Part shown: positions 1 through 64,000 of the stretch, piece after piece
Layout of the letters: every line of letters starts with the position of its first letter
Position numbering within the stretch: position 1 is the stretch's first letter
Assembly: GCA_902791035.1 (NCBI GenBank)
Contig: CADAUA010000012.1
Location: 1-64,000 of the forward strand
Length of the DNA stretch: 64,000 nt
Source of the DNA: an uncultured Coriobacteriaceae bacterium
GTDB lineage: Bacteria > Actinomycetota > Coriobacteriia > Coriobacteriales > Atopobiaceae
Direction of reading: 5' to 3'
The notes under the pieces: generated by a model
Seen by the model: the letters and a program-made list of their open reading frames with translations, nothing else
Databases searched by the model: none
What the model was told of the DNA's origin: nothing
Program-made: the position numbers and the translations under genes

Positions 1-99
1 CTAATCCTGCTAGACCGCAATTGGTGCGCCTGAGCGCTGACTTTATTTTGGCACCCCAGAGTAGCCCGTGCGCCAAAGCCTACTCATGGACCATTCCTG

Positions 100-137
100 T
101 GTTGAACGACCCTGCCAAACGGCAGGGTCGTTCAACA
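100..137. repeat. Palindrome family A, copy 1
   Basis: This is a perfect inverted repeat with a 17-bp stem (TGTTGAACGACCCTGCC and its complement) and a four-base loop AAAC. Related copies lie at 3873, 5016, 5670, 6851 and 7070; this one differs in having TTGAACGA instead of TTTGACGA at the stem base, with the matching change in the other arm, so pairing is conserved. There is no T-tract after it, so it is a dispersed palindrome rather than a clear terminator. The sequence from 1 to about 284 holds nothing else I can support as a gene. Confidence 0.85.
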
Positions 138-284
138 GCATTATGGGGTCATGTGGTCGCCAGGTTGCACCCGCGATGCGCCATGCCTCAACGTCAACAG
201 GAGCTTTGCTCCGCTAGCACCACCGCCGGTGCACCGCCCTCGCGGCAGCACAGGCGAGGAGCAGTCCCAGCCCCTCGTCCGTCC

Positions 285-558
285 CTACAGAAAGGAGAAG
301 TCGACGTAGATCTTCTCCAGGAGATCTTCCGAGTCGTCGCAGTCCATGAGCTCGAGGCACTCAATCAGCTGGATCAGAATGCTTAGCTGGCGCTTGCTGA
401 TTGAGCCACGCCCTGCGGCATCCTGCTTTACCGAGTCAACAAACTCGCACATGTATTGCCGATCTGCGTCGCAGATGGTATCCAACCCATCCCTGACGTG
501 TTCCCAAAAACCCGCCCTCGTAAAGCAAGAACTCAACGAACTTGTCAATATCAAACAT
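285..558 (-). pseudogene. Small hypothetical protein gene with a +1 frameshift
   Basis: A good ribosome binding site (GAGAGGTG) precedes an ATG at 558 whose frame reads MFDIDKFVEFLLYEGGF. It loses the reading frame at a run of five A/T at 506-510. The second frame then continues from WEHVRDGLDTICD to a TAG at 285 and is rich in acidic and hydrophobic residues like a real protein. Removing one base from the run joins both parts into about 90 residues. I do not recognise the family. A sequencing error in the homopolymer would give the same picture, so gene death is not proven. Confidence 0.5.
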
Positions 559-602
559 GCCTTGCGTCACCTCTCGCCGGGAGCACACCCTGGGAGCCCG
601 CC

Positions 603-1973
603 CTACATGCCCGCCAGGTACCGCCCCAGCTCCTGCTCCGCGTCGTGCACGACCTTCTCCTCGTCAACGCCGGTCAGGCGCCCGTGCTCCACGGTCACCC
701 GCCCGTTTACCACGGTCCAGTCGACCGCGCCCTTGAGGCCCACGGTCGCAAGCACAGACTTGGAGTCGTAGCAGGCACCCACGAGCTCCAGCCGCCGCGA
801 GTCCACCATGAAGAAGTCGGCGCACTTGCCCACCTCCAGGCTGCCGATCTCCTCTCCCCTGCCTAGCAGCCGGGCGCTTCCCATGGTCGCCATCTTGAGC
901 ACGTCGTAGCCGTCCGGCGCCGCCGCCGAGGAGTTCAGCCGGTGCAGCAGGTAGCACACGCGCATCTCCTCCAGCAGGTTGGAGCCGTCGTTGCTGGCGC
1001 TCCCGTCCACGCCCAGGCCCACGGGCACGCCCGCCCTGAGCATCTCCGGCACGCGCGCGATGCCCGACGCAAGCTTCATGTTTGATATAGGGCAGTGGCA
1101 GACGCCGGTGCCCGTCTGCGCCAGGAGGTCGATCTCCTCCCGATTGAAGTGGATTCCGTGCGCGAACCACACGTCGTCGCCCAGCCAGCCCAGGCTCTCC
1201 ATGTAGGCAACCGGGCGCATGCCGTAGCGCTCCAGCGTGTAGCGCTCCTCGTCCTTGGTCTCGCAGAGGTGCGTGTGCAGGCGCACGTGGCGGCTCCGCG
1301 CCAGCCTGGCGCTCTCGCGCAGGAGGTCAGCGGATACCGAGAAGGGCGAACATGGTGCCAGCGCGATCCTGTGCATGGAGGTGAAGGAGTCGTCCTGGTA
1401 CTTGTCGATGAGCCGCTCGGAGTCGGCCATGATCTGGTCGACCGTCTGGACCACGGAGTCTGGCGGCAGGCCGCCGTCCTTCTTGGAGAGGTCCATGGAC
1501 CCGCGCGAGAAGTGCATCCGCACGCCAAGCGCCTCCGCCGCCTGCCACTGCGCCGCCAGGAGGTCACCACCGCCCTGCGGGAACACGTAATGGTGGTCGA
1601 AGACGGTGGTGCACCCGTTCTTCATGAGCTCGCCGATCCCCACCAGGGATGAGAGGCGCACGGTGTCCTCGTTGAGGTTCTTCCACACCTCGTACAGGGT
1701 GGTGAGCCAGTCGAAGAGCTCCATGTTCTGCACCTGGGGGAGGTTTCGCGAGAAGACCTGGTAGAGGTGGTGGTGGGCGTTCACCAGGCCCGGGTAGCAG
1801 AGCATGCCAGTGCCGTCGATCACCTGGTCAAAGCCCGCCCCGTCGCCACCGACCCCAGGCGCGATCGCACGGATGAGGCCGTTCTCGCACACGAGGTCCA
1901 CGTCCTCATAGACCCGGTCATCGCCGTCGCAGGACACGAGCGTCCGGATGTTCCTCACCAAGAGCCTCGACAT
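603..1973 (-). CDS. Amidohydrolase, 8-oxoguanine/guanine deaminase-type
   Basis: A 456-residue metal-dependent hydrolase of the ATZ/TRZ (cytosine deaminase-like) branch of the amidohydrolase superfamily. Residues 64-69 hold the NAHHH metal motif, a HTHLCE motif lies near residue 235, an FAHGIHF histidine follows, and GVDGSASND carries the catalytic aspartate. The SASND and NMKLASG segments match 8-oxoguanine deaminases best from memory, so hydrolytic deamination of an oxidised or normal purine in the cytosol is the likely reaction. The start is supported by AAGGAGTG nine bases upstream. No operon partner is present; the nucleoside importer at 7.5-12.6 kb may supply related substrates. Another deaminase specificity in the same family is possible. 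Confidence 0.8.
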   Translation of the reverse strand: MSRLLVRNIRTLVSCDGDDRVYEDVDLVCENGLIRAIAPGVGGDGAGFDQVIDGTGMLCYPGLVNAHHHLYQVFSRNLPQVQNMELFDWLTTLYEVWKNLNEDTVRLSSLVGIGELMKNGCTTVFDHHYVFPQGGGDLLAAQWQAAEALGVRMHFSRGSMDLSKKDGGLPPDSVVQTVDQIMADSERLIDKYQDDSFTSMHRIALAPCSPFSVSADLLRESARLARSRHVRLHTHLCETKDEERYTLERYGMRPVAYMESLGWLGDDVWFAHGIHFNREEIDLLAQTGTGVCHCPISNMKLASGIARVPEMLRAGVPVGLGVDGSASNDGSNLLEEMRVCYLLHRLNSSAAAPDGYDVLKMATMGSARLLGRGEEIGSLEVGKCADFFMVDSRRLELVGACYDSKSVLATVGLKGAVDWTVVNGRVTVEHGRLTGVDEEKVVHDAEQELGRYLAGM

Positions 1974-2266
1974 GGCACACTCCTTTGCAGGTCCCGCGCG
2001 TCAGCAGCCGTACGAGCACATGGTAGCACGGGCACATTGCCGGCCCGACAGCGCGGTCGCGGTGGGAAGCCGTGCCAAGGTGGTCTGACTGGGCCTTGGG
2101 TTGCACAAGGAAAACGCGTAAGGCAGAGTGCGCCCTTCTCGCCACCACCAAGGGGCACGTCGCATCTTCAAGCCCCGCCTCAGGAGCAAGCGACCCCACG
2201 GGAGGCCGTCTCGTGCGACCATCGAAGCCAGGGAATGCTGCTCTAAGACAGAGGGAGACGGACGCC

Positions 2267-3167
2267 ATGCGCATAGTTACCATCGAACACCCTGCAGAGG
2301 TCCACGTGCGCGATGACCAGCTCATCGTGGAGCAAGACGCTGGCACTGCAAGCGTACCCGTCGAGCAGGTGGAGCTTCTCGTCACCTACGGGCCCTCGAT
2401 CCGCATCTCCACCATGGCTCAGACGATGCTCGCGCAGGCAGGCGTGGTGACCATCCTCTGCGGCCGCAACCACCTGCCGGCTGCAATGGTCATCCCCATG
2501 GAGGCAAACGTCCGCATGGCGCAGGTGACCGCGGCGCAGGCGGCGCTGCCGCAGGACGTGGCTGGCAAGCTCTGGGCAGTAATCATTCGCTGCAAGATAA
2601 AGAAACCAGGCATGTGCTCTTGACGTGCTTGGCATGGCTGGTGGCGATGCCCTGCGAGCCCTCAGCGAGCGCGTTGGGCCGGGCGATAAGGACAACGTGG
2701 AGGGGCAGGCGGCTAGGGACTACTTTCAGTTGCTACATCCCGGCCTCAACCGGCGCTGCGACGACCCCTTCAACAGCGTGCTCAACTACGGGTACGCCAT
2801 CGTGCGCGGCGCGCTTGCGCGGGCGCTGGTAACCACGGGGTTTGTGCCTGCGCTGGGCATTCACCACCACAGCCAGTTCAACGCCTTCAACCTCACGGAC
2901 GACCTCATCGAGCCCTTCCGGCCGTGCGTGGACATGATCGCGCCCGGAATCGTGAGCCTGACCGCCAGGCTGAGCGCCCAGCAGAGGCACGCGCTGAGGG
3001 ACGTCCTCTTCATGCGTGTGCACATGGGTGGCCGCAGGGTAACGGTCTCCCAGGCGGTGGAGGAGGTGGCAGACTCCCTTGTCCGCGCCATGAGGGACAA
3101 GGACCCAGGCAAGCTGCGGCTACCCAAGGTGATAGCACCGGAGTACGACCTTGGCACGAGGGACTGA
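2267..3167 (+). pseudogene. cas1: CRISPR integrase Cas1, type II-like, frameshifted
   Basis: Starting at ATG 2267 (ribosome binding site GAGGGAGA), the first frame encodes a Cas1 N-terminal beta domain and ends in KLWAVIIRCKIK before running into a stop at 2621. The other frame resumes with NQACALDVLGMAGG and carries the helical domain, including NRRCDDPFNSVLNYGYA, the LGIHHH histidine and the DDLIEPFRP glutamate. Deleting one A from the run at 2603-2605 restores KIKNQA, a typical type II Cas1 motif, and a protein of about 300 residues. Cas2 follows five bases after the stop. No cas9 lies upstream: bases 1974-2266 show no recognisable gene. Whether the frameshift is real or a homopolymer error cannot be told from sequence alone. 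Confidence 0.8.
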
Positions 3168-3172
3168 TTGAC

Positions 3173-3478
3173 ATGCGGATACTCGTACTGCTCTCCCCAA
3201 CCAACGCGCGTGGGACAAAGACCTCCTACACCAAGTTCAGAAAGTTGCTGGTGGCGCGTGGGTTCGTGATGCTGCAGGCGGAGGTATACATGAAGGTTGT
3301 TCCCAACCGTGAGGTGGCGGCCACGCAGCTGGACGTGTTGGCGAGAAACGCACCGCCCACAGGCACGGTGCGGGCGCTCTCGATGACCGAGCGGCAGTTT
3401 GGGACCATGAGGTACCTCGCGGGCGGGCCGAACTACCAAGAGCGCGTGGTAGGCGCCAAGAGACAGGTGGAGCTGTAG
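3173..3478 (+). CDS. cas2: CRISPR-associated Cas2, catalytic Asp missing
   Basis: A 101-residue ferredoxin-fold protein with the type II Cas2 body: KFRKLLVARGFVMLQAEVYMK, then PPTGTVRALSMTERQFGTM. Cas2 forms the scaffold dimer of the Cas1-Cas2 spacer integrase. In normal family members strand 1 ends in a conserved aspartate (roughly VFFDLP); here the segment is LVLLSPTN, so the aspartate is lost. The start five bases after cas1 fits a coupled pair. Cas2 nuclease activity is dispensable for integration in studied systems, so loss of this residue need not be fatal, but it fits a decaying locus. Confidence 0.8.
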   Translation: MRILVLLSPTNARGTKTSYTKFRKLLVARGFVMLQAEVYMKVVPNREVAATQLDVLARNAPPTGTVRALSMTERQFGTMRYLAGGPNYQERVVGAKRQVEL

Positions 3479-3513
3479 GTTGGGCAGCGCGGCAACACAC
3501 CGCGCCCTAGTTG

Positions 3514-3661
3514 GGTCTGCCAAACGTGAAGGTGGACAAACCCAGCCAGCTCATTTGCACCCACGATGAGGCAAAGAAGTACTGCCACATGCGCTCGTCC
3601 CAGGTCTGCCAAACGTGAAGGTGGACAAACCCAGCCAGCTCATTTGCACCCACGATGAGGC
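3514..3661. repeat. 59-bp direct repeat, two copies 30 bp apart
   Basis: Bases 3514-3572 and 3603-3661 are identical 59-bp copies separated by 30 unique bases. The pair begins 36 bp after cas2, where a type II CRISPR array normally lies, and 30 bp is the usual type II spacer length. However, 59 bp is far longer than the usual 36-bp repeat, so this may be a relic of a deleted array or simply a local duplication. The 3' end of each copy (TTGCACCCACGATGAGGC) resembles sequences at 165-182 and 3750-3763. Confidence 0.75.
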
Positions 3662-3664
3662 CTT

Positions 3665-3774
3665 GGTGAGAAACTCCCAGCTAGAACGGAGACGTTTTGC
3701 ATCGCGGGTGCGGAGCAAGCGACGCCCAACTGGGCAAACGCCGACGTGGCCGCACCCGCGATGATTTTCTCACC
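3665..3774. other. Large imperfect hairpin downstream of cas2
   Basis: The outer arms GGTGAGAAA (3665-3673) and TTTCTCACC (3766-3774) pair. Inside them CATCGCGGGTGCGG (3700-3713) pairs with its perfect complement at 3750-3763, and a third small palindrome GCCCA-AC-TGGGC sits in the loop at 3724-3735. The left arm has a 26-base insertion relative to the right. This could be a structured RNA (position next to cas genes invites a tracrRNA idea) or a small inverted-repeat element. No promoter or T-tract is evident. Confidence 0.5.
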
Positions 3775-3872
3775 GAAAACCCCTGTTACAAAGCGAGCCC
3801 GCTGCATCCCGGGTGCAGGACCGTCCCCACAGCCTCGGCCCATCAGCCGAAGTTCCATTCACCACAACATAG

Positions 3873-3908
3873 GTTTGACGACCCTGCCGTTTGGCAGGGT
3901 CGTCAAAC
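3873..3908. repeat. Palindrome family A, copy 2 (left border of low-GC cassette)
   Basis: A perfect 16-bp stem (GTTTGACGACCCTGCC) with loop GTTT. The loop is the reverse complement of that in the copy at 5016-5051, so the two copies form a perfect inverted pair of about 38 bp around the AT-rich segment 3909-5015. Confidence 0.9.
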
Positions 3909-3997
3909 TCAACCAATGGACTTTATATATGGCGGAAAAGGAGAGTAGGTGGTAATATGAAGTTAGCTATATCTAACAAAAAACCAGCGAAACACAA

Positions 3998-4078
3998 ATG
4001 AATCAGAAAATCATGCGACTTCTTTATACAGGAATTGCGGGTGTAGCCCTTACGATGATCGGGGACTGTCTGCTGTGA
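3998..4078 (+). pseudogene. N-terminal fragment of a membrane protein
   Basis: The reading frame MNQKIMRLLYTGIAGVALTMIGDCLL stops at TGA 4076. It looks like the first transmembrane segment of a multi-pass membrane protein family common in Firmicutes, cut off after 26 residues. It is AT-rich like the hydrolase that follows and unlike the rest of the window. I read it as a remnant brought in with the cassette; its fusion point to the hydrolase upstream region is between 4078 and 4174. Confidence 0.45.
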
Positions 4079-4173
4079 GGTGCCGATTCATTCGGAGCAG
4101 TCAATATGTTCGACGGATTTATGATCATCGCATCAAAGATTTCCTATCAGAAGGAAAGGGGAACAAGGAACAG

Positions 4174-4950
4174 ATGAAGTTTTATACGTATGGAGATAAG
4201 TGCAATCCACTGATCGTAATGCTGCCGGGATCTTTCTGCCCGGCGAAAACACTGCGGTATCTTTACAGTAAACTGCAGTCAGATTTCTATGTTTGTGTTC
4301 CTGAATACAACGGACACTACGCGGGCAGCACATTTACATCAAGACAGAATGAAGCCAGAGAGATCGTACAGTATCTGCTTAAAGAAAACCTGACAGAGAT
4401 AAATATGATCTACGGGCAGTCCATGGGCGCGGAAATCGGCATTGAGCTGATGCACCAGCTCTTACAGAAAGGGATTCATGTCGGAAGAGCTTTCTTTGAC
4501 GGAGCACCGTGCATCAGATTTTCAAAACCATATAAGGCGTTTATGAATATGAAGTTCAGAAAGCTGATCCATATGATAAGGGACAAATCCGCAGATGATG
4601 TTCTGCAGTGGAAATCCCTGAATGCTTTCACCAACGGGGATACCGAAAGCCTGCGGCCGCTGATTGAGAGCCTTATTGATGTTGCGCCGTATCTGACGGA
4701 TGAGAGCATCAAAGCGGAAACGGAGTGCTGTTACACCTTTGATTTTCCTTCGTTTGGTGAAGAGGATCAGAAGAAAATGTTCTTCTTCTATTCGAAAGAG
4801 GAAAAGGCATATAAGCTTTGTTATAAAGGACTGGTGCAGGCATATCCCAATGCTGTGTTCAAAGTCGTTTCCGGCTATGGCCACATGACCTATTCCGTAA
4901 GGCATACCGAAGAATATGTGCAGATGCTCCGGGAGATCTTGGAAAGCTGA
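4174..4950 (+). CDS. Alpha/beta hydrolase, low-GC, probably acquired
   Basis: From ATG 4174 (AAGGAA upstream) the 258-residue protein begins MKFYTYGDKCNPLIVMLPGS, the oxyanion-loop start typical of small Firmicutes alpha/beta hydrolases. The nucleophile elbow is GQSMGAE, a catalytic aspartate candidate lies near FFFYSKEEK, and the histidine is in GYGHMTYS near the C-terminus. Substrate is unknown. Codon use is AT-rich (many AAA, ATA, AGA codons), in sharp contrast to all neighbours, and the gene sits between inverted family A palindromes, so transfer from a low-GC donor is likely. The frame is open back to 4075 (GTG), but those residues do not look like family sequence. Confidence 0.75.
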   Translation: MKFYTYGDKCNPLIVMLPGSFCPAKTLRYLYSKLQSDFYVCVPEYNGHYAGSTFTSRQNEAREIVQYLLKENLTEINMIYGQSMGAEIGIELMHQLLQKGIHVGRAFFDGAPCIRFSKPYKAFMNMKFRKLIHMIRDKSADDVLQWKSLNAFTNGDTESLRPLIESLIDVAPYLTDESIKAETECCYTFDFPSFGEEDQKKMFFFYSKEEKAYKLCYKGLVQAYPNAVFKVVSGYGHMTYSVRHTEEYVQMLREILES

Positions 4951-5010
4951 CAATTCAAGCCTGGACGTGCAATCAGAATTTCTGGGGGAATCTGATGAAT
5001 AGCAGGCATC

Positions 5011-5250
5011 ATGAAGTTTGACGACCCTGCCAAACGGCAGGGTCGTCAAACCAAAGACCAAACCAAGCTTCTGAGAAGCCTGGACCTGCCTACCGACTTC
5101 TCGCACATTACCGAGGAGCAATGGGACGCGGTGGAGGAAGTCATAAGCCACGAGATGCTTACCAAGGGCATCGAGAACGACGAGCTGAACGAGTATGGCA
5201 TCCTCTGCGAGAGCGTCATCGACGCCCTGCCGGAAGAGGCCACTGCGTAG
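5011..5250 (+). pseudogene. C-terminal gene remnant abutting palindrome A
   Basis: The 79-residue frame starts inside the palindromic repeat; from about residue 16 it reads LLRSLDLPTDFSHITEEQWD and ends VIDALPEEATA, acidic and helical like a genuine protein C-terminus. Base composition returns to the high GC of the chromosome. There is no ribosome binding site before the ATG at 5011. I interpret it as the tail of a chromosomal gene truncated by insertion of the cassette; the family is not recognised. Confidence 0.4.
5016..5051. repeat. Palindrome family A, copy 3 (right border of low-GC cassette)
   Basis: A perfect 16-bp stem with loop AAAC, the inverted partner of the copy at 3873-3908. It is read through in frame by the short ORF 5011-5250. 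Confidence 0.9.
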
Positions 5251-5512
5251 CAAGTCAGGTTCAAAACGAAAAACATTCAGGGGCCGCCCTCCGGAGGCTG
5301 CCCCGTTACTTGTGTCGCACCATGGCCGCGAGGTGATACGGGGTGGGACGCAAGAGCGTGGTGAGGTGCGGCGGATGCGCCGTGGTCGTGCTGGTGGCCG
5401 GGTGCGGCTTCACCGCGCGGCCGATGCCTATGGCCACGACATGCTGGAGACCTAGCCCTTCTCACCTTGCGGCAACTCCGGGACGCCGATGCCAAACCGC
5501 TTAGCGCGAGTC

Positions 5513-5601
5513 GCGGCTTAGTAGACTCTACTAAGCCGCAGCTCCTCCATTTACCTGCGGTTATTCTCGCGAGAAGGACGTTGCGGACTCTACTAAACCG
5601 C
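5513..5601. repeat. 27-bp perfect palindrome plus half copy
   Basis: Bases 5513-5539 form a perfect palindrome with arms GCGGCTTAGTAGA around a single C. A half copy, GCGGACTCTACTAAACCGC, follows at 5583-5601. The stretch 5251-5845 contains no gene I can support; apart from these repeats and the degenerate palindrome A at 5670 it appears to be non-coding remnant sequence. Confidence 0.7.
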
Positions 5602-5669
5602 GCTTCCGCAGGGCTGGGCCGCGCCTCCGCAGGGACCGCCGCCCAGACGGCCTCGCGTCGGCCTCCAAA

Positions 5670-5704
5670 GCTTGACGACTTTGTTGCTTGCGGGGTCATC
5701 AAAC
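5670..5704. repeat. Palindrome family A, degenerate copy 4
   Basis: GCTTGACGACTTTG and GGGTCATCAAAC flank a TTGCTTGC centre. It aligns over its whole length with the copy at 3873-3908, with several substitutions that weaken the stem. Confidence 0.6.
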
Positions 5705-5845
5705 CTCTACGGGCCGTTCGCCTTAGGCTGACTACATTTCGCAGTCTATTTTCTCCTCCCCCACATACCAAGAAATTCTCCGAGGGTATGCGAACGTCCC
5801 GTATGATAATTAGCTGTATCGATTCCGATCAGACAGGAGGATGTT

Positions 5846-6628
5846 ATGGATCTACAGCTCAAGGACAAGGTCGTACTCGTCACCGGCGGCACCGGCGGCA
5901 TCGGCTCCGCCATCGTCAGGGCCTTCCTGGCCGAGGGCGCCAAGGTCGCCTTCAGCTCCACCCGTCAGGAGAAGATCGACAAGCTGATCCCGACGCTCGA
6001 CGCCGCCGAGGGCCAGGTTGCCGGCTTCGTGTGCGACGCACGCGATGAGGCCCAGGTCAAGAAGCTCGTCGATGATGCCAAGGCCCACTTTGGCACGCTC
6101 GATGTCGTCGTCCCCAACGCCGGCTACGAGAGCACCGCGAGCTCCATTGCTGACAACCAGACCGAGGAGATCCTGAAGACCTACACCCTCAACGTCTTCT
6201 CCCCGATGTGGCTTATGAAGTACGCCTCCCCGACCTTGGTCGAGAAGGGCGAAGGCGCAATCGTAGTTCTGGCCTCCGCGGGCTCCTACACCCCGACGGC
6301 CACCATGCAGAACTACGTCTCCTCCAAGTACGCCGTCGCCGGTGCCGTCAAGTGCGTGGCCCAGGAGCTCATGCCCCAGGGCGTCCACGTCAACCTGATC
6401 TGCCCCGGTCCCGTCGACACCGACATGATGCGCCGCATCGAGCGCGACCAGCTCGGTGACTCCATGTCCCATGAGGAGGCCATGAAGCTCTTCGCCGCCA
6501 CCGCCCTCGACAAGCGCTACGCAAAGCCTGAGGAGGTTGCCGCGGCCGTCGTGATGATGGCCTCGCCTATGACCGCCCACACCTGCGGCATGGAGTTCAA
6601 CCTGGACGCCATCGTCCCCAGCTGCTAG
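5846..6628 (+). CDS. SDR family NAD(P)-dependent oxidoreductase
   Basis: A 260-residue classical short-chain dehydrogenase. The cofactor motif TGGTGGIG is at residues 14-21, NAG near residue 92, and the catalytic Ser (LASAGSY) and YVSSK Tyr/Lys pair around residues 143-161. The CPGPVDTDMM segment is the usual post-catalytic loop. The start is fixed by AGGAGG eight bases upstream. It is monocistronic and ends at a strong terminator. Such enzymes reduce or oxidise hydroxyls of sugars, steroids or acyl chains; the substrate cannot be assigned. A hydroxysteroid dehydrogenase role is possible in a gut organism but is only a guess. Confidence 0.85.
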   Translation: MDLQLKDKVVLVTGGTGGIGSAIVRAFLAEGAKVAFSSTRQEKIDKLIPTLDAAEGQVAGFVCDARDEAQVKKLVDDAKAHFGTLDVVVPNAGYESTASSIADNQTEEILKTYTLNVFSPMWLMKYASPTLVEKGEGAIVVLASAGSYTPTATMQNYVSSKYAVAGAVKCVAQELMPQGVHVNLICPGPVDTDMMRRIERDQLGDSMSHEEAMKLFAATALDKRYAKPEEVAAAVVMMASPMTAHTCGMEFNLDAIVPSC

Positions 6629-6655
6629 CTCTTGGCAGACTAGCGTTGCGTCCGA

Positions 6656-6685
6656 AGCCCGTCGCCTCGCGCGGCGGGCTTTTTT
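6656..6685 (+). terminator. Rho-independent terminator of the SDR gene
   Basis: The stem AGCCCGTCGC / GCGGCGGGCT is followed by six T residues, 28 bases after the stop codon. Confidence 0.9.
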
Positions 6686-6736
6686 CTCCCCCTCTAGTCT
6701 GCGTCTTCTCCCAGGTGCCCGACGATTACCTGAGAT

Positions 6737-6818
6737 AACGGGCACATTCGCGTCCTTCTTGGCCCGTTCTTGTCGTTTTCCCAGGAAAACGCTTGCAAAA
6801 CGACCGAATGTGCCCGTT
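6737..6818. other. Long interrupted inverted repeat
   Basis: AACGGGCACATTCG (6737-6750) is the exact complement of 6805-6818, and GTCGTTTT (6772-6779) pairs with AAAACGAC (6797-6804). An alternative inner hairpin, GTTTTCC-ca-GGAAAAC, occupies 6775-6790. It could fold as a stem of 22 bp with an internal loop. Function unknown; it lies in an 890-bp gene-free stretch (6629-7522). Confidence 0.55.
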
Positions 6819-6850
6819 GTTGCCTGCAGAGGCAATGCGGGGTCCGGAAC

Positions 6851-7105
6851 GTTTGACGACCCTGCCGCTTGGCAGGATTGGCAAGCTAAGCGCCGCCGTT
6901 CGGTGACCCAAGCGTCGTAGGAGGTCGCCCGACGCCGCCGCTTGGCACGGTTGGGTCACTGCATCTTGGCAAAAGCCCAGTTGGCACACGCACGCCACTG
7001 ACCCAACCGACAGGAGGGACGCCCTTCTCGCCCCTAGAGACACGGTTGGGTCAGCCCCGCGGCGCCGATGCTTGACATCCCTGTCGCTTGTCAGGGTTGG
7101 CAAGC
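6851..7105. repeat. Palindrome family A, copies 5 and 6
   Basis: Copy 5 is at 6851-6886 (left arm intact, right arm degenerated to GGCAGGATTGGCAAGC) and copy 6 at 7070-7105 (GCTTGACATCCCTGTC, loop GCTT). Between them an 11-bp inverted repeat CGGTTGGGTCA (6948-6958) / TGACCCAACCG (6999-7009) is also present. No coding sequence is supported here. Confidence 0.6.
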
Positions 7106-7278
7106 TGAGCTGAGAAGGGTCATGACGCCCAGTCACCCCCGCGACTCCCCACCTGCCCTATTGTTCGCCGTCCCGGCCGCCTTGTCCGCCGCCGCGACCC
7201 CTTTGCCGCTGGCAGACGGTCCTTCTCGGCGTACAAAGTGGCCCCCGCGGCGGACTCCCGAACCAATGGCCGTGTCGA

Positions 7279-7350
7279 GAGAACCGTCCCCTTGACACGC
7301 AAGAGAACCGTCCCCTTGACACGCACGAGAGAACCATCCCCTTGACACGC
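7279..7350. repeat. 22-bp repeat, three near-tandem copies
   Basis: GAGAACCGTCCCCTTGACACGC occurs at 7279-7300, 7303-7324 and, with one change, 7329-7350. Each copy contains TTGACA, the consensus -35 hexamer. The array lies 170 bp upstream of the BMP lipoprotein gene. No well-spaced -10 follows the last copy, so promoter function is uncertain. Confidence 0.7.
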
Positions 7351-7522
7351 TCAACAAACATTAACATTCGCACATCTAGGTTTCGTTATGGAGACATATC
7401 GCTGGTCACGGTCCAAACGGGTCTCGGAACCCTCTACTATGTAAACAGGGCATAAGCATTGCCCAAGAATTGTGCCGATACTGGATCGTGCCAGCAGACA
7501 CGGGAGAGACGGGAGAATCACA

Positions 7523-8830
7523 ATGTCACAGATCAGCTTTGGGCGTAGGGAGTTTCTGAAGGGTTCTTCCGCAGTCGTGGGCGCTGGCCTCCTTGCCAGC
7601 CTCGCCGCTTGCGGCGGCGGCTCCTCCGACACCGCGACCAGCGCCGGCTCGGATACCGGTTCCGACGCCGCCCCCGCTGCCTCCGACTTCAAGGCGGGCT
7701 TCATCTTCCTGCACGACGAGAACTCCACCTACGACAAGAACTTCATGGACGGCGCCAAGGCCGCCTGCGAGGAGCTGGGCGTCACCGCCGTTCTCAAGAC
7801 CAACATCGGCGAGTCCGAGGCCTGCCAGGAGACCGCCGAGGATCTGGCCGACCAGGGCTGCGGCATCGTCTTCGCCGACTCCTTCGGCCATGAGGACTAC
7901 ATGATCGAGGCCGCCAAGGCTTATCCCGAGGTCCAGTTCTCTCACGCCACCGGCACCAAGGCGCACACGGAGGGCCTGGACAACTACCACAACGCCTTCG
8001 CCAGCATCTACGAGGGCCGCTACCTCGCCGGTGTGGCTGCCGGCCTCAAGCTCAACGAGATGATCGCCGCCGGCACCATCACCGCCGACAAGGCCCACAT
8101 GGGCTACGTGGGCGCCTATACCTACGCCGAGGTCATCTCCGGCTACACCTCGTTCTTCCTGGGTGCCAAGTCCGTCTGCCCCACCGTTACCATGGACGTG
8201 ACCTTCACCGGCTCCTGGTACGACCAGACCGCCGAGCAGGAGGCCGCCGCCCGCCTGATCGACGAGTACGGCTGCGTCCTCATCTCCCAGCACGCCGACT
8301 CCATGGGCGCCCCGTCCGCCTGCGAGGAGCGCAACGTGCCTAACGTGTCCTACAACGGCTCCACCGTGGACGCCTGCCCCAACACCTTCATTGTGTCCTC
8401 CCGCATCGACTGGACCCCGTACTACAAGTACGCCATCCAGGCTGCCATGAACGGTGACCCCATCGACACCGACTGGACCGGTACCCTCGCCACGGGCTCC
8501 GTCGTTCTCACTGACATCAACCCCAAGGCAGCGGCCGAGGGCACCCAGGACGCCATCGACAAGGCCCTCAAGGACCTCGAGTCCGGTGACGTGCACGTCT
8601 TCGACACCTCCACCTTCACCGTCACCGTGAGCGACACCACGAACGCCAACGCCACGGTCGATGGCTCCGGCGTCATGACCTCCTACATGGCCGACGTCGA
8701 CACCGACGCCGACTTCCAGGGCGACACCGAGGCCGTGTCCGACGGCTACTTCCACGAGTCCGAGTACCGCTCCGCTCCGTACTTCGACGTCCAGATTGAC
8801 GGCATCACCCTGCTCGACACCCAGTTCTAA
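7523..8830 (+). CDS. BMP-family nucleoside ABC transporter lipoprotein
   Basis: A 435-residue extracellular substrate-binding lipoprotein. The N-terminus has a twin-arginine motif GRREFLK (residues 7-13), a hydrophobic stretch and the lipobox LAAC, then an Ala/Ser/Asp linker. The body carries BMP features: a GxxxGxxA-type VAAGLKL segment after the second strand and the IVFADSFGHEDYM region. The family (BmpA, Med, PnrA) binds purine nucleosides. The start MSQISFGRREF is chosen over an upstream frame because GGGAGA lies at the right distance. It is the first gene of a four-gene importer operon. Confidence 0.88.
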   Translation: MSQISFGRREFLKGSSAVVGAGLLASLAACGGGSSDTATSAGSDTGSDAAPAASDFKAGFIFLHDENSTYDKNFMDGAKAACEELGVTAVLKTNIGESEACQETAEDLADQGCGIVFADSFGHEDYMIEAAKAYPEVQFSHATGTKAHTEGLDNYHNAFASIYEGRYLAGVAAGLKLNEMIAAGTITADKAHMGYVGAYTYAEVISGYTSFFLGAKSVCPTVTMDVTFTGSWYDQTAEQEAAARLIDEYGCVLISQHADSMGAPSACEERNVPNVSYNGSTVDACPNTFIVSSRIDWTPYYKYAIQAAMNGDPIDTDWTGTLATGSVVLTDINPKAAAEGTQDAIDKALKDLESGDVHVFDTSTFTVTVSDTTNANATVDGSGVMTSYMADVDTDADFQGDTEAVSDGYFHESEYRSAPYFDVQIDGITLLDTQF

Positions 8831-8926
8831 TGGGGCTCCAAGCGTGTAGGCTCTGAGACGGACCCTGATGGTCAAAGGCTACGCCCGCGGCTGTCAGGGT
8901 CCGCTCATTTCTTGAGGAGGGCACCT

Positions 8927-10510
8927 GTGACAGACGTGCCAAGCAAGCATGCGGGACCGGTCGGCGGGACTCCCGCCGTCCAGATGTGCGGCATCACCAA
9001 GAGGTTCGGATCCCTGGTGGCAAACGACTCCGTGGACTTGGAGGTGTACAAAGGTGAGGTCCTCGCCCTTCTCGGCGAGAACGGCAGCGGCAAGACGACC
9101 CTCATGGACGCCCTGTGCGGCCTCTACTTCCCCGACGCCGGGCAGATCCTGATCGACGGCAAGCCGGTGACCATCACCTCGCCCAAGGACGCCTTCGACT
9201 ACGGCATAGGCATGATTCATCAGCACTTCAAGCTGGTGGACGTCTTCACCATGGTCGAGAACGTCGTGCTGGGCCTCGACCAGCCGGGGAAGCTCGACCT
9301 CAAGGCCGCGGCAGACAAGATCACCCAAATCGCGGACACCTACGGCTTCGACGTGGACCCCTACCAGAAGGTCTACGACATGTCTGTGTCGCAGAAGCAG
9401 ACGGCAGAGATCCTCAAGCTCCTCTACCGTGGTGCCGACATCCTCATCCTCGATGAGCCCACGGCCGTGCTCACCCCCCAGGAGGCAGACAAGCTCTTTG
9501 CCGTCCTGCGCAACATGCGCGACGACGGCAAGGCGATCATCATCATCACGCACAAGCTGCGCGAGGTGCTCGACATCTCCGACCGCGTGGCCATCCTGCG
9601 CAAGGGCAGGCACGTGGCCGACCTGGTGACCAAGCAGACCAACGAGCAGGAGATGACCGACCTCATGGTCGGCCACAAGGTGCACCTCAACATCGACCGT
9701 CCCCTGCCGGTGGACCCCAAGCCCCGCATCGAGGTGCACGGCCTCACGGTCAAGTCCGCCGACGGGCTCACCAAGCTGGACGACGTCTCCTTTGCGGCAA
9801 AGTCCGGCGAGGTCCTGGGCATCGCCGGCATCTCGGGCAGCGGCCAGAAGGAGCTGCTCGAGGCCATCGCCGGCCTGCAGCCCGTCGCGTCTGGCAGCAT
9901 CACCTACATCGGCGACGACGGCAAGCGCGAGGAGCTGGTTGGCAAGAGTCCGCGCGACATCGCCTCCCTGGGCGTGGCCCTCTCCTTCGTGCCCGAGGAC
10001 CGCTTGGGCATGGGCCTCGTGGCCAACATGGACATCACAGACAACATGATGCTTCGCTCCTACCGCGTGGGCTCCTCACCCTTTGCCGACCGCAAGCCCC
10101 CTCGCCAACTGGCAGAGAAGGTCGTGGAGGAGCTGGACGTCCAGACCAGCGGCATCAGCGACCCCGTCCGCCGCATGTCGGGCGGCAACGTGCAGAAGGT
10201 CCTGGTGGGCCGTGAGATCTCCTCCAGCCCCACCGTGCTTCTCACCGCCTACGCCGTGCGCGGCCTGGACATCAACACCTCCTACACCATCTACGACCTC
10301 ATCAACGAGCAGAAGAAGCGCGGCGTCGCCGTAGTATACGTGGGCGAGGACCTGGACGTCCTCATCGCACTCGCCGACCGCATCCTGGTCCTGTGCGACG
10401 GCAAGGTGAGCGGCATCGTGGACGGCCGCACCGCCGACAAGAACAAGGTCGGCATGATGATGACGGAGCTTCATGAGGAAGGGGGCGCGAACGATGGCGC
10501 AGAGCACTAA
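8927..10510 (+). CDS. Nucleoside ABC importer, double ATPase subunit
   Basis: A 527-residue protein with two ABC domains in tandem, as in sugar/nucleoside importers of the CUT2/BMP group. The first domain has Walker A GENGSGKTT, signature-region MSVSQKQTAEIL and Walker B ILILDEPTAVL. The second has a degenerate Walker A (GISGSGQKE, no lysine) and signature MSGGNVQK, with TAYAVRGLD in place of an acidic Walker B; this asymmetry is normal for the family. GTG 8927 is the start: the AGGAGG seven bases before it would otherwise lie inside the coding region of the alternative TTG at 8912. It overlaps the next gene by 17 bp. Confidence 0.88.
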   Translation: MTDVPSKHAGPVGGTPAVQMCGITKRFGSLVANDSVDLEVYKGEVLALLGENGSGKTTLMDALCGLYFPDAGQILIDGKPVTITSPKDAFDYGIGMIHQHFKLVDVFTMVENVVLGLDQPGKLDLKAAADKITQIADTYGFDVDPYQKVYDMSVSQKQTAEILKLLYRGADILILDEPTAVLTPQEADKLFAVLRNMRDDGKAIIIITHKLREVLDISDRVAILRKGRHVADLVTKQTNEQEMTDLMVGHKVHLNIDRPLPVDPKPRIEVHGLTVKSADGLTKLDDVSFAAKSGEVLGIAGISGSGQKELLEAIAGLQPVASGSITYIGDDGKREELVGKSPRDIASLGVALSFVPEDRLGMGLVANMDITDNMMLRSYRVGSSPFADRKPPRQLAEKVVEELDVQTSGISDPVRRMSGGNVQKVLVGREISSSPTVLLTAYAVRGLDINTSYTIYDLINEQKKRGVAVVYVGEDLDVLIALADRILVLCDGKVSGIVDGRTADKNKVGMMMTELHEEGGANDGAEH

Positions 10511-11618
10511 GACTCCCCTGATCCGCATCAGCAAGCGTCCGGCGGTACCGACCAAGACCAAGGCCCTTGTCTACGCCGCTGCCATCCTGTTGGCGCTTGT
10601 GGTGTGCGGCCTGGTCACGACCCTCATGACGGGCCTTGACCCCATAGCCGTCTACGCCACCATGATCAACGGCGCCTTCGGCACCACCCGCCGCATCTGG
10701 GTCCTGCTGCAGGACATGGCCATGCTCCTGTGCGTCTCGCTGGCACTCGCCCCCGCCTTCCGCATGAAGTTCTGGAACCTGGGCGGCGAGGGCCAGGTGC
10801 TCATGGGCTGCTTCGCCTGCGCAAGCTGCATGCTGCTCCTGGGCGACTCGCTCCCCAACGCCGCCCTCATACTCGTGAGCCTGGTCGCCTCCGTGGTGGC
10901 GGGCGCCGTGTGGGGCCTGGTCCCGGCCTTCTTCAAGGCCCGCTTCAACACCAACGAGACCCTCTTCACCCTGATGATGAACTACGTGGCCACCCAGATC
11001 GTCGCCTACTTCGTCATCCTCTGGGAGAACCCCAAGGGCTCCGGCAAGATCGGCATGATCAACCAGAGCTCGCAGGCCGGCTGGCTTCCCGTCATCGCCG
11101 ACTCCAAGTACCTGCTCAACATCATCGTGGTGGCCGCCATCACCGTGCTCATGTACGTCTACATGCGCTACAGCAAGCACGGCTTCGAGCTGGCCGTCGT
11201 GGGCGAGAGCGTGGACACCGCGCGCTATGCCGGCATCAACACCAGCCGCGTGATCGTCCGCACCATGCTGCTCTCGGGCGCCGTGTGCGGCATCGCGGGA
11301 TTCCTGCTGGTCGCGGGCACCAACCACACGCTCACGACCACGGTGTCGGGCGGGCTGGGCTTCACGGCCGTCATGGTGGCCTGGCTGGCCAAGTTCAATC
11401 CCTTCGGCATGATCGCGAGCTCGTTTCTGATCGTCTTCATGGAGTGCGGCGCCAGCGAGATCTCCACGACCTTCTCGCTCAACCAGTCCTTCTCCGACAT
11501 CCTCACGGGCATCATCCTCTTCTTCATCATCGGCAGCGAGTTCTTCATCACCTACCAGCTGCACTTCCGCGGGCAGACCAAGGCCGCCCAGGAAGCCACC
11601 GCAGGCAAGGAGGCATAG
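10494..11618 (+). CDS. Nucleoside ABC importer permease 1
   Basis: A 374-residue integral membrane protein with about ten hydrophobic segments. It belongs to the branched-chain/ribose permease superfamily, and the pattern FWNLGGEGQVLMG and the cytoplasmic loop ELAVVGESVDTARYAGIN match NupB/YufP-type permeases. The ATG lies inside the end of the ATPase gene behind AGGAAGGGGG, implying translational coupling. It pairs with the following permease to form the heterodimeric membrane channel. Confidence 0.87.
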   Translation: MAQSTKTPLIRISKRPAVPTKTKALVYAAAILLALVVCGLVTTLMTGLDPIAVYATMINGAFGTTRRIWVLLQDMAMLLCVSLALAPAFRMKFWNLGGEGQVLMGCFACASCMLLLGDSLPNAALILVSLVASVVAGAVWGLVPAFFKARFNTNETLFTLMMNYVATQIVAYFVILWENPKGSGKIGMINQSSQAGWLPVIADSKYLLNIIVVAAITVLMYVYMRYSKHGFELAVVGESVDTARYAGINTSRVIVRTMLLSGAVCGIAGFLLVAGTNHTLTTTVSGGLGFTAVMVAWLAKFNPFGMIASSFLIVFMECGASEISTTFSLNQSFSDILTGIILFFIIGSEFFITYQLHFRGQTKAAQEATAGKEA

Positions 11619-11621
11619 GCA

Positions 11622-12617
11622 ATGTTCGACATCACCTCCTTCATCCAGCGCGCCATCGTCCAGAGCATCCCGTTGCTCTTCGGGTGCACCGGCGAGACGA
11701 TCACCGAGAAGTCCGGCAACCTCAACCTGGGCCTGCCCGGTGTCATGTACATCGGCGCCATCTCGGCCGTCATCGGGTCCTTCTTCTACGAGCAGTCGCT
11801 GCCCGACCCCTCGGCGATCAACCCCGCGCTCGCCGTGCTCATCCCCCTCGTGTGCTGCGTCATCGGGTCGCTCCTCATGGGCCTGCTCTACTGCTTCCTC
11901 ACGGTGACGCTGCGCGCAAACCAGAACGTCACCGGTCTCGCCATGACCACCTTTGGCGTGGGCGTGGGCAACTTCTTCGGCGGGTCCCTCATCAGCCTGA
12001 CCGGCAGCGACATCCCATCGCTCTCGCTCTCGGCCAGCTCGGGGATCATTGGCCAGACGCTTCCCTTTGCGGACAGCCTGGGCGACTTTGGCAAGGTCTT
12101 CTTCTCCTACGGCTTCCTCGCCTACACGGCCATCATCATCGCAATCATCGCCTCGTATGTGCTCAACAGGACCCGCGTGGGCCTGCAGCTGCGCGCCGTG
12201 GGCGAGGACCCCGCCACCGCCGACGCCGCCGGCATCGACATCACGCGCTACAAGTACGTGGCCACCTGCATCGGCTGCGTGATCGCCGGCCTCGGCGGCC
12301 TCTACTACGTTATGGACTACTCCAAGGGCATCTGGTCCAACGACGCCTTTGGCGACCGCGGCTGGCTGGCCCTGGCGCTGGTCATCTTCACCCTGTGGCG
12401 CCCGGCCGTGGGCATCCCCTCGTCCATCCTCTTCGGCGGCCTCTACATCCTGTACCTCTTCATCCCCACGGGCACCGACCTCTCGGTAAAGGAGCTCTAC
12501 AAAATGCTGCCCTACGTGGTCACGATCGTGGTCCTTATCGTGACCTCCATGAGGAACAAACGCGAGAGCCAGCCTCCCGCCAGCTTGGGACTCCCCTACT
12601 TCCGCGAGGACCGATAG
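11622..12617 (+). CDS. Nucleoside ABC importer permease 2
   Basis: A 331-residue membrane protein starting three bases after the first permease. ITEKSGNLNLGLPGVMYIGA near the N-terminus and LRAVGEDPATADAAGID in the coupling loop match NupC/YufQ-type permeases. Together with the preceding genes it completes a purine-nucleoside importer. A strong terminator follows 23 bases after the stop. Confidence 0.87.
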   Translation: MFDITSFIQRAIVQSIPLLFGCTGETITEKSGNLNLGLPGVMYIGAISAVIGSFFYEQSLPDPSAINPALAVLIPLVCCVIGSLLMGLLYCFLTVTLRANQNVTGLAMTTFGVGVGNFFGGSLISLTGSDIPSLSLSASSGIIGQTLPFADSLGDFGKVFFSYGFLAYTAIIIAIIASYVLNRTRVGLQLRAVGEDPATADAAGIDITRYKYVATCIGCVIAGLGGLYYVMDYSKGIWSNDAFGDRGWLALALVIFTLWRPAVGIPSSILFGGLYILYLFIPTGTDLSVKELYKMLPYVVTIVVLIVTSMRNKRESQPPASLGLPYFREDR

Positions 12618-12640
12618 GCGCAAGCGTCCAAGGCATGCAG

Positions 12641-12671
12641 CGGCCCTGCCCTTCTCGGCAGGGCCGTTTTT
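12641..12671 (+). terminator. Terminator of nucleoside importer operon
   Basis: The stem CGGCCCTGCC / GGCAGGGCCG with a six-base loop is followed by TTTTT. Confidence 0.92.
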
Positions 12672-12725
12672 CTCGCCTGGGGCTCCTCGGAGGCGGGCAC
12701 CTGCGGCACCCCCCGGGCGTCAATC

Positions 12726-12896
12726 GGGTACCTGCAGGTGACATGTCACTTACAGGTGCCTGCGAGAACGGCATACAAGAACGACCGGGCCATCTACCTG
12801 CACTTATATGAACTACAACTAAATGACAAGCCACCTGCAAGTGACATGTCACTTGCAGGTGGCCTGACCGCGTGGTTTCCATCGCGTGACATGTAC
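12726..12896. repeat. GTGACATGTCAC palindromes upstream of aquaporin
   Basis: A perfect 32-bp palindrome (arms CCACCTGCAAGTGACA) occupies 12831-12862. A degenerate version is centred at 12743 (GTACCTGCAGGTGACATGTC then ACTTACAGGTGCC), and a partial core GTGACATGTAC lies at 12886-12896. The core GTGACATGTCAC is shared. They lie within the 386-bp gap before the aquaporin gene, so they may be operators for it, or members of a dispersed palindrome family. I see no coding sequence in the gap. Confidence 0.7.
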
Positions 12897-13003
12897 TCCC
12901 TCGTCATGAATCGCCCCACCAGCCGCGCTAGGATTCCCCATTGCGCGCAGGCCCGCAAGCTGCGGGACACGCACTGGCACTGTCTATCGGGGAAGGAAGC
13001 ATT

Positions 13004-13702
13004 ATGAGTTCTACAAAGAAGTACGTGGCCGAGTTCATCGGCACCGCCGTGCTGACCGGAGTCGGTTGCGGCACCGCCATGCTCGTGGGTTGCGCGGCCG
13101 ACGCCGGCTGCGGCTACATCCTGACGGCCCTGGCCTTCGGCCTGTCCATCGTCGCCATGGCCTACTCCATCGGCAACATCTCGGGCTGCCACATCAATCC
13201 GGCCGTCTCGCTCGGCGTCCTCATGAGCGGCGGCATGAGCAAGTCCGAGTTCGTGGGCTACGTCGTGGCCCAGGTGCTTGGCGCCTTGTGTGGCTCCGCC
13301 ATCGACGCCGCCATCTTTGGCTTGGGCGGCGTGACCGACATGACCGGCGGCTTCGGCGCCAACGGCCTCGCCGGCGTCAACGGCAGCGCAATCGCCGGCC
13401 TCCTGGTCGAGGTCGTCCTCACCTTCATCTTCGTGACCACAATCCTGGGCGTGACGGACGCCAAGTTCCAGCACGGCTCCTTCGGCGGACTCGTGATCGG
13501 CCTCACGCTCTTCTTCGTGCATATCTTCGGCATCGGCCTCACGGGCACGTCCGTGAACCCCGCCCGCAGCATCGCCCCCGCGGTCTTCGCCGCCGCGACC
13601 GGCAACCCCGCGCCGCTGGCCGCGCTCTGGGTCTTCATCGTGGGCCCGCTCGCCGGCGCCGCCCTCGCCGCGGTCGTCTACAGGTACCTGCGCTCCGAGT
13701 AG
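13004..13702 (+). CDS. MIP/aquaporin family channel
   Basis: A 232-residue six-helix membrane channel. Two NPA boxes are present, INPAVS near residue 67 and VNPARS near residue 184, separated by the usual helical hairpin, with the internal twofold duplication of the family. CHINPAVS and the GTSVNPARSIAPA context resemble AqpZ-type water channels rather than glycerol facilitators (no aspartate after the second NPAR box), but this is an inference. Start at ATG 13004 after GGAAGGAAG. Monocistronic. Confidence 0.88.
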   Translation: MSSTKKYVAEFIGTAVLTGVGCGTAMLVGCAADAGCGYILTALAFGLSIVAMAYSIGNISGCHINPAVSLGVLMSGGMSKSEFVGYVVAQVLGALCGSAIDAAIFGLGGVTDMTGGFGANGLAGVNGSAIAGLLVEVVLTFIFVTTILGVTDAKFQHGSFGGLVIGLTLFFVHIFGIGLTGTSVNPARSIAPAVFAAATGNPAPLAALWVFIVGPLAGAALAAVVYRYLRSE

Positions 13703-13728
13703 TGTCGGGTTCCAGCAAGTTTCTGCGC

Positions 13729-13771
13729 AAGGCCGCGCGTCCCCGGATGCAGGAAGGGTACGCGCGGCCTT
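13729..13771 (+). terminator. Hairpin after aquaporin gene
   Basis: A 12-bp perfect stem AAGGCCGCGCGT / ACGCGCGGCCTT 26 bases after the stop. There is no T-tract, so termination is likely but not certain. Confidence 0.55.
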
Positions 13772-13813
13772 CCTATATGGCGGGCTCGCCGTTCTCGGCC
13801 ATCCACGGCCACA

Positions 13814-13905
13814 AAATAACGGACATATGTTGTCGATGTGCCCTGTCTATCCTGCGCTTTTGTTGAGAGAGACGGTCGTCTGGCCCAACTTCTGTCCGTT
13901 ATTTC
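13814..13905. repeat. Repeat family C, copy 1 (92 bp, inverted-repeat ends)
   Basis: The ends AAATAACGGACATATGTTG (13814-13832) and CAACTTCTGTCCGTTATTT (13887-13905) are imperfect complements with 16 of 19 bases paired. A second copy with the same ends and a shared TGGCCCAACTTCTGT segment but different middle lies at 43472-43582. This resembles a miniature inverted-repeat element; no ORF is inside. Confidence 0.7.
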
Positions 13906-13941
13906 GCGCGACCCAACCGAGACTCAGCCGGTGGATGCCAC

Positions 13942-15531
13942 CTACGAGCTCATGGCGTCGTAGTAGGCCTGGGCGCGCGCCATGTACTCGTCGTGCTGGG
14001 AGTCGCCCAGCCTCAGCGAACCCGGGCACCCCGTGGCCCGGAAGTCGGAGTGGCCGAAGACGTTGACGCCCCACTCGGGTCTGCCCAGGCCATACATCTT
14101 GCAGAGCACCGCCACCAGGTGGGCGCCGGAGTCGGGGCACTCGTCGCTGATGTGGTAGGGGCTGAGGCTCGTGTTGGCGTGCTCGATGCCGATGGAGTTC
14201 ACGTTTACCTCGTACCCAACATGCCAGGCAGTGTCCTCGTCCTGCACCAGCTGCCCGATGCGGCCAGACGACTCCACGGCGTAGTGGGCCGAGGCCTCGC
14301 GCACCCGCCAGGTGCACCAGCAGCCCTCCACCGTGCCGTTGCCACCCATGTGGTGGAGGACGATCCTCTCTATAGTGTGGCCCTCGCGGCCCTTGTCGTA
14401 GTGCCTATCGAGGATGTAGTCGCAGTTGACCCAGGCCTCGCGCACGATGCGGCCATCGCTCCCCACGAGCGCCTTCTCCCCATTGTGCAAAACAAGGGCG
14501 TCGCACGCCAGGCGACCCGATTGGTAGAAGTAGTACTCCGAGCCGCCGATGGTCGCCCACGTAGACGTTGGCGCGGTCCCATCCGCCCGGGCGTAGGACC
14601 AGCCCCCTCCGGCGAGGGCCACCCACTCGCACGCGCCCTTGGTACCATCCGCGCGGATTGCGTAGGTCTTGCCATCTGCGCTGAGGACGTTACTCCTCAC
14701 CTTGGCCCCGCCCGCGTCCGCGTAGTAGGTCTTGCCGCCGGTGGTCACCCACTCGTTCGAGGCGCGCCTGCCGTCGGAGCCGAAGTAGACCTCGCTCGCA
14801 CCCACCTGGACCCACGCGTCGTCCTGCCTGGCCCCGCCCGCGTCCACATGGTACACGCCATCGCCACTCGCCACGGACTCGTCCGCAGCCACGACACCCG
14901 AGGCGTAGATGTAGTAGACGCTCCCACTCGCGGGATCCGTGTACCAGCCGGTGAGCATGGCGCCGTCCGCGCCGAAGACATAGTCGTGGCCGGCCCAGGC
15001 GGTGCGGCCAGTGGTCTTGGTGCCGTCGGGTTGGTAGAGGTACCAGCGGCCGTCCACGTGCTGCCAGCCGACAAGGGCATCGGGCTGCACTGCAGCGAGT
15101 TCGCCCTTCTCGCCCACGTCATCCGCGTGCGCCACGTCCGTGGGTTCGGCCTTCTCGCCCACGGCGGCTTCCACCTGCGCCGATGCGCCGGCATCGTCGG
15201 CGTCGACGGTCACGCCGACGGCAGGCGAGGCCTCAGGCCCTTCCAAGCCGGTCTCAGTCGGCTTCGCTTGCTCGACGGGCTCCTCGGACTCAACGGGCTC
15301 CGCAGTCTTGATCCCCTTGTCCTGTGCCGTCACCCCGGCGGACTCCGTCGCCTCGCCAGCCTGCGCGGTGACGTCCTTCTCGACGGTCTCTGGCCCATGC
15401 TCCTGGACGGGAGCCTCGACACTCGGCTGCGTAGACACGACCTCCCCCGACGGTGCTGCCAGTGCCACGCACGGCAGAAGCGAGACACAAAACACGACAG
15501 CTAGTGCCGTCCGGCTCATCCCTCGAATCAT
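13942..15531 (-). CDS. N-acetylmuramoyl-L-alanine amidase with wall-binding repeats
   Basis: A 529-residue secreted protein. A signal peptide (MIRGMSRTALAVVFCVSLLP to VALA) is followed by about 130 residues of acidic, Pro/Glu/Val-rich linker. Next come six to nine choline/glucan-binding-like repeats (GWQHVDGRWYLYQPDG, GWYTDPASGSVYYIYASG, NEWVTTGGKTYYADAGG and others). A C-terminal Amidase_2 domain has zinc ligands in IVLHHMGG and HSDFRATGCPG. It should cleave the MurNAc-L-Ala bond in peptidoglycan at the cell surface. The ATG at 15531 is preferred to a GTG at 15570 because AGAGG precedes it and it begins the signal peptide directly. Confidence 0.85.
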   Translation of the reverse strand: MIRGMSRTALAVVFCVSLLPCVALAAPSGEVVSTQPSVEAPVQEHGPETVEKDVTAQAGEATESAGVTAQDKGIKTAEPVESEEPVEQAKPTETGLEGPEASPAVGVTVDADDAGASAQVEAAVGEKAEPTDVAHADDVGEKGELAAVQPDALVGWQHVDGRWYLYQPDGTKTTGRTAWAGHDYVFGADGAMLTGWYTDPASGSVYYIYASGVVAADESVASGDGVYHVDAGGARQDDAWVQVGASEVYFGSDGRRASNEWVTTGGKTYYADAGGAKVRSNVLSADGKTYAIRADGTKGACEWVALAGGGWSYARADGTAPTSTWATIGGSEYYFYQSGRLACDALVLHNGEKALVGSDGRIVREAWVNCDYILDRHYDKGREGHTIERIVLHHMGGNGTVEGCWCTWRVREASAHYAVESSGRIGQLVQDEDTAWHVGYEVNVNSIGIEHANTSLSPYHISDECPDSGAHLVAVLCKMYGLGRPEWGVNVFGHSDFRATGCPGSLRLGDSQHDEYMARAQAYYDAMSS

Positions 15532-15645
15532 GTAGCGCCTCTTATGGTTGATCCGCTCGTATTGCCGCACCCATGATACGTCGATGCTGGCGCCCAGCGG
15601 CGATACGTTACATTCCAGACCGACCGCCCGCCCAAGTACCCGCGC

Positions 15646-16548
15646 CTACAGCTCCGCGTCACGCGCGAAGAGCTCCGCCACCGGCTGGCCCGCCTCCTCC
15701 ACGGAGATGCCGTACTGGCCGATCCGCTCCGGCACGCCAAAGCGCCCGTGGTAGTCGCTGCCACCCGTCACGAAGAGCCCGTACTCGCGTGCAAGCTCGT
15801 GGGCCAGACGCTCGTGCTCGGGCGTGTGGGCATGGTGGTAGGCCTCGATGCCCTCAAGGCCGACCCCCACCAGATCGGGCACAGCGGACCAGGAGTCCAT
15901 CTGGCCAGGGTGTGCAAGCACGGGCACGCCACCGCTCTCGCGGATGGCGCGGACCGCCTCAAGCGTGTCCGGGTAGCTCACCTTGCGGCGGAAGAGCCCA
16001 TCCTTGGACGAGAAGAGCTCGTGGAAGATTCGGTCGTAGTCTGGGTCGTGCTTGGAGAGACCGGTCAGAGCCTCCATGATGTGCTGCTTGTAGAGCGTGG
16101 ATGAGGGGCCCGCCGCTGCGATCACGTCGTTCACGGTGATGGTGTGGCCGTGGTAGGAATAGCCGGTGCGCATGACCTGCCAGGCAAGCCAGAGGGTGTT
16201 TGCCGCGCGCTCGGTGCGGGTGAAGAGACAGACGCGCTCCACCGGCGTGGACTCGTCTGCCGTGGGCACCAGACCAAAGGCCAGCACGTGCACCTTGCGG
16301 CCCGTGGCAGGGTTGAGCGTGGAGACCTCCACGCCCGCCAGCACCGGAAAGCCGGCCCGCCGCGAGAGGGCGCGAATCTCCTGCAGGTGGGCCAGGGTGT
16401 CGTGGTCGGTCACGGCCATGCCGGAGAGCCCCTGCGCGCGGGCCTCGTCAATCAGCTCCCCCACGCTGAGGGACCCGTCCGAGAAGGTCGAGTGGGTGTG
16501 CAGGTCCAGCCTGCCTGGTGCAAGCGTCACGCGCTTCTCCCAACCCAT
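15646..16548 (-). CDS. PHP-domain phosphoesterase
   Basis: A 300-residue PHP protein: DLHTHSTFSDGS (residues 15-26), VTDHDT near 47, the VEVST glutamate, the VLAHPGQ histidine and GGSDYHGR near 268 give the trinuclear metal site. Close relatives are TrpH/YciV-type enzymes that hydrolyse 3',5'-nucleoside bisphosphates or RNA 5' ends. The gene starts seven bases after the DUF1349 gene, so both are probably cotranscribed. The exact substrate is an inference. Confidence 0.83.
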   Translation of the reverse strand: MGWEKRVTLAPGRLDLHTHSTFSDGSLSVGELIDEARAQGLSGMAVTDHDTLAHLQEIRALSRRAGFPVLAGVEVSTLNPATGRKVHVLAFGLVPTADESTPVERVCLFTRTERAANTLWLAWQVMRTGYSYHGHTITVNDVIAAAGPSSTLYKQHIMEALTGLSKHDPDYDRIFHELFSSKDGLFRRKVSYPDTLEAVRAIRESGGVPVLAHPGQMDSWSAVPDLVGVGLEGIEAYHHAHTPEHERLAHELAREYGLFVTGGSDYHGRFGVPERIGQYGISVEEAGQPVAELFARDAEL

Positions 16549-16555
16549 CGGCGTG

Positions 16556-17155
16556 TCAGTCCGGCTGCTGGCCGTCGTGCGCCAGCCATTTGCACTCGGT
16601 CACGTCCATGTGCGTGAACCTGGCCACGAACGACGAGTCCTCCGGGCTGCACGCGTACACGCCAAAGCGTACGGTGTCTGCGCCCTCCCACAGGTGGCAC
16701 ACGCGCATCTGCGAGAAGCGCTCCCCGTCCAGCGAGCATTCCACGCAGAAGTCATCCTCGCGCCGGCTCAGCCGATACCACATGGACCTGACGTCCGCGC
16801 TTATCTCCGTGGTGGCCCAGTCGGAGTAGCCATGGTTGGTCACCACGGTGCCCAGGTGCTGGAAGTCCTCGTTCTCGTACTCGATGGAGCCCTTGAGCCA
16901 GTTCTCGCTGTCCAGGTACAGCACAACGCCGCACTGGTCAAAGCGGTGCTTGCTCGCAAACTCCGTCCGCACCACAAAGGAGAAGTACCTCTCGTCTGTC
17001 TCCATCTGCAGCACCGGCGCGGTGTCGTTGCGAAAGTGATAGTAGGTCCGCTGCCACAGGTCCGTGTGCGGCGCGGTGGTTATCTCAATCTCGTCCGGCG
17101 TCACGCTGCACGCGGCTGGTTCCCTGGTCCACACCAGCTTGCTCACGTCAAACAT
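16556..17155 (-). CDS. DUF1349-family beta-sandwich protein
   Basis: A 199-residue protein of the DUF1349 (YesU/regulation-of-enolase-1-like) concanavalin fold. Diagnostic segments include WQRTYYHFRNDTAPVL, FDQCGVVLYLDSENWLKGS, IEYENEDFQHLGTVVTN and VRFGVYACSPEDSSF. There is no signal peptide, so it is cytoplasmic. The family is thought to bind sugars but has no agreed reaction. Start at ATG 17155 after GGAGGGGG; the open frame continues upstream but without family-like sequence. It leads the PHP gene in a two-gene unit and is divergent from the hydrolase at 17428. Confidence 0.75.
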   Translation of the reverse strand: MFDVSKLVWTREPAACSVTPDEIEITTAPHTDLWQRTYYHFRNDTAPVLQMETDERYFSFVVRTEFASKHRFDQCGVVLYLDSENWLKGSIEYENEDFQHLGTVVTNHGYSDWATTEISADVRSMWYRLSRREDDFCVECSLDGERFSQMRVCHLWEGADTVRFGVYACSPEDSSFVARFTHMDVTECKWLAHDGQQPD

Positions 17156-17427
17156 GCTCGGCCCCCTCCATCCTTCTCTGGGCGGTGTGCCCCTTACTCT
17201 ACTTCCCCATGTCGCTAGCGGCAAATGCACGCCTGTCCCACCATGCTCGCACGAGCGAATGCCCCACAGAGCCCAGAGGGAGCCTCCGCCCCAGACAAAC
17301 ATGCGTCCAAACGGGCGAAGGCCCCCACATCCGCCAACGACCCCATGGCAGATAATGTACGGGACCGCCAGACGCAGCGACGCACGGACATAAGACAGAC
17401 ACGCCAAGGGATGCGACGAGGGCCCAT

Positions 17428-18219
17428 ATGGTAAGACACTTTGAGATCAGCGCCGGCAGCGTCACCATAGCCGGCAAGGTATTTGGCCAAGACCTCTCGA
17501 AGACCGCGCCGTGCATCATACTGTGCCACGAGTTTGGTCTCTCCATGCGCTCCACCACGCGATACGCGCTCAGACTGTGCCAGCGAGGCTACCAGGTGCT
17601 TGTCTTTGACTTTCCGGGATCCGGTGCTGGCAGAAGCCGAGGACGCAGCAGCACGGAGGCAAGCGTCCTCACCGAGGTGGCCGACCTCCAGACGGTATTT
17701 GAGTACGCGTGCACGCAGCCCTTTGTGGACAAGAGCCATATTGTGCTTGCCGGCGCCTCGCAGGGCGGGCTGGTGGCGGCCCTCCTGGCCGCGCGCCACG
17801 CCAGTCAGATTGAGAAGCTCGTCCTCTACTACCCCGCGCTGAACATTCCAGACGACGCCCGGCGCGGCAACATGCTTGGAACCCACATAGACCCCAACCG
17901 CATTCCAGACACGTTCCGCGTGATGGGCTACGTACGTTTGGGGCGCCGCTATGTCACCGATGCCCAGGCTCTGGACCCGTGGAAGGAGATCGGGAAATAC
18001 GCGGGACCCGTCCTCATCTGCCACGGGGCAGACGACAAGATCGTGGACATCTCCTATGCCAGAAGAGCCGCAGCAGAGTACCCCGACGCGACACTGGTGG
18101 AACTCCCTGGCGCCGGGCACCTGTTTGCGGCACCGTGGACCGTGGACAGGGCGGTCGACGTCACGTTTGGTTTCCTGTCTGGAGACACATCCCCCGCCAC
18201 GCGACCAGCTCGGTCGTAG
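17428..18219 (+). CDS. Alpha/beta hydrolase (esterase-like)
   Basis: A 263-residue serine hydrolase. The nucleophile elbow is GASQGG (near residue 111), the acid is in HGADDKIVD and the base in GAGHLF. ILCHEFGLSMRS is the oxyanion segment and FDFPGSGAGRSRG is a typical strand-4 loop. Related proteins act on small esters or peptides; substrate unknown. Start at ATG 17428 with GAGGG upstream. A gap of 125 bp separates it from the SDR gene, so cotranscription is possible but not shown. Confidence 0.8.
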   Translation: MVRHFEISAGSVTIAGKVFGQDLSKTAPCIILCHEFGLSMRSTTRYALRLCQRGYQVLVFDFPGSGAGRSRGRSSTEASVLTEVADLQTVFEYACTQPFVDKSHIVLAGASQGGLVAALLAARHASQIEKLVLYYPALNIPDDARRGNMLGTHIDPNRIPDTFRVMGYVRLGRRYVTDAQALDPWKEIGKYAGPVLICHGADDKIVDISYARRAAAEYPDATLVELPGAGHLFAAPWTVDRAVDVTFGFLSGDTSPATRPARS

Positions 18220-18344
18220 ACGGCCGTCGCCTGGCCACGCGCGAGTCACCCTTTTGTCCGACACTTTTGCGATTCTGTTCTTCTCGACGTGCCATCCGCC
18301 CCCTAGCATCCTTGCCACTACTGCAACGGATGCGAGGAGGACGC

Positions 18345-19112
18345 ATGGGCAGGCTAGACAACAAGGTCGCAATCATCACAGGAGCTACCAGCGGCATGGG
18401 CAGGGCGGCGGCGGAGCTCTTTGCCCAGGAGGGTGCCAAGGTGGTAGCCGTCGGAACCAACCCCAAGAGGCTGCAGGCGCTGGAGGACCTCAGGGACCCG
18501 TCCATAGTGCCGCTCAAGGCCGACGTGTCCTCCGCAAAGGACTGGGACCGCATCGTGGCCTGCGCGCTCGACAGCTTTGGCAAGGTCAACGTGCTTGTGA
18601 ACAACGCCGGCCTCTCCCTTGGCCCCCACGGCGTCCTCGACACCACCGAGGAGGAGTGGGACCGCATCATGGACGTCGACCTCAAGGGCTGCTGGCTGGG
18701 CATGAAGGCCTGCATCCCCCACATCATCGAGCAGGGCGGCGGCTCCGTGGTCAACACCTCCTCTACCGGCGGCCTCATGGGCGGCATCGCCGATGGCGGC
18801 AGCGCGGCCTACGCCGCGGCAAAGGGCGGAGTTCGCATCCTCTCCAAGCACGCGGCCAACGAGTTTGGCAAGCAGGGCGTGCGCGTCAACTCCGTCCACC
18901 CCGGCACCACCATGACGGGCGGCTCCGGCGGCAACTACTCCCAGGAGCAAATCGAGGCCTTCACCCGCATGCTCGCAGCCGAGACCCCACTCAACATGCT
19001 GGCAGCCGAGCCCATCGACATCGCCTACCTCTACCTCTACCTGGCAAGCGAAGAGGCCCGCTTCGTGACGGGCGCCGAGTTTGTGATTGACGGCGGCCTC
19101 ACCAGCCACTAG
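18345..19112 (+). CDS. SDR family oxidoreductase
   Basis: A 255-residue classical short-chain dehydrogenase: TGATSGMG cofactor motif at residues 12-19, NNAG near residue 88, catalytic Ser in NTSSTGG, and YAAAK Tyr/Lys near residue 155. The C-terminus has the FVTGAEFVIDGG motif. The start follows GAGGAGG by four bases. Neighbouring TetR gene 130 bp downstream may regulate it. Substrate cannot be assigned; cyclohexanol- or hydroxysteroid-type dehydrogenases share this architecture. Confidence 0.86.
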   Translation: MGRLDNKVAIITGATSGMGRAAAELFAQEGAKVVAVGTNPKRLQALEDLRDPSIVPLKADVSSAKDWDRIVACALDSFGKVNVLVNNAGLSLGPHGVLDTTEEEWDRIMDVDLKGCWLGMKACIPHIIEQGGGSVVNTSSTGGLMGGIADGGSAAYAAAKGGVRILSKHAANEFGKQGVRVNSVHPGTTMTGGSGGNYSQEQIEAFTRMLAAETPLNMLAAEPIDIAYLYLYLASEEARFVTGAEFVIDGGLTSH

Positions 19113-19137
19113 GACCTAGGCAGCCGTGGTTCTTTCC

Positions 19138-19172
19138 CGCCCCGCTTCCCCCCAACAGCGGGGCGGCTCTTC
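19138..19172 (+). terminator. Hairpin terminator after SDR gene
   Basis: Ten-base stem CCGCCCCGCT / AGCGGGGCGG followed by CTCTTCCTCT; moderate pyrimidine tract. Confidence 0.6.
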
Positions 19173-19244
19173 CTCTCAAGGCGCCATAGCGCACACAGTG
19201 CCAGAATTGATGCCACGCAATCCTGTGCGGGAGAGGTGGCGCGT

Positions 19245-19790
19245 ATGTCCCAAAGAAGCGCGGCCCAGACCAAGGCCCTTATCATCCAAGAGTTCCTCCA
19301 CCTTGTCGAGACGGGGCATAAGCCGCCCAAGGTGGCCGATCTCTGCCGTGCCGCGGGCATAAGCCGTTCAACCTTCTACTTCTATTACCAAGACGCGACC
19401 GCAGTCCTGGATGAGCTTGAAGACGACTTCCTTGCCCACACGCCCTTCATGCTCTTCTCCGGCAACCGAGAGGCCCTCCGCTCCCAGCTGCAGGAATCCA
19501 TTGCCTATGTGCATGCAAACCGCCGCGTCTTCTGCGTCCTCTACGAACAGGGGCGGCTGACCGACAAGGTTCTTGACAAGTCCGAGAGGTTCATGGCCAT
19601 GCGGGCGGGCAGTGACTCCCCCACGCAGGGCCTCGTTACCGCCTATTGCTGCACCGGCACCTATCGTGTTGTCTACGACTGGCTGTCCAAGGGCCTTGCA
19701 CTCAGCGAGGACCAGGTGGTAGGCATTCTGCTCGAGCTGCTCGTCAATGCCAACAGGGCAAATCGGGCCCTTACCTCGCAAGAAGTGTGA
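19245..19790 (+). CDS. TetR/AcrR-family transcriptional regulator
   Basis: A 181-residue regulator. The N-terminal helix-turn-helix reads PKVADLCRAAGISRSTFYFYYQDATAVLDEL, the standard TetR DNA-binding domain, and the rest is an all-helical ligand domain. The ATG at 19245 is preferred over GTG 19236 because GGGAGAGG lies at ideal spacing. It follows the SDR gene, which is the first candidate target. The ligand is unknown. Confidence 0.82.
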   Translation: MSQRSAAQTKALIIQEFLHLVETGHKPPKVADLCRAAGISRSTFYFYYQDATAVLDELEDDFLAHTPFMLFSGNREALRSQLQESIAYVHANRRVFCVLYEQGRLTDKVLDKSERFMAMRAGSDSPTQGLVTAYCCTGTYRVVYDWLSKGLALSEDQVVGILLELLVNANRANRALTSQEV

Positions 19791-19832
19791 CTCATATGGA
19801 GGGAGCGGCGCCCGCCGCGACTCGCCTGGCCA

Positions 19833-20711
19833 TCACAGCCCCACTTGCGCGACACCGTACTCTGCTTGGCTCTGCGAGAAGCCGTCGTTCGTCAGCCGTT
19901 CCAGCAGCTCGTCGCGTGTGTATCCGTCGTTGTAGTCCAACCAGTCCTGGGCATCCTCCGCAGCCTCGGCATACCAATCCACCTGCACGTTCTGCATGGC
20001 GTAGTCTATCTGGTCCGGCGTGAACTTCTCGTAGTCCAGCATCTCGTAGAGGTGCTCGCTCGAAATCCCTATGTGGTCCACGTAGCTCTGCGCGGACTGC
20101 AGGGCTTCGGCGCTCCAGTCCGCGCCCACATTGTCCGCCGCGTAAGTAGCGTTCTTCTCGCCGTATCCCTCGTATTCGAGTTGCTCCACCAAGCCATCAT
20201 GCGAGAAGGCGCCAGACTCGATGTAGCCCTGAGCCTGAGAGAGCGCCTCCTCGGGGGTGTCGTCAACTGACGGGGAAGCCTCTTGGTCCGAAGCGTCGTC
20301 AAAGGCGTCGTCAAGAACCGAGGAGAGCTCGTCCGCACCGGAATCGAGAAGCTCGGAGGCCCCATCCGCCACGCACGACACGAGGCCTATGACCAGGTCG
20401 ACCGCCATGCCGGCAACGAGGAGAAGCACGACGAGCTGGGCCAGCCGATGTCGGTTCTTCGCTTGAGCATCCTCGCCCACCACAACTCCGGGCTCAGCCT
20501 GTGGCTCCCCTGCCTCCTCGTGCGACTGCGGGATGCCCTCAGGCTCCCAGGACCAGGTGTCCGTCTCCGCCGCCGAACCCGTCGGCTCCTGTGTATCGTC
20601 TGCCTGGGGCCGACCCGTGTCCTCCAGCTCCGTGACCGCAAGCGGCGCCCCGCAGCGTATGCAGTACTTCCTGTCGGGGCCGTTCACGCGACCGCATCTG
20701 GGGCATTCCAC
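19833..20711 (-). CDS. Zinc-ribbon membrane protein with Ltp-type repeats
   Basis: A 292-residue protein in three parts: an N-terminal zinc ribbon (CPRCGRVNGPDRKYCIRCG), an acidic linker followed by one transmembrane helix (LAQLVVLLLVAGMAVDLVIG), and a C-terminal region with three repeats of the Ltp lipoprotein type (ALSQAQGYI, ALQSAQSYVDH, AAEDAQDWLD, each followed by a segment ending in YAxxNV/QV). Ltp domains occur in phage superinfection-exclusion lipoproteins and in many surface proteins. The start is the GTG at 20711 behind GGAGAAGGAG. It is probably anchored with the repeats outside; its job here is unknown. Confidence 0.75.
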   Translation of the reverse strand: MECPRCGRVNGPDRKYCIRCGAPLAVTELEDTGRPQADDTQEPTGSAAETDTWSWEPEGIPQSHEEAGEPQAEPGVVVGEDAQAKNRHRLAQLVVLLLVAGMAVDLVIGLVSCVADGASELLDSGADELSSVLDDAFDDASDQEASPSVDDTPEEALSQAQGYIESGAFSHDGLVEQLEYEGYGEKNATYAADNVGADWSAEALQSAQSYVDHIGISSEHLYEMLDYEKFTPDQIDYAMQNVQVDWYAEAAEDAQDWLDYNDGYTRDELLERLTNDGFSQSQAEYGVAQVGL

Positions 20712-20870
20712 GCAAGCTCCTTCTCCAGGCAAACACCAACAACCAGCATATGACATTGTTGGCGGCCGAATGTACGGAGAAGGTCAGCAGCCACACGGGG
20801 GCGGGCGCACGACATCCCTCCGTCGCGCGCCCGCCAACATTCAACGCATGATACTCAGAACAAGAACCGG

Positions 20871-21773
20871 CTAGGAGATGACCTCGCCGAACCACTTGGT
20901 CTCGATCTCGTCCTGGGTGCCGTCCTCCTTGATCTCCTTGAGGGCCTTGTTGATGGCCTCGGTGAGCTTGGGGTTGTCCTTGGAGATGACCACGCCGTAC
21001 TGCTCGCCAGTCGGGATCTCGCCGCCGTCGGGAATCATGAGGTCGCTGTAGGCGATCTTAATCTCGTAGCTGATCACGGGCAGGTCAGAGACACAGGCGT
21101 TGTAAAGCCCGGTCTGTACGCCCGTGAGAGCCTGGATGATATCGTCTAGCGGCACGATCGTTGCGTTGGGCAGGTTCTCCTCTGCCCAGGACTCGCCGGT
21201 GGTGCCGGACTGGACGGCGATCTGCATGCCCTCGGCGTTGAGGGCCTCCGCCGTGGTCGCAGTGGAGTCGGTGCGCACGCAGATGGCCTGGTTGGAGTCC
21301 AGGTAGGGGTCGGACATGTCGACCTCCTTCTCGCGGTCGGGGGTGATGGAGATAGCGCCCAGCGAGACGTCGGCCTTGCCGCCCTGCTTGATGGTGGGGA
21401 CGATGGTGTCGAACTGCACGGAGGGCAGGATGTTCTGCTCAAGCCCCAGCTTGTCGCAGATGGCCGCGTACATGTCGACGTCAAACCCCTCGAACTCGCC
21501 CGTGCCCTCCTTCATGGACACGAAGGGCGGGAAGTAGAAGTTGGAGATCATCGTGAGCTTGCCCGGCTCCACGAGGGTGTACTCCTCGGAGCTGGAATCG
21601 GCGCTGCTCGCGGAATCGGAGCTGGAGCTCGAGTCGGAGGAGCCGGAGTCGGAGGAGCTCGAACCGCCGCAGGCTGCAAGGCCCAGAAGCCCCGCCGCGC
21701 CAAGGGCACCGGCACCGACCTTGAGGAACGAGCGACGCGACATGCGGTTCTTGTCGAAGTTGGTCTCCTGCAT
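20871..21773 (-). CDS. Amino-acid ABC transporter binding lipoprotein (orphan)
   Basis: A 300-residue family 3 solute-binding protein. SRRSFLKVG at residue 12 is a twin-arginine motif, LAAC is the lipobox, and a Ser/Asp-rich linker follows. FYFPPFVSMKEGTGEFEGFDVDMYAAI, TIVPTIKQGGKADVSLGAISITPDREKEVDMSDPY and the C-terminal WFGEV are typical of polar amino-acid binding proteins. No permease or ATPase gene is adjacent; it may serve the importer at 36-38 kb or one outside the window. Start MQETNFDKN is chosen by the AAGGTG site and signal position. Confidence 0.85.
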   Translation of the reverse strand: MQETNFDKNRMSRRSFLKVGAGALGAAGLLGLAACGGSSSSDSGSSDSSSSSDSASSADSSSEEYTLVEPGKLTMISNFYFPPFVSMKEGTGEFEGFDVDMYAAICDKLGLEQNILPSVQFDTIVPTIKQGGKADVSLGAISITPDREKEVDMSDPYLDSNQAICVRTDSTATTAEALNAEGMQIAVQSGTTGESWAEENLPNATIVPLDDIIQALTGVQTGLYNACVSDLPVISYEIKIAYSDLMIPDGGEIPTGEQYGVVISKDNPKLTEAINKALKEIKEDGTQDEIETKWFGEVIS

Positions 21774-21984
21774 AGACAAACACCTTCCCTTATCCGTTGT
21801 TGAGAAACGTACTAGGGTTAGTTTGCCCCGCCACAGCGGCAACGGGCCGCGCACCAGACAAAACGTAACGCTATTGCAGCATCAGTTAATAAAGCGATGC
21901 CACTTCCGTTCACCGGCCCGACACAATGGGTCCGACCGACGGATACCGTCAGCCGGGTTCGCAGGATCCCGCAGGCAACAAGCC

Positions 21985-22761
21985 CTACAGGTCGCGATAG
22001 TCCACCAGGCGCAGCCCGTCCACGCCCTCGAGCCATGCGCGCAGGTCAGGGTCGATAAGGGCCTCCACCTCCTTGGTGCGGTTGACCGTGAGCGAGGAGT
22101 GCGTGAGGATGAACTCGTCCAGATAGCCGGGATGGAAGATCATGACCACGTTCTCGCCGTCCGCCATGCCCGCCACGGTACGGCGGACGAAGTCGCGCGG
22201 GTCGTACTTGTCGGGCGGGAGCATGTCCTCGCAGGCCATCCGCACGGGCGTTGTGCCAAAGGTCACCGTGGCCGTGGGGTCAAAGGAAACCTTCTGTTCG
22301 CGGAGGCCATGGCGCTCGGCCACGATTGAGATGGCGCGGTTGAGGTTCGCAGACGCAACGGCATGCGCCTCGAAGTAGTCGGGCTCGCGGCCCACGAGCT
22401 CCAGGAAGCGCGTGTGCTGGGCCTCGATCTCCAGGCAGGCCTGGTCCAGGTCCACGAAGTCCATGCCCTCCTTGAAGGCGGAGCGGTACTCCCGGCTGCT
22501 CCTGAACTGCCCGTCCGGGCCTACCAGGCTGGGGATGAGGGCGGAATCGGCGCAGGGGGTGCCCAGGCACACGTTGGTGTGCTGGCCCACGGCCACGTCC
22601 AAGCCTCTCTCGCTCAACCAGGCAAGGCCGCGCACAGCCTCCGGCATGTTGGGCATGAGGCCCACCGAGCGTACGAGCCCATCGCGCACCGCGCGGACGA
22701 TACCCAGGTTGACCGCGTACGAGTAGCCGAGGTCGTCGGCCCTTATCACCAGCTGCTTCAT
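21985..22761 (-). CDS. ChbG/YdjC-family carbohydrate deacetylase
   Basis: A 258-residue protein with the YdjC metal motif IRADDLGYS at residues 6-14, the HTNVC histidine near 62 and the EAHAVAS histidine near 127. The family removes acetyl groups from N-acetylated oligosaccharides such as diacetylchitobiose in the cytosol. GGAGG lies seven bases before the ATG. No sugar transporter or PTS gene is next to it, so the natural substrate is uncertain. Confidence 0.82.
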   Translation of the reverse strand: MKQLVIRADDLGYSYAVNLGIVRAVRDGLVRSVGLMPNMPEAVRGLAWLSERGLDVAVGQHTNVCLGTPCADSALIPSLVGPDGQFRSSREYRSAFKEGMDFVDLDQACLEIEAQHTRFLELVGREPDYFEAHAVASANLNRAISIVAERHGLREQKVSFDPTATVTFGTTPVRMACEDMLPPDKYDPRDFVRRTVAGMADGENVVMIFHPGYLDEFILTHSSLTVNRTKEVEALIDPDLRAWLEGVDGLRLVDYRDL

Positions 22762-22823
22762 GAGTTGCCTCCAAACCAAGGGGCCGGCCACGCCGGCCGG
22801 TCCTACCATGATACTTGCTGTAG

Positions 22824-22929
22824 GGGGTCTGGCCTTTTGTCACCGGGGTCTGACCTTCTGTCACGTCTGACCAGGATAGCGCGCTCGATGCACCAAGAAT
22901 GGCCTCTCGGAGGGCCTGTTTTGGTGCAT
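22824..22929. repeat. 20-bp tandem repeat and a hairpin
   Basis: GGGGTCTGRCCTTYTGTCAC occurs at 22824-22843 and 22845-22864. A separate hairpin with arms ATGCACCAA (22888) and TTGGTGCAT (22921) and an inner GGCC pair follows. The stretch 22762-23069 has no gene. TGGTATAGT at 23015-23023 is a possible extended -10 for msrA; the same TGGTATAGTCG occurs before the phosphatase gene at 25289. Confidence 0.6.
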
Positions 22930-23069
22930 ATGGCGCGGAATCTCCAGTTCGGCGGTGCAAGTAGCGCGGAATCCCAAAGTCTGTACGACCGCATGGCCTG
23001 CCTGCACTTGTCGCTGGTATAGTCGTGCGGCAGAGACCCGGCGAAAGAAGACCTGGCAGGAGGAGACCC

Positions 23070-23621
23070 ATGGCGGAGACGAGCGAGCGCACGATCTACC
23101 TGGCAGGAGGCTGCTTCTGGGGAATCGAGCACCTCATGAAGGCCCTCCCCGGCGTCACGGACACCCAGACCGGCTACGCCAACGGCACGGGCACCGACCC
23201 CGCCTCCCAGGCCACCTACAAGCAGGTGTGCTCGGACACCACGGGCTTCCGCGAGACGGTGCGGGTCCGCTACGACCCCGCGCACATCACTCTGGACCAC
23301 ATCCTCTACGCCCTCCTCGAGGTCATAGACCCCACCCTGCGCAACCGCCAGGGGGCGGACGTGGGCACCCAGTACCAGGCGGGCATCTACTGGGGGCCGG
23401 GCGACGACACGACCGCAGCCGACGTGCAGCGCGTGTGCGCCTTCGAGGCGGCCCGCCACCCGGGCTTTGCCGTGGAGGTCAAGCCGCTCGAGAACTTCTT
23501 CGAGGCGGAGGAGTACCACCAGGACTACCTGGACAAGCACCCCGACGGCTACTGCCACGTGCCCGCGGCCACGATCGAGCAGCTGCGGACGCTGGACTTC
23601 GACGAAGGCCACTACCGCTGA
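23070..23621 (+). CDS. msrA: Peptide-methionine (S)-S-oxide reductase MsrA
   Basis: A 183-residue MsrA with the catalytic GGCFWG motif at residues 13-18 and the TGYANG, QVCSDTTGF (usually EVCTGxTGH) and PLENFFEAEEYHQDYL segments. It reduces methionine-S-sulfoxide in oxidised proteins. In the QVCSDTTGF loop the usual TGH reads TGF. No C-terminal resolving-cysteine tail is apparent beyond GYCHV. Start at ATG 23070 after AGGAGG. Monocistronic with a possible TATAGT -10 at 23018. Confidence 0.92.
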   Translation: MAETSERTIYLAGGCFWGIEHLMKALPGVTDTQTGYANGTGTDPASQATYKQVCSDTTGFRETVRVRYDPAHITLDHILYALLEVIDPTLRNRQGADVGTQYQAGIYWGPGDDTTAADVQRVCAFEAARHPGFAVEVKPLENFFEAEEYHQDYLDKHPDGYCHVPAATIEQLRTLDFDEGHYR

Positions 23622-23679
23622 TCGCCCGACGGGCAGTACCCGCGGCGCCTGCGAGACCGTGCCGCGGGCGTCACCACCG

Positions 23680-24687
23680 CTACCCCTCGAAGGGCACCAC
23701 GTCGGCCACGGCCGTGGCCGGGTCTATCCGCACGCCGCCCCTGTCCAGGTCGATAAGGACGTACCTGTTGTTGCCCATGCCCAGCTCCTTCATGTAGGTC
23801 AGCTGGCGCAGGCCGTGGCGGCTCTCCATGCGCTCCACCAGGTCGTGGTGCTGGTCCTCCCTCATCGCGTACACGAGATCCACGCAGGCCTGGTCGAGGG
23901 CCAGGATGTCTGTGGAAGAGAGGATGCCCACGTTGGGCGTCACCACGGGCTGGGCGTGAATGCCCTCGCAGTCACAGGACACAGACATGTTGCGCATGAC
24001 GTTCACGTAGGTGATGGCCCGGCCATCCGAGCTGAACCAGTCCACCGTGGCCTTGGTGGACTCGGTCATGCGCTCCATGAACTCCTCCTTGGCGATGGAC
24101 CACTGGCCCTGGCCAGGCCAGGTGTGGATGTCGCGCTTGCCTATGCGCCCGTCCGCACAGCCGATGCCGATGTTCTTGTTCGACCCACCGAAGCCGCCCT
24201 GCACGTGACCCTTGAAGTGGGTGAGCACCACCAGCGTGTCGTAGTCCAGCATGTGCGACCCCACGGTCATGTGGTCAAACCACTTGCCGCCGCGCACGGG
24301 CAGCTCGGCCGTACCCTCCTCGTCCATGATGTCCACGGGACAGAAGGTCCAGCCGTTCACGCGCAGGGTCTCGCGGTGCTGCTCGGTGGTGTAGCGATCA
24401 CCCTCGTAGTAGGTGTTCGTCTCCACGATGGAGGAATCGGCGAGCTCGGGCTCGGCCTCGCGCAGCTCCTGGACCCAGGGACGGGGGATGATGTTCGGCC
24501 CGTGCTGCTCGCCCGTGTGGAGCTTGAGGCCCACCTTGCCATGCACGTGGGCCCTCACCTGCTCGTAGGCCAGCTGCAGACCCGCCGCGGAGAGGTCGCG
24601 GGTGAAGTAGACGATGGACTCGTTGCCCGTGCGCTCGTTGTAGGGGACGTACTTGTTGCCGTCTGTTCCTGCCTGTGGAGTCGCCAT
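23680..24687 (-). CDS. DUF362-domain protein
   Basis: A 335-residue DUF362 protein. Recognisable parts are VGLKLHTGEQHGPNIIPRPWVQEL, the SHMLDYDTLVVLTHFKGHVQGGFGGSNKNIGIGC segment and the CDCEG cysteines. Proteins of this family are widespread in anaerobes, often next to Fe-S proteins; no reaction is established. This copy lacks an obvious ferredoxin CxxCxxC module. Start at 24687 after AAGGAAGGAC. Single gene. Confidence 0.78.
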   Translation of the reverse strand: MATPQAGTDGNKYVPYNERTGNESIVYFTRDLSAAGLQLAYEQVRAHVHGKVGLKLHTGEQHGPNIIPRPWVQELREAEPELADSSIVETNTYYEGDRYTTEQHRETLRVNGWTFCPVDIMDEEGTAELPVRGGKWFDHMTVGSHMLDYDTLVVLTHFKGHVQGGFGGSNKNIGIGCADGRIGKRDIHTWPGQGQWSIAKEEFMERMTESTKATVDWFSSDGRAITYVNVMRNMSVSCDCEGIHAQPVVTPNVGILSSTDILALDQACVDLVYAMREDQHHDLVERMESRHGLRQLTYMKELGMGNNRYVLIDLDRGGVRIDPATAVADVVPFEG

Positions 24688-24769
24688 GGTGCCCGTCCTT
24701 CCTTGCGTGGGGTCGATGCTCTCCGATCGATGAGCCCATTATCCCACGAACTAGACAGGTGTACGACAT

Positions 24770-25159
24770 CTAACGCTCCGGCGAGCGCTCACCAGCCGGC
24801 GAGTGCTCCTCGTCCAGCGACCGCTCGCCATCCAACGACCGTTCCTCGTTCTGTATCTCCCAGTGGATGAGGAAGGTGAGCGCCGCGCGCAGGGCGATGA
24901 TGGCACCGAGTATGCCGAGCTCCGCCCAGGTGCGAACCACCACGGTCCGGAGCACCTCTCCCCCCAGCTTGAACTCCAGCGCGAGCGCGATGCCCTGCGC
25001 CAGGTCCAGGCGGATGCGGCCACGGCCGCGCAGCCAGCCCACGAAGGCCCGAACCGCCGTATAGACAAGGACGGCCACGCCGAAGAGCTCCAGGAGGCAG
25101 ATAGAGACCTCCACCACCTGGTCCACGAACTGCCCCAACCCTGCGGCAACCCCTGCCAT
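24770..25159 (-). CDS. DUF1622 small membrane protein
   Basis: A 129-residue membrane protein with two or three hydrophobic helices. DLAQGIALALEFKLGGEVLRTVV and ELGILGAIIALRAALTFLIHWEIQ match the DUF1622 family. The C-terminus is a charged tail with near-repeats ERSLDGERSLDEEHSPAGERSPER. Function is not known. The start at 25159 follows GGGGAGG; the upstream open frame does not resemble the family. Confidence 0.75.
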   Translation of the reverse strand: MAGVAAGLGQFVDQVVEVSICLLELFGVAVLVYTAVRAFVGWLRGRGRIRLDLAQGIALALEFKLGGEVLRTVVVRTWAELGILGAIIALRAALTFLIHWEIQNEERSLDGERSLDEEHSPAGERSPER

Positions 25160-25363
25160 GGCCTGCCTCCCCGCATCGTCATCGCCCCGTACCACCAAGG
25201 CCGCACGCCCCCACCCAACAAGTACCTCACGCCACTGGCGGCCGCCCAGAGCCAATCGGCGGGCAGGCCCCAAAAGTCATCAGCGGATTGGTATAGTCGA
25301 GGAACGGCAACACCAAGCGCGTGAAGCTGCGGATCAGGGATTTGCCCTTGCGGGAGGTGCGGC

Positions 25364-26134
25364 ATGTTCTGGTTCAGGAAGTCCAAGCCCGCCCGACAGG
25401 GCGACGTGAAGGGCCGGGTGGACCTCGACTCGGGCTACAACGTGCGCGAGCTGGGTGGTTACGACACACCTCGCGGCCGCACCAAGAACCACCGCTACCT
25501 GCGGTCTGGCGGCGTGATAGGCCTCTCGCGCCAGGACGCCGAGTACCTGCGTTCCTCCTACAAGGTCCATCGCGTGCTGGACCTGCGCGGGCCCCTCGAG
25601 GTCAAGGGTGGCGACGGCATCCTCCCCACCCTGCCCGGCGTGGAGTACCGAAACGTCCAGCTCTACGACTTCGACCTCAGCGCCCCCACCCTCGAGCGGC
25701 CCGACGACACGGGTGGCTACCTGGCCTCCAACTACTTCACCATGCTGGCGAACCACGCCGCCGTGTGCGACATGTTCGACTTCTTTGCCACGGCGCCCGC
25801 CAACTGCTGCGTGCTCTTCCACTGTGCGGCGGGCATGGACCGCACCGGCGTGGCCGCCATGCTCATCCTGGGCCTCTGCGACGTGAGGCGCGACGTGGTG
25901 GTGGCCGACTACGCCTACTCCTTCGGCTACCTGGGCGAGGTCAATGCGGCTATCTTCGCCGGCGAAGGCGGCGCACGCCACAAGGTCCGCGAGGACCTAG
26001 CCGCCCGCATCCGCGCCATCTCGACCGTCTACGACCGGCTGATCGAGACCTATGGCTCCGTCCGTGGCTACCTGAGCGACGCAGGCGTGCCGGACGACCA
26101 GCTGGACGCCGTGATCCGCCACCTGGTGGACTAG
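25364..26134 (+). CDS. Tyrosine-specific protein phosphatase-like enzyme
   Basis: A 256-residue protein of the bacterial Tyr/Ser phosphatase (Y_phosphatase3) family. The P-loop HCAAGMDRTG near residue 162 is the CX5R signature, and YNVRELGGYDTPRGRTKNHRYLRSG is the usual N-terminal segment. It may act on phosphotyrosine, phosphoinositides or other phosphoesters. GGGAGG lies seven bases before ATG. A possible extended -10 TTGGTATAGT lies at 25288. Confidence 0.85.
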   Translation: MFWFRKSKPARQGDVKGRVDLDSGYNVRELGGYDTPRGRTKNHRYLRSGGVIGLSRQDAEYLRSSYKVHRVLDLRGPLEVKGGDGILPTLPGVEYRNVQLYDFDLSAPTLERPDDTGGYLASNYFTMLANHAAVCDMFDFFATAPANCCVLFHCAAGMDRTGVAAMLILGLCDVRRDVVVADYAYSFGYLGEVNAAIFAGEGGARHKVREDLAARIRAISTVYDRLIETYGSVRGYLSDAGVPDDQLDAVIRHLVD

Positions 26135-26154
26135 CCACCGGGCGCCAGGGAGTT

Positions 26155-26211
26155 GGCACCAGGGGGTACTCCCCTGGTGCCCGGGCATTAGGGGGTACTC
26201 CCCTAGTGCCC
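26155..26211. repeat. Palindrome family B, two copies
   Basis: GGCACCAGGGG-gtact-CCCCTGGTGCC (26155-26181) is followed directly by GGGCATTAGGGG-gtact-CCCCTAGTGCCC (26183-26211). They lie between convergent genes and could act as bidirectional terminators without T-tracts. The stop codon of the HAD gene (26203-26205) is inside the second copy. Other copies: 34301, 43995, 45164-45274. Confidence 0.85.
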
Positions 26212-27060
26212 ACCTCGCATGAAGGCGGGCAGGACGTCCTCGCCCGTCTCGTTGAAGACGCGCCCGGCCTCGGCTATCTGCTCGAGCGCGATGGCCACGC
26301 CGTCCTCCGCGCTGGCTCCCACGTGCCAGCGGGCGGCACGGGTGGCGTTCTCGTTCGCGTTGGCCACGGCGCACGAGTTGGGCACCGCCGCGAACATCCC
26401 CAGGTCGTTGTCCGCGTCGCCAAACACGCAGACCTCCCCTGGCGCCAGGCCCAGCACCCGCTGGAGGATTCTCACGCCATCCGCCTTGGACCAGTCGCGC
26501 AGGCTCACGTCCAGCCAGTTGACCACCGTGTTCGGGAAGATCAGGTCGGGGCACATCTCGCCGAGAAGGGCCATGAGGCCACGCAGGCGGTCCGGGTCGC
26601 GGCAGATGATGCCGCACTTGACCACCGGGTAGTCGGGTAGGACCTCATGGCGACGGCCGCCGCACATGAAGGCCCGGTCGTACATCTCGGCCAGGCCCTC
26701 GCGGGTGTCGCCCACCCAGTCGCCGAAGTTGTCATCGCGGTAGGTTATGAAGGCACAGCCCGGCAGGGGCGCCACGATCTTCTCGATGGTGCGCAGCTCG
26801 TCGCGCGGGAGGGTCTTCTCGTACACGACCTCGCCCAGGTAGTAGACGCGCTGGCCGTTGACCATCACGCCGGTGTTGAAGCAGCTGGCGTCCCCGCCAA
26901 AGAAGGACGAGATCTCCCCGCGGTCGCGCCCGCTGGCAGGCCCCACGTCGATGCCCTGCTCCTGGCAGGCATGGATGGCCTCGATAGTACGTGCCGATAC
27001 CTGCGGCCGGCCAAAGGGCACGAGGGTGTTGTCCATGTCCGAGAGCACGAGCTTGATCAT
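26203..27060 (-). CDS. HAD-family (Cof-type) hydrolase
   Basis: A 285-residue HAD phosphatase: motif I DMDNT (residues 8-12), motif II in GPASGRD, a C2B-type cap, and motif IV VFGDADNDLGMF near residue 215. The Cof/YkrA subgroup dephosphorylates sugar phosphates and related metabolites in the cytosol. Start at ATG 27060 with GGAG nearby. The last residues RGGH and the TAG stop come from the family B palindrome, so the native C-terminus may have been replaced. Confidence 0.83.
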   Translation of the reverse strand: MIKLVLSDMDNTLVPFGRPQVSARTIEAIHACQEQGIDVGPASGRDRGEISSFFGGDASCFNTGVMVNGQRVYYLGEVVYEKTLPRDELRTIEKIVAPLPGCAFITYRDDNFGDWVGDTREGLAEMYDRAFMCGGRRHEVLPDYPVVKCGIICRDPDRLRGLMALLGEMCPDLIFPNTVVNWLDVSLRDWSKADGVRILQRVLGLAPGEVCVFGDADNDLGMFAAVPNSCAVANANENATRAARWHVGASAEDGVAIALEQIAEAGRVFNETGEDVLPAFMRGGH

Positions 27061-27125
27061 GGCGCTCCAGTCTTCCGGGCCGCTGGCCAGGACTCTATCG
27101 TAGCGCACCGGAGCGTCCCCCACCC

Positions 27126-27178
27126 GTCACGCGGGGTCGGAGCTCGTGTCACGCGGGGTCGGAGCTCGTGTCACGCGG
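27126..27178. repeat. 22-bp tandem repeat, 2.4 copies
   Basis: Units of 22 bp beginning GTCACGCGGGGTCGG start at 27126, 27148 and 27170 (partial). Between HAD gene and the EIIA-like gene; no coding role seen. Confidence 0.85.
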
Positions 27179-27299
27179 AGCGCCCACCCCATGGTTCAGA
27201 ACTTGGCACACCCCAGCCCGCAAAACCCATGCCCATTCCATCTCGCGTACCCTAAGATACGAATGATGGCAGAAGGGGACGTGCGTGGTTGGAGTAACG

Positions 27300-27929
27300 A
27301 TGGCCGACAAGCCCATGAGCACTCAGAGGTATATGGACTGCGTCTATCTGGACGATCCCGATGCCATCCTGCTGCGGCTCTCGAACATGGCGGAGCGGCT
27401 GGACGGGCTGACCGCCCGCATCGACCACAACACCCACGCCCGCTCCGACGCCGATCACGACTACATCACGCTCGACGTGCCGGAGGAGGAGGCGGGGCGC
27501 ATCTTTGCCCCGGTGGACGGGGCGGTGGTGGCCGTCAGCCCCACGAGCGTGGCCCTGGCCCCCACGCAGACGAGCCAGAGCATGCTCTACTCGCCCGTGA
27601 CCGGCCGCATAACCGCCCAGCTCCCCTCCCACAACGCCATCGGCCTCATGACCTTCGACGGCGTCCAGCTGCTCGTGACGGTGGGGCGTTGTCCCGAGCT
27701 CTACAGGGGCGACGCCTTCCGCCAGCTGGCCTGGCAGAACGACTCCGTGCACATGGGCGACCCGCTCGTGAGCTGGAACCGGGGCACCCTAGGCACAGAT
27801 GGCGAGAGCGAGGTCGTGACCCTCACGATTATGAACACCAACGAGTTCGGCGTCGAGCTCGACGAGGCCGTCCAAGAGGGCCGCCGCCTGCGCACCGGCA
27901 GCCCCCTCATGCGCTTCTTTCCCATCTAG
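27300..27929 (+). CDS. PTS EIIA(Glc)-like protein without phospho-histidine
   Basis: A 209-residue protein. Residues about 65-180 follow the EIIA-glucose fold: IFAPVDGAVVAVS, then LYSPVTGRITAQLPSHNAIGLMTFDGVQLLVTVG, then the late VHMGDPLVSW segment. The first active-site histidine is kept (SHNAIG), but the phosphorylated histidine of the family (LFIHxG position) is threonine (LLVTVG). It is therefore unlikely to carry phosphate and may be regulatory or structural. The first 60 residues are extra. No EIIB or EIIC gene is near. Start at ATG 27300 after GGAG. Confidence 0.6.
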   Translation: MADKPMSTQRYMDCVYLDDPDAILLRLSNMAERLDGLTARIDHNTHARSDADHDYITLDVPEEEAGRIFAPVDGAVVAVSPTSVALAPTQTSQSMLYSPVTGRITAQLPSHNAIGLMTFDGVQLLVTVGRCPELYRGDAFRQLAWQNDSVHMGDPLVSWNRGTLGTDGESEVVTLTIMNTNEFGVELDEAVQEGRRLRTGSPLMRFFPI

Positions 27930-27983
27930 CGCCGCAGGGGCGTGGGTGGAGGGGGCATCAGGCACCCCTGCACCAGCCAGCGG

Positions 27984-29804
27984 CTAGAGCCTGACGAGCA
28001 GGCCCGAGAAGGGCGGCAGGTCCACGGTCACGGTACCCTTGGTGGGGCTCATCGAGAGCTTGGCCTCCCCGTCCGGCGTGGACCCCGAGTAGCGCTGCCA
28101 GTCAGTGTTGAGCAGGACCTTGGCGTGCGCCTTGCCGCTGTTGGGGCACTTGAGCTCGTAGCCAGGCCTCTCCTGGTCGGAAAGGTTGAGCACCACGAGC
28201 AGGCGCTCGCTCGCCGAGTCGCGGCGCTCGAAGGCATAGACCACCCGCTGGGTGTCGTCCACCTGCCGCCACTCGAAGCCCTTCTCCTCGTAGTCCAGCT
28301 CCCAGAGGGCCGGGTGCTTGAGGTAGAGAGCGTTGAGCTCGCTGCAGTAGCGGTAGAAGCTGTCGTGCAGGGGGTACTGGCGCAGGAACCAGTCCTGCTC
28401 GCGCTTCTCGTCCCACTCGCGCAGCTGCGCGATCTCCGACCCCATGAAGTTGAGCTTCTTGCCTGGGTGCGTGAGCATGTAGAGGTAGAGGCAGCGGGCC
28501 TGGGGGAACTTGTGCTCGTAGTCGCCCCACATCTTCTGGGCGATGGTGGCCTTGCCGTGGACGACCTCGTCGTGGGAGAGCGGCATCAGGTAGCGCTCGT
28601 TGCGGAAGTACATCATGGAGAAGGACAGCTTGTGGTAGTTCTGGGGGCGCCACTCGGGACCGGTGCGGAAGAAGTCCAGCGTGTCGTGCATCCAGCCCAT
28701 GTCCCACTTGAGGTCGAAGCCCAGGCCGCCCTCGCCCGCCGGCCTGGTGGTGCCCGAGAAGTTCGTGGAGTCCTCGGCCACCAGGAAGGTGCCGGGGTTG
28801 AGCGACTTTATCCCCTCGTTCATGCGCCGCATGAACTGGACGGCCTCGTTGTTCACGCCGCGGGCCTCGTCGCCCTGCCAGTAGATGATGCGGCTGATGG
28901 CGTCCATGCGCAGGCCGTCGAAGTGGTAGGCACCCAGCCAGAAGTTGGCGCTGGACTGCATGAAGGAGCAGGTCTCGCCCCGGGAGTACATGAAGTTGTG
29001 GCTCCCCCACTCAGAGACGCCCACCGCCTCGTTGGGATACTCGAAGAGGGCCGTGCCGTCGTAGTTGGCCAGACCGTAGGAGTCGGTGGCAAAGTGCACG
29101 GGCACGATGTCCAGGATGCAGCCGATACCCGCCTGGTGCAGGGTGTCCACCAGGCCCATGAGCTGCTCGGGCGTGCCATAGCGGCTGGTCGGGGCAAAGA
29201 AGCCCGTGGGCTGGTAGCCCCAGGAACCGTCGAAGGGGAACTCGCCCAGGGGCATGAACTCCACGTAGTTGTAGCCCGTCTCCTTGCAGTAGTCCGCCAG
29301 GGGCTTGGCGACCTCCTCGTATGAGTACCAGTCCGCCGGGTCGTCGGAGGGCTGGTCGCCCGAGCGCTTGCGCCAGGATCCCAGATTGACCTCATAGACG
29401 TTCATGGGCTCGCGGAGCAGGTCGCGCTTGGAGCGCGCCTCCATCCAGCGCTTGTCGCCAAAGGTGTGGCGCGAGAGGTCGGTCACGATGGAGCGGTGGG
29501 CCGGCCGCAGCTCCGCTTGGAAGCCGTAGGGGTCGGCGTGGTCCACGTAGCCGCCACCGTGGAAGATGCGGAACTCGTAGGCATCGCCCTCGCGCGCGCC
29601 GGGCCAGAAGAGCTCCCAGAAGTTGCCGTCCCCCACGCGGTGCATCTCCAGCGGGTTGCCGTTGAGCATGAGCTGGACCTGGCTTGCCGCCGGGGCGAAG
29701 GTGCGGAACATCGCGCCCCCGTCCTGTAGGCGCGCCCCCAGGTAGTCCTGGGCATAGAACTCCCGACCGGTATAGAAGTTGTACGTGTTCACATGTGCCC
29801 CCAT
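27984..29804 (-). CDS. glgB: 1,4-alpha-glucan branching enzyme (GH13)
   Basis: A 606-residue glycogen branching enzyme. An N-terminal CBM48-like domain (MFRTFAPAASQVQLMLNG) is followed by the GH13 barrel with VYEVNLGSWRK, DGLRMDAISRIIYW (nucleophile Asp), LVAEDST (acid Glu) and LSHDEVVHGK, and a C-terminal beta domain. It forms alpha-1,6 branches in cytosolic glycogen. It is shorter than the E. coli enzyme, lacking the extra N-terminal module. No other glg gene is next to it. The start could also be GTG 29792, which has a better spaced GGGGG. Confidence 0.9.
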   Translation of the reverse strand: MGAHVNTYNFYTGREFYAQDYLGARLQDGGAMFRTFAPAASQVQLMLNGNPLEMHRVGDGNFWELFWPGAREGDAYEFRIFHGGGYVDHADPYGFQAELRPAHRSIVTDLSRHTFGDKRWMEARSKRDLLREPMNVYEVNLGSWRKRSGDQPSDDPADWYSYEEVAKPLADYCKETGYNYVEFMPLGEFPFDGSWGYQPTGFFAPTSRYGTPEQLMGLVDTLHQAGIGCILDIVPVHFATDSYGLANYDGTALFEYPNEAVGVSEWGSHNFMYSRGETCSFMQSSANFWLGAYHFDGLRMDAISRIIYWQGDEARGVNNEAVQFMRRMNEGIKSLNPGTFLVAEDSTNFSGTTRPAGEGGLGFDLKWDMGWMHDTLDFFRTGPEWRPQNYHKLSFSMMYFRNERYLMPLSHDEVVHGKATIAQKMWGDYEHKFPQARCLYLYMLTHPGKKLNFMGSEIAQLREWDEKREQDWFLRQYPLHDSFYRYCSELNALYLKHPALWELDYEEKGFEWRQVDDTQRVVYAFERRDSASERLLVVLNLSDQERPGYELKCPNSGKAHAKVLLNTDWQRYSGSTPDGEAKLSMSPTKGTVTVDLPPFSGLLVRL

Positions 29805-29879
29805 CCCCGCCTTACATATGCCCTCGACATTATGTTAGCCACGCGTAAGCCACATGTCCCTATGCAAAACTGGGTTGAT

Positions 29880-29901
29880 GTCCGATAATGGACGCTAGTC
29901 C
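29880..29901. promoter_or_regulatory. Candidate operator between glgB and tetR
   Basis: GTCCgataatGGACgctaGTCC contains two overlapping inverted GTCC/GGAC pairs, in the divergent gap upstream of the TetR gene and glgB. Autoregulation by the adjacent TetR protein is an inference only. Confidence 0.3.
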
Positions 29902-29969
29902 AAAAGAGACCAGAAACCGTGCCGGAAGTGTCTGAAACTCTTGGCACGGCAGTGATGGGGGCGTGGCAG

Positions 29970-30509
29970 ATGGACCTGCGCAAGCTCAAGACCGAGGAGG
30001 CGCTGCGCGATGCCTTCCTCCACCTGCGTGCCTCGCAGCCGCTCGAGCGCATCACCGTGCGGGAGCTCTGCGACCGTGCGCGCGTGGGCAAGGCGACCTT
30101 CTACCTGCACTACCACGACGTCTACGACCTCTCCGAGCACCTGCAGGCCGACCTCGTCCAGCAGGTCCTGGCGAGCATCCCCCATCCGCAGCTGATACTC
30201 ACCGACACGCCCGCCTTCACACGCGAGTTTGGCACGGCCATCTGGGCCAAGAAGAGCCTCATCGACATACTCTTCGAGGGCTCGCAGGCATCGGTCCTGC
30301 CGGCCGCCATCGAGCGTGCGCTCCTGGGCGAGCTGCAGGTGCTCTCGCCCGGGCTCACCCTGGGCGAGCAGGCCAAGGTCGCCCTCACCTATCAGATCTA
30401 CGGCGCCTACTACGCCTACGTCCGCTGGTCCGCAGCCATACCCGCCGACAAGCTCATCGAGCTCGTGGGAGGCCTCACCGAAGGGCTCGGCCCGGTCGAG
30501 GGCCAGTAG
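29970..30509 (+). CDS. TetR-family transcriptional regulator
   Basis: A 179-residue regulator with the N-terminal helix-turn-helix ITVRELCDRARVGKATFYLHYHDVYDLSEHL and a helical C-terminal domain (TetR_C_33-like). It is divergent from glgB. The start is uncertain: the frame is open from GTG 29919, with ATGs at 29955 and 29970; I chose 29970 because GGGGGC lies at good spacing and the family normally begins close to LRKLKTEEAL. Target and ligand unknown. Confidence 0.78.
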   Translation: MDLRKLKTEEALRDAFLHLRASQPLERITVRELCDRARVGKATFYLHYHDVYDLSEHLQADLVQQVLASIPHPQLILTDTPAFTREFGTAIWAKKSLIDILFEGSQASVLPAAIERALLGELQVLSPGLTLGEQAKVALTYQIYGAYYAYVRWSAAIPADKLIELVGGLTEGLGPVEGQ

Positions 30510-30530
30510 CGCACGGTATCGCACGGGCGG

Positions 30531-30656
30531 GACCGCCCACGTCCCGGGCGGAGTTGCCCGTTTGTGGGGGCGCAAACGTGCGGAACCGCCCACGGCCCGG
30601 ACGGAGTTGCCCGTTTGTGGGGGTGCAAACGTGCAGAACCGCCCACAGGCCGGGTC
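30531..30656. repeat. 53-bp tandem repeat, 2.3 copies
   Basis: Units start with ACCGCCCAC at 30532, 30585 and 30638, and contain GGAGTTGCCCGTTTGTGGGG and a short GCAAACGTGC segment. Copies differ at a few positions. Lies between convergent genes. Confidence 0.85.
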
Positions 30657-30673
30657 TAGATTCCCTCGCAACC

Positions 30674-31834
30674 CTACCCGCGGACCTTCTCCACGAAGGC
30701 AGCCAGGCGCGTGAGACCCTCGTCCAGCGTGGCATCGTCGCAGGCGTAGGAGATGCGCACATAGCCCTCGGACCCAAAGCAGGTCCCCGGCACGAGCGCC
30801 ACGCCGGCCTCGCGGATGGCCCGCTCGCAGAAGGCCTCGCTGCCCATCGGCCTGCCATCAGGACCGAGCAGGTCTCCCACTCGCGGGAAGGCGTAGAAGG
30901 CACCCTGCGGCGGCACCAGGGGCAGCCCCATGGCACCACAAGCCGCCACCACCCGGTCGCGCCGACGGTGCCACGCGTCGCGCAGGGGGGTCACGTCCGT
31001 GGCCAGCGCCACCTGACCCGCGCGCTGCACGAAGGCTGGCGAGCACGACACCAGGAACTGGTGGGCCTTGGCGATCGCCGCAGCCACCTCGCCGTGCGCC
31101 GCCACCCAGCCCATGCGCCAGCCCGTCATGGCCCAGGGCTTGGAGAAGCTCCCCACCACGACGGTGCGGTCGGCAAGCTCGGGGTGCCGCACCGCGAAGC
31201 GCTCGAAGGCGGGGTCGAAGGAAAGCTCGGCGTAGACGTCGTCGCAGACCACGTAGAGGTCGTGCCGAGCGGCCACCGCCGCGACGGCATCTAGGCTTGC
31301 TGCATCAAGCACGCAACCGGTCGGGTTGTTTGGCGAGTTGAGCACCATGGCACGGGTCGCAGGGGTCACGACCTTCTCCAGAGCGTCCTCCCGCAGCTGG
31401 AAGCCGGTGGCCGTGGTGTCGAACGACACCGGTACCCCGTGCATGAGCATGGTCTGCGACGCATAGAGCGAGAAGGCCGGCGTGGGCACGATGACCTCGC
31501 GGCCCGGGTCCAGGATGGCCGCGAAGGTGGAGGCCAGGGCCTCGGAGGCGCCGATGGTGAGCACGACCTCGTCTGGCGAGAGGGGCAGGCCCCAACGGCC
31601 CTCGAAGTCCGCCACCGCACGACGGAGCTCGGGGGTGCCCGCGTTGGGTGGGTAGTGCGTGAGGCCCGCGGCAAGGTCCTCGCGGGCCGCCTCCCGGATG
31701 CCAGTGGGCGTGTCCTCCCCTGGCTCCCCCAGCGTGAGCGACACGCAGCCCGGCACCTCGCGCGCCATAGCGGCAAAGCGGCGGATGCCGGAGGGCGCAA
31801 GCGCACCCAGGTTGGAGTTAAGCGGAAGCGCCAT
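30674..31834 (-). CDS. Class I/II aminotransferase (PLP)
   Basis: A 386-residue fold-type I aminotransferase of the aspartate aminotransferase (I-gamma) group. LGEPGEDTP, the NSPNNPTG motif near residue 165, DDVYAELSFD, and SFSKPWAMTGWRMGW containing the PLP lysine are present, with RISYAC near the C-terminus for the carboxylate-binding arginine. It transfers amino groups from an amino acid to a 2-oxoacid. Start at ATG 31834 behind AAGGAGAAGG. Substrate not assigned. Single gene. Confidence 0.86.
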   Translation of the reverse strand: MALPLNSNLGALAPSGIRRFAAMAREVPGCVSLTLGEPGEDTPTGIREAAREDLAAGLTHYPPNAGTPELRRAVADFEGRWGLPLSPDEVVLTIGASEALASTFAAILDPGREVIVPTPAFSLYASQTMLMHGVPVSFDTTATGFQLREDALEKVVTPATRAMVLNSPNNPTGCVLDAASLDAVAAVAARHDLYVVCDDVYAELSFDPAFERFAVRHPELADRTVVVGSFSKPWAMTGWRMGWVAAHGEVAAAIAKAHQFLVSCSPAFVQRAGQVALATDVTPLRDAWHRRRDRVVAACGAMGLPLVPPQGAFYAFPRVGDLLGPDGRPMGSEAFCERAIREAGVALVPGTCFGSEGYVRISYACDDATLDEGLTRLAAFVEKVRG

Positions 31835-31967
31835 GACCTTCTCCTTGCGTCTAGGGGTGACGGGGCGGCATCTGGGCTGGCCGGTAGGTAGTTCGCCCGT
31901 CGTTCGTCCGGCCGTTCGTCCCATCCTAGCGCACCGAGTCGGTGACGTGGGCATCCGCCAGACCGAC

Positions 31968-32130
31968 GCACCCTACCGCCGGTTGCCGGAGCTTCTCGAC
32001 GCCCAAGCGCCCGTTAGGGTGCAGACCAAGCCGCCAGAGCCGGTGTTCGGCGCACCCTACCGCCGGTTGCCGGAGCTTCTCGACGCCCAAGCGCCCGTTA
32101 GGGTGCAGGCCAAGCCGCCAGAGCCGGTGT
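31968..32130. repeat. 79-bp direct repeat, two copies
   Basis: 31968-32046 and 32052-32130 match over 79 bp with one difference. Each copy holds an inverted repeat GCACCCTA / TAGGGTGC that brackets a 38-base loop, so each could fold. No coding sequence seen in 31955-32313. Confidence 0.9.
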
Positions 32131-32313
32131 CTACGCAAGCAACGCGAGGGACCGCCCGCACCGTTCGCGCGGTTGGCACCCGTACACCCAACCGTGCGGA
32201 GGACCTTCTTGGGAAACTTCCGTGGCAGGTGCAACATTCCCTCCCTGCCACCTGTATGCAGGGTGAAGGTGGAGAGAAGGACCGCCTCGCAGACGCAGAC
32301 AAAGGGAGACACC

Positions 32314-32871
32314 ATGAACCAGACCACCATCAAGCGCATCGCCACCCTGGCCCTTGCTGGAACCATGCTCTTCTCCGTCGTCGCATGCGGCGGCAGCTCG
32401 AGCGGCACGTCAGGCGACAACGGCAGCACCTCCCAGCAGGGAGAGCAGATCCCCGACCCCTTCCAGGAGTTCGACTCGGCCGAGGACGCCCAGAAGGCAG
32501 CCGGCTTCGACATCACCGTCCCCGACCCGCTCGATGACACCTGGAAGGGCGTCTACCGCGTGGACGTGGACGGCGAGCTCATTGAGGTCATCTACAACCA
32601 GGGCAACCCCGACGATAGCTGGGAGGCGTATCGTATTCGCAAGGGCGCAGGGACAGATGACGTGAGCGGCGACTACAACGACTACGCGGAGACCTCCCAG
32701 GAAGAGGTGGACGGCAAGACGGTGACCCTCAAGGGCGAGGGCGGCAAGGTCATGCTGGCCACCTGGACGGACGGTGGCTACTCGTACTCGATCAGTGCCG
32801 CTCCCGACGGCCCCTTTGACGCCGGCATGGAGAAGGGCGACGTCCTGAGCCTGGTGGCCGCCATCAGGTAG
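32314..32871 (+). CDS. DUF4367-type lipoprotein
   Basis: A 185-residue lipoprotein: signal sequence MNQTTIKRIATLALAGTMLF, lipobox VVAC, Ser/Gly linker, then a DUF4367-like domain with the diagnostic VSGDYNDYAE, followed by a W..GGYSYSI strand. The same VSGDYNDYA motif occurs in the anti-sigma factor at 33576, so both share a homologous outer domain. It likely sits on the outer face of the membrane. AAAGGGAGA precedes the ATG. It is 19 bp upstream of the sigma factor gene. Confidence 0.78.
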   Translation: MNQTTIKRIATLALAGTMLFSVVACGGSSSGTSGDNGSTSQQGEQIPDPFQEFDSAEDAQKAAGFDITVPDPLDDTWKGVYRVDVDGELIEVIYNQGNPDDSWEAYRIRKGAGTDDVSGDYNDYAETSQEEVDGKTVTLKGEGGKVMLATWTDGGYSYSISAAPDGPFDAGMEKGDVLSLVAAIR

Positions 32872-32890
32872 GACGGGTGGGGAGGCAGAC

Positions 32891-33583
32891 ATGGCACAGG
32901 TGGGCGTGCTCCGACCAAGGGGGATCCGCCAAGAGTACGTCCTCCTGTGGCTCCTCTGCGGACGAACGATGCTGGCCGCCGACAGGGCGACCGCCGACAG
33001 GGCGGCCTTCGGCGGTACCGGTGCCGCCAGTAGCGCCGGTTCCGCTGACGCAGCCAGCCCAGAGCCTGGCGCCGAGGTGCTGGACTTCCAGACCCGCCCC
33101 CACGCCCGCACGGACGTGGAGGTAGCCGCCGCCTTCGACGCCTATGGCAACGCCATCCTGCGCCTGGTCTACTCCTACCTGCACAACACAGCTGATGCCG
33201 AGGACATCCTGCAGGAGACGCTGGTTCGCTACATGCAGAAGGCCCCCGTCTTCGACAGTAGGACCCACGAGAAGGCCTGGCTCCTGCGCGTGGCTTCCAA
33301 CCTCTCCAAGAACCACATCGAGTACAACAAGGTCCGCGACGCAGACGAGCTCATGGAGGAGCTCATGGCCGAGGAGCGCCAGGACCTCTCCTTCGTATGG
33401 GAGGCCGTACGCAGCCTGCCCGTACCCCAGCGCGAGGCGATCCACCTCTTCTACCAGGAGGGTTACTCCACTGCGGAGGTCGCGCAGGTGCTGGGCCAGA
33501 ACGAGTCCACCGTCCGCTCGCACCTGCGTCGTGGTCGCGAGAAGCTCCGCCAGATCCTGAGGGAGGCGTACGACTTTGAGTAG
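32891..33583 (+). CDS. ECF-type RNA polymerase sigma factor
   Basis: A 230-residue sigma-70 family regulator. After about 75 poorly conserved N-terminal residues, region 2 reads AAFDAYGNAILRLVYSYLHNTADAEDILQETLVRYMQKAP, and region 4 reads LPVPQREAIHLFYQEGYSTAEVAQVLGQNESTVRSHLRRGREKLRQIL. It should direct transcription of a small regulon, including perhaps its own operon. GGGGAGG precedes ATG 32891; an internal ATG at 32969 would remove the odd N-terminus. The stop overlaps the anti-sigma gene. Confidence 0.85.
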   Translation: MAQVGVLRPRGIRQEYVLLWLLCGRTMLAADRATADRAAFGGTGAASSAGSADAASPEPGAEVLDFQTRPHARTDVEVAAAFDAYGNAILRLVYSYLHNTADAEDILQETLVRYMQKAPVFDSRTHEKAWLLRVASNLSKNHIEYNKVRDADELMEELMAEERQDLSFVWEAVRSLPVPQREAIHLFYQEGYSTAEVAQVLGQNESTVRSHLRRGREKLRQILREAYDFE

Positions 33584-34292
33584 CTACAACGAGGTCATGG
33601 CCCGCGTGAGCGTGACGCCCCAGATGCGCGAGCGCGTCCTGGCAGGCGTGGCAGCCGCACGTGCCGAAGCCGCCCATGCAGGCACCCATGACGGAGAGGG
33701 GCCACAAGCGGAGGTCGCGCCCTTCACAGGCGTCTCGGACAGGCAGGCCGGGCATCCCGCCACCGCACGCCGGGACCTCCCTCGCTGGCTGCCCCTGGCG
33801 GTGGCCGCCTGCCTGGTGGTGGCGGTGGGGATCGGCGCCTGGCAGGCCGGCCGGCGGGAGGTGGCCCAAGAAACCCCCACGGACGTGCTGCAACCCAGCG
33901 GCATGGCGGAGTTCTCCTCGCGCGGGGAGCTCGAGGCATCCGTGGGCTTCTCGGTACCGGAGGTGACCGACCTGCCCTTCGAGCCCGCGTCCGTCACCTA
34001 CACCAACGCCTTCGGCCTCGCCCGCGTGGACTACGAGGCCGCGGACGGGTCCGTGCTCACCCTCTCCAAGGGGATCGACGACGGCTCGGGCGTGTCCGGA
34101 GACTACAACGACTACGCATACTCGACCCATGCCGACATCTCGGGTGTGGGTGTGGAGCTCCAAGGCAGCGACGGCATATACAGCTTGGCGGAATGGGCGT
34201 CGGACGGCTACGCCTACGCACTGGACGCCCAGCCCGGCATGACCGAGGAGGACATGCTTGCCGCCGTCGAGTCCGTCGTCGCCCAGGAATAG
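33576..34292 (+). CDS. Membrane anti-sigma factor with DUF4367 domain
   Basis: A 238-residue protein starting at TTG 33576, overlapping the sigma gene by eight bases with GGGAGG upstream. Residues 1-65 are cytosolic, one transmembrane helix (WLPLAVAACLVVAVGIGAW) follows, and the outside part is a DUF4367-like domain with VSGDYNDYAYSTHADISGVGVEL and LAEWASDGYAYAL. The arrangement is that of ECF anti-sigma factors whose outer domain senses an envelope signal. The outer domain is paralogous to the lipoprotein at 32314. A canonical zinc anti-sigma motif is not visible. Confidence 0.78.
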   Translation: MSSYNEVMARVSVTPQMRERVLAGVAAARAEAAHAGTHDGEGPQAEVAPFTGVSDRQAGHPATARRDLPRWLPLAVAACLVVAVGIGAWQAGRREVAQETPTDVLQPSGMAEFSSRGELEASVGFSVPEVTDLPFEPASVTYTNAFGLARVDYEAADGSVLTLSKGIDDGSGVSGDYNDYAYSTHADISGVGVELQGSDGIYSLAEWASDGYAYALDAQPGMTEEDMLAAVESVVAQE

Positions 34293-34305
34293 CAAGCAGC
34301 GGGCA

Positions 34306-34449
34306 CTAGGGGGCACTCACATGGAAGTGGTCCTGCAGCTTGGGCACCAGGCTCCTTACCACCATGCGCTTCTCCTTGAGGGTGTGCACCCATGGGGCAT
34401 AGAGGCGCAGGGTCATCACCGCCACGCGAACGGCCTGCCCATCGTCCAT
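34306..34449 (-). pseudogene. DUF503 gene, truncated by palindrome B
   Basis: ATG 34449 has a perfect ribosome binding site (GGAGGGGGAGG) and the frame reads VAVMTLRLYAPWVHTLKEKR then VVRSLVPKLQDHFHV, the first half of DUF503 (normally about 90-95 residues, YlxP-like). It then enters a half copy of repeat B (34301-34313) and stops as SAP-TAG. The second half is absent. The gene lies in the gap between the anti-sigma and M20 genes. Confidence 0.7.
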
Positions 34450-34483
34450 CCAGCGCCTCCCCCTCCGCAGTCCCGGCCACGTC

Positions 34484-35929
34484 CTACAGCAGGCACTCCT
34501 CCAGCAGCCGGATCGTAAACCGAACGCCCTGGGCGTAGGCCCGTCGGGTAATCCGCTCGTTGGTGCCGTGCACGCCACGCGCCACCTCGTCGGCGTCGGC
34601 CACAAAGGCCGAGAAGCGCAGGCAGGCGTCGCACACCCCGTCATACATCTGGGCATCGCTCGCACCCACCACGATGCCCGGAACCAAGGGCAGGGCCTGG
34701 CCCGTCCCTGGATCACGGAAGTAGCGGCCCGCCACTCGTTCCACCACCGAGAAGCCCCACCCGTCGGTTCGCGACACGGCCGAGGGGCTGTTACTGACCT
34801 CCGTGCGCAGGCTCACCTCAACCGGGAGATCGGCAAGAAGCCCACGCGCCCGCGCCAGCACATCCTCGCAGGTCACGCCCGGAAGCATCCGATAGTTGAC
34901 GACCGCCGTCATGTCCTGGGGCATCACGTTTGCCTGGGCAGACCCACCCCGGATCATGGTCGGCGCCACAGTGGTGGTCACGAGCGGGTAGGTCTCCCGT
35001 CGCGCTGCCAGTGCCCGGGCGACCCCATCCGCGTGCGCGTCAACGGCGTCTCGCCAGGTCTGGTCCGGCTCCGGCTTCAGAAGCGTCCGCAACGGCTCCA
35101 CGCTCACGAAGGGCGCGACCGCCGTCATGGTCTGCCGCACAGGCTCCGTGAGCTCGACGGGCCACTCGTCGCGCGCCAGACGTGCGATGGCCTCTGCAAG
35201 AATCCCCAGTGAGGTGCCCCCAAAGGGGTTGGACGAATGCCCGCCCGCACTCCGTACCGTGAGCACCACATCCGCGTAGCCCTTCTCGGCCACGGCCACC
35301 CGCATGCCGCACACCCCTGGCGCACCGTAAGGCGCGAGGTCAGCCACCTCGTAGTCACCCTCGTCAACCAAGAACGCCAGGTGCACCCCACGCTCCGCGA
35401 GCACCCGCCCCATGGCACGGGCGCCGGACTGCAGGGTCTCCTCGTCCTGTCCCAAGGCCAGGACGAGCGTCCGCCGCAGCCGAGCCCCATGCGCCAGCAG
35501 GTACTCCACGGCCTCGAGGTCGCCCACCACCTGATCGGTCATGTCGAGCGCCCCGCGGCCCCATATGTACTCGTCATCCACGAAACCCGAGAAGGCCCCA
35601 TGAGTCCAGTCGGCCTCGGTCCCCGGCACCACGGGGACCACGTCCATGTGACCCATGAGCAGCATGGGGTCGAGAGACATGTCAGACCCCGCAAGCGTGA
35701 TCAGGAGCGAGTGGTCCACGCGCTCCACCGTACCCGCCGCAAACACATAGGGGTATTGGGCCCTAAAGAGTGCCTCCAGCGCGTCAAAGGCCACCCAGTC
35801 CGTCCCCTCGCGCGTGGGGCCGTCCACCGTGGGAACCGCCAATGCCGCCGCCAGCCGCCCGGCCAGCGCCGCCTCGTCCAGATCCGGATAGTCGTCCTCG
35901 TGCGCGAAGTAGCGCCAGACCTCGGCCAC
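34484..35929 (-). CDS. M20-family metallopeptidase
   Basis: A 481-residue M20 peptidase of the carboxypeptidase-S/ArgE group. LLMGHMDVVPVVPG (first zinc His/Asp), WGRGALDMTD, ALGQDEET (catalytic Glu pair) and a final GVHGTNERI histidine are all present, with the dimerisation domain between. It would hydrolyse dipeptides or N-acyl amino acids in the cytosol. GTG 35929 lies two bases after the stop of the ABC ATPase gene and shares its AAGGAGG, so it is coupled to the amino-acid importer operon. Confidence 0.86.
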   Translation of the reverse strand: MAEVWRYFAHEDDYPDLDEAALAGRLAAALAVPTVDGPTREGTDWVAFDALEALFRAQYPYVFAAGTVERVDHSLLITLAGSDMSLDPMLLMGHMDVVPVVPGTEADWTHGAFSGFVDDEYIWGRGALDMTDQVVGDLEAVEYLLAHGARLRRTLVLALGQDEETLQSGARAMGRVLAERGVHLAFLVDEGDYEVADLAPYGAPGVCGMRVAVAEKGYADVVLTVRSAGGHSSNPFGGTSLGILAEAIARLARDEWPVELTEPVRQTMTAVAPFVSVEPLRTLLKPEPDQTWRDAVDAHADGVARALAARRETYPLVTTTVAPTMIRGGSAQANVMPQDMTAVVNYRMLPGVTCEDVLARARGLLADLPVEVSLRTEVSNSPSAVSRTDGWGFSVVERVAGRYFRDPGTGQALPLVPGIVVGASDAQMYDGVCDACLRFSAFVADADEVARGVHGTNERITRRAYAQGVRFTIRLLEECLL

Positions 35930-35931
35930 GC

Positions 35932-36729
35932 CTATGCCTCCTTGGGCTCGTCCTCCAGGTAGCGCGCCAGGAACTCGCGCGTGCGCGGGTGCTGCGGGTG
36001 GGTGAAGATGTCCTGAGGCCTACCCTCCTCGGCGATCACGCCCTTGTCCATGAAGACCACGCGGTCGGAGACGTTCTTGGCGAATGCCATCTCGTGCGTG
36101 ACCACCACCATGGTCATGCCCTGGGCGGCCAGATCGCGCATGACGTTGAGGACCTCACCCACGATCTCCGGGTCCAAGGCCGAGGTGGGTTCGTCAAAGA
36201 GCATGACCTCGGGCTTCATGCAGAGGGCGCGGGCTATGGCCACGCGCTGCTTCTGCCCGCCGGAAAGCGACGTGACGGGTGACTTGGCAAACTGCGTGAG
36301 GCCCACGGCGTCCAAGTTGCGCATGGCCTCCGCCTCGGCTTCGGTCTTGCTCATCTTCTTGAGGGTCACGGGCGCCAGGGTGCAGTTGTCCAAGACGTTC
36401 ATGTTTGCGAAGAGGTTGAAGCCCTGGAAGACCATGCCAATCTTCTCGCGCAGGGCGTTTACGTTGGTCTTGGGGCCGGTCAGGTTCACGTCCTTGAACC
36501 ACACTTGACCCGCGTCCGGGCTCTCCAGGAGGTTTATGCAGCGCAGGAGGGTGGACTTGCCGGATCCCGAGGCGCCAATGATGGTGACCACTTCGCCGGG
36601 CATGACCCACATGTTTATGTCCTTGAGAACCTCCAGGCTGCCGAAGGACTTGCGCAGTCCCTCCACGCGCACGAGTGGCTGGTCGTCGCCCCACGCCATG
36701 GGGGCCTGCGATGCGTGCTTGTCTGCCAT
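35932..36729 (-). CDS. Polar amino-acid ABC transporter ATPase
   Basis: A 265-residue ATPase of the GlnQ/HisP class: Walker [11 protein letters not shown]-loop [10 protein letters not shown], signature [15 protein letters not shown], Walker [13 protein letters not shown] and the H-loop VVVTHEM. It powers the importer formed with the permease at 36742 and the binding protein at 38064. Third gene of the operon, 12 bp after the permease. Confidence 0.92.
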
Positions 36730-36741
36730 CCTGGGTCCCTT

Positions 36742-37971
36742 CTAGTTGGAGCTTGGGGTCGTGTCCACGCTGCCTGCACCCAGACGCTTGGAGAGCAGGT
36801 TGAGCAGCTTGGACGCCACGTAGGTGAGGATGAGGTACACGACCGCGGCAAAGGCATACACCGGGGTCTGCGTATAGTAGATGCCTGCCGCGGTGTTCGA
36901 GGCAAACATGAGGTCAAAGACGCCGATCACCGAGAGCACCGACGAATCCTTGATGTTGATGACCAACTCGTTGGAGAGGGCGGGGATCGAGTTCTTGACG
37001 CCCTGCGGGATCACGACCTTGCGCATGGCCTGCCACTGGGAGAGGCCGAGCGAGCGAGCCGCCTCCAGCTGGCCCGGATCCACGGCCTCGATGCCGCCGC
37101 GCAGGACCTCCATCATGTAGGCAGTGGAGTTGAGCGAGATGACCACCAGGCCGGCCACGAAGGTGGACCAGATGGCGTTGGCCTGCTGGGTGCTGAGGCC
37201 GCTGTCGCGCAGCATGCTGAAGACGCCGAAGAAGATCACCAGGCCCTGAACCATCATGGGCGTACCGCGGACCACAGTGGAGTAGACCTTGGCAAAGCCC
37301 GAGCCCACGATCTTGAGGAAACGCACGAAGTCGTTGTCCTGCCGGTCCGGCACCTGGATGCGCACGAACACCAGGAGAAGGGCCAGGAAGAAGGCGATGA
37401 CGGTGCCAAAGACGGCAAGCTCAATCGTGGTGAGGATGCCCGCCTCGAAGATGCCGCTGCACTCGTAGACGATGAAGATCACGGCTGCCAGGTCGTCGCC
37501 CTGGGGCTTGGAGTTGGAGCTGATGGCCACGCTCACCGTGTTCGCGAAGCCCATGACGGCGCGGTCAAGGAAGAAGACGACCACGATAGCCCAGACCACG
37601 TAGGAGAGGTAGCGCTCGATGGGTTTGGCCTTCTCGCTGGCAAAGGGCGAGCGGGCGCGGTAGTCGTCCTTGTAGAGGATCTTGGTGAGAAGGGCCAGGA
37701 CCGAGACCGCCACCCATGCCACCAGCACCCAGTAGAGCGCGACCTCGAGGCCGTAGTAGGGTGCCAGGAAGCTCATTGCGCTGCGCGGCCGCATGGACAA
37801 CCAGATGCCGCAGAGCGCCAGTACGCTGGTACCCAGTAGCACGTACGGGTGATCCTCCCTGAGGAAGGTCCCGAGTCCCTTCTTGCGAGCCGGTTGGTCC
37901 CTGTGCGGACCAGCCGGAGCCGGTGGTTTCGTGCTAGTGCGCACGCCCTTCTGCCTGTCTACCTTTGCCAT
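36742..37971 (-). CDS. Polar amino-acid ABC transporter permease
   Basis: A 409-residue permease. The C-terminal 220 residues are a HisMQ-type channel with TIELAVFGTVIAFFLALLL, VVRGTPMMVQGLVIFFG and the EAA loop LEAARSLGLSQWQAMRKVVIPQ. The N-terminal 180 residues add four more hydrophobic segments, making the protein about twice the length of typical single-domain members. It forms a homodimer in related systems. Gene order is binding protein, permease, ATPase, peptidase. Confidence 0.88.
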   Translation of the reverse strand: MAKVDRQKGVRTSTKPPAPAGPHRDQPARKKGLGTFLREDHPYVLLGTSVLALCGIWLSMRPRSAMSFLAPYYGLEVALYWVLVAWVAVSVLALLTKILYKDDYRARSPFASEKAKPIERYLSYVVWAIVVVFFLDRAVMGFANTVSVAISSNSKPQGDDLAAVIFIVYECSGIFEAGILTTIELAVFGTVIAFFLALLLVFVRIQVPDRQDNDFVRFLKIVGSGFAKVYSTVVRGTPMMVQGLVIFFGVFSMLRDSGLSTQQANAIWSTFVAGLVVISLNSTAYMMEVLRGGIEAVDPGQLEAARSLGLSQWQAMRKVVIPQGVKNSIPALSNELVINIKDSSVLSVIGVFDLMFASNTAAGIYYTQTPVYAFAAVVYLILTYVASKLLNLLSKRLGAGSVDTTPSSN

Positions 37972-38063
37972 TCAATCCCCCTAACGGCAGGCGGGGCGCC
38001 ATCGGCATGGCGCCCCGCCAAGACCCCGGCCTCATGCCGGGGGACGAAGCCTGTCTCGTGTGC

Positions 38064-39017
38064 CTACTTGGGCTGACGCTCGACGGCGGCGTCGAACATT
38101 TCCTGGCGCTCGTCGTCGGAGATGGTGGCCAGGATGTCGTTGATCTGCTTGACGAAGTCGTCCTGTCCCTTCTTGACGCCCACGTTCGCGGGCACCTGCT
38201 CCTGGAAGCCCTCGCCATCGGCAAACTTGACGTTCGTGATGTCGGGGTTGGCAGCCAGGAAGCCCTTAGTGTTCTCCACGTTGTAGGTGATGGCGTCGCA
38301 GCGCTTCTCGGCCAGCTGGGTGAGCTGGGAGGGCACAGAGTCGGCCGGCGTCAGGTGGTTGACGCCCGGGATGTCATCGATGACGTCGTCCAGCATGGTG
38401 TCGGCCTGACCCAGGACCGAGGCGCCCGAGAAGTCCGAGAGCTTCGTTGCGTTGGCGTACTCGGAGTCCTTGAGCACCAGCAGGCCGAAGCTACCCGTGA
38501 AGTAGGGGTCGGAGAAGTCGATGGACTGCTTGCGCTCCGGGGTAGCGGACATGCCGGCGATGATGACGTCAATCTGGCCGTTGTTGAGGGCGTCGATCAG
38601 ACCGTCCCAAGCCAGCTTGACGGCCACGGGCGTGCGGCCCAAGCCCTCGCCCACCTTTTTCGCGACCTGGACGTCGTAGCCATCCGCATACTGGCCATCC
38701 ATGCCGTCGATGGGGATGGTGTAATCGGTCTTCTCGGTGGTCTGCCAGTTGTAGGGAGCGTAGGCGGCCTCCATGCCCACGCGCAGCTCGTCCGAGGCCT
38801 CGGCCGAGGAGTCAGACGAGGCGGCAGAGTCGCTGGATGCGCTGGAGTCCGAGGTTCCCTCGGAGGCGGGGCCACAGCCCACGAGCAGGGTCACGCCACC
38901 GGCGGCAAGCGCGGTGATGCCGGAGAGACGAAGGAAGTCGCGACGCGTGAGGCGCTTGGCGCCGCCCCCACTGATAAGAGAGTCCTGCTGGTACGTTCCT
39001 GTGGTGGGGTTCTTCAT
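38064..39017 (-). CDS. Polar amino-acid ABC transporter binding lipoprotein
   Basis: A 317-residue family 3 binding protein. RLTRRDFLRLSG is a twin-arginine motif and LLVGC the lipobox, followed by a Ser/Asp/Ala linker. VGMEAAYAPYNWQ, DGYDVQVAKKVGEGLGR, WDGLIDALNNGQIDVIIAGMSATPERKQSIDFSDPYF are signature segments. The start at 39017 uses GGAG six bases away; ATG 39029 is an alternative. It heads the importer operon. Confidence 0.9.
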   Translation of the reverse strand: MKNPTTGTYQQDSLISGGGAKRLTRRDFLRLSGITALAAGGVTLLVGCGPASEGTSDSSASSDSAASSDSSAEASDELRVGMEAAYAPYNWQTTEKTDYTIPIDGMDGQYADGYDVQVAKKVGEGLGRTPVAVKLAWDGLIDALNNGQIDVIIAGMSATPERKQSIDFSDPYFTGSFGLLVLKDSEYANATKLSDFSGASVLGQADTMLDDVIDDIPGVNHLTPADSVPSQLTQLAEKRCDAITYNVENTKGFLAANPDITNVKFADGEGFQEQVPANVGVKKGQDDFVKQINDILATISDDERQEMFDAAVERQPK

Positions 39018-39134
39018 GGCGTTCTCCATTCCCTGTAGACCTGCTTCCCCTTTCGCGTCGCGCAACCGGAGGGGACCCATTCCCCTCCCCCTTGCAACCT
39101 AATGCGAGAAAGTTACGGACGTTGGTGCGCATGA

Positions 39135-39154
39135 TATGCGCTTAATCGCGCATA
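39135..39154. promoter_or_regulatory. Candidate operator upstream of amino-acid importer
   Basis: TATGCGC-ttaatc-GCGCATA is a 7-bp inverted repeat about 120 bp upstream of the importer start codon, in a locally AT-richer patch. No -35/-10 pair can be fixed with confidence. Confidence 0.35.
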
Positions 39155-39232
39155 AGAGAAACCATCCACTGTTAGGTAACAGCAGCGTAACCCGCGCTGG
39201 GGGCTGCCCGGGGCAGCCCGGGGCAGCCCCTC

Positions 39233-39403
39233 GCCGGGGCTAAGCGGGCGATCCTTCCCGGCCTGGGAAACCCGGGACGGTTAGCCGGGGCTAAGCGGGC
39301 GATCCTTCCCGGCCTGGGAAACCCGGGACGCTTAGGCCCACCTAAGCGGGCGATCTTTCCCGATGGGCAGAAACGGATGGGCAGAAAGGGATGGGCAGAA
39401 AGG
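39233..39403. repeat. 51-bp tandem repeat (2.6 copies) then 14-bp repeat (3 copies)
   Basis: TAAGCGGGCGATCCTTCCCG recurs at 39241, 39292 and, with changes, 39343 (period 51). GATGGGCAGAAA then recurs three times from 39362 (period 14). A short run of GGGGCAGCCC palindromes precedes at 39200-39230. Together they fill the gap between importer and the small gene at 39448. Confidence 0.85.
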
Positions 39404-39447
39404 GAGCACCCCTTCCCGCGCAAGCCCCCTCCCCCAGCGGGACTTGG

Positions 39448-39657
39448 CTAGCCCTCCTCGAGCCGTCGCGCGAGGTCGCGCTTCTCCTTGCGTCGGTTGT
39501 ACTTGGTGTCCCCGTGCACGCCGCCCCGACACACCCAGCCGTCTACATACGGCATGCGCTTGAGCGTCACGTCCACTCCGTCCATGTGGAAGACGGTGTT
39601 GCCGCTCCCCCTGAACTGGTCGTCCACCTTGGACTTTGCATGCTTGCGCCTACCCAT
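39448..39657 (-). CDS. Small basic conserved-looking protein, unknown
   Basis: A 69-residue protein from ATG 39657 behind GGGGAGGAC. It starts MGRRKHAKSKVDDQFRGSGN, has the middle DVTLKRMPYVDGWVCRGGVHGD, and ends in a very basic stretch (NRRKEKRDLARRLEEG). The strong ribosome binding site and codon use support a real gene. It is probably cytosolic and may bind nucleic acid by charge, but I do not recognise a family. Confidence 0.6.
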   Translation of the reverse strand: MGRRKHAKSKVDDQFRGSGNTVFHMDGVDVTLKRMPYVDGWVCRGGVHGDTKYNRRKEKRDLARRLEEG

Positions 39658-39873
39658 GAAGTCCTCCCCTCTGGGTATGGATTGATGTCGCACCGGGGCC
39701 GGTGCGACACTCGATGGAGGCAGCATCGTCCCTGCGGACATCATGTGTTTGCTGATAGTGATGGATTGGCCCGGACGCCAGGTACCGACTGGCCGCCCGC
39801 GAGAAGTTCCTTCGGCGATGGGCACCCTAGCACGCCTGCGGATAGCTTGCAAGTGCCGCGATTGGATACCCCC

Positions 39874-40842
39874 CTACGCGACCTCGTTCACGGGGTCCTC
39901 TGGTCGCAGGCCGTGCAGCGCGTCCACCGCACCCTTGATGGCGCGCAGGCGCATCTCGTGGAAGGAGTCCGCGCTGTGGTAGGCGCAGTGGGGTGTCACG
40001 ACACAGTTCTCGAGGCCGATGAGGGGGCTCCTGCCATGGACCTCGTCGCGGATCACGTCCACGGCCGCCGCCCGGATGGTGCCGCTGAGGAGGGCCTGCG
40101 CCAGGTCCTCCTCCACCACGCAGCCGCCGCGCGCCGTCTGCACCAGGAAGGCCGTGGGCTTCATGAGCGCGAGGGTCTCCCTGCGCACGAGGTCCTGGGT
40201 TGCGGGCACGAGCGGGCAGTGCAGGCTCACCACGTCGCTCGTGGCAAAGAGCTCCTCGGGCGTCTCGACCTTCTCCACGCCAAAGCCTGCAAGGAACTCG
40301 GCCGACTTGGTGGGCGCCCAGGCAGCCACCTCCATGCCTATGGCCTGGAGCATGGGCGCAAGCGTCTGGGGAATGGAGCCGAAGAAGACAAGCCCTGCCC
40401 GCTGGCCGCGCGGGCGCGGCGGCTCGTAGCCGATCATGTCGTCCCACACGCCGGCACGGACCTTGTCGTCGAACCAGGTGATCTTCTTGTACAGGTCCAC
40501 GATCAGCCCCAGGGTATGGAGGGCCACGTCGTAGGTGCAGTAGCCGGGCACGTTGCACACCCAAATGCCTGCGGCGGTCGCGGTCGGCACGTCCACGTTG
40601 TCGAAGCCCACCGACATCACGGTGATGGCACGGAGGCCCGGATGGGCGGCGATCACGTCCGAGTCGGCCCGACCCCACTCTATGGAGAGGGCATCCACCC
40701 CGTCGAGCGTCCCCGGCTCGGGCAGGCCGTCCGACCCGCGCGGCACCAGGCACAGCTCGCAGTCGTCCACGCCCAGCTCGCGCAGGATGTCGTAGTCCGT
40801 CTCGAGCGGCTTGGATGAACCCATGATGCCGATGCGATACAT
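39874..40842 (-). CDS. D-isomer 2-hydroxyacid dehydrogenase family protein
   Basis: A 322-residue member of the D-2-hydroxyacid dehydrogenase family. SVGFDNVDVPTATAAGIWVCNVPGY, the catalytic-arginine region VQTARGGCVVEEDL, the DVIRDEV glutamate and TPHCAYHS histidine are in place. The Rossmann motif, normally GxGxxG, reads FFGSIP, so two of three glycines are lost; NAD binding may be altered. Start ATG 40842 after GGGGGCG. A hairpin separates it from the aminotransferase remnant upstream. Confidence 0.8.
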   Translation of the reverse strand: MYRIGIMGSSKPLETDYDILRELGVDDCELCLVPRGSDGLPEPGTLDGVDALSIEWGRADSDVIAAHPGLRAITVMSVGFDNVDVPTATAAGIWVCNVPGYCTYDVALHTLGLIVDLYKKITWFDDKVRAGVWDDMIGYEPPRPRGQRAGLVFFGSIPQTLAPMLQAIGMEVAAWAPTKSAEFLAGFGVEKVETPEELFATSDVVSLHCPLVPATQDLVRRETLALMKPTAFLVQTARGGCVVEEDLAQALLSGTIRAAAVDVIRDEVHGRSPLIGLENCVVTPHCAYHSADSFHEMRLRAIKGAVDALHGLRPEDPVNEVA

Positions 40843-40858
40843 GGCGCCCCCATTCGAG

Positions 40859-40891
40859 TGGCGGGGCGAAGCCCAAGCCTTCGCCCCGCCA
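40859..40891. terminator. Hairpin between aminotransferase remnant and dehydrogenase
   Basis: A 13-bp perfect stem TGGCGGGGCGAAG / CTTCGCCCCGCCA with a seven-base loop. Lacks a T-tract, so it may attenuate rather than terminate transcription into the dehydrogenase gene. Confidence 0.55.
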
Positions 40892-40903
40892 GGTCCTTTC
40901 TGC

Positions 40904-42146
40904 CTAGTAGCCCAGCTCGCACATGGACTGGTCCAGGATGCCCACGCCCTCGTCGATGATGTCGGGCGTCACGTTGAGCGGCGTGGCAAAGCGCATGCCG
41001 TTGCCGTGGACTCCGCAGTTGAGGGTGATCATGTGGTGCTCCAGGGCCTTGGCCTTCACGGCGTCCCACACCTCGGGGGCCGGCGTCCCGTCCTCGTGGT
41101 CGAACTCGATGGCCCGCATGAGGCCGATGCCGCGGGCGTCGCCCACCACGGGGTGCCTGGCCTGGAGCTCCACCAGCCTCTGGCCCAGGTAGGCGCCCAC
41201 GGCGTTCACGTTCTCCAGGATGTGCTGGCGCTCGAACTCGTCGAGCACCGCGTTTGCCGCGGCGGCACACACGGGGTTCCCGCCAAAGGTGCCGCCGTGC
41301 ATGCCGGGCAGCCACTTGCTCATGATCTCCTCGGTGGAGATGGTGGCGCTCATGGGCATGCCGCCGGCGATGGCCTTGCCGCAGCATCTTGCCCGTACGG
41401 CCCCAGCCGGACTGGATCTCGTCGAAGATGAGGAGGATCCCGTACTTGTCGCAGCGCTCGCGCACGCCCTCCACGAAGCTCTGGGGCGGCACGAAGTAGC
41501 CGCCCTCGCCCTGCACGGGCTCCATGATGATGCCGGCCACCTCGTCTGGCGCCACCAGATACGAGAAGAGCTTGTCTATCTCGCCCAGGCAGTAGGCGGA
41601 GCGCTGCTCCGCGTCGAAGCCGGCGGGGCAGAGGTCCTTCTGCGGGTAGGGAGCAAAGTAGATGCCCGGCACGCAGGGTTGGTAGGTGTGGCGGTACTTG
41701 GAGTTGGAGCCCGTCACGCTCATGGCACCCATGGTGCGCCCGTGGAAGGAGCCCGTGAAGGCGATGATGCAGGGGCGCTTGGTGTAGGCACGCACCAGCT
41801 TGAGGGAGGCGTCAGTGGCCTCGGCTCCGCCGTTGGCAAAGAGCGTGCAGCCCAGCTCTCCGGGGGCGACCTCGGCGATGCGCTCTGCCAGCCGCAGGGT
41901 GCTGGGGAAGTTCACCATGTTGAAGGAGCCGTTGATGAGCTTGTCCACCTGCTCCTTGATGGCATCCTGGACGGCCTTGTTCCCGTGGCCAAGGGCGTTC
42001 ACGGCGATGCCCGACACGAAGTCCAGGTACTTCTCGCCGTTGACGTCCCACATGTAGGAACCCTCGCCGTGGTCGATCACGAGGTCGGTCGACTTGGCGA
42101 GCGCAGGGCTCAGGTACTGCTTGTAGTCCTCGAAGCGCATGGGCAT
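40904..42146 (-). pseudogene. Class III aminotransferase, internally deleted and frameshifted
   Basis: From ATG 42146 (AGAAGGGAC upstream) the frame follows a class III PLP aminotransferase (4-aminobutyrate/acetylornithine type): FANGGAEATDASLKLVRAYT, GSFHGRTMGAMSVTG, MEPVQGEGGYFVPP, FDEIQSGWGRTGKM. At about 41380 it shifts; the second frame starts at CGKAIAGGMPMSATIST, with the PLP lysine, and runs through MHGGTFGGNPVCAAA to the end at 40904. The 15 or so residues that normally sit between GKM and the lysine (including PDIxT) are missing, so this is a deletion of roughly 45-50 bp, possibly between GGCAAG direct repeats, not a simple homopolymer error. Confidence 0.82.
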
Positions 42147-42531
42147 GACATGGTCCCTTCTGCTTGAGGAGCCGGAAGGCCCAGGCGCCACTGAGACCCT
42201 GGCACCGCCGGCCCCGCATCCGCACTACTTGAGTGGGATGTTACTTTTGGGGGTTTGCGCACCCGTTGCCCTCGCGTTAGGTGCGAAACACGGAGGGGAT
42301 TCCGGATTGTTTCGTGCGGGAAGGCAAACAAGAACGGCATGGATGGTAGTAACCACCTGTGTCGTATTGGATGCCGCCCGCACGTTGATGCATCATGCGG
42401 CCAGAGCCCGCCCAGGCAGCCGGCTGGGCGGCCGGGCCGTCGCGCGCCGCGACACGCAGTGGACACATGCATGCGCTATCGTGGCACCTCGCACGGCAGG
42501 GCACGAAGATGCTTGGCGAGGAAGCGGGAAC
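42147..42531. other. Gap between divergent genes, no gene seen
   Basis: A 385-bp stretch upstream of both the aminotransferase remnant (minus) and the C39-like gene (plus). Open frames here lack ribosome binding sites and family resemblance. It presumably holds both promoters, but I cannot fix -35/-10 pairs. Confidence 0.4.
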
Positions 42532-43182
42532 ATGACGGACGAGACCATGACGGACGAGAAGCCCAGGCGGATCAGCCACTGGTACTGCCAGGACGCCTGG
42601 CCGCAGAAGCTCCTCGTGGACAACCCGCTGGACACCCTGGCCCTCGAGGGATGCGGCCCCTGCTCGCTCGCCCACGCCCTCATCCTGCAGGGCATCGACG
42701 TCACGCCCCCCGAGGTCGTGGATGCCCTGAACGAGGTCTTCCCGGACGGGAGCTGGACCGGCCACTACCGGGGCACCCTGAACGACCACCTGGGACCCGC
42801 TGCCGAGCAGGCCTACGGCTGCCACTACCTGCAGCTCTGGCCACAGGTGGATGCGGGGCCTGACGCTGGGGGCAAGGTCTTTGCCGCGGTCTCGGACGCC
42901 CTGCGGCGGAGTCGCTGCGTGATCGTCTCGTCCCATGGCGAGGGCATCTTCCGCGACAAGTGCGGCCGGCCCTACACGTCCATGGGCCACTACGTGTGCT
43001 TCTATGCGATCGACCCGGACGGTACCTATGTGGCGGCCGACTCCTCCGACCTCAAGGCGCCCGATGGTGTCCCCTACGCCACGGGCGCGGCCCTCTACTC
43101 CCCCGACGCGGCCCGCACGCTCTTCTCCGTGGCGGTGGCGCACCCGGAGCGCCACGAGGTCGTTGCCGTCTGGCACGGCTGA
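42532..43182 (+). CDS. C39-like cysteine peptidase family protein
   Basis: A 216-residue protein with the papain-like C39 layout: catalytic cysteine in EGCGPCSLAHALILQG (near residue 45) and catalytic histidine in SMGHYVCFYAIDPDGTY, then an aspartate-containing VAADSSD. There is no signal peptide, so it acts in the cytosol or is released otherwise. C39 proteins cleave double-glycine leaders or peptide bonds; no bacteriocin or ABC exporter gene is nearby. Start ATG 42532 with GAGGAAGCGGG upstream. Confidence 0.7.
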   Translation: MTDETMTDEKPRRISHWYCQDAWPQKLLVDNPLDTLALEGCGPCSLAHALILQGIDVTPPEVVDALNEVFPDGSWTGHYRGTLNDHLGPAAEQAYGCHYLQLWPQVDAGPDAGGKVFAAVSDALRRSRCVIVSSHGEGIFRDKCGRPYTSMGHYVCFYAIDPDGTYVAADSSDLKAPDGVPYATGAALYSPDAARTLFSVAVAHPERHEVVAVWHG

Positions 43183-43225
43183 GAAGGTACCGCCCGTCCG
43201 GCTGCGCTTCCGGCAGCGGATGGTC

Positions 43226-43279
43226 CCCGCTAAGCGTCACTGCTTGCACAAGCCCAAGCTTCTTGCAACGCTTAGCGGG
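43226..43279 (+). terminator. Hairpin after C39-like gene
   Basis: A 12-bp perfect stem CCCGCTAAGCGT / ACGCTTAGCGGG with a 30-base loop that itself holds a small CTTGCA-containing hairpin. No T-tract. Confidence 0.45.
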
Positions 43280-43318
43280 TGGTAGGAGCAGCAGGTCGTA
43301 AACCCATTGGGAGCCACC

Positions 43319-43477
43319 ATGGAGGCAGTTGATAAGAGGGCATATATCGCGCCAGGCGCCCAGGTCGTGGGCGATGTGGAGCTCGGCGCCAACCGCCGGA
43401 CTGCCGCGACACACGTGGGGCACGCCCGCCTGGCCCTGGCGGACGGCCCGAATCCGGGTCCGCTGCCTATCGAATAA
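43319..43477 (+). pseudogene. Gamma carbonic anhydrase-like gene, truncated
   Basis: ATG 43319 has GGGAG upstream, and the frame reads RAYIAPGAQVVGDVELGAN, the first turns of the left-handed beta helix of gamma carbonic anhydrase/acyltransferase-like proteins. After residue 25 the hexapeptide pattern is lost (a frameshift or deletion), and the frame ends in the TAA inside repeat family C at 43472. The intact protein would be about 170 residues; here 52. Confidence 0.65.
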
Positions 43478-43582
43478 CGGACATATCTTCTGTACGTCTT
43501 AACGCGTCAGGCCTTCTACCTGCGGGTTCTTCCCCTGCGATCCCATGGCTCGGCCCGCTGGCCCAACTTCTGTGCGCTATTT
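43472..43582. repeat. Repeat family C, copy 2
   Basis: The left end GAATAACGGACATATCTTC and right end CAACTTCTGTGCGCTATTT match the ends of the 13814-13905 copy; the inside is longer (111 vs 92 bp) and mostly different. It sits exactly at the end of the truncated carbonic-anhydrase frame. The rest of the gap to 43797 shows no gene. Confidence 0.7.
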
Positions 43583-43797
43583 CGGCTCGTGCGCCCCGCC
43601 ATGCGGGGCATCAACTTCCGCCCGCTAGCTCGAGCCCCTCCACCCCATTTCCCCACATCATCCTGTGCAGCCCCTGGCCACCCGGAAGTCGGCTATGAAG
43701 ATGATGTGAAATACATTCGTAACACGCTTGAAACACTACACTCTTCTCCGGAAAACAAAGTCACGCTTATGCGTTGGAGTTTCTGGAGGGGTTTCGA

Positions 43798-43980
43798 ATG
43801 CTTTTTGACATCTTTCACGCCACCAAGGACGAGACCAAGGTCCTGCGGACGACCGGCCGCATCGACAAGGGCATGAGCGACTATCGCCGCATCGAGTACG
43901 CCAGCGAGTGGGAGGCCGACTACCGCACCCGCCCGGTTCTTCCCCTCACCTGCGACGCCCGCATCCGCTTTGGCATGTAA
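43798..43980 (+). CDS. Small hypothetical protein
   Basis: A 60-residue protein from ATG 43798 with GGAGGGG seven bases upstream; it begins MLFDIFHATKDETKVLRTTG and ends CDARIRFGM. It is charged, soluble, with no cysteine pair motif or membrane segment. I do not recognise it. The strong ribosome binding site and following terminator support a real gene. Confidence 0.6.
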   Translation: MLFDIFHATKDETKVLRTTGRIDKGMSDYRRIEYASEWEADYRTRPVLPLTCDARIRFGM

Positions 43981-43994
43981 CGGGCACTAGGAAC

Positions 43995-44023
43995 GGGCAC
44001 TAGGGGGTACTCCCCTAGCGCCC
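43995..44023. repeat. Palindrome family B copy
   Basis: GGGCACTAGGGG-gtact-CCCCTAGCGCCC with one mismatch, 14 bases after the small gene; a half copy GGGCACTAGG precedes at 43982. Confidence 0.85.
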
Positions 44024-44037
44024 ATGCGACGACTCGG

Positions 44038-44072
44038 GAGCGGCTCCGCTACTGGCGGGGCCGCTCTTTTCT
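44038..44072 (+). terminator. Rho-independent terminator of the small gene
   Basis: Stem GAGCGGC / GCCGCTC followed by TTTTCTT. Confidence 0.8.
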
Positions 44073-44097
44073 TAGCTCGTGGACTTGCCTCGGAGCC

Positions 44098-45105
44098 TCA
44101 GTCCTCGAACTCGTCCAGGTTCTGGAAGCCCCAGGTGCGCTCGCCACGCTCGATCTCGTGCACGAGCCGCACCACAGTGTCGTTGCAGGGGGTGGGCACG
44201 CCGTGCTCGGCGCCCAGGCGGCACACCGAGCCGTTGATCGCGTCGACCTCGGTGAGCTTGCCATGCTCCAGGTCCTGTAGCATGCTGGCCCGCAGCCCCG
44301 CGTGCTTCTTTATGGCAAGGGGGATGAGTGCGAAGGACACGGCCTGCTTGACGGGGTTGTCATAGTCCAGGAGCTTGGCCACGTCGATGCCCTGGATAGG
44401 CTCGATCCTTATGTCCGCCGCCTTGGCCACGTCCAGACATTCCTTGATCACCCGCTGGAGCCACACCCGAGAGCGACGGTCGGCCGCCGCCTGGCCAAAG
44501 GTGCAGCCCATCACGGTGGAGACGCCGCTGAACCCGGCGTTCACGAGGAGCTTGGAGAAGCGCGCCCCCATGAAGTTGCGCTCCATCTGCACGGGACACA
44601 TCTTGGAGAGAAGGTCGCGCACCTGCTCGGTCTTGTATCCTGGGACCTCGGGCATGACACCCAGACCGAAGGACAGGCTGTCGGGCGCGCTCGTGAGCTC
44701 CGAGACGCCCGGCCCCCGGAAGGTGGCACCCCAGGCCACGGTGCAGCCGATCGTGCGGCTCGCCCCCACGACGGAAGCCACGAGCGGCTCCGGCAGACCG
44801 TTCTGCAAGGTGACCACCACGCCGTCCTCCGCCAGCATGGGTTCAAGGAAGTGAAGGGTGCCCTCGTTGTCCAGCTGCTTGGTCATGAGGAAGACGACGT
44901 CGTAGGGGCCGTCCATCTGGTCGGGAGTGCGCGCGTCCACGGGCACGCTCATCTGCACGGTGCCCACCACGGTGGCGCCTCGGTCCCGCATGGCCTCCAC
45001 GTGGGCCAAGTTGTGGGTGACCAGCTGCACGGGCACGTCCGCCTGGCTGAGATATGCTCCCAGGATCGTGCCGAGCGAGCCCGCCCCACAGATAGCGACC
45101 TTCAT
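44098..45105 (-). CDS. 2-dehydropantoate 2-reductase family protein
   Basis: A 335-residue ketopantoate reductase-like enzyme: Rossmann motif ICGAGSLGTILGAYL at residues 5-19, LMTKQLDN, LQNGLP and the lysine region FSKLLVNAGFSGVS. Typical PanE has KxxxN: here K-LLVNA fits. It would reduce 2-dehydropantoate with NADPH for pantothenate synthesis, but many family members act on other ketoacids. The middle FGLGVMPEVPGY is slightly divergent. Start ATG 45105 after GGGGAGG. Confidence 0.82.
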   Translation of the reverse strand: MKVAICGAGSLGTILGAYLSQADVPVQLVTHNLAHVEAMRDRGATVVGTVQMSVPVDARTPDQMDGPYDVVFLMTKQLDNEGTLHFLEPMLAEDGVVVTLQNGLPEPLVASVVGASRTIGCTVAWGATFRGPGVSELTSAPDSLSFGLGVMPEVPGYKTEQVRDLLSKMCPVQMERNFMGARFSKLLVNAGFSGVSTVMGCTFGQAAADRRSRVWLQRVIKECLDVAKAADIRIEPIQGIDVAKLLDYDNPVKQAVSFALIPLAIKKHAGLRASMLQDLEHGKLTEVDAINGSVCRLGAEHGVPTPCNDTVVRLVHEIERGERTWGFQNLDEFED

Positions 45106-45163
45106 GCGTTCCTCCCCGTCGCGAGTGAAATGCCAACTCTCCACGCTAGCACGTCGAGAAGGC

Positions 45164-45274
45164 GGGCACCAGGGAGGGGCGCGGGCACTAGGGGGTGCTG
45201 GCACTAGGGGGTGCGGGCACTAGGGGGTACTCCCATTCCACCCACCGGGCACTAGGGGAGTACCCCTAGTGCCC
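45164..45274. repeat. Palindrome family B cluster, five units
   Basis: GGGCACYAGGG half units start at 45164, 45183, 45200 and 45214, followed by a complete palindrome GGGCACTAGGGG-agta-CCCCTAGTGCCC at 45247-45274. The recQ stop codon lies in the complete copy. Confidence 0.85.
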
Positions 45275-47236
45275 ACCCTCCTGCGAGGACTCGAAGTCGG
45301 CGATCGCGTCCAGGAGCGCCTGACCGAACTGCTCGGCCTTGCGCTCCCCTATCCCCTGCACGGCAAGAAGCTCGTCCATGGTGCGCGGGCGGCGCCGGCA
45401 GAGGTCGCGGAGGGTCTTGTCGGAGCAGACCATGTAAGGGGCCCAGTTGCGCTCCTGCGCCAGGTCCATGCGCAGGGTTCGCAGCCGCTCGAAGAGGTCG
45501 GCGTCGTCCCCCACGCGGCCGACCCTCTCGCCCGAGCCCGCCTCCTCGCGGATGAGCTCCGCTGCGCGCCGGCCCCTCTCGCCCGCACGCTCCTGGGAGC
45601 GGCGGCGCTTGAGGGCAAACGAGAAGGCCTCGGGGTCCTCAAGCGCCTCCATCGCGCGCGGGCCCAGCGCCAACGTGGGATAGCGGCCCTGGCTCTGGGC
45701 CAGGTAGCCCCTCCCCACGAGCTGACCCGCCACGTCCTTGATCCAACCCACGGGAACGTCCTCGAGCGCACCATAGCCCTCGGCCTCGTCGAGCTTCCAC
45801 TGGCGGACCTTCTCGGTCCTGGCACCGTGCAGGGCGTCCGCCACGAGCGACTTGCCAAAGCGCCCGCCCGTCTCCCGCACCAGCCGGAGGATGGCGAGGG
45901 CCTCCCGCGTGACGTCCTCGGACTCGAAGTGGGTGAGGCAGTTGGAGCAGTTTCCGCAGCCCTCCCGCCCAGCTGTTGGCCGCGCCACCTCCCCCGCCGC
46001 CTCGTCCCCGAAGTAGCGCAGCACATACTCGCGCAGGCAGCCCGTGGTCTCGCAGTAGCCCTGCATCTGGTCGAGCAGGCGGTAGCGGTTGGCACGTGCC
46101 TGGTCGCGCTGGCCGGGGTCCAGCTGCCCGTCTTCCGTCTGGTCTATGAGGTAGCGACGCACGCGGAAGTCGTTGCCGTTCCACAGGAGCAGGCAGCTCG
46201 CCGGGTCGCCATCGCGACCGGCACGACCCGCCTCCTGGTAGTAGGCCTCGATGCTCTCCGGCACGTTGTGGTGGATGACGTAGCGGACGTTGGGCTTGTC
46301 GATCCCCATGCCAAAGGCGTTCGTGGCCACCATCACGGGCACGCGGTCGTCCACGAAGGCCTCCTGGCTCCGGTTGCGTGCCTCGGGCGACATGCCCGCG
46401 TGATATCGTCCCACCGCAGGCCCCACCACCAGGAGCTCACGGGCAAGAAGGTCGGAGAGCTCGTCCACCGCCTTGCGGGTGGAGCAGTAAATGATGCCGG
46501 ACTCGTCGCGGTGCTCGCGGATGTAGGCCAGGATCCGCAGGTCTTTTTGTCGGTCGGCCAGCTCCTCCACGCCAAAGTAGAGGTTGGGCCGGTCGAAGCC
46601 TGTGACCACCGTTGCGGGGTCGCGAAGGCCGAGCATGGTCACGATGTCGTCTCGCACGCGAGCGGTGGCCGTGGCAGTAAATGCCGCGAGCACCGGGCGG
46701 ACAGGCAAGCTGGCCACGAAGTCCGCAATCTGCAGGTAGGAGGGACGGAAGTCCTGGCCCCACTGGCTCACGCAGTGCGCCTCGTCCACGGCCACGAGCG
46801 GGATGCCGATGCCTCCCGGCCCGGCGAGCGACTGTGCGAACTCCAGGAAGCGGGGGTCCGCCAGGCGCTCGGGCGCCACGTACATGATCTGGTACCAGCC
46901 CGCCGCGGCGCGACGGAGCACCGTGTTCTGCTGGGCCGGGGTGAGCGTGGAGTTGAGGTAGCTGGGGTGGGCCCCCGCCGCCAGAAGCGAACGCGTCTGG
47001 TCGCCCATGAGGGAGACGAGCGGGCTTATCACCAGCGTGAGCCCGGGCAGCGTGAGCGCAGGCACCTGGTAGCAGATCGACTTGCCGGCGCCCGTGGGCA
47101 TGACTCCCAGGGCATCACGGCCGGAGAGGATGGCCGACACGAGCGGCGCCTGCCCCGGACGGAAGGAGTCATAGCCAAAGTAGGTCCCAAGGGCGTCCCT
47201 CGCCGCCTGTGGCACCTCAGCCTGCGCGTCTTCCAT
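45266..47236 (-). CDS. recQ: ATP-dependent DNA helicase RecQ
   Basis: A 656-residue RecQ. Walker A PTGAGKS near residue 47, DEAH box VDEAHCVSQWGQDFRPSY, motif VI EAGRAGRDG, a four-cysteine zinc-binding module (C..., CLREYVLRYFGDE, CGNCSNC), winged-helix segment and C-terminal HRDC domain (LRDLCRRRPRTMDELLAVQGIGERK). It unwinds DNA 3' to 5' in recombination and repair. Start ATG 47236 after GAGGGGGG. The final residues EGGH and TAG lie in the family B palindrome. Confidence 0.93.
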   Translation of the reverse strand: MEDAQAEVPQAARDALGTYFGYDSFRPGQAPLVSAILSGRDALGVMPTGAGKSICYQVPALTLPGLTLVISPLVSLMGDQTRSLLAAGAHPSYLNSTLTPAQQNTVLRRAAAGWYQIMYVAPERLADPRFLEFAQSLAGPGGIGIPLVAVDEAHCVSQWGQDFRPSYLQIADFVASLPVRPVLAAFTATATARVRDDIVTMLGLRDPATVVTGFDRPNLYFGVEELADRQKDLRILAYIREHRDESGIIYCSTRKAVDELSDLLARELLVVGPAVGRYHAGMSPEARNRSQEAFVDDRVPVMVATNAFGMGIDKPNVRYVIHHNVPESIEAYYQEAGRAGRDGDPASCLLLWNGNDFRVRRYLIDQTEDGQLDPGQRDQARANRYRLLDQMQGYCETTGCLREYVLRYFGDEAAGEVARPTAGREGCGNCSNCLTHFESEDVTREALAILRLVRETGGRFGKSLVADALHGARTEKVRQWKLDEAEGYGALEDVPVGWIKDVAGQLVGRGYLAQSQGRYPTLALGPRAMEALEDPEAFSFALKRRRSQERAGERGRRAAELIREEAGSGERVGRVGDDADLFERLRTLRMDLAQERNWAPYMVCSDKTLRDLCRRRPRTMDELLAVQGIGERKAEQFGQALLDAIADFESSQEGGH

Positions 47237-47281
47237 CCAGCCCCCCTCGTGCTTGTCAGCCTCCGCCCACACAGTATGGCC

Positions 47282-47350
47282 CACCTCGGTCCTGGGTGTC
47301 ACGGCACCTCGGTCCTGGGTGTCACGCCACCTCGGTCCTGGGTGTCTCAC
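47282..47350. repeat. 23-bp tandem repeat, three copies
   Basis: CACCTCGGTCCTGGGTGTC recurs at 47282, 47305 and 47328. It fills part of the 367-bp divergent gap between recQ and the ATP-grasp gene. No clear promoter elements are visible in the rest of that gap. Confidence 0.9.
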
Positions 47351-47603
47351 TGGGTGTCGCGGTCCAAGGCGGCACGGCTCTTGGCGCGAGCCGCCGGGCG
47401 CCCACCGCACCCCACCGCCAGCCGCTACGCAACCCGCCCGCACCCCACTCCCGCAACCCCGGCAGGCCAAATCTCTCAACCACTTGATACCGCCGCGTAA
47501 CCGGCACGACAAAAACCGCTCTCATGATAGGTATCAGGGCACACCAGCCCGGCAGCCGTCGCGGCGCCGCGGCCGATCGCACGCGAACTTTGGGGGTTCG
47601 AGC

Positions 47604-48920
47604 ATGGCGTACGAGAGTCTCGTAAAGTACACGCCGAAGATAAACCAGCAGCTCGCACGCTACGGCGTGAAGTTCGGCATCTACAAGAACGGCCATTTCG
47701 ACGAACGCCTCTTCCCGTTCGACGCGATCCCGCGCGTGATTGACGCCGACGCCTGGGACACGCTCGAGCGCGGCCTGATCCAGCGCGTCGATGCCCTCAA
47801 CGCCTACCTCAAGGACGTCTACACCGAGAAGCAGGCCATCAAGGATGGTATCATCCCCGAGCACTTCGCCTTTGCCTCGGCAGGCTACCTGCCCCAGTGC
47901 GAGGGCATCGTGCCGCCCAAGGGGATCTTCTCCCACATCTCGGGCATCGACCTCGTGGAGGACAAGGACCATACCTGGTACGTCCTGGAGGACAACCTCC
48001 GCATCCCCTCCGGTGCCTCCTACCCCGCCGTGGCCCGCAACCTCTGCCGCCGCTGCGACGCCAGCACCTTCCGCGACCTGCCCATCCGCGAGAACCGCGA
48101 CTACCCGCAGATGCTGCGAGAGGTCATGGACAACGTCAACTGCGGTGGCATCAACGTCGTGCTCACGCCCGGCCGGTACAACTCGGCCTACTTCGAGCAC
48201 GCCTACCTGGCCGAGAACTCCGGTGCCGTCCTGGCCGAGCCCTACGAGCTCTTCGTGGAGGACGACGTCCTCTACTACGGCGGTGAGGACGACCGTCAGC
48301 GTGTGGGTGCCATCTACCGCCGCACCTCCGACGAGTACCTGGATCCCCTGTGCTTCAACCACGACTCCCTGATCGGCGTGCCCAACCTCATGGCCGCCTA
48401 CCGGGCGGGCAACGTCGCCATCATCAACACCCCGGGCAACGGCGCGGCGGACGACAAGGGCGTCTACTACTTCGTCCCCAAGATGGTCAAGTACTACCTG
48501 GGCGAGGAGCCCATCCTCAAGAACGCCCCCACCTACCTGCCCATCTACAAGGACGACATGGCCTACGTGATGGACAACCTCGACAAGCTCGTGATCAAGG
48601 AGGTCTCCGAGGCCGGCGGCTACGGCGTGGTGTTCGGCTCCAAGCTCAGCCCGGAGGACCTCGAGCTCTTCCGTCAGCGCATCATCGACGACCCGCGCAA
48701 CTACATCGCACAGGAGGTCGTGGACTTCATCAGCCTGCCCACCTACATCGGCGGCGAGGTCGTGCCCCGCAAGGCAGACCTGCGTGCGTTCGTGCTCTCC
48801 GGCGCCACCACGAGGGTCTGGCCCAGCGGCCTCACCCGCTACGCGCGCCAGGCAGGTTCCAGCATCGTCAACTCGTCTCAGGGCGGAGGCTTCAAGGACA
48901 CATGGGTACTCTCTCGGTAA
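47604..48920 (+). CDS. Circularly permuted ATP-grasp type 2 protein
   Basis: A 438-residue protein of the circularly permuted ATP-grasp family (DUF404/DUF407). Core segments: HISGIDLVEDKDHTWYVLEDNLRIPSG, VVLTPGRYNSAYFEHAYLAE, GVPNLMAAYRAGNVAIINTPGNGAADDKGVYYFVPKMVKYYLGEEPIL, and VIKEVSEAGGYGVVFG with late QEVVDF. ATP-grasp enzymes ligate a carboxylate to an amine through acyl phosphate. The family is found next to alpha-E and transglutaminase genes and is predicted to make or modify peptides; no product is known. Start ATG 47604 after GGGGG. Overlaps the alpha-E gene by 19 bp. Confidence 0.85.
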   Translation: MAYESLVKYTPKINQQLARYGVKFGIYKNGHFDERLFPFDAIPRVIDADAWDTLERGLIQRVDALNAYLKDVYTEKQAIKDGIIPEHFAFASAGYLPQCEGIVPPKGIFSHISGIDLVEDKDHTWYVLEDNLRIPSGASYPAVARNLCRRCDASTFRDLPIRENRDYPQMLREVMDNVNCGGINVVLTPGRYNSAYFEHAYLAENSGAVLAEPYELFVEDDVLYYGGEDDRQRVGAIYRRTSDEYLDPLCFNHDSLIGVPNLMAAYRAGNVAIINTPGNGAADDKGVYYFVPKMVKYYLGEEPILKNAPTYLPIYKDDMAYVMDNLDKLVIKEVSEAGGYGVVFGSKLSPEDLELFRQRIIDDPRNYIAQEVVDFISLPTYIGGEVVPRKADLRAFVLSGATTRVWPSGLTRYARQAGSSIVNSSQGGGFKDTWVLSR

Positions 48921-49588
48921 CAAAGGCAGACCACCTTCTGTGGCTCGGCCGCTACGTGGAGCGCACCTACACGACGCTCCGCTTCATCCTGCACGCGTAT
49001 GACGTGGCGCTGGACGACCCCTTGGGCAACTGGCGCGACCAGCTGGAGGAGCTGGGCTTCCGCGAGGAGGAGGAGAACCCCTACACCTTCGTGCGGGACT
49101 GCCTCTTCTCCCCCACCCTGCCGAGCTCCATACGCCACTCCATCAGCGCCGCCTACGACAACGCGGTGACTCTGCGTGACTGCGTGGGCACCGAGGCCAT
49201 CGCATACGTGCAGATGGCCTACGACAACGTGGGCTCTGCCGAGACCTCGGAGTCGCCCCTCCTGGACCTGCAGGCGGTGATCGACGACATCATGGCCTTC
49301 CGCGGCTGCATCGACGACTACATCGCCGACGACGCCGTCCGTTCCATCATCAAGGTAGGCATGGGCATCGAGCGCATCGACCTCTACACCCGTCTCAACT
49401 TCGAGCTCGAGCGTCTACCCCAGGAGGTCCACCGCTTGGCCAGCCGCATCAACCGCACGGGCATCGCCTACGACCAGGAGAGCTTCCGCGGCGTCGTGGA
49501 CATGGTCTTCGATCCGGCCTTCCCGGGTAACATGACCTACGAACAGCTGGGTGAGCTCTTGAAGCTCGACGCACACATCTTTGGGTAG
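48902..49588 (+). CDS. Alpha-E domain protein
   Basis: A 228-residue all-helical alpha-E protein: SVTKADHLLWLGRYVERTYTTLRFI at the start (WLGRYxER is the family signature), LRDCVGTEAIAYVQMA in the middle, and IKVGMGIERIDLYTRLNFE. Alpha-E proteins accompany circularly permuted ATP-grasp proteins; their own chemistry is unknown. The gene starts inside the end of the previous one, so they are cotranslated. Confidence 0.85.
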   Translation: MGTLSVTKADHLLWLGRYVERTYTTLRFILHAYDVALDDPLGNWRDQLEELGFREEEENPYTFVRDCLFSPTLPSSIRHSISAAYDNAVTLRDCVGTEAIAYVQMAYDNVGSAETSESPLLDLQAVIDDIMAFRGCIDDYIADDAVRSIIKVGMGIERIDLYTRLNFELERLPQEVHRLASRINRTGIAYDQESFRGVVDMVFDPAFPGNMTYEQLGELLKLDAHIFG

Positions 49589-49594
49589 GCGCCC

Positions 49595-50374
49595 ATGAAG
49601 GTATTGGAGTACACGTTCGAGACCAACGTCTCGTTCAGCGAGCCCGTGACCAAGCACGACTTCCTGCTTCGCTGCCAGCCCGGCAACCTCTCCTGCCAGC
49701 GGGTCATGCATGGGCAGGTCACCCTCTTCCCCGCCACGCGCACGAGCGAGCAGCGGGACGGCTTTGGCAACCGCGTCCTCATGGGTCGCATAGCCGCCGG
49801 GCACGACCGCTTCGGCTTCATCTCCACGGGTCTCGTGCTCTCGGGCGAGACCGACGCGCTGGAGGCGCCCGGACACGCCATGTACCTCAAGCCGTCCGAG
49901 TTCGCGGACGAGTCCTCGGCGCTCCGGGCCCTGTCGCGCGAGGTCCTCTCCGGCATGGGCTCGGCGGATCCTTGGGCCCAGGCGCAGGCACTCAGCCACG
50001 CAGTGTGGGATCGCATGGACTACGAGCCCGGCACGACCGACGTGAGCACCACCGCAAGCGAGGCGCTGGCCCTGGGCCATGGCGTCTGCCAGGACTACGC
50101 CCACATCCTCATATCGCTTTGTCGTGCCGCAGGCATCCAGGCCCAGTACGTGAACGGTCTCATCCTCGGCCACGGCGCCTCGCACGCCTGGGTCAATGTG
50201 TTCGACGGCGACGCATGGCGGGGCATCGACCCCACCAACGACCGCGTGTGCGACGACGGCTACATAATCCTCTCGATGGGTCGCGACTTCGGCGACTGCC
50301 CCATCGACTCAGGCGTCTTCCGCGGCGGCGTTACACAAGAGCAAACAGTTACCGTTCACGTTACGACGCGCTGA
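49595..50374 (+). CDS. Transglutaminase-like cysteine protease family protein
   Basis: A 259-residue protein with an N-terminal beta domain (Bact_transglu_N-like) and a transglutaminase core. The triad is visible: Cys in GHGVCQDYAHILISLCRAAG, His in GASHAWVNVF and Asp in WRGIDPTND. In this gene context it is predicted to cleave or transfer isopeptide bonds. It starts six bases after the alpha-E gene. No signal peptide. Confidence 0.86.
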   Translation: MKVLEYTFETNVSFSEPVTKHDFLLRCQPGNLSCQRVMHGQVTLFPATRTSEQRDGFGNRVLMGRIAAGHDRFGFISTGLVLSGETDALEAPGHAMYLKPSEFADESSALRALSREVLSGMGSADPWAQAQALSHAVWDRMDYEPGTTDVSTTASEALALGHGVCQDYAHILISLCRAAGIQAQYVNGLILGHGASHAWVNVFDGDAWRGIDPTNDRVCDDGYIILSMGRDFGDCPIDSGVFRGGVTQEQTVTVHVTTR

Positions 50375-50448
50375 CACCCGCACTACAATCGGTGCATCGT
50401 CTGCGGGGGGATGACTTTGTGGGCGACCGATTCCGAGGGGGTCTGCGC

Positions 50449-51375
50449 ATGGTAGAGACGGTGTACTCAGCCGAGCTGCCCGTAAACGAGCACCTGCTGG
50501 TCCAGAAGAACCGCATCTGCGGCCACGGTAACGGTCCGCGCATGGCTGTGGTCACGGGTATCCATGGAGACGAGCTCGAGGGGCAGTATGTGGCCTTCGA
50601 GCTCGCCCGGCGCCTCAACGACGACCTCGACCTCCTGCACGGCACGGTGGACATCTACCCCGCGATCAACCCCCTGGGGATAAACACGATCCAGCGCGGC
50701 GTCCCCACCTTCGACATAGACCTCAACCGCACCTTCCCCGGCGACCCCGCGGGCAACCTCACGCAGGTGGCCACGGCCGCAGTGGTGGACGACATCCTGG
50801 GTGCCGACGTCTGCGTGGACATCCACGCGTCGAACATCTTCCTGCGCGAGATGCCCCAGGTTCGCATAAACGAGATAACCGCGGACTCCCTCCTGCCCCT
50901 GGCGCCCCTGCTGGGTGTGGACCTGGTGTGGGTGCATGCCTCGGCCACGGTGCTCCAGAACACCCTGGCCTACTCCCTCAACGAGCGCGGCACACGCTGT
51001 CTGGTTGTCGAGACGGGCGTGGGCATGCGCATCACCGAGAGCTATGGCAAGCGGCTGGTTGACGGCCTCCTTCGCCTGCTCGGGAGCCTGGGTGGCTGGG
51101 ACGGCAGCGTGCCCGACGCCCTGCGTCCCACCGTGGCGCGCGACCAGCGCGTCGAGTTTCTCAATGCGTCGGAGCCCGGCATCTTCCTGCCCCGCGTCAG
51201 GCACGGCTCTACCCTCAAGCGCGGCCAGCTGGTGGGAGTGGTCTGCGACCCGCTCACCGGCACCGTGCGGGAGGACGTCATCAGCGAGCAGGGAGGCCTG
51301 CTCTTCACCCTGCGCGAGTATCCCGTGGTCTACCCCGGCTCCCTCATGGCCCGCGTGCTGGGAGGTGCGCGATGA
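50449..51375 (+). CDS. Succinylglutamate desuccinylase/aspartoacylase family protein
   Basis: A 308-residue M14-like zinc amidohydrolase/carboxypeptidase of the AstE/AspA group. Zinc ligands HGDE (in VTGIHGDELEGQ) and the third histidine in VCVDIHAS are intact, as are the DLNRTFPGD arginine motif and a VVETGVG glutamate. The C-terminal part is a beta-barrel (LKRGQLVGVVCDPLTGTV). It hydrolyses an amide bond near a free carboxylate. Start ATG 50449 follows GAGGGGG, 74 bp after the transglutaminase gene. Confidence 0.82.
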   Translation: MVETVYSAELPVNEHLLVQKNRICGHGNGPRMAVVTGIHGDELEGQYVAFELARRLNDDLDLLHGTVDIYPAINPLGINTIQRGVPTFDIDLNRTFPGDPAGNLTQVATAAVVDDILGADVCVDIHASNIFLREMPQVRINEITADSLLPLAPLLGVDLVWVHASATVLQNTLAYSLNERGTRCLVVETGVGMRITESYGKRLVDGLLRLLGSLGGWDGSVPDALRPTVARDQRVEFLNASEPGIFLPRVRHGSTLKRGQLVGVVCDPLTGTVREDVISEQGGLLFTLREYPVVYPGSLMARVLGGAR

Positions 51376-52313
51376 GAAGGACGACGCTCTTTACCCTCAA
51401 GACCCCCTATCGCGAGCCCATGGAGATCGTGGGCTTCGAGTTCGGCGACCCAGACGGCGAGGAGGCCTGCGCGATCGTGGGCTCCATGCGTGGCAACGAG
51501 GTCCAGCAGACCTACACCTGCGCACGCCTCGTGCAGCAGCTGCGCCTCGACGAGGCCAAGGTCATGCCCGGAAAGCGCATCCTCGTGGTCCCGTCGGTCA
51601 ACCCCTTCTCCATGAACGTGAGCTCTCGCTTCTGGGCCCTCGACCACACGGACATCAACCGCACCTTCCCGGGCTACGACAAGGGCGAGACCACCCAGCG
51701 CATCGCCGAGGGGCTCTTCTCGGCCGTCTCGTCATTCTCGCTGGGTATCCAGCTCTGCAGCCTCTACATGCCCGGCGAGTTCGTGCCGCACGTGCGCCTC
51801 ACGCGCGCGGGCGAGATCACCAAGGAGTCGCTGGCTCTGGCGGACGGGTTCGGCCTCCCCTACGTGGTGATAAACGAGCCCACGCCCTTCGACACAACCA
51901 TGCTCAACTACAACTGGCAGGTGTGGTCCACCAACGCCTTCTCGCTCTACGGACACACCACCGAGCACGTGGACGAGGCCGGTGCCGTGCTCATGGTGGC
52001 CGCCATCGAACGCTTCCTGGCCACGCGCGGGGTCCTGCGCCTGCCGGTGAGCGACGCTGTCCCACCGCGCACGATCGAGGAGGCAGGCCTCGTGGCCGTA
52101 CGCACCGAGAAGGCCGGCGGCTTCCTCATGCGCCACGCTGAGGCAGGCGACCACGTGGAGGCAGGCCAGGTGCTGGCAGAGGTGGTCGACGCGCTCGACG
52201 CCCACGTCAAGGAGACCCTCAGGGCCCCCGTGTCGGGACAGGTCTTCTTCTGTCGTACGGAGCCCCTGGTGGAGCAGCACATCATATGCTTCAGAATCGC
52301 GGCAGACGAGTAG
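51372..52313 (+). CDS. AstE/AspA-like paralogue with lost zinc ligands
   Basis: A 313-residue paralogue of the preceding protein, overlapping it by four bases (ATGA) with GGAGGTG upstream. The fold markers DHTDINRTFPGYDKGE and INEPTP are kept, and the C-terminal lipoyl-like barrel HVEAGQVLAEVVDALDAHV is clear. However, the zinc motif HGxE reads RGNE (SMRGNEVQQ), and the third-ligand DxH position reads IQLC. It is therefore probably a non-catalytic partner or binds metal differently. Last gene of the operon. Confidence 0.75.
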   Translation: MRRTTLFTLKTPYREPMEIVGFEFGDPDGEEACAIVGSMRGNEVQQTYTCARLVQQLRLDEAKVMPGKRILVVPSVNPFSMNVSSRFWALDHTDINRTFPGYDKGETTQRIAEGLFSAVSSFSLGIQLCSLYMPGEFVPHVRLTRAGEITKESLALADGFGLPYVVINEPTPFDTTMLNYNWQVWSTNAFSLYGHTTEHVDEAGAVLMVAAIERFLATRGVLRLPVSDAVPPRTIEEAGLVAVRTEKAGGFLMRHAEAGDHVEAGQVLAEVVDALDAHVKETLRAPVSGQVFFCRTEPLVEQHIICFRIAADE

Positions 52314-52314
52314 G

Positions 52315-52411
52315 GTGCCGGCAGGTCACAGGCGCGAGGGTCTTACCTCGGAGCACGCGCTCGCGCGGAGTGCTCCGAGGTAAGACCCTCGCGCCTGTGA
52401 CCTGCCGGCAC
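52315..52411. repeat. Hairpin with perfect 42-bp stem
   Basis: Bases 52315-52356 and 52370-52411 are exact reverse complements, with a 13-base GC-rich loop between. It begins two bases after the stop codon of the operon and lies between convergent genes. No T-tract follows. The RNA of either strand would form an uninterrupted 42-bp duplex. Confidence 0.95.
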
Positions 52412-52448
52412 TCGCCCCCCGCGATTCTTCATGCCACTCAAGGAATAA

Positions 52449-52493
52449 GGAAGGGCGCGCCCATCCCCATGGACGCGCCCCCTTCATTCTTTC
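52449..52493. terminator. Hairpin between M14-like operon and fba
   Basis: GGGCGCG (52453) pairs with CGCGCCC (52474), extended by AAGG/CCTT at the base, followed on the plus strand by CATTCTTTC. It could serve either convergent transcript. Confidence 0.5.
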
Positions 52494-52584
52494 TCCCTTT
52501 GCGGGACGGGTGCCGACCCCCAACGGACGTTGGCACCCTAGGGCCTGTTCGGTGGTATCACCTCAGGCACAGACTCGCTGACGG

Positions 52585-53457
52585 CTAGTTCCAGCCCTTG
52601 CCGTCGGAGCCGAACTCCTTGATGAGCTCCTCGGTACGAGCGACGATGGCCTCGCGGCCGGGCTTGAGGACCTTGCGCGGGTCGTAACCCTTGCCCTGCT
52701 GGTCCTTGCCCTCCTCGATGTACTTGCGGGTGGCAGCCGCAAAGACGAGCTGGAGGTCGGTGTTGACGTTGATCTTGGAGATGCCGAGCGAGATGGCCTT
52801 CTGAATCTGGTCAACGGGGATGCCGGTGCCGCCGTGGAGGACGAGCGGGAGGTCGCCCGTGAGGGCCTTGATCTCCTGCAGGCGCTGGAAGGACAGGCCC
52901 TGCCAGTCGGCGGGATAGATGCCGTGGATGTTGCCGATGCCACAGGCCAGGAAGTCGACGCCCAGGTCGGCGATGGCCTTGCACTGCTCGGGGTCAGCCA
53001 GCTCGCCAGCGGAGGTCACGCCGTCCTCGGTGCCACCGATGCCGCCGACCTCGGCCTCGACGGAGATGCCCTTGGAGTGGGCGAGCTTCACGATCTCGGC
53101 CGTGCGCTTGAGGTTGGTCTCGAAGTCGGGCTCGTGGGAGCCGTCGTACATGACGGAGGTGAAGCCGGCCTTGATGCACTCGAGGGCGGCGTCATACGAG
53201 CCGTGGTCGAGGTGCAGGGCCACGGGAACGGTGATGCCCTTGTCCTCAACGAGGTCCTTGACGATGTCGGCGACGACCCTGAAGGAGGTCTGCCACTTGG
53301 CGGCGCCGCTGGTGCACTGGATGATGACCGGGGACTGGAGCTCCTCCGCGGCGTCGAGGATGGCCGTGGCCCACTCGAGGTTGTTGGTGTTGAAGGCACC
53401 AATTCCGTAGTGGCCCTTCTCGGCGCTCTGGAGCATGGCAGTTGCGTTAACGAGCAT
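52585..53457 (-). CDS. fba: Class II fructose-bisphosphate aldolase
   Basis: A 290-residue class II (zinc) aldolase: LHLDHGSYDAALECI with the zinc histidine and catalytic Asp near residues 82-87, EAEVGGIGGTEDG, the ACGIGNIHGIY histidine and LVLHGGTGIP. It splits fructose-1,6-bisphosphate in glycolysis. GGAGGTAACT sits directly upstream of ATG 53457; the longer open frame upstream is not family-like. The gap 53458-53717 holds only the divergent promoters. Confidence 0.93.
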   Translation of the reverse strand: MLVNATAMLQSAEKGHYGIGAFNTNNLEWATAILDAAEELQSPVIIQCTSGAAKWQTSFRVVADIVKDLVEDKGITVPVALHLDHGSYDAALECIKAGFTSVMYDGSHEPDFETNLKRTAEIVKLAHSKGISVEAEVGGIGGTEDGVTSAGELADPEQCKAIADLGVDFLACGIGNIHGIYPADWQGLSFQRLQEIKALTGDLPLVLHGGTGIPVDQIQKAISLGISKINVNTDLQLVFAAATRKYIEEGKDQQGKGYDPRKVLKPGREAIVARTEELIKEFGSDGKGWN

Positions 53458-53717
53458 AGTTACCTCCGCTTTGACGAAAGCCGACTTGCCGTACCTTCGA
53501 ACATCATACAGCGTACGGCGGCCGATGGGTGGCAAGTCGTCCGAGAAGGTTCCCAGCGTCTCCGAGCGGCTGGCCAGCGGTTCGCACGGGCACCGGTGGG
53601 ACCGGGCGCGAAAGCACAGATTCTCCGGGTCACTTGTCCAATCTGTGAGAATCGCGGAAGCTCGCGGTGGGCTCCCTATACTGTGGGAACGCAATCGACA
53701 GGGGGCACTCGAGAGCT

Positions 53718-54797
53718 ATGGACGAAGCGGAGACGACTCGCATGAGCATGGAGGACAAGGACACCACAAGGCACGTGGGACGGACGCGACCGTTGGGGGC
53801 AATGGGCACCCAGCAGATGCAGGCCGCCGAGCCTAAGGAGAAGGAATCGGTGGTCTCGGGCGTGCAGGTCGCGGCCAGCGCCCTTGCGGCCGCCACCTCC
53901 TTCGCGCTCTCGTCGCAGATCGGACTCGCGGGCTCGCTCATCGGCGCAGTCATAGGCGCCGCTGCATCGTCCGTCGCGCTCCAGGTCTACACGAAGGTCC
54001 TGAACGCCTCGGCCGAGAGGATCCGCACGACCGCGGGGGGTGCCGACGCAGCCGACGCGACCCGTCTCGACGACCGGACGGCGCGACAGCCCCGCCCCGT
54101 GACCTACTCCGACGAGACGGTGGTGCGCGAGTTCGCGGACTCCGGTACGCCGGTGGCCCCGTCCGAGATCCGCGAGGCCGCGGCCGCTCGCGCCAGGAAG
54201 CGCAACCAACGTCGCGCCGGCATCGCCGTGGCCCTGGCAGCCGTGGCCACGGTGCTCGTCTTCGCCCTGGTGGTGAGCCTGGCAACCCATGGCGCGGGCA
54301 TAGGCAGCAAGCCCTCCTACGTCCCGCGCCAGGAGGCCCAGGAGGGGGCAGAGGAGGCCGACGACCAGTCCGACGACAAGGACGGTCAGGCCACAGGCGA
54401 CGATAGCGGCACGCAGGCCAACGGAGGCGCCGGCTCCACCGAGACCAACAGCGGCACGGGCTCCGGCTCCACCAGCGGTACGGCCAGCGAGAACGGCGGG
54501 TCGGGCTCCGCGGGATCGGGGACCACGGGCTCCGGAAGCGGCTCTGGGAACGCCTCGGGCGGGACCGGCTCAAGCGGCACCGGCAACGGCGGGTCGGGCT
54601 CCACGGGTTCCGGATCGGGCTCCGGTACCGGCTCGGGCTCCGGCAGCTCGACGGGCTCCGGCTCGGGCTCCTCCAGCTCCGGCACCGGTTCGGGATCCTC
54701 CAGCACCGGCTCAGGCATCACGGGCGGCTCGACGTCCGGTTCGGGAGGCTCGGCGGGCTCTGGCACCACGTCAGGTACCAGCTCCACCGCCAACTGA
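53718..54797 (+). CDS. Membrane protein with long Ser/Gly/Thr-rich tail
   Basis: A 359-residue protein. Residues about 45-90 contain a glycine/alanine-rich hydrophobic hairpin (VAASALAAATSFALSSQIGL then AGSLIGAVIGAAASSVALQV), a basic stretch RARKRNQRRAG precedes a second membrane helix (IAVALAAVATVLVFALVVSL), and the last 140 residues are an acidic patch followed by a low-complexity Gly/Ser/Thr run. The topology suggests a surface-exposed flexible tail. I do not recognise the family. ATG 53718 (GAGAG upstream) or 53742 may be the start. Confidence 0.6.
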   Translation: MDEAETTRMSMEDKDTTRHVGRTRPLGAMGTQQMQAAEPKEKESVVSGVQVAASALAAATSFALSSQIGLAGSLIGAVIGAAASSVALQVYTKVLNASAERIRTTAGGADAADATRLDDRTARQPRPVTYSDETVVREFADSGTPVAPSEIREAAAARARKRNQRRAGIAVALAAVATVLVFALVVSLATHGAGIGSKPSYVPRQEAQEGAEEADDQSDDKDGQATGDDSGTQANGGAGSTETNSGTGSGSTSGTASENGGSGSAGSGTTGSGSGSGNASGGTGSSGTGNGGSGSTGSGSGSGTGSGSGSSTGSGSGSSSSGTGSGSSSTGSGITGGSTSGSGGSAGSGTTSGTSSTAN

Positions 54798-54887
54798 CGG
54801 CGGGACGGCGGGTCTTATAAGCGTGTAAGATGGATGCGTCGCGGCTTTCCCGCGGCGCATCGTTCTTCTCACGGAAGGGACCATCCC

Positions 54888-56267
54888 ATGGAGAGACCCA
54901 ACGCCTGGAAGTCCTACACCCCCGAGCAGCTCGAGGAGCTCGATGAGCTCTGCGAGGGGTACAAGGCCTTCATCTCAGACAACAAGACCGAGCGCGAGTG
55001 CGTTGCCACCGCCATCAACCTCGCCACAGAGGCGGGCTACCGCGACCTGCGCGACATCGTGGCCGCCGGCGAGACCCTTCACCCGGGCAGCAAGGTCTTC
55101 TCGTCCGTGCGCGGCAAGAGCCTCATGCTGGTCCAGCTGGGCACCGAGCCCCTGGAGCACGGCGTGAACATCCTGGGCGCCCACGTGGACTCCCCGCGCC
55201 TGGACGTCAAGCAGGACCCCCTGGAGGAGCGCCACGAGATCGTCACGCTCGACACCCACTACTACGGCGGCATCAAGAAGTACCAGTGGGTCGCCCTGCC
55301 GCTCGCCATCCACGGCGTCATCGCAAAGAAGGACGGCACCACGGTGAGCGTGACCCTGGGCGAGGACGAGTGCGACCCCGTCCTCTGCGTGAGCGACCTT
55401 CTCATCCATCTGGCCCGCAAGCAGATGGAGAAGTCCGCCGGCGAGGTCATCGAGGGCGAGCAGCTGGACGTTATCGTGGGCGACCGGCCGCTCGAGGGCG
55501 AGGAGAAGGACGCCGTCAAGGCCAACGTCCTGCGCATCGCCCGCGAGGCCGCGGACATCGAGGAGGAGGACCTCCTCTCCGCCGAGCTCGAGGTCGTGCC
55601 CGCGGGTGCGGCGCGCGACCTGGGCCTCGACCGCTCCATGATCCTGGGCTACGGCCAGGACGACCGCTCCTGCGCCTATCCCTCGCTGGTGGCCCAGCTG
55701 GCCTGCGAGGCGCCGGTCCGCACGGCCGTCACGATCCTGGTCGACAAGGAGGAGATCGGCTCCGTGGGCTCCACGGGCATGCGGTCGCGCTTCTTCGAGA
55801 ACACCATGGCCGAGGTCATGGCCGCGTCCGGCCAGGGCGGCGAGCTCGAGCTGCGTAGGTGCCTGGAGGCCTCCCGCATGCTCTCGAGCGACGTCTCGGC
55901 AGGCTACGACCCCAAGTTCGCCGAGGTCTTCGAGGAGAAGAACTCCTGCTTCCTGGGCCACGGCCTGACCTTCAACAAGTACACCGGATCCGGCGGCAAG
56001 GGCGGCTCCAACGACGCCGACGCCGAATACGTGGCCCTTATCCGCCGCGTGATGGACGATGCCGGCGTTGCCTGGCAGACGGCCGAGCTCGGCAAGGTGG
56101 ACGCCGGTGGCGGCGGCACCATCGCCTTCATCCTGGCCAACCTCGGCGTGCACGTGATCGACTGCGGCGTGCCCGTGCTCTCCATGCACGCGCCCTGGGA
56201 GGCCGTGAGCAAGGCCGACGTGTACGAGGCCTACCGCGGCTACAAGGCCTTCCTCGACCACGAGTAG
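54888..56267 (+). CDS. M18-family aspartyl aminopeptidase
   Basis: A 459-residue M18 zinc aminopeptidase. ILGAHVDSPRLDVKQ (first zinc His/Asp), HYYGGIKKYQW, LVDKEEIGSVGSTG (catalytic Glu), the DVSAGYDPKF aspartate and VPVLSMHAPWE final histidine are present. It removes N-terminal acidic residues from peptides in the cytosol. GGAAGGGA precedes ATG 54888. Transcribed towards the peptide-utilisation operon on the other strand. Confidence 0.9.
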   Translation: MERPNAWKSYTPEQLEELDELCEGYKAFISDNKTERECVATAINLATEAGYRDLRDIVAAGETLHPGSKVFSSVRGKSLMLVQLGTEPLEHGVNILGAHVDSPRLDVKQDPLEERHEIVTLDTHYYGGIKKYQWVALPLAIHGVIAKKDGTTVSVTLGEDECDPVLCVSDLLIHLARKQMEKSAGEVIEGEQLDVIVGDRPLEGEEKDAVKANVLRIAREAADIEEEDLLSAELEVVPAGAARDLGLDRSMILGYGQDDRSCAYPSLVAQLACEAPVRTAVTILVDKEEIGSVGSTGMRSRFFENTMAEVMAASGQGGELELRRCLEASRMLSSDVSAGYDPKFAEVFEEKNSCFLGHGLTFNKYTGSGGKGGSNDADAEYVALIRRVMDDAGVAWQTAELGKVDAGGGGTIAFILANLGVHVIDCGVPVLSMHAPWEAVSKADVYEAYRGYKAFLDHE

Positions 56268-56292
56268 GACCTCTGACAATTCGGAAGATAGG

Positions 56293-56333
56293 GCTGCCCC
56301 CCGTTGGCAAGACGCCAGCAGGGGGCAGCCTCA
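56293..56333 (+). terminator. Hairpin between M18 gene and creatininase 3
   Basis: Stem GGCTGCCCCC / GGGGGCAGCC, weak T-tract (TCATTTG). It probably serves both convergent genes. Confidence 0.6.
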
Positions 56334-56348
56334 TTTGCGGGCAATGTC

Positions 56349-57134
56349 CTAGCGCAGCGGCGCAGGCAGCGGCGCGCGCTCCAGCGCGTGCACGAAGCGC
56401 ACCAGGTAGTCCGCCGTGCCGTCCAGCATGGCCTGCCCCAGCTCCGCGGAGGCGCCCGACGGATGGTCGTCGTGTCCCTCGGCCACCCAGCCGTTGCCGG
56501 CAAAGCGCACGAGGTCGCGCGGCATGTCCACGTCCACGCCCTCGAAGCGCACGGAGTACCAACCGGTGGTCTCGAGCTCCGGGCCAAGGTCGTCCTGCAG
56601 GTCCTCGTCGCCCACGGCGGAGAGATCCACGGAGTCCGGGTCTATGGCCAAGTTGGCGCTTGTCTCCATGGCGCCGCCGTGACCACCGCCCCAGGCCGAG
56701 TCTATCTCGGGTGCCACGCGCCACCAGTTGAAGCAGGCAGCCAGACGGCCGCGACGGTTGAGGTCCGCACAGGCCATCACGAGCGACTTCACGTTGCCGC
56801 CATGGCCGTTCACAAACACGAAGCGCCTGGCACCATAGGCCTCCAGCTGCGTCGTGATCTTGCTCACCACGTCATAAAGCCCCTGCACGCCCAGGCTCAC
56901 CGTGCCCGGAAATCCCACCAGGTCGTCCGTGGCGCCGTAGGGCAGGGTGGGGGCAATCAGGACCCCCTCGTCTGCTGCCTCAACTCGATCCAAGATGGCA
57001 TCCGGCGCCATTGTGTCCGTTCCCAGGGGATTGTGCTTCCCGTGGCACTCCGTGGATCCCACGCCAATAAGGACCACGTCCCTCTGCGCAAAGTAGGCCT
57101 CAACCGCGGGCCACGTGCTTCTTGCCAGCCTCAT
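56349..57134 (-). CDS. Creatininase family hydrolase 3
   Basis: A 261-residue creatininase-family metallohydrolase. Metal ligands: Glu and His in STECHGKHNPLGTD (residues 28-41), His in VNGHGGN near 110 and Glu in GGHGGAMETS near 153. The family includes creatinine amidohydrolase, FAPy deformylase and the mycofactocin peptidase MftE, so an amide or lactam substrate is expected. Start ATG 57134 behind GGAGGAGG. Last gene of the importer operon; about 45% similar by eye to the other two copies. Confidence 0.82.
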   Translation of the reverse strand: MRLARSTWPAVEAYFAQRDVVLIGVGSTECHGKHNPLGTDTMAPDAILDRVEAADEGVLIAPTLPYGATDDLVGFPGTVSLGVQGLYDVVSKITTQLEAYGARRFVFVNGHGGNVKSLVMACADLNRRGRLAACFNWWRVAPEIDSAWGGGHGGAMETSANLAIDPDSVDLSAVGDEDLQDDLGPELETTGWYSVRFEGVDVDMPRDLVRFAGNGWVAEGHDDHPSGASAELGQAMLDGTADYLVRFVHALERAPLPAPLR

Positions 57135-57191
57135 GCCAGCCTCCTCCACAAGCGGGGCGCCCGCAGACGCCCCGCCCCACGATAAGAAACC

Positions 57192-58268
57192 CTAGAACCC
57201 ACGAACGTCCTCGGGCGTCATGCGCCTTGCCACGGCAACCGCCAGACGCGCCGCGCTCACGATGTCCTCCGGGGCGCAGATGGCCGTGCCCGCATGGATA
57301 TAGCGGCAGGGCACGCCGGCCACTACGCTGGGCACGTCCAGCATGTGGGTGGGACCGCCGTCGGTGCCGCCGCCCTCGCGCACGGAGGTCTGATGGGGGA
57401 TCTTCTCGTCGTCCGCCACAGCCAGCACGTAGCGCTGGTAGCGAGGGTTGGTGATCATGCAAACGTCGAAGTAGCGCAGCATCGGCCCCTGGCGCAGGGC
57501 TGTCTGCACGTCGCAGGGCTGGGTGAAGGTATCGTCTGCCGGGCAGCCCTCGAACATGAAGGCGACCTGCGGGTCGAAGTGGCGCACGGCCGCAGCCACG
57601 CCGCGCTCCCCCACCTCCTCCATGGAGCTGATGGAGGCCACCACGTCAAAGGGCAGGTCGTCGTCTGCCAGCTCGCGCAGGGCCAGGAGCATGGCCGCCA
57701 CGCCGGCACGGCAGTCAAAGGCCTTGCCAAAGGCCACGCCGGTGGCCGCGTCGTAGTCGAAATTGGTGGCAGGGACAACGGGCTCGCCCATGCCCATATG
57801 GAAGCGCTCGATGGCATCGGCCTTGCTCGTGGCACCCACGTCCAGGATGAGCTCCGGGGCCACGCACGCGGCCTTCTCCCCAGCGCTCATGAAGTGAGGC
57901 GGCTTGACGCCGATCACGCCGTGCACCCACTGGCCCAGGGTGTTTCTCACCAACACGTCCTGGCCCGTGAGGACCCCTTGGGTGAAGCGGCCCAGCTGCA
58001 CGAAGCTCATGGTGCCGTTGTCGCGGATGGAGCGCACCATGCAGCCCACCTCGTCGCCGTGGGCGTCGAGCATGAGGCGGGGCTTGGTACCGCTGTAGCT
58101 GCGCAGGGTGATGAGCCCATCGCGCAGGGTGTTCTCCTCTATGGTCGCCCAGCCGTCGCAGAATTCGCGCGCCACGGCCAGGGTCTCGTCCTCAAAGCCA
58201 GAGGGCGACTTTGCGTTGCTCAAGGCGCCGAGAAGCTCGACCACCTCGTTCATCTTGTATGACACCAT
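57192..58268 (-). CDS. M42-family aminopeptidase
   Basis: A 358-residue M42 zinc aminopeptidase (FrvX/PepA-like): LMLDAHGDEVGCMV first zinc ligand, AFDCRAGVAAMLLAL bridging Asp, SISSMEEVGERGV catalytic Glu pair, and the C-terminal IHAGTAICAPEDI histidine. GTDGGPTHM is the expected late motif. It trims peptides in the cytosol. It sits between creatininase 2 and 3 in the same orientation, tying it to the pathway. Confidence 0.88.
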   Translation of the reverse strand: MVSYKMNEVVELLGALSNAKSPSGFEDETLAVAREFCDGWATIEENTLRDGLITLRSYSGTKPRLMLDAHGDEVGCMVRSIRDNGTMSFVQLGRFTQGVLTGQDVLVRNTLGQWVHGVIGVKPPHFMSAGEKAACVAPELILDVGATSKADAIERFHMGMGEPVVPATNFDYDAATGVAFGKAFDCRAGVAAMLLALRELADDDLPFDVVASISSMEEVGERGVAAAVRHFDPQVAFMFEGCPADDTFTQPCDVQTALRQGPMLRYFDVCMITNPRYQRYVLAVADDEKIPHQTSVREGGGTDGGPTHMLDVPSVVAGVPCRYIHAGTAICAPEDIVSAARLAVAVARRMTPEDVRGF

Positions 58269-58364
58269 GTCTCCTCATCCCTTGGCCCGGGCGAGCCCGG
58301 GCATCAATACCTCACGTGCAAGAAGCGCGCAAAAAGGGGCTATCCCTTTCTGCACGCCTCAACC

Positions 58365-59153
58365 CTACTGGAAGTGGCGCTCGCGCGGCTGCGGCAGGGG
58401 CGCCTCCGCAAAGGCGTCCAGGAAGTCGCAGAACCAGTCCGCCATTGCCGTGAGCATCTCCTGGCCCCACTCGGCGGAGGCCGTGGTGGGGTCGTCGGGC
58501 CCCGCCCAGCCGTTGGCGGCATAGCGGCGGGCGCTGCGAACCAGGATGGGCCTCACGCCCTCGAACTCCACGTCGTGCAGACCCACCGTGTGGATGCGGT
58601 TTCCACCGTCGTCGGAGAGCTGCATACCCGCAAAGGCAGAGGTGTCCACGCTATCCGGGTCGATCCAGAGGTCCGCCGAGGTCTCCTGGGCCCCACCATG
58701 GCCTCCGCCCCAGGGCTCGTGGAGCTGCCCGGCCAGCTTCCACCAGTTCACAAGGGCCACCTGACAGCCAAGGTCGCTTATCTCGTAGCCGCAGCGGTTG
58801 AGCGCGGCGGCGTTTCCCCCGTGGCCGTTCAGGAAGACGAAGTGACGCGCGCCGTAGTCAAAGAGCTGGCCCGTGATGCGCCGCACCACCCGGTACAGAA
58901 GGTCGTCCCCCAGCGAGAGCGTGCCGGGATAGTCCAGGAAGTACTCTGCCGAGCCCAGCTGGAGCACGGGACCATAGAGCACCTGCGGGCGGCGCTCCTC
59001 GGCAAGCTCCACGATCTTGTTTGGCGCCATCCAGTCCGTGGAAAGGGGGTTGTGCCAGCCGTGGTTCTCGATGGAGCCAAAACCCAGGACCACCAGGTCG
59101 TGCTCCTTGAAGTAGGCCTCCACCTGGGGCCAGGTACTGCGCTTGAGCTGCAT
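58365..59153 (-). CDS. Creatininase family hydrolase 2
   Basis: A 262-residue creatininase-family protein with SIENHGWHNPLSTD, LNGHGGN and GGHGGAQETS metal motifs. Its start ATG overlaps the previous stop by one base, so it is translationally coupled to creatininase 1. It differs from the other copies in the PxxLQLGSAEYF loop and the tryptophan-rich C-terminus, suggesting different substrate preference. Confidence 0.82.
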   Translation of the reverse strand: MQLKRSTWPQVEAYFKEHDLVVLGFGSIENHGWHNPLSTDWMAPNKIVELAEERRPQVLYGPVLQLGSAEYFLDYPGTLSLGDDLLYRVVRRITGQLFDYGARHFVFLNGHGGNAAALNRCGYEISDLGCQVALVNWWKLAGQLHEPWGGGHGGAQETSADLWIDPDSVDTSAFAGMQLSDDGGNRIHTVGLHDVEFEGVRPILVRSARRYAANGWAGPDDPTTASAEWGQEMLTAMADWFCDFLDAFAEAPLPQPRERHFQ

Positions 59154-60004
59154 CAGGCCTCGCCGCCCTTCTCGCCCGCATCGCTGCCCATAGCGTGGCC
59201 CGCCCAGGCGCGATAGGTGCGCACGGGCATGGGCTTGGGAAGTGGCGCCCGCTGCATGGCGCCCACCAGGTCAACCAGGCAGCCCGCCACGCCCTGCATC
59301 ATCTGCGTGCCCCATTCCGGGTCCGCCTTTGTGGGGTCGTCGGGGCCAATCCAGCCGTTGCCGAAAAAGCGCACGGCATCGCGAGGGAAGCCCACGTGGG
59401 CACCCTCGAAGAGCACGTTGGACCAGCCGTCCGTGGGCAGCTCGTCGGAGATGTCGTTGACAAGGTCCATGGGGCCATAGGCCGAGGTGTCAACGAGCGA
59501 GGGGTCCGCCGCCATGACGGCGGCCGTCTCCTCGGCACCTCCGTGGCCACCGCCCCAGGCCGGGTTGAGCTCGCCCGCCATGAGCCACCAGTTGGCAAGG
59601 CCGGCCAGGGCCCCGCGTCGGTTGAGGCTCTCGCACACCTCCGAGAGGGGCTTGATGTTGGGCCCGTGGCCGTTGACGATGAGGAACCTGCGCACGCCAT
59701 AGTCAAAGAGCTGGTCCGTAATGCGAGCCACTAGGTCTCGCAGGAGGTCGTAGCCAATGGTGAGGGTGCCCGGGAAGCCCACCAGGTCGTCACAGTTGCC
59801 ATAGCTCACCGTAGGCGCGATCAGGATCTGGTCGTACAGGCGCTCGTCCATGAGGTCCAAGAGCAGGTTTGGCGCGATGTTGTCTGTGCCCAGGGGGTTG
59901 TGCCTCCCGTGCTCCTCAAGGGAGCCCACGGCCAGGACCGCGAAGTCCCCGCCCTTCTCAAGATAGGCCGCAACGTGTGGCCAGGTCGTCTTTTCCAGAT
60001 ACAC
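59153..60004 (-). CDS. Creatininase family hydrolase 1
   Basis: A 283-residue creatininase-family protein starting at GTG 60004 behind GGGGAG. Metal motifs are SLEEHGRHNPLGTD, VNGHGPN and GGHGGAEET. The C-terminus is about 20 residues longer than in the other two. It is the first of three family members placed directly after the peptide importer; the 63-bp gap to oppF allows cotranscription. Confidence 0.83.
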   Translation of the reverse strand: MYLEKTTWPHVAAYLEKGGDFAVLAVGSLEEHGRHNPLGTDNIAPNLLLDLMDERLYDQILIAPTVSYGNCDDLVGFPGTLTIGYDLLRDLVARITDQLFDYGVRRFLIVNGHGPNIKPLSEVCESLNRRGALAGLANWWLMAGELNPAWGGGHGGAEETAAVMAADPSLVDTSAYGPMDLVNDISDELPTDGWSNVLFEGAHVGFPRDAVRFFGNGWIGPDDPTKADPEWGTQMMQGVAGCLVDLVGAMQRAPLPKPMPVRTYRAWAGHAMGSDAGEKGGEA

Positions 60005-60067
60005 GCTTCTCCCCTTTCCCAACGGACGCCCGCTTTCGCGGGCGTCCATGCAGTTCACAAACCAAGC

Positions 60068-61072
60068 TTAGTACGTAAGCGGGTAGTGGCAGGCCACCAT
60101 GTGGTCCGTTCCCACCTGGCGGGGCCGCGGCACCTCCGTCTTGCACCTCTCGTCCGCATAGGGGCACCTGGGATGGAAGGGGCAGCCACTGGGCAGGTCG
60201 ATGGGGCTGGGCAGCTCGCCCAAGACGGCGGCCTCCGTCTCCAGCACGGCATCGCTGGACATGGAGGGCGCGGCATCCAACAGGACCTTGGCATAGGGGT
60301 GCGCCGGGGTCTCGTAGATCTGCTCGGTGTCGCCGGACTCCACGATGGAGCCCAGATACATCACGTCCACGCGGTCGGAGATGTAGCGCACCACGCGCAG
60401 GTCGTGGCTGATGAAGAGGATGGCCAGGTTGAGCTGCTCCTGCAGGTCTATGAGGAGGTTGATGATCTGCGCCTGGATGGACACGTCAAGGGCGGAGACG
60501 GGCTCGTCGGCGATGATGAGCCTGGGTCGCACGGCAAGGGCGCGGGCAATGCCGATGCGCTGCCGCTGCCCGCCCGAGAAGGCGGCCGGCAGGCGGTCCG
60601 CAAGCACCACGTCAAGCCCCACCAGCTTGAGGAGCTTCTCGATCTCGGGCTCCACCTGGTCCTCCGGCACGACCTTGTGGTACAGGAGCTCCTCGCGCAG
60701 GAGCTGCCGCACCGTCATGCGGGGGTTGAGCGAGCTGTAGGGGTCTTGAAAGATCATCTGGATGGACTTGCAGCTCTCGCGCAGCTGGTCCTTGTTGAGC
60801 GCCGTGAGCTCCTGGCCGGCAAAGACCACGCGGCCCGTGGTGGGACGCAGAAGGCCGATGATGGTCTTGGCCAGCGTGGACTTGCCGCAGCCGGACTCGC
60901 CCACAAGTCCCAGGGTCTCGCCCTCGCGGATCTGCAGGCTCACGTTGCTCACGGCCTTGACGGAGCGCTTGGGCCTCTTTGCTATGGCGTCCACGACGCC
61001 GTACTTGAGCGGGAACTCCTTGGACACGTCGTCGACCTCAAGGAGGACGCTCCCTTGGCTCTTCTGACTCAT
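60068..61072 (-). CDS. Oligopeptide ABC transporter ATPase (OppF/DppF type)
   Basis: A 334-residue ATPase: Walker [22 protein letters not shown], signature FSGGQRQRIGIARAL, Walker B LIIADEPVSALD, and the C-terminal oligo_HPY cysteine-containing tail (GCPFHPRCPYADERCK) that binds an Fe-S cluster in related proteins. Overlaps oppD by four bases. Complete except for substrate specificity. Confidence 0.92.
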   Translation of the reverse strand: MSQKSQGSVLLEVDDVSKEFPLKYGVVDAIAKRPKRSVKAVSNVSLQIREGETLGLVGESGCGKSTLAKTIIGLLRPTTGRVVFAGQELTALNKDQLRESCKSIQMIFQDPYSSLNPRMTVRQLLREELLYHKVVPEDQVEPEIEKLLKLVGLDVVLADRLPAAFSGGQRQRIGIARALAVRPRLIIADEPVSALDVSIQAQIINLLIDLQEQLNLAILFISHDLRVVRYISDRVDVMYLGSIVESGDTEQIYETPAHPYAKVLLDAAPSMSSDAVLETEAAVLGELPSPIDLPSGCPFHPRCPYADERCKTEVPRPRQVGTDHMVACHYPLTY

Positions 61073-62097
61073 GCGGCACCCTCCTCCCTGGGGTCAAGAA
61101 TGCCCGTGGACTCCGTCACCTTGGCGCGGTCGCTCTCGTCCGCATGGTGACACCACACCAGGTGGCCGTCCAAGCGGTCCACCACACCTGGCGCCTTGGC
61201 CCTGCAGATGTCCGTGGCGTAGGGGCAACGCGGCGCAAAGGGGCAGCCCACAATCTCGCGCGCCAGGTTAGGCGGCATGCCGGGGATGGACTGGAGCCGG
61301 GAACGCGTGTCGTGCTCAGCCGGGAGCGAGCGAATGAGACCCTCGGTGTAGGGGTGGTGGGGCTTGTCCAGCACCTGGCGGCGCGAGCCTATCTCCACGA
61401 TGCGGCCGGCGTACATGACGCCCACCTGGTCGCACATCTCGTTGACCACGCCCAGGTCGTGCGTGACCAGGAGGACGGACATGCCCAGCTGCTCCTTGAG
61501 GGAGTTGATGAGGCAGATGACCTGGTCTTGGATGGTCACGTCGAGGGCCGTGGTGGGCTCGTCGGCCAAGAGGAGCTTGGGTCGTGGTGCCAGGGCGATG
61601 GCTATCATCACGCGCTGACGCATGCCGCCGGAGAGCTCGTGGACGTAGTTGCCCAGGCGCTCCTCGGGCTCGGGGATGTTGACCATGCGCAGAAGCTCGA
61701 CCGCGCGGTCGTGCATGCCCTGCTTGTCCAGTCCCTGTCCCTCCAGCGACTCAAAGAGCTGCTTTCCCACCGTGGTCACGGGGTTGAGCGAGGTCATGGG
61801 GTCCTGGAAGATCATGCCGATCTCCTTGCCGCGAATCTCGCGCAGCTCCCGCTGGCTCATCTTGGCCACGTCGCGGCCCTGGTAGAGAACCTGGCCGCCC
61901 ACGATCTGGCCCGTCTTGGGCAGCAGGCGGATGATGGAGCGGGCGGTGGTGGACTTGCCGCAACCGGACTCCCCCACCAGGCCAAAGGTCTTGCCCACTC
62001 CAATGGAGAAGGACACGCCCTCCACGGCGCGCACGGTCTCGGTTTTGGTCTTGTAGTACATGCTGAGGTCTGTGACCTTGAGCAGTGGCTCTGGCAT
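61069..62097 (-). CDS. Oligopeptide ABC transporter ATPase (OppD/DppD type)
   Basis: A 342-residue ATPase: Walker [23 protein letters not shown], signature [15 protein letters not shown], Walker [13 protein letters not shown], and the oligo_HPY tail [17 protein letters not shown]. It pairs with the OppF-type subunit. It starts 12 bp after the dppC-type permease gene. Confidence 0.92.
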
Positions 62098-62108
62098 CGT
62101 CCCTCCTC

Positions 62109-63035
62109 CTAGTCCTTGGTACGCAGCAGGTCGTTGAGGCCGTCACCCACAAGCGAGAGCCCAAGTCCCACAACGGCCATCATGAGGCCCGGCAGGATGG
62201 AGATCCAGGGCGCGGTGGTGATGAAGGACTTGCCGCCCGAGATGATGGCGCCCCACTCGGGGGTGGGCTGGGGCACGCCCAGGCCAAGGAAGCTCATGCC
62301 GGCGCCGGTCATGATGCACATGACCACGTCGGAGGCCGCATAGACCACGGAGCTCGAGATGACGTTGGGCAGGATGTGGCGGAACATGATGCGCAGGTCG
62401 GAGTAGCCCAGGGTCTTTGCCGCCTGCACGTACTCGGACTGCTTTGCCACCAGCACCTCGGCGCGCACCAGCCGCGTGTACTCGGGCCAAGACACGACCC
62501 ACATGGCAATGATCAGGTTGCGCACGCCGCTGCCCAGGATGGCCACGATGGCGATGGCCAGGACCATGAAGGGGAAGGCCACGAAGCAGTCGAGCACGCG
62601 CATGATGATGGAGTCCAGCTTGCCGCCGTAGTAGCCGGCCAGAAGCCCCAGGAGCACGCCCACCACAAAGGGCAGCGAGACGGAGGCCACGCCGATGATC
62701 AGGTCGAGGCTCGTGGCGTAGACCACGCGGGTCCAGATGTCGTAGCCAAAGTTGTCCGTTCCCATGAGGTGGTCGGCACTGGGCGGCAGGAGCATCTGGG
62801 AGCCGTCCAAGGCGTAGGGATCGCCCGAGGTAAAGAGTTGCGGGAAGAGGGCCATGAGGACGAAGAAGGCCACGATTATGGTTCCTACGAGCAGGCTGGG
62901 GCTGCGCCGGAAGGGGCTCAGGCGCTTCTCGGGCTGGCTGGCCTCCTCAGCGGTTGCCGCAAGTTCGGCCGCGGCCTCGCCCGCGGGCGTAGGCGTGGCG
63001 TCTGCCTTGAAGCCCTTGTCGTCGCTTTGGCTCAT
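62109..63035 (-). CDS. Oligopeptide ABC transporter permease (DppC type)
   Basis: A 308-residue permease with an N-terminal cytosolic extension of about 40 residues, six transmembrane segments, GTDNFGYDIWTRVVYATSLDL (OppC signature) and the EAA loop EYTRLVRAEVLVAKQSEYVQAAKTLG. It overlaps the dppB-type gene by four bases. Confidence 0.91.
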   Translation of the reverse strand: MSQSDDKGFKADATPTPAGEAAAELAATAEEASQPEKRLSPFRRSPSLLVGTIIVAFFVLMALFPQLFTSGDPYALDGSQMLLPPSADHLMGTDNFGYDIWTRVVYATSLDLIIGVASVSLPFVVGVLLGLLAGYYGGKLDSIIMRVLDCFVAFPFMVLAIAIVAILGSGVRNLIIAMWVVSWPEYTRLVRAEVLVAKQSEYVQAAKTLGYSDLRIMFRHILPNVISSSVVYAASDVVMCIMTGAGMSFLGLGVPQPTPEWGAIISGGKSFITTAPWISILPGLMMAVVGLGLSLVGDGLNDLLRTKD

Positions 63036-63985
63036 GCCTCGTCACCTCCCAGCTGGATGCGGTGGTCAAGGACGGAGTAGAGGAAGTCCGTGATCACGTT
63101 GACCACAAGCACGATGATCACAAAGACGATCACGCATCCCTGGACCACGGCATAGTCTCGGCCTGTGACGGCCTGCACCAAAAGGGCGCCGATGCCCGGC
63201 AGGCCAAAGATGTTCTCGATGATCACGGAACCCGAGAGCATGCCGATGATGCGGAGCGAAAGGAGCGTGACCGTGGGGATGAGGGCGTTGCGCAGCACGT
63301 AGCCCGTGGAGATTGCCCAGTTCGAAAGGCCCTTGGAGCGGCCGAAGTCCACGTAGTCGGCCTCCTGCACGTCAATCACGTTGTTTCGGATGTTGCGGAT
63401 GAGGACCGCGATGGACGAGAAGGCCAAGGTCATCCCGGGCAGGATCAGGGCGCGGAAGTGGGCAGGCCACGAGCGTCCCCAGCCGGAGACGGGCAGCAGC
63501 TTGAGCTGGACGCCAAAGACGATGAGCAGAAGCAGGCCCACCCAGAACGCCGGCGAGGAAAGGCCGATGAGGGCGAACACGCGGATGACGGCGTCGGCGG
63601 GCTTGTCGCGCTTGACGCCCGCCAGATAGCCCAAGGGTAGGCTAATCAGGACCGTGAAGATCGTGGCGATCAAGGCCAGGCAAATGGTCGTGACCATGCG
63701 GGTGCCTATGAGCGCGGAGACCTTCTCGTTGTAGATCACCGACGTGCCCATGTCGCCCTGGAGGAGGTTGGAGAAGTAGATCGCAAACTGCTCCGGAATG
63801 GAGGCGTTGAGGCCTCGCTCCTCCTTGATCGCCTCGTAGGCACGCGGGTCGATCTTGTCGCCAAGCGTTGCCAGTGCCGAGTCTCCCGGCAGGAAGCGCA
63901 TCAGCAGGAAGATGACCACGACGGCCACAAAGAGCACCGGGATCATCTGCAGGATGCGCTTGAGTAGGTACCTGAGGGACTTCAC
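63032..63985 (-). CDS. Oligopeptide ABC transporter permease (DppB type)
   Basis: A 317-residue permease: N-terminal KSLRYLLKRILQMIPVLFVAVVVIFLLM, RFLPGDSA, and the EAA loop NVIDVQEADYVDFGRSKGLSNWAI. The start is GTG 63985 with AGGAG at 63992-63996 still inside the window, so the gene appears complete. The substrate-binding protein gene is probably just beyond base 64000. Confidence 0.9.
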   Translation of the reverse strand: MKSLRYLLKRILQMIPVLFVAVVVIFLLMRFLPGDSALATLGDKIDPRAYEAIKEERGLNASIPEQFAIYFSNLLQGDMGTSVIYNEKVSALIGTRMVTTICLALIATIFTVLISLPLGYLAGVKRDKPADAVIRVFALIGLSSPAFWVGLLLLIVFGVQLKLLPVSGWGRSWPAHFRALILPGMTLAFSSIAVLIRNIRNNVIDVQEADYVDFGRSKGLSNWAISTGYVLRNALIPTVTLLSLRIIGMLSGSVIIENIFGLPGIGALLVQAVTGRDYAVVQGCVIVFVIIVLVVNVITDFLYSVLDHRIQLGGDEA

Positions 63986-64000
63986 CCCAACTCCTCTCAC

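Follow-up and report, generated by a model that had tools for sequence, protein, structure and literature searches.

Background

In the usual view, Cas1-Cas2 supplies an RNA-guided effector with spacers measured to a short length. Long DNA can also be joined by a relative of Cas1, as casposases show (see also PMC7786333). Loss of the effector leaves stand-alone adaptation modules, as described in passages of PMC5704561. Stand-alone adaptation modules, casposons and integrons are already known. Open-licence literature on Cas1-Cas2 without an effector, on giant spacers and on gene cassettes of Cas1 was searched, and no description of gene-length arrays at palindromic repeats beside an orphan Cas1-Cas2 was found there.

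The locus analysed here was compared with each of these systems. With type II-C CRISPR-Cas adaptation it shares a type II Cas1 (TIGR03639), a Cas2, repeats of 36 bp, a duplication-like array near cas1-cas2, phage-derived inserts and one 30-bp spacer. It differs in that the orphan loci and many of their genomes have no cas9, so that the type II effector is missing, and in a near-perfect palindromic repeat, inserts of mostly 200-1450 bp that are sometimes complete genes, and no more than about 6 repeats. Stand-alone adaptation modules likewise hold cas1-cas2 without an effector, but nothing in the passages of PMC5704561 describes arrays of gene-length inserts that have a palindromic repeat of their own. 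As with a casposase, the enzyme here would be a Cas1 relative that joins long DNA to a target and duplicates this target. Unlike in casposons, Cas2 is present, PolB and the terminal inverted repeats of a self-carrying element are absent, and the target repeat builds an array; cas1 is not carried by the inserts, and the cassette of the window has neither cas1 nor a polymerase, the cas1-cas2 genes lying outside the repeats. Integrons resemble the locus in their tandem foreign cassettes, the palindromic sites between these and a recombinase gene nearby. The recombinase here would however be Cas1-Cas2 and not a tyrosine integrase, the sites are perfect 36-bp stems, and the cassettes are often truncated genes.

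The best reading of the evidence, which is comparative, likens the system to an integron made from CRISPR parts, in which an orphan Cas1-Cas2 would have captured long foreign DNA between duplicated repeats. The cassette probably belongs, as a single unit, to a decayed CRISPR-like array whose inserts have the length of genes, made by an orphan, type II-derived Cas1-Cas2 without Cas9.

Methodology

The window is the whole stretch of 64,000 nucleotides that was analysed, at the start of contig C12 (CADAUA010000012.1) of a genome of 2.69 Mb (99% complete) from the same family as an Olsenella MAG. Genome contigs were scanned with the palindrome core, and the family search over 140 genomes used the outer letters only (GTTKRACG-N20-CGTYMAAC). 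The cas1 genes of the family were collected with the intact Cas1 of RUG025 as query. The Cas1 tree was calculated without two long-branch rows (G013, G015), which a first tree had placed among the orphans. Covariation was analysed on a gapless alignment of twelve distinct repeats. The genomes are probably mostly MAGs, so that local misassembly of single contigs is possible.

Results and Discussion

Palindromic repeats and the low-GC cassette

The features of the window are summarized in Table 1. The preliminary description had proposed a low-GC segment, holding a hydrolase and a membrane-protein fragment, between two 36-bp palindromes with opposite loops, and these elements were all recovered. 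When one outer base is added on each side, the two bordering repeats form a 38-bp perfect inverted repeat whose copies are 1,105 bp apart. The GC content of the insert was set against 62% for the first 12 kb of the contig, and GC along the sequence placed the shift at the palindromes, in accordance with the earlier observation. In 40 Markov shuffles of 64 kb the best match to the 36-mer was 26/36, compared with 36/36 for both bordering copies; the copies at 101 and 6851 also exceed the shuffle maximum. Chance origin of the palindrome copies is excluded. The opposite loop orientation of the two repeats differs from the arrays of G134 and G053 and from most others. Direct reading of the flanks revealed no common bases beyond 3873 and 5051, that is, no target-site duplication outside the terminal repeats.

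The hydrolase reading frame showed weak alpha/beta-hydrolase matches (TIGR03695, E 6e-5; PDB 4rpc, E 4e-4), and no family was matched in the Pfam search. A truncated chromosomal frame had been said to continue beyond the cassette. The frame at 5047-5250 opens at the repeat, and nothing to the left of the cassette corresponds to it. The insert therefore did not split a single chromosomal gene, and this point was not borne out.

Table 1: Features of the window around the cassette
Feature	Position	Strand	Evidence or remark
36-bp palindromic repeat, GTTGAACG...CGTTCAAC variant	101-136		32/36
cas1 of the orphan type II-like clade, pseudogene in two frames (2267-2605, 2601-3164)	2267-3164	+	Pfam PF01867; TIGR03639, 143.7 bits
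cas2, intact, 101 aa	3173-3478	+	77% identity to cas2 of G033
Direct repeat of 59 bp, two identical copies 89 bp apart	3514-3572, 3603-3661	+	each with a worn palindrome half
36-bp palindromic repeat, left cassette border, loop GTTT	3873-3908	+	perfect 16-bp arms, 4-nt loop
Cassette, foreign DNA read as captured, 1,107 bp	3909-5015		44% GC
Membrane-protein start, 27 codons, then stop codon	3998-4078	+	read directly
Alpha/beta-hydrolase-like protein, 258 aa, complete ORF	4174-4950	+	GQSMGA motif, weak profile matches
36-bp palindromic repeat, right cassette border, loop AAAC	5016-5051	+	perfect 16-bp arms, 4-nt loop
Next cassette	5052-5669		the first frame starts within the repeat and runs to 5250, as a gene cut off there; no match in Pfam search
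Degenerate repeat	5670-5704	+	local score 17 against a largest value of 15 in 100 shuffles of 4 kb
Probable further cassette, complete short-chain dehydrogenase gene (5846-6628)	5705-6850		inferred from flanking degenerate repeats
Degenerate repeat	6851-6886	+	31/36 identical
Possible degenerate repeat	7070-7105	+	27/36 against a largest chance value of 26

cas genes and remaining array in the window

A broken cas1 and an intact cas2 sit 0.4 kb upstream of the left palindrome. The preliminary description had considered a foreign gene inserted at, or carried by, a palindromic repeat without any transposase. The idea of a foreign gene between copies of a palindromic repeat is supported, while a likely integrase, cas1 with cas2 at 2267-3478, had been overlooked; the relatives described below show the palindrome to be the repeat unit of a Cas1-Cas2 array, neither the end of a transposon nor a hairpin standing alone. 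The window cas1 is 71-74% identical to the intact cas1 of G033. A second cas1-cas2 pair was located at the end of contig C6 of the same genome (G000), with a frameshifted cas1 and an intact cas2, and dN/dS between the two cas2 copies is 0.11. The proteins belong to the type II Cas1 and Cas2 families (TIGR03639, 143.7-180.2 bits; TIGR01573, 49.7 bits for the C6 orthologue of cas2). Directly after the cas2 stop, the C6 copy has a variant of the palindrome (GTTGAACG...CGTTCAAC) and no hydrolase, which makes it a paralogous site without this cargo. The differences between the window and C6 variants are paired and the stem is preserved.

The 59-bp direct repeats after cas2 are probably remnants of cas2-proximal repeats. 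With the worn copies at 5670, 6851 and perhaps 7070, the region after cas2 reads as an array in which the repeats become more degenerate with distance from the cas genes. On the other side, the repeat at 101 is separated from the cas genes by an intact amidohydrolase-like gene on the minus strand (603-1973). In the whole genome only about seven repeat sites were found, grouped near cas loci and contig ends. A second repeat pair, in the same orientation, surrounds 1,452 bp on contig C4 (L005 630-2153), where a membrane-protein gene is present and GC does not shift. With both cas1 copies broken, the system of this genome is probably dead and the cassette a relic.

Arrays in related genomes

Arrays of such repeats around other cargo, for which the preliminary description had suggested searching, did turn up in relatives. 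The scan with the palindrome core revealed clusters in RUG025 and Olsenella RUG161, both of them rumen actinobacteria. RUG025 has an intact cas1-cas2 directly beside three identical repeats, which enclose inserts of 338 and 277 bp. On another of its contigs the inserts measure 852, 30 and 425 bp; the shortest, of exactly 30 bp, has the normal type II spacer length and lies between two 36-bp repeats. The family search matched 12 of the 140 genomes, against 1 for the reversed control pattern. The 36-bp palindromic repeat pattern, GTTGAACG-N20-CGTTCAAC, extends across Atopobiaceae and to one genome of another family, with cores that differ, each lineage having its own. Six identical repeats with five inserts form the array of G134, and four repeats lie on one contig of G053; repeats were also present in G126, G137 and G067, and arrays in G126 and G033. 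In G262, the genome of the other family, four identical repeats come after cas2-cas1 and enclose inserts of 671, 504 and 1,301 bp. A single-genome accident was rejected in view of the family and class searches.

The length of 26 inserts had a median of 461 bp and a range of 30-1,452 bp, mostly 0.2-1.5 kb; beside repeats of 36 bp these are not the short spacers of similar length that define a CRISPR array. The position of the first repeat relative to cas1 is nearly constant; this repeat is found either 73-160 bp upstream of the gene or immediately behind the stop codon of cas2. The 22-base core also gave matches in Methylomirabilota, Oscillospiraceae and Desulforhopalus (L016, L018, L021), which were rejected because they resemble common terminators or hairpins arisen by chance. 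The scan of IMG/VR for GTTGAACG-N20-CGTTCAAC gave 12 single matches, about the chance level for a collection of that size.

Orphan cas1 clade

The collected cas1 genes separated into two sets. Those of the first set are more than 40% identical to the Cas1 of RUG025, have no cas9 in the flanks examined and have palindromes nearby. Those of the second are at most about 37% identical and adjoin cas9 in all except the broken G023. The truncated cas1 of G052 is 42% identical and yet cas9-linked. In the tree calculated without G013 and G015, the orphan cas1 genes form one clade with 100/99 support. Repeats and orphan cas1 each occur in 12 of the 140 genomes and together in 8 (8/4/4/124 genomes, odds ratio 62, p 7e-8, uncorrected for shared ancestry), while repeats are not tied to cas9-linked cas1 (p 0.07, likewise uncorrected for shared ancestry). 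The examined flanks of the orphan loci contained no cas9 in any case, and genome-wide cas9 was absent from G000 and from 10 of 14 further genomes. Regular short-spacer arrays were seen beside the sampled cas9-linked cas1 genes and at none of the orphan cas1 loci searched.

The catalytic E/H/E residues are retained in the aligned intact Cas1 of G033, G082, G053 and G126, and dN/dS of cas1 and cas2 was 0.06-0.32 wherever dS was measurable, which corresponds to purifying selection. Both results indicate that orphan Cas1-Cas2 is kept by selection. The clade has cas1-cas2 without an effector together with the active residues of Cas1, as expected of a stand-alone adaptation module, although orphan Cas1-Cas2 is broken in several genomes, including both cas1 copies of the window's genome. 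The association also has exceptions. Repeats were present in G041, G127 and G137, where orphan cas1 was not found, G041 having only a cas9-linked cas1. An intact orphan cas1-cas2 of G388 (L154 639-1843) has no matching palindromic repeat nearby; this genome represents a further family, and its cas genes adjoin ilvB/ilvN/serA/leuA-like genes.

Conservation of the hairpin

In the stem, 93% of the cells are paired and 12 of the 16 pairs show compensatory changes. The covariation score was reached in none of 500 shuffles, and sliding the partner abolished the signal. The hairpin itself is conserved, not merely its sequence. Self-correction of palindromes during replication could add to the covariation signal.

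Origin of the inserts

Mobile elements contributed cut-off pieces of phage genes to the inserts. One insert of G134 consists of the 5' portion of a gene for a phage head-maturation protease. It has nine homologues in phages or prophages, at about 70-87% nucleotide identity, and all of them extend beyond the point where the insert meets a repeat. In PHROGs, other inserts matched a truncated minor head protein (phrog_581), the last part of a phrog_33618 protein and the first part of a phrog_918 protein. Foreign inserts end exactly at the repeat on the side tested, and the sequence differs on the two sides of the repeat. The hydrolase fragment of the window fits the pattern, as DNA from a lower-GC organism.

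Two inserts of G262 (L155 1487-1741 and 4583-4838) are 91% identical to each other over 255 bp and two inserts of G053 (L041 3115-3325 and L106 990-1199) 92% over 211 bp. Each pair comes from a single region of related phages, which points to the same phage region having been captured twice in each genome.

A low-GC cassette with a MerR gene in RUG161 (G041) is 99.3% identical in another genus of the family (L086 151-1027; L088 10007-10844 / L078 1-106). In the second genus it abuts a truncated orphan cas1, and the palindrome differs there by compensatory changes. This is a recent transfer between two genera.

Plasmids and viral contigs were searched for a donor of the hydrolase fragment and none was found; searches for viral donors of the metallopeptidase-like insert of G053 and of the minor-head insert of G262 also gave none. 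In the donor searches no insert had both ends mapped to one donor, and comparison of the short terminal motifs of the inserts gave no obvious common sequence.

Proposed mechanism and alternative explanations

The orphan Cas1-Cas2 would take as its target the 36-bp palindrome beside cas1-cas2, and pieces of foreign DNA of 0.2-1.5 kb, from phages, plasmid-like elements or other bacteria, would be joined to both repeat borders. The repeat would be duplicated at each insertion, leaving one repeat common to neighbouring cassettes, and insert length would not be held to 30 bp, unlike in CRISPR adaptation. That Cas1-Cas2 performs the insertion is inferred; the duplication of the repeat is modelled on CRISPR spacer acquisition, and the ends of long DNA may be joined in a casposase-like way.

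The palindrome might instead be an independent mobile, REP- or MITE-like element or a bidirectional terminator that occurs at several places, with the low-GC gene merely between copies. A perfect hairpin with few copies per genome suits this explanation, and the one unrelated, isolated match in Oscillospiraceae (L018) resembles an ordinary terminator. It is nevertheless unlikely, because the few sites of G000 cluster near cas loci and contig ends, the length is fixed at 36 bp across lineages with different cores, the repeat is tied to one cas1 clade, foreign inserts including phage fragments stop exactly at a repeat whose two sides differ in sequence, and a 30-bp spacer exists. An ordinary type II-C array could also have lost Cas9 and then decayed; in that case the long segments would stem from secondary insertions or deletions that happened at random between the old repeats. 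The type II Cas1 (TIGR03639) and the one remaining 30-bp spacer agree with such a history, and passages of PMC5704561 make stand-alone modules left by effector loss a known outcome. This account is quite improbable, since identical repeats within an array go together with spacers of 0.2-1.5 kb, one spacer excepted, this layout is found again in independent lineages whose repeat cores differ, cas1-cas2 is under purifying selection, and phage fragments abut the repeats precisely on the side tested.

Assembly or binning could have produced the cassette if an assembler had joined low-GC DNA to the contig at a palindromic repeat, and several loci do lie close to contig ends while the named organisms are rumen MAGs. 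The same layout in many unrelated assemblies makes this very improbable, as do the MerR cassette, which is 99.3% and not 100% identical in two genera with common flanks and compensatory palindrome changes, and the shortness of a 36-bp repeat relative to normal read lengths. Integron attC sites carry the boxes GTTRRRY/RYYYAAC. The ends GTTGAAC...GTTCAAC of the palindromes are similar to these boxes, and the layout of cassette plus palindrome is that of an integron whose cassettes are moved by an integron integrase. However, none of the 10 array-bearing genomes has an integrase over the TIGR02249 cut-off, only ordinary tyrosine recombinases being found; the window variant GTTTGAC misses the attC box; the near-perfect stems are without the extrahelical bases that attC needs; among the inserts are truncated pieces of phage genes and one spacer of 30 bp; and the constant neighbour is cas1-cas2. 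An integron is accordingly hardly probable at all.

Significance

The capture of long DNA by an orphan Cas1-Cas2, as preferred here, would if demonstrated constitute a system of its own. In contrast to the usual view of spacer acquisition, a conserved, effector-less Cas1-Cas2 clade occurs with a target repeat that surrounds gene-sized phage and bacterial DNA. Such a system would connect CRISPR adaptation, casposons and integrons, would offer a natural model for whether and how the length of DNA is measured when it is integrated, and could be one way in which actinobacteria of the gut and rumen acquire genes. The captured DNA may serve as carried genes, as an effector-less memory, as fragments that interfere with phages, or as nothing. 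A working capture system, in which the orphan Cas1-Cas2 stores gene-length DNA as genes or phage-interfering segments without an RNA-guided effector, is a tentative reading to which somewhat less than even confidence is given.

One further insert is of note for its content. On contig C36 of G033 (L085 9183-9380), a 198-bp insert between two repeats consists mostly of a tRNA-Gln (CTG) gene with short flanks.
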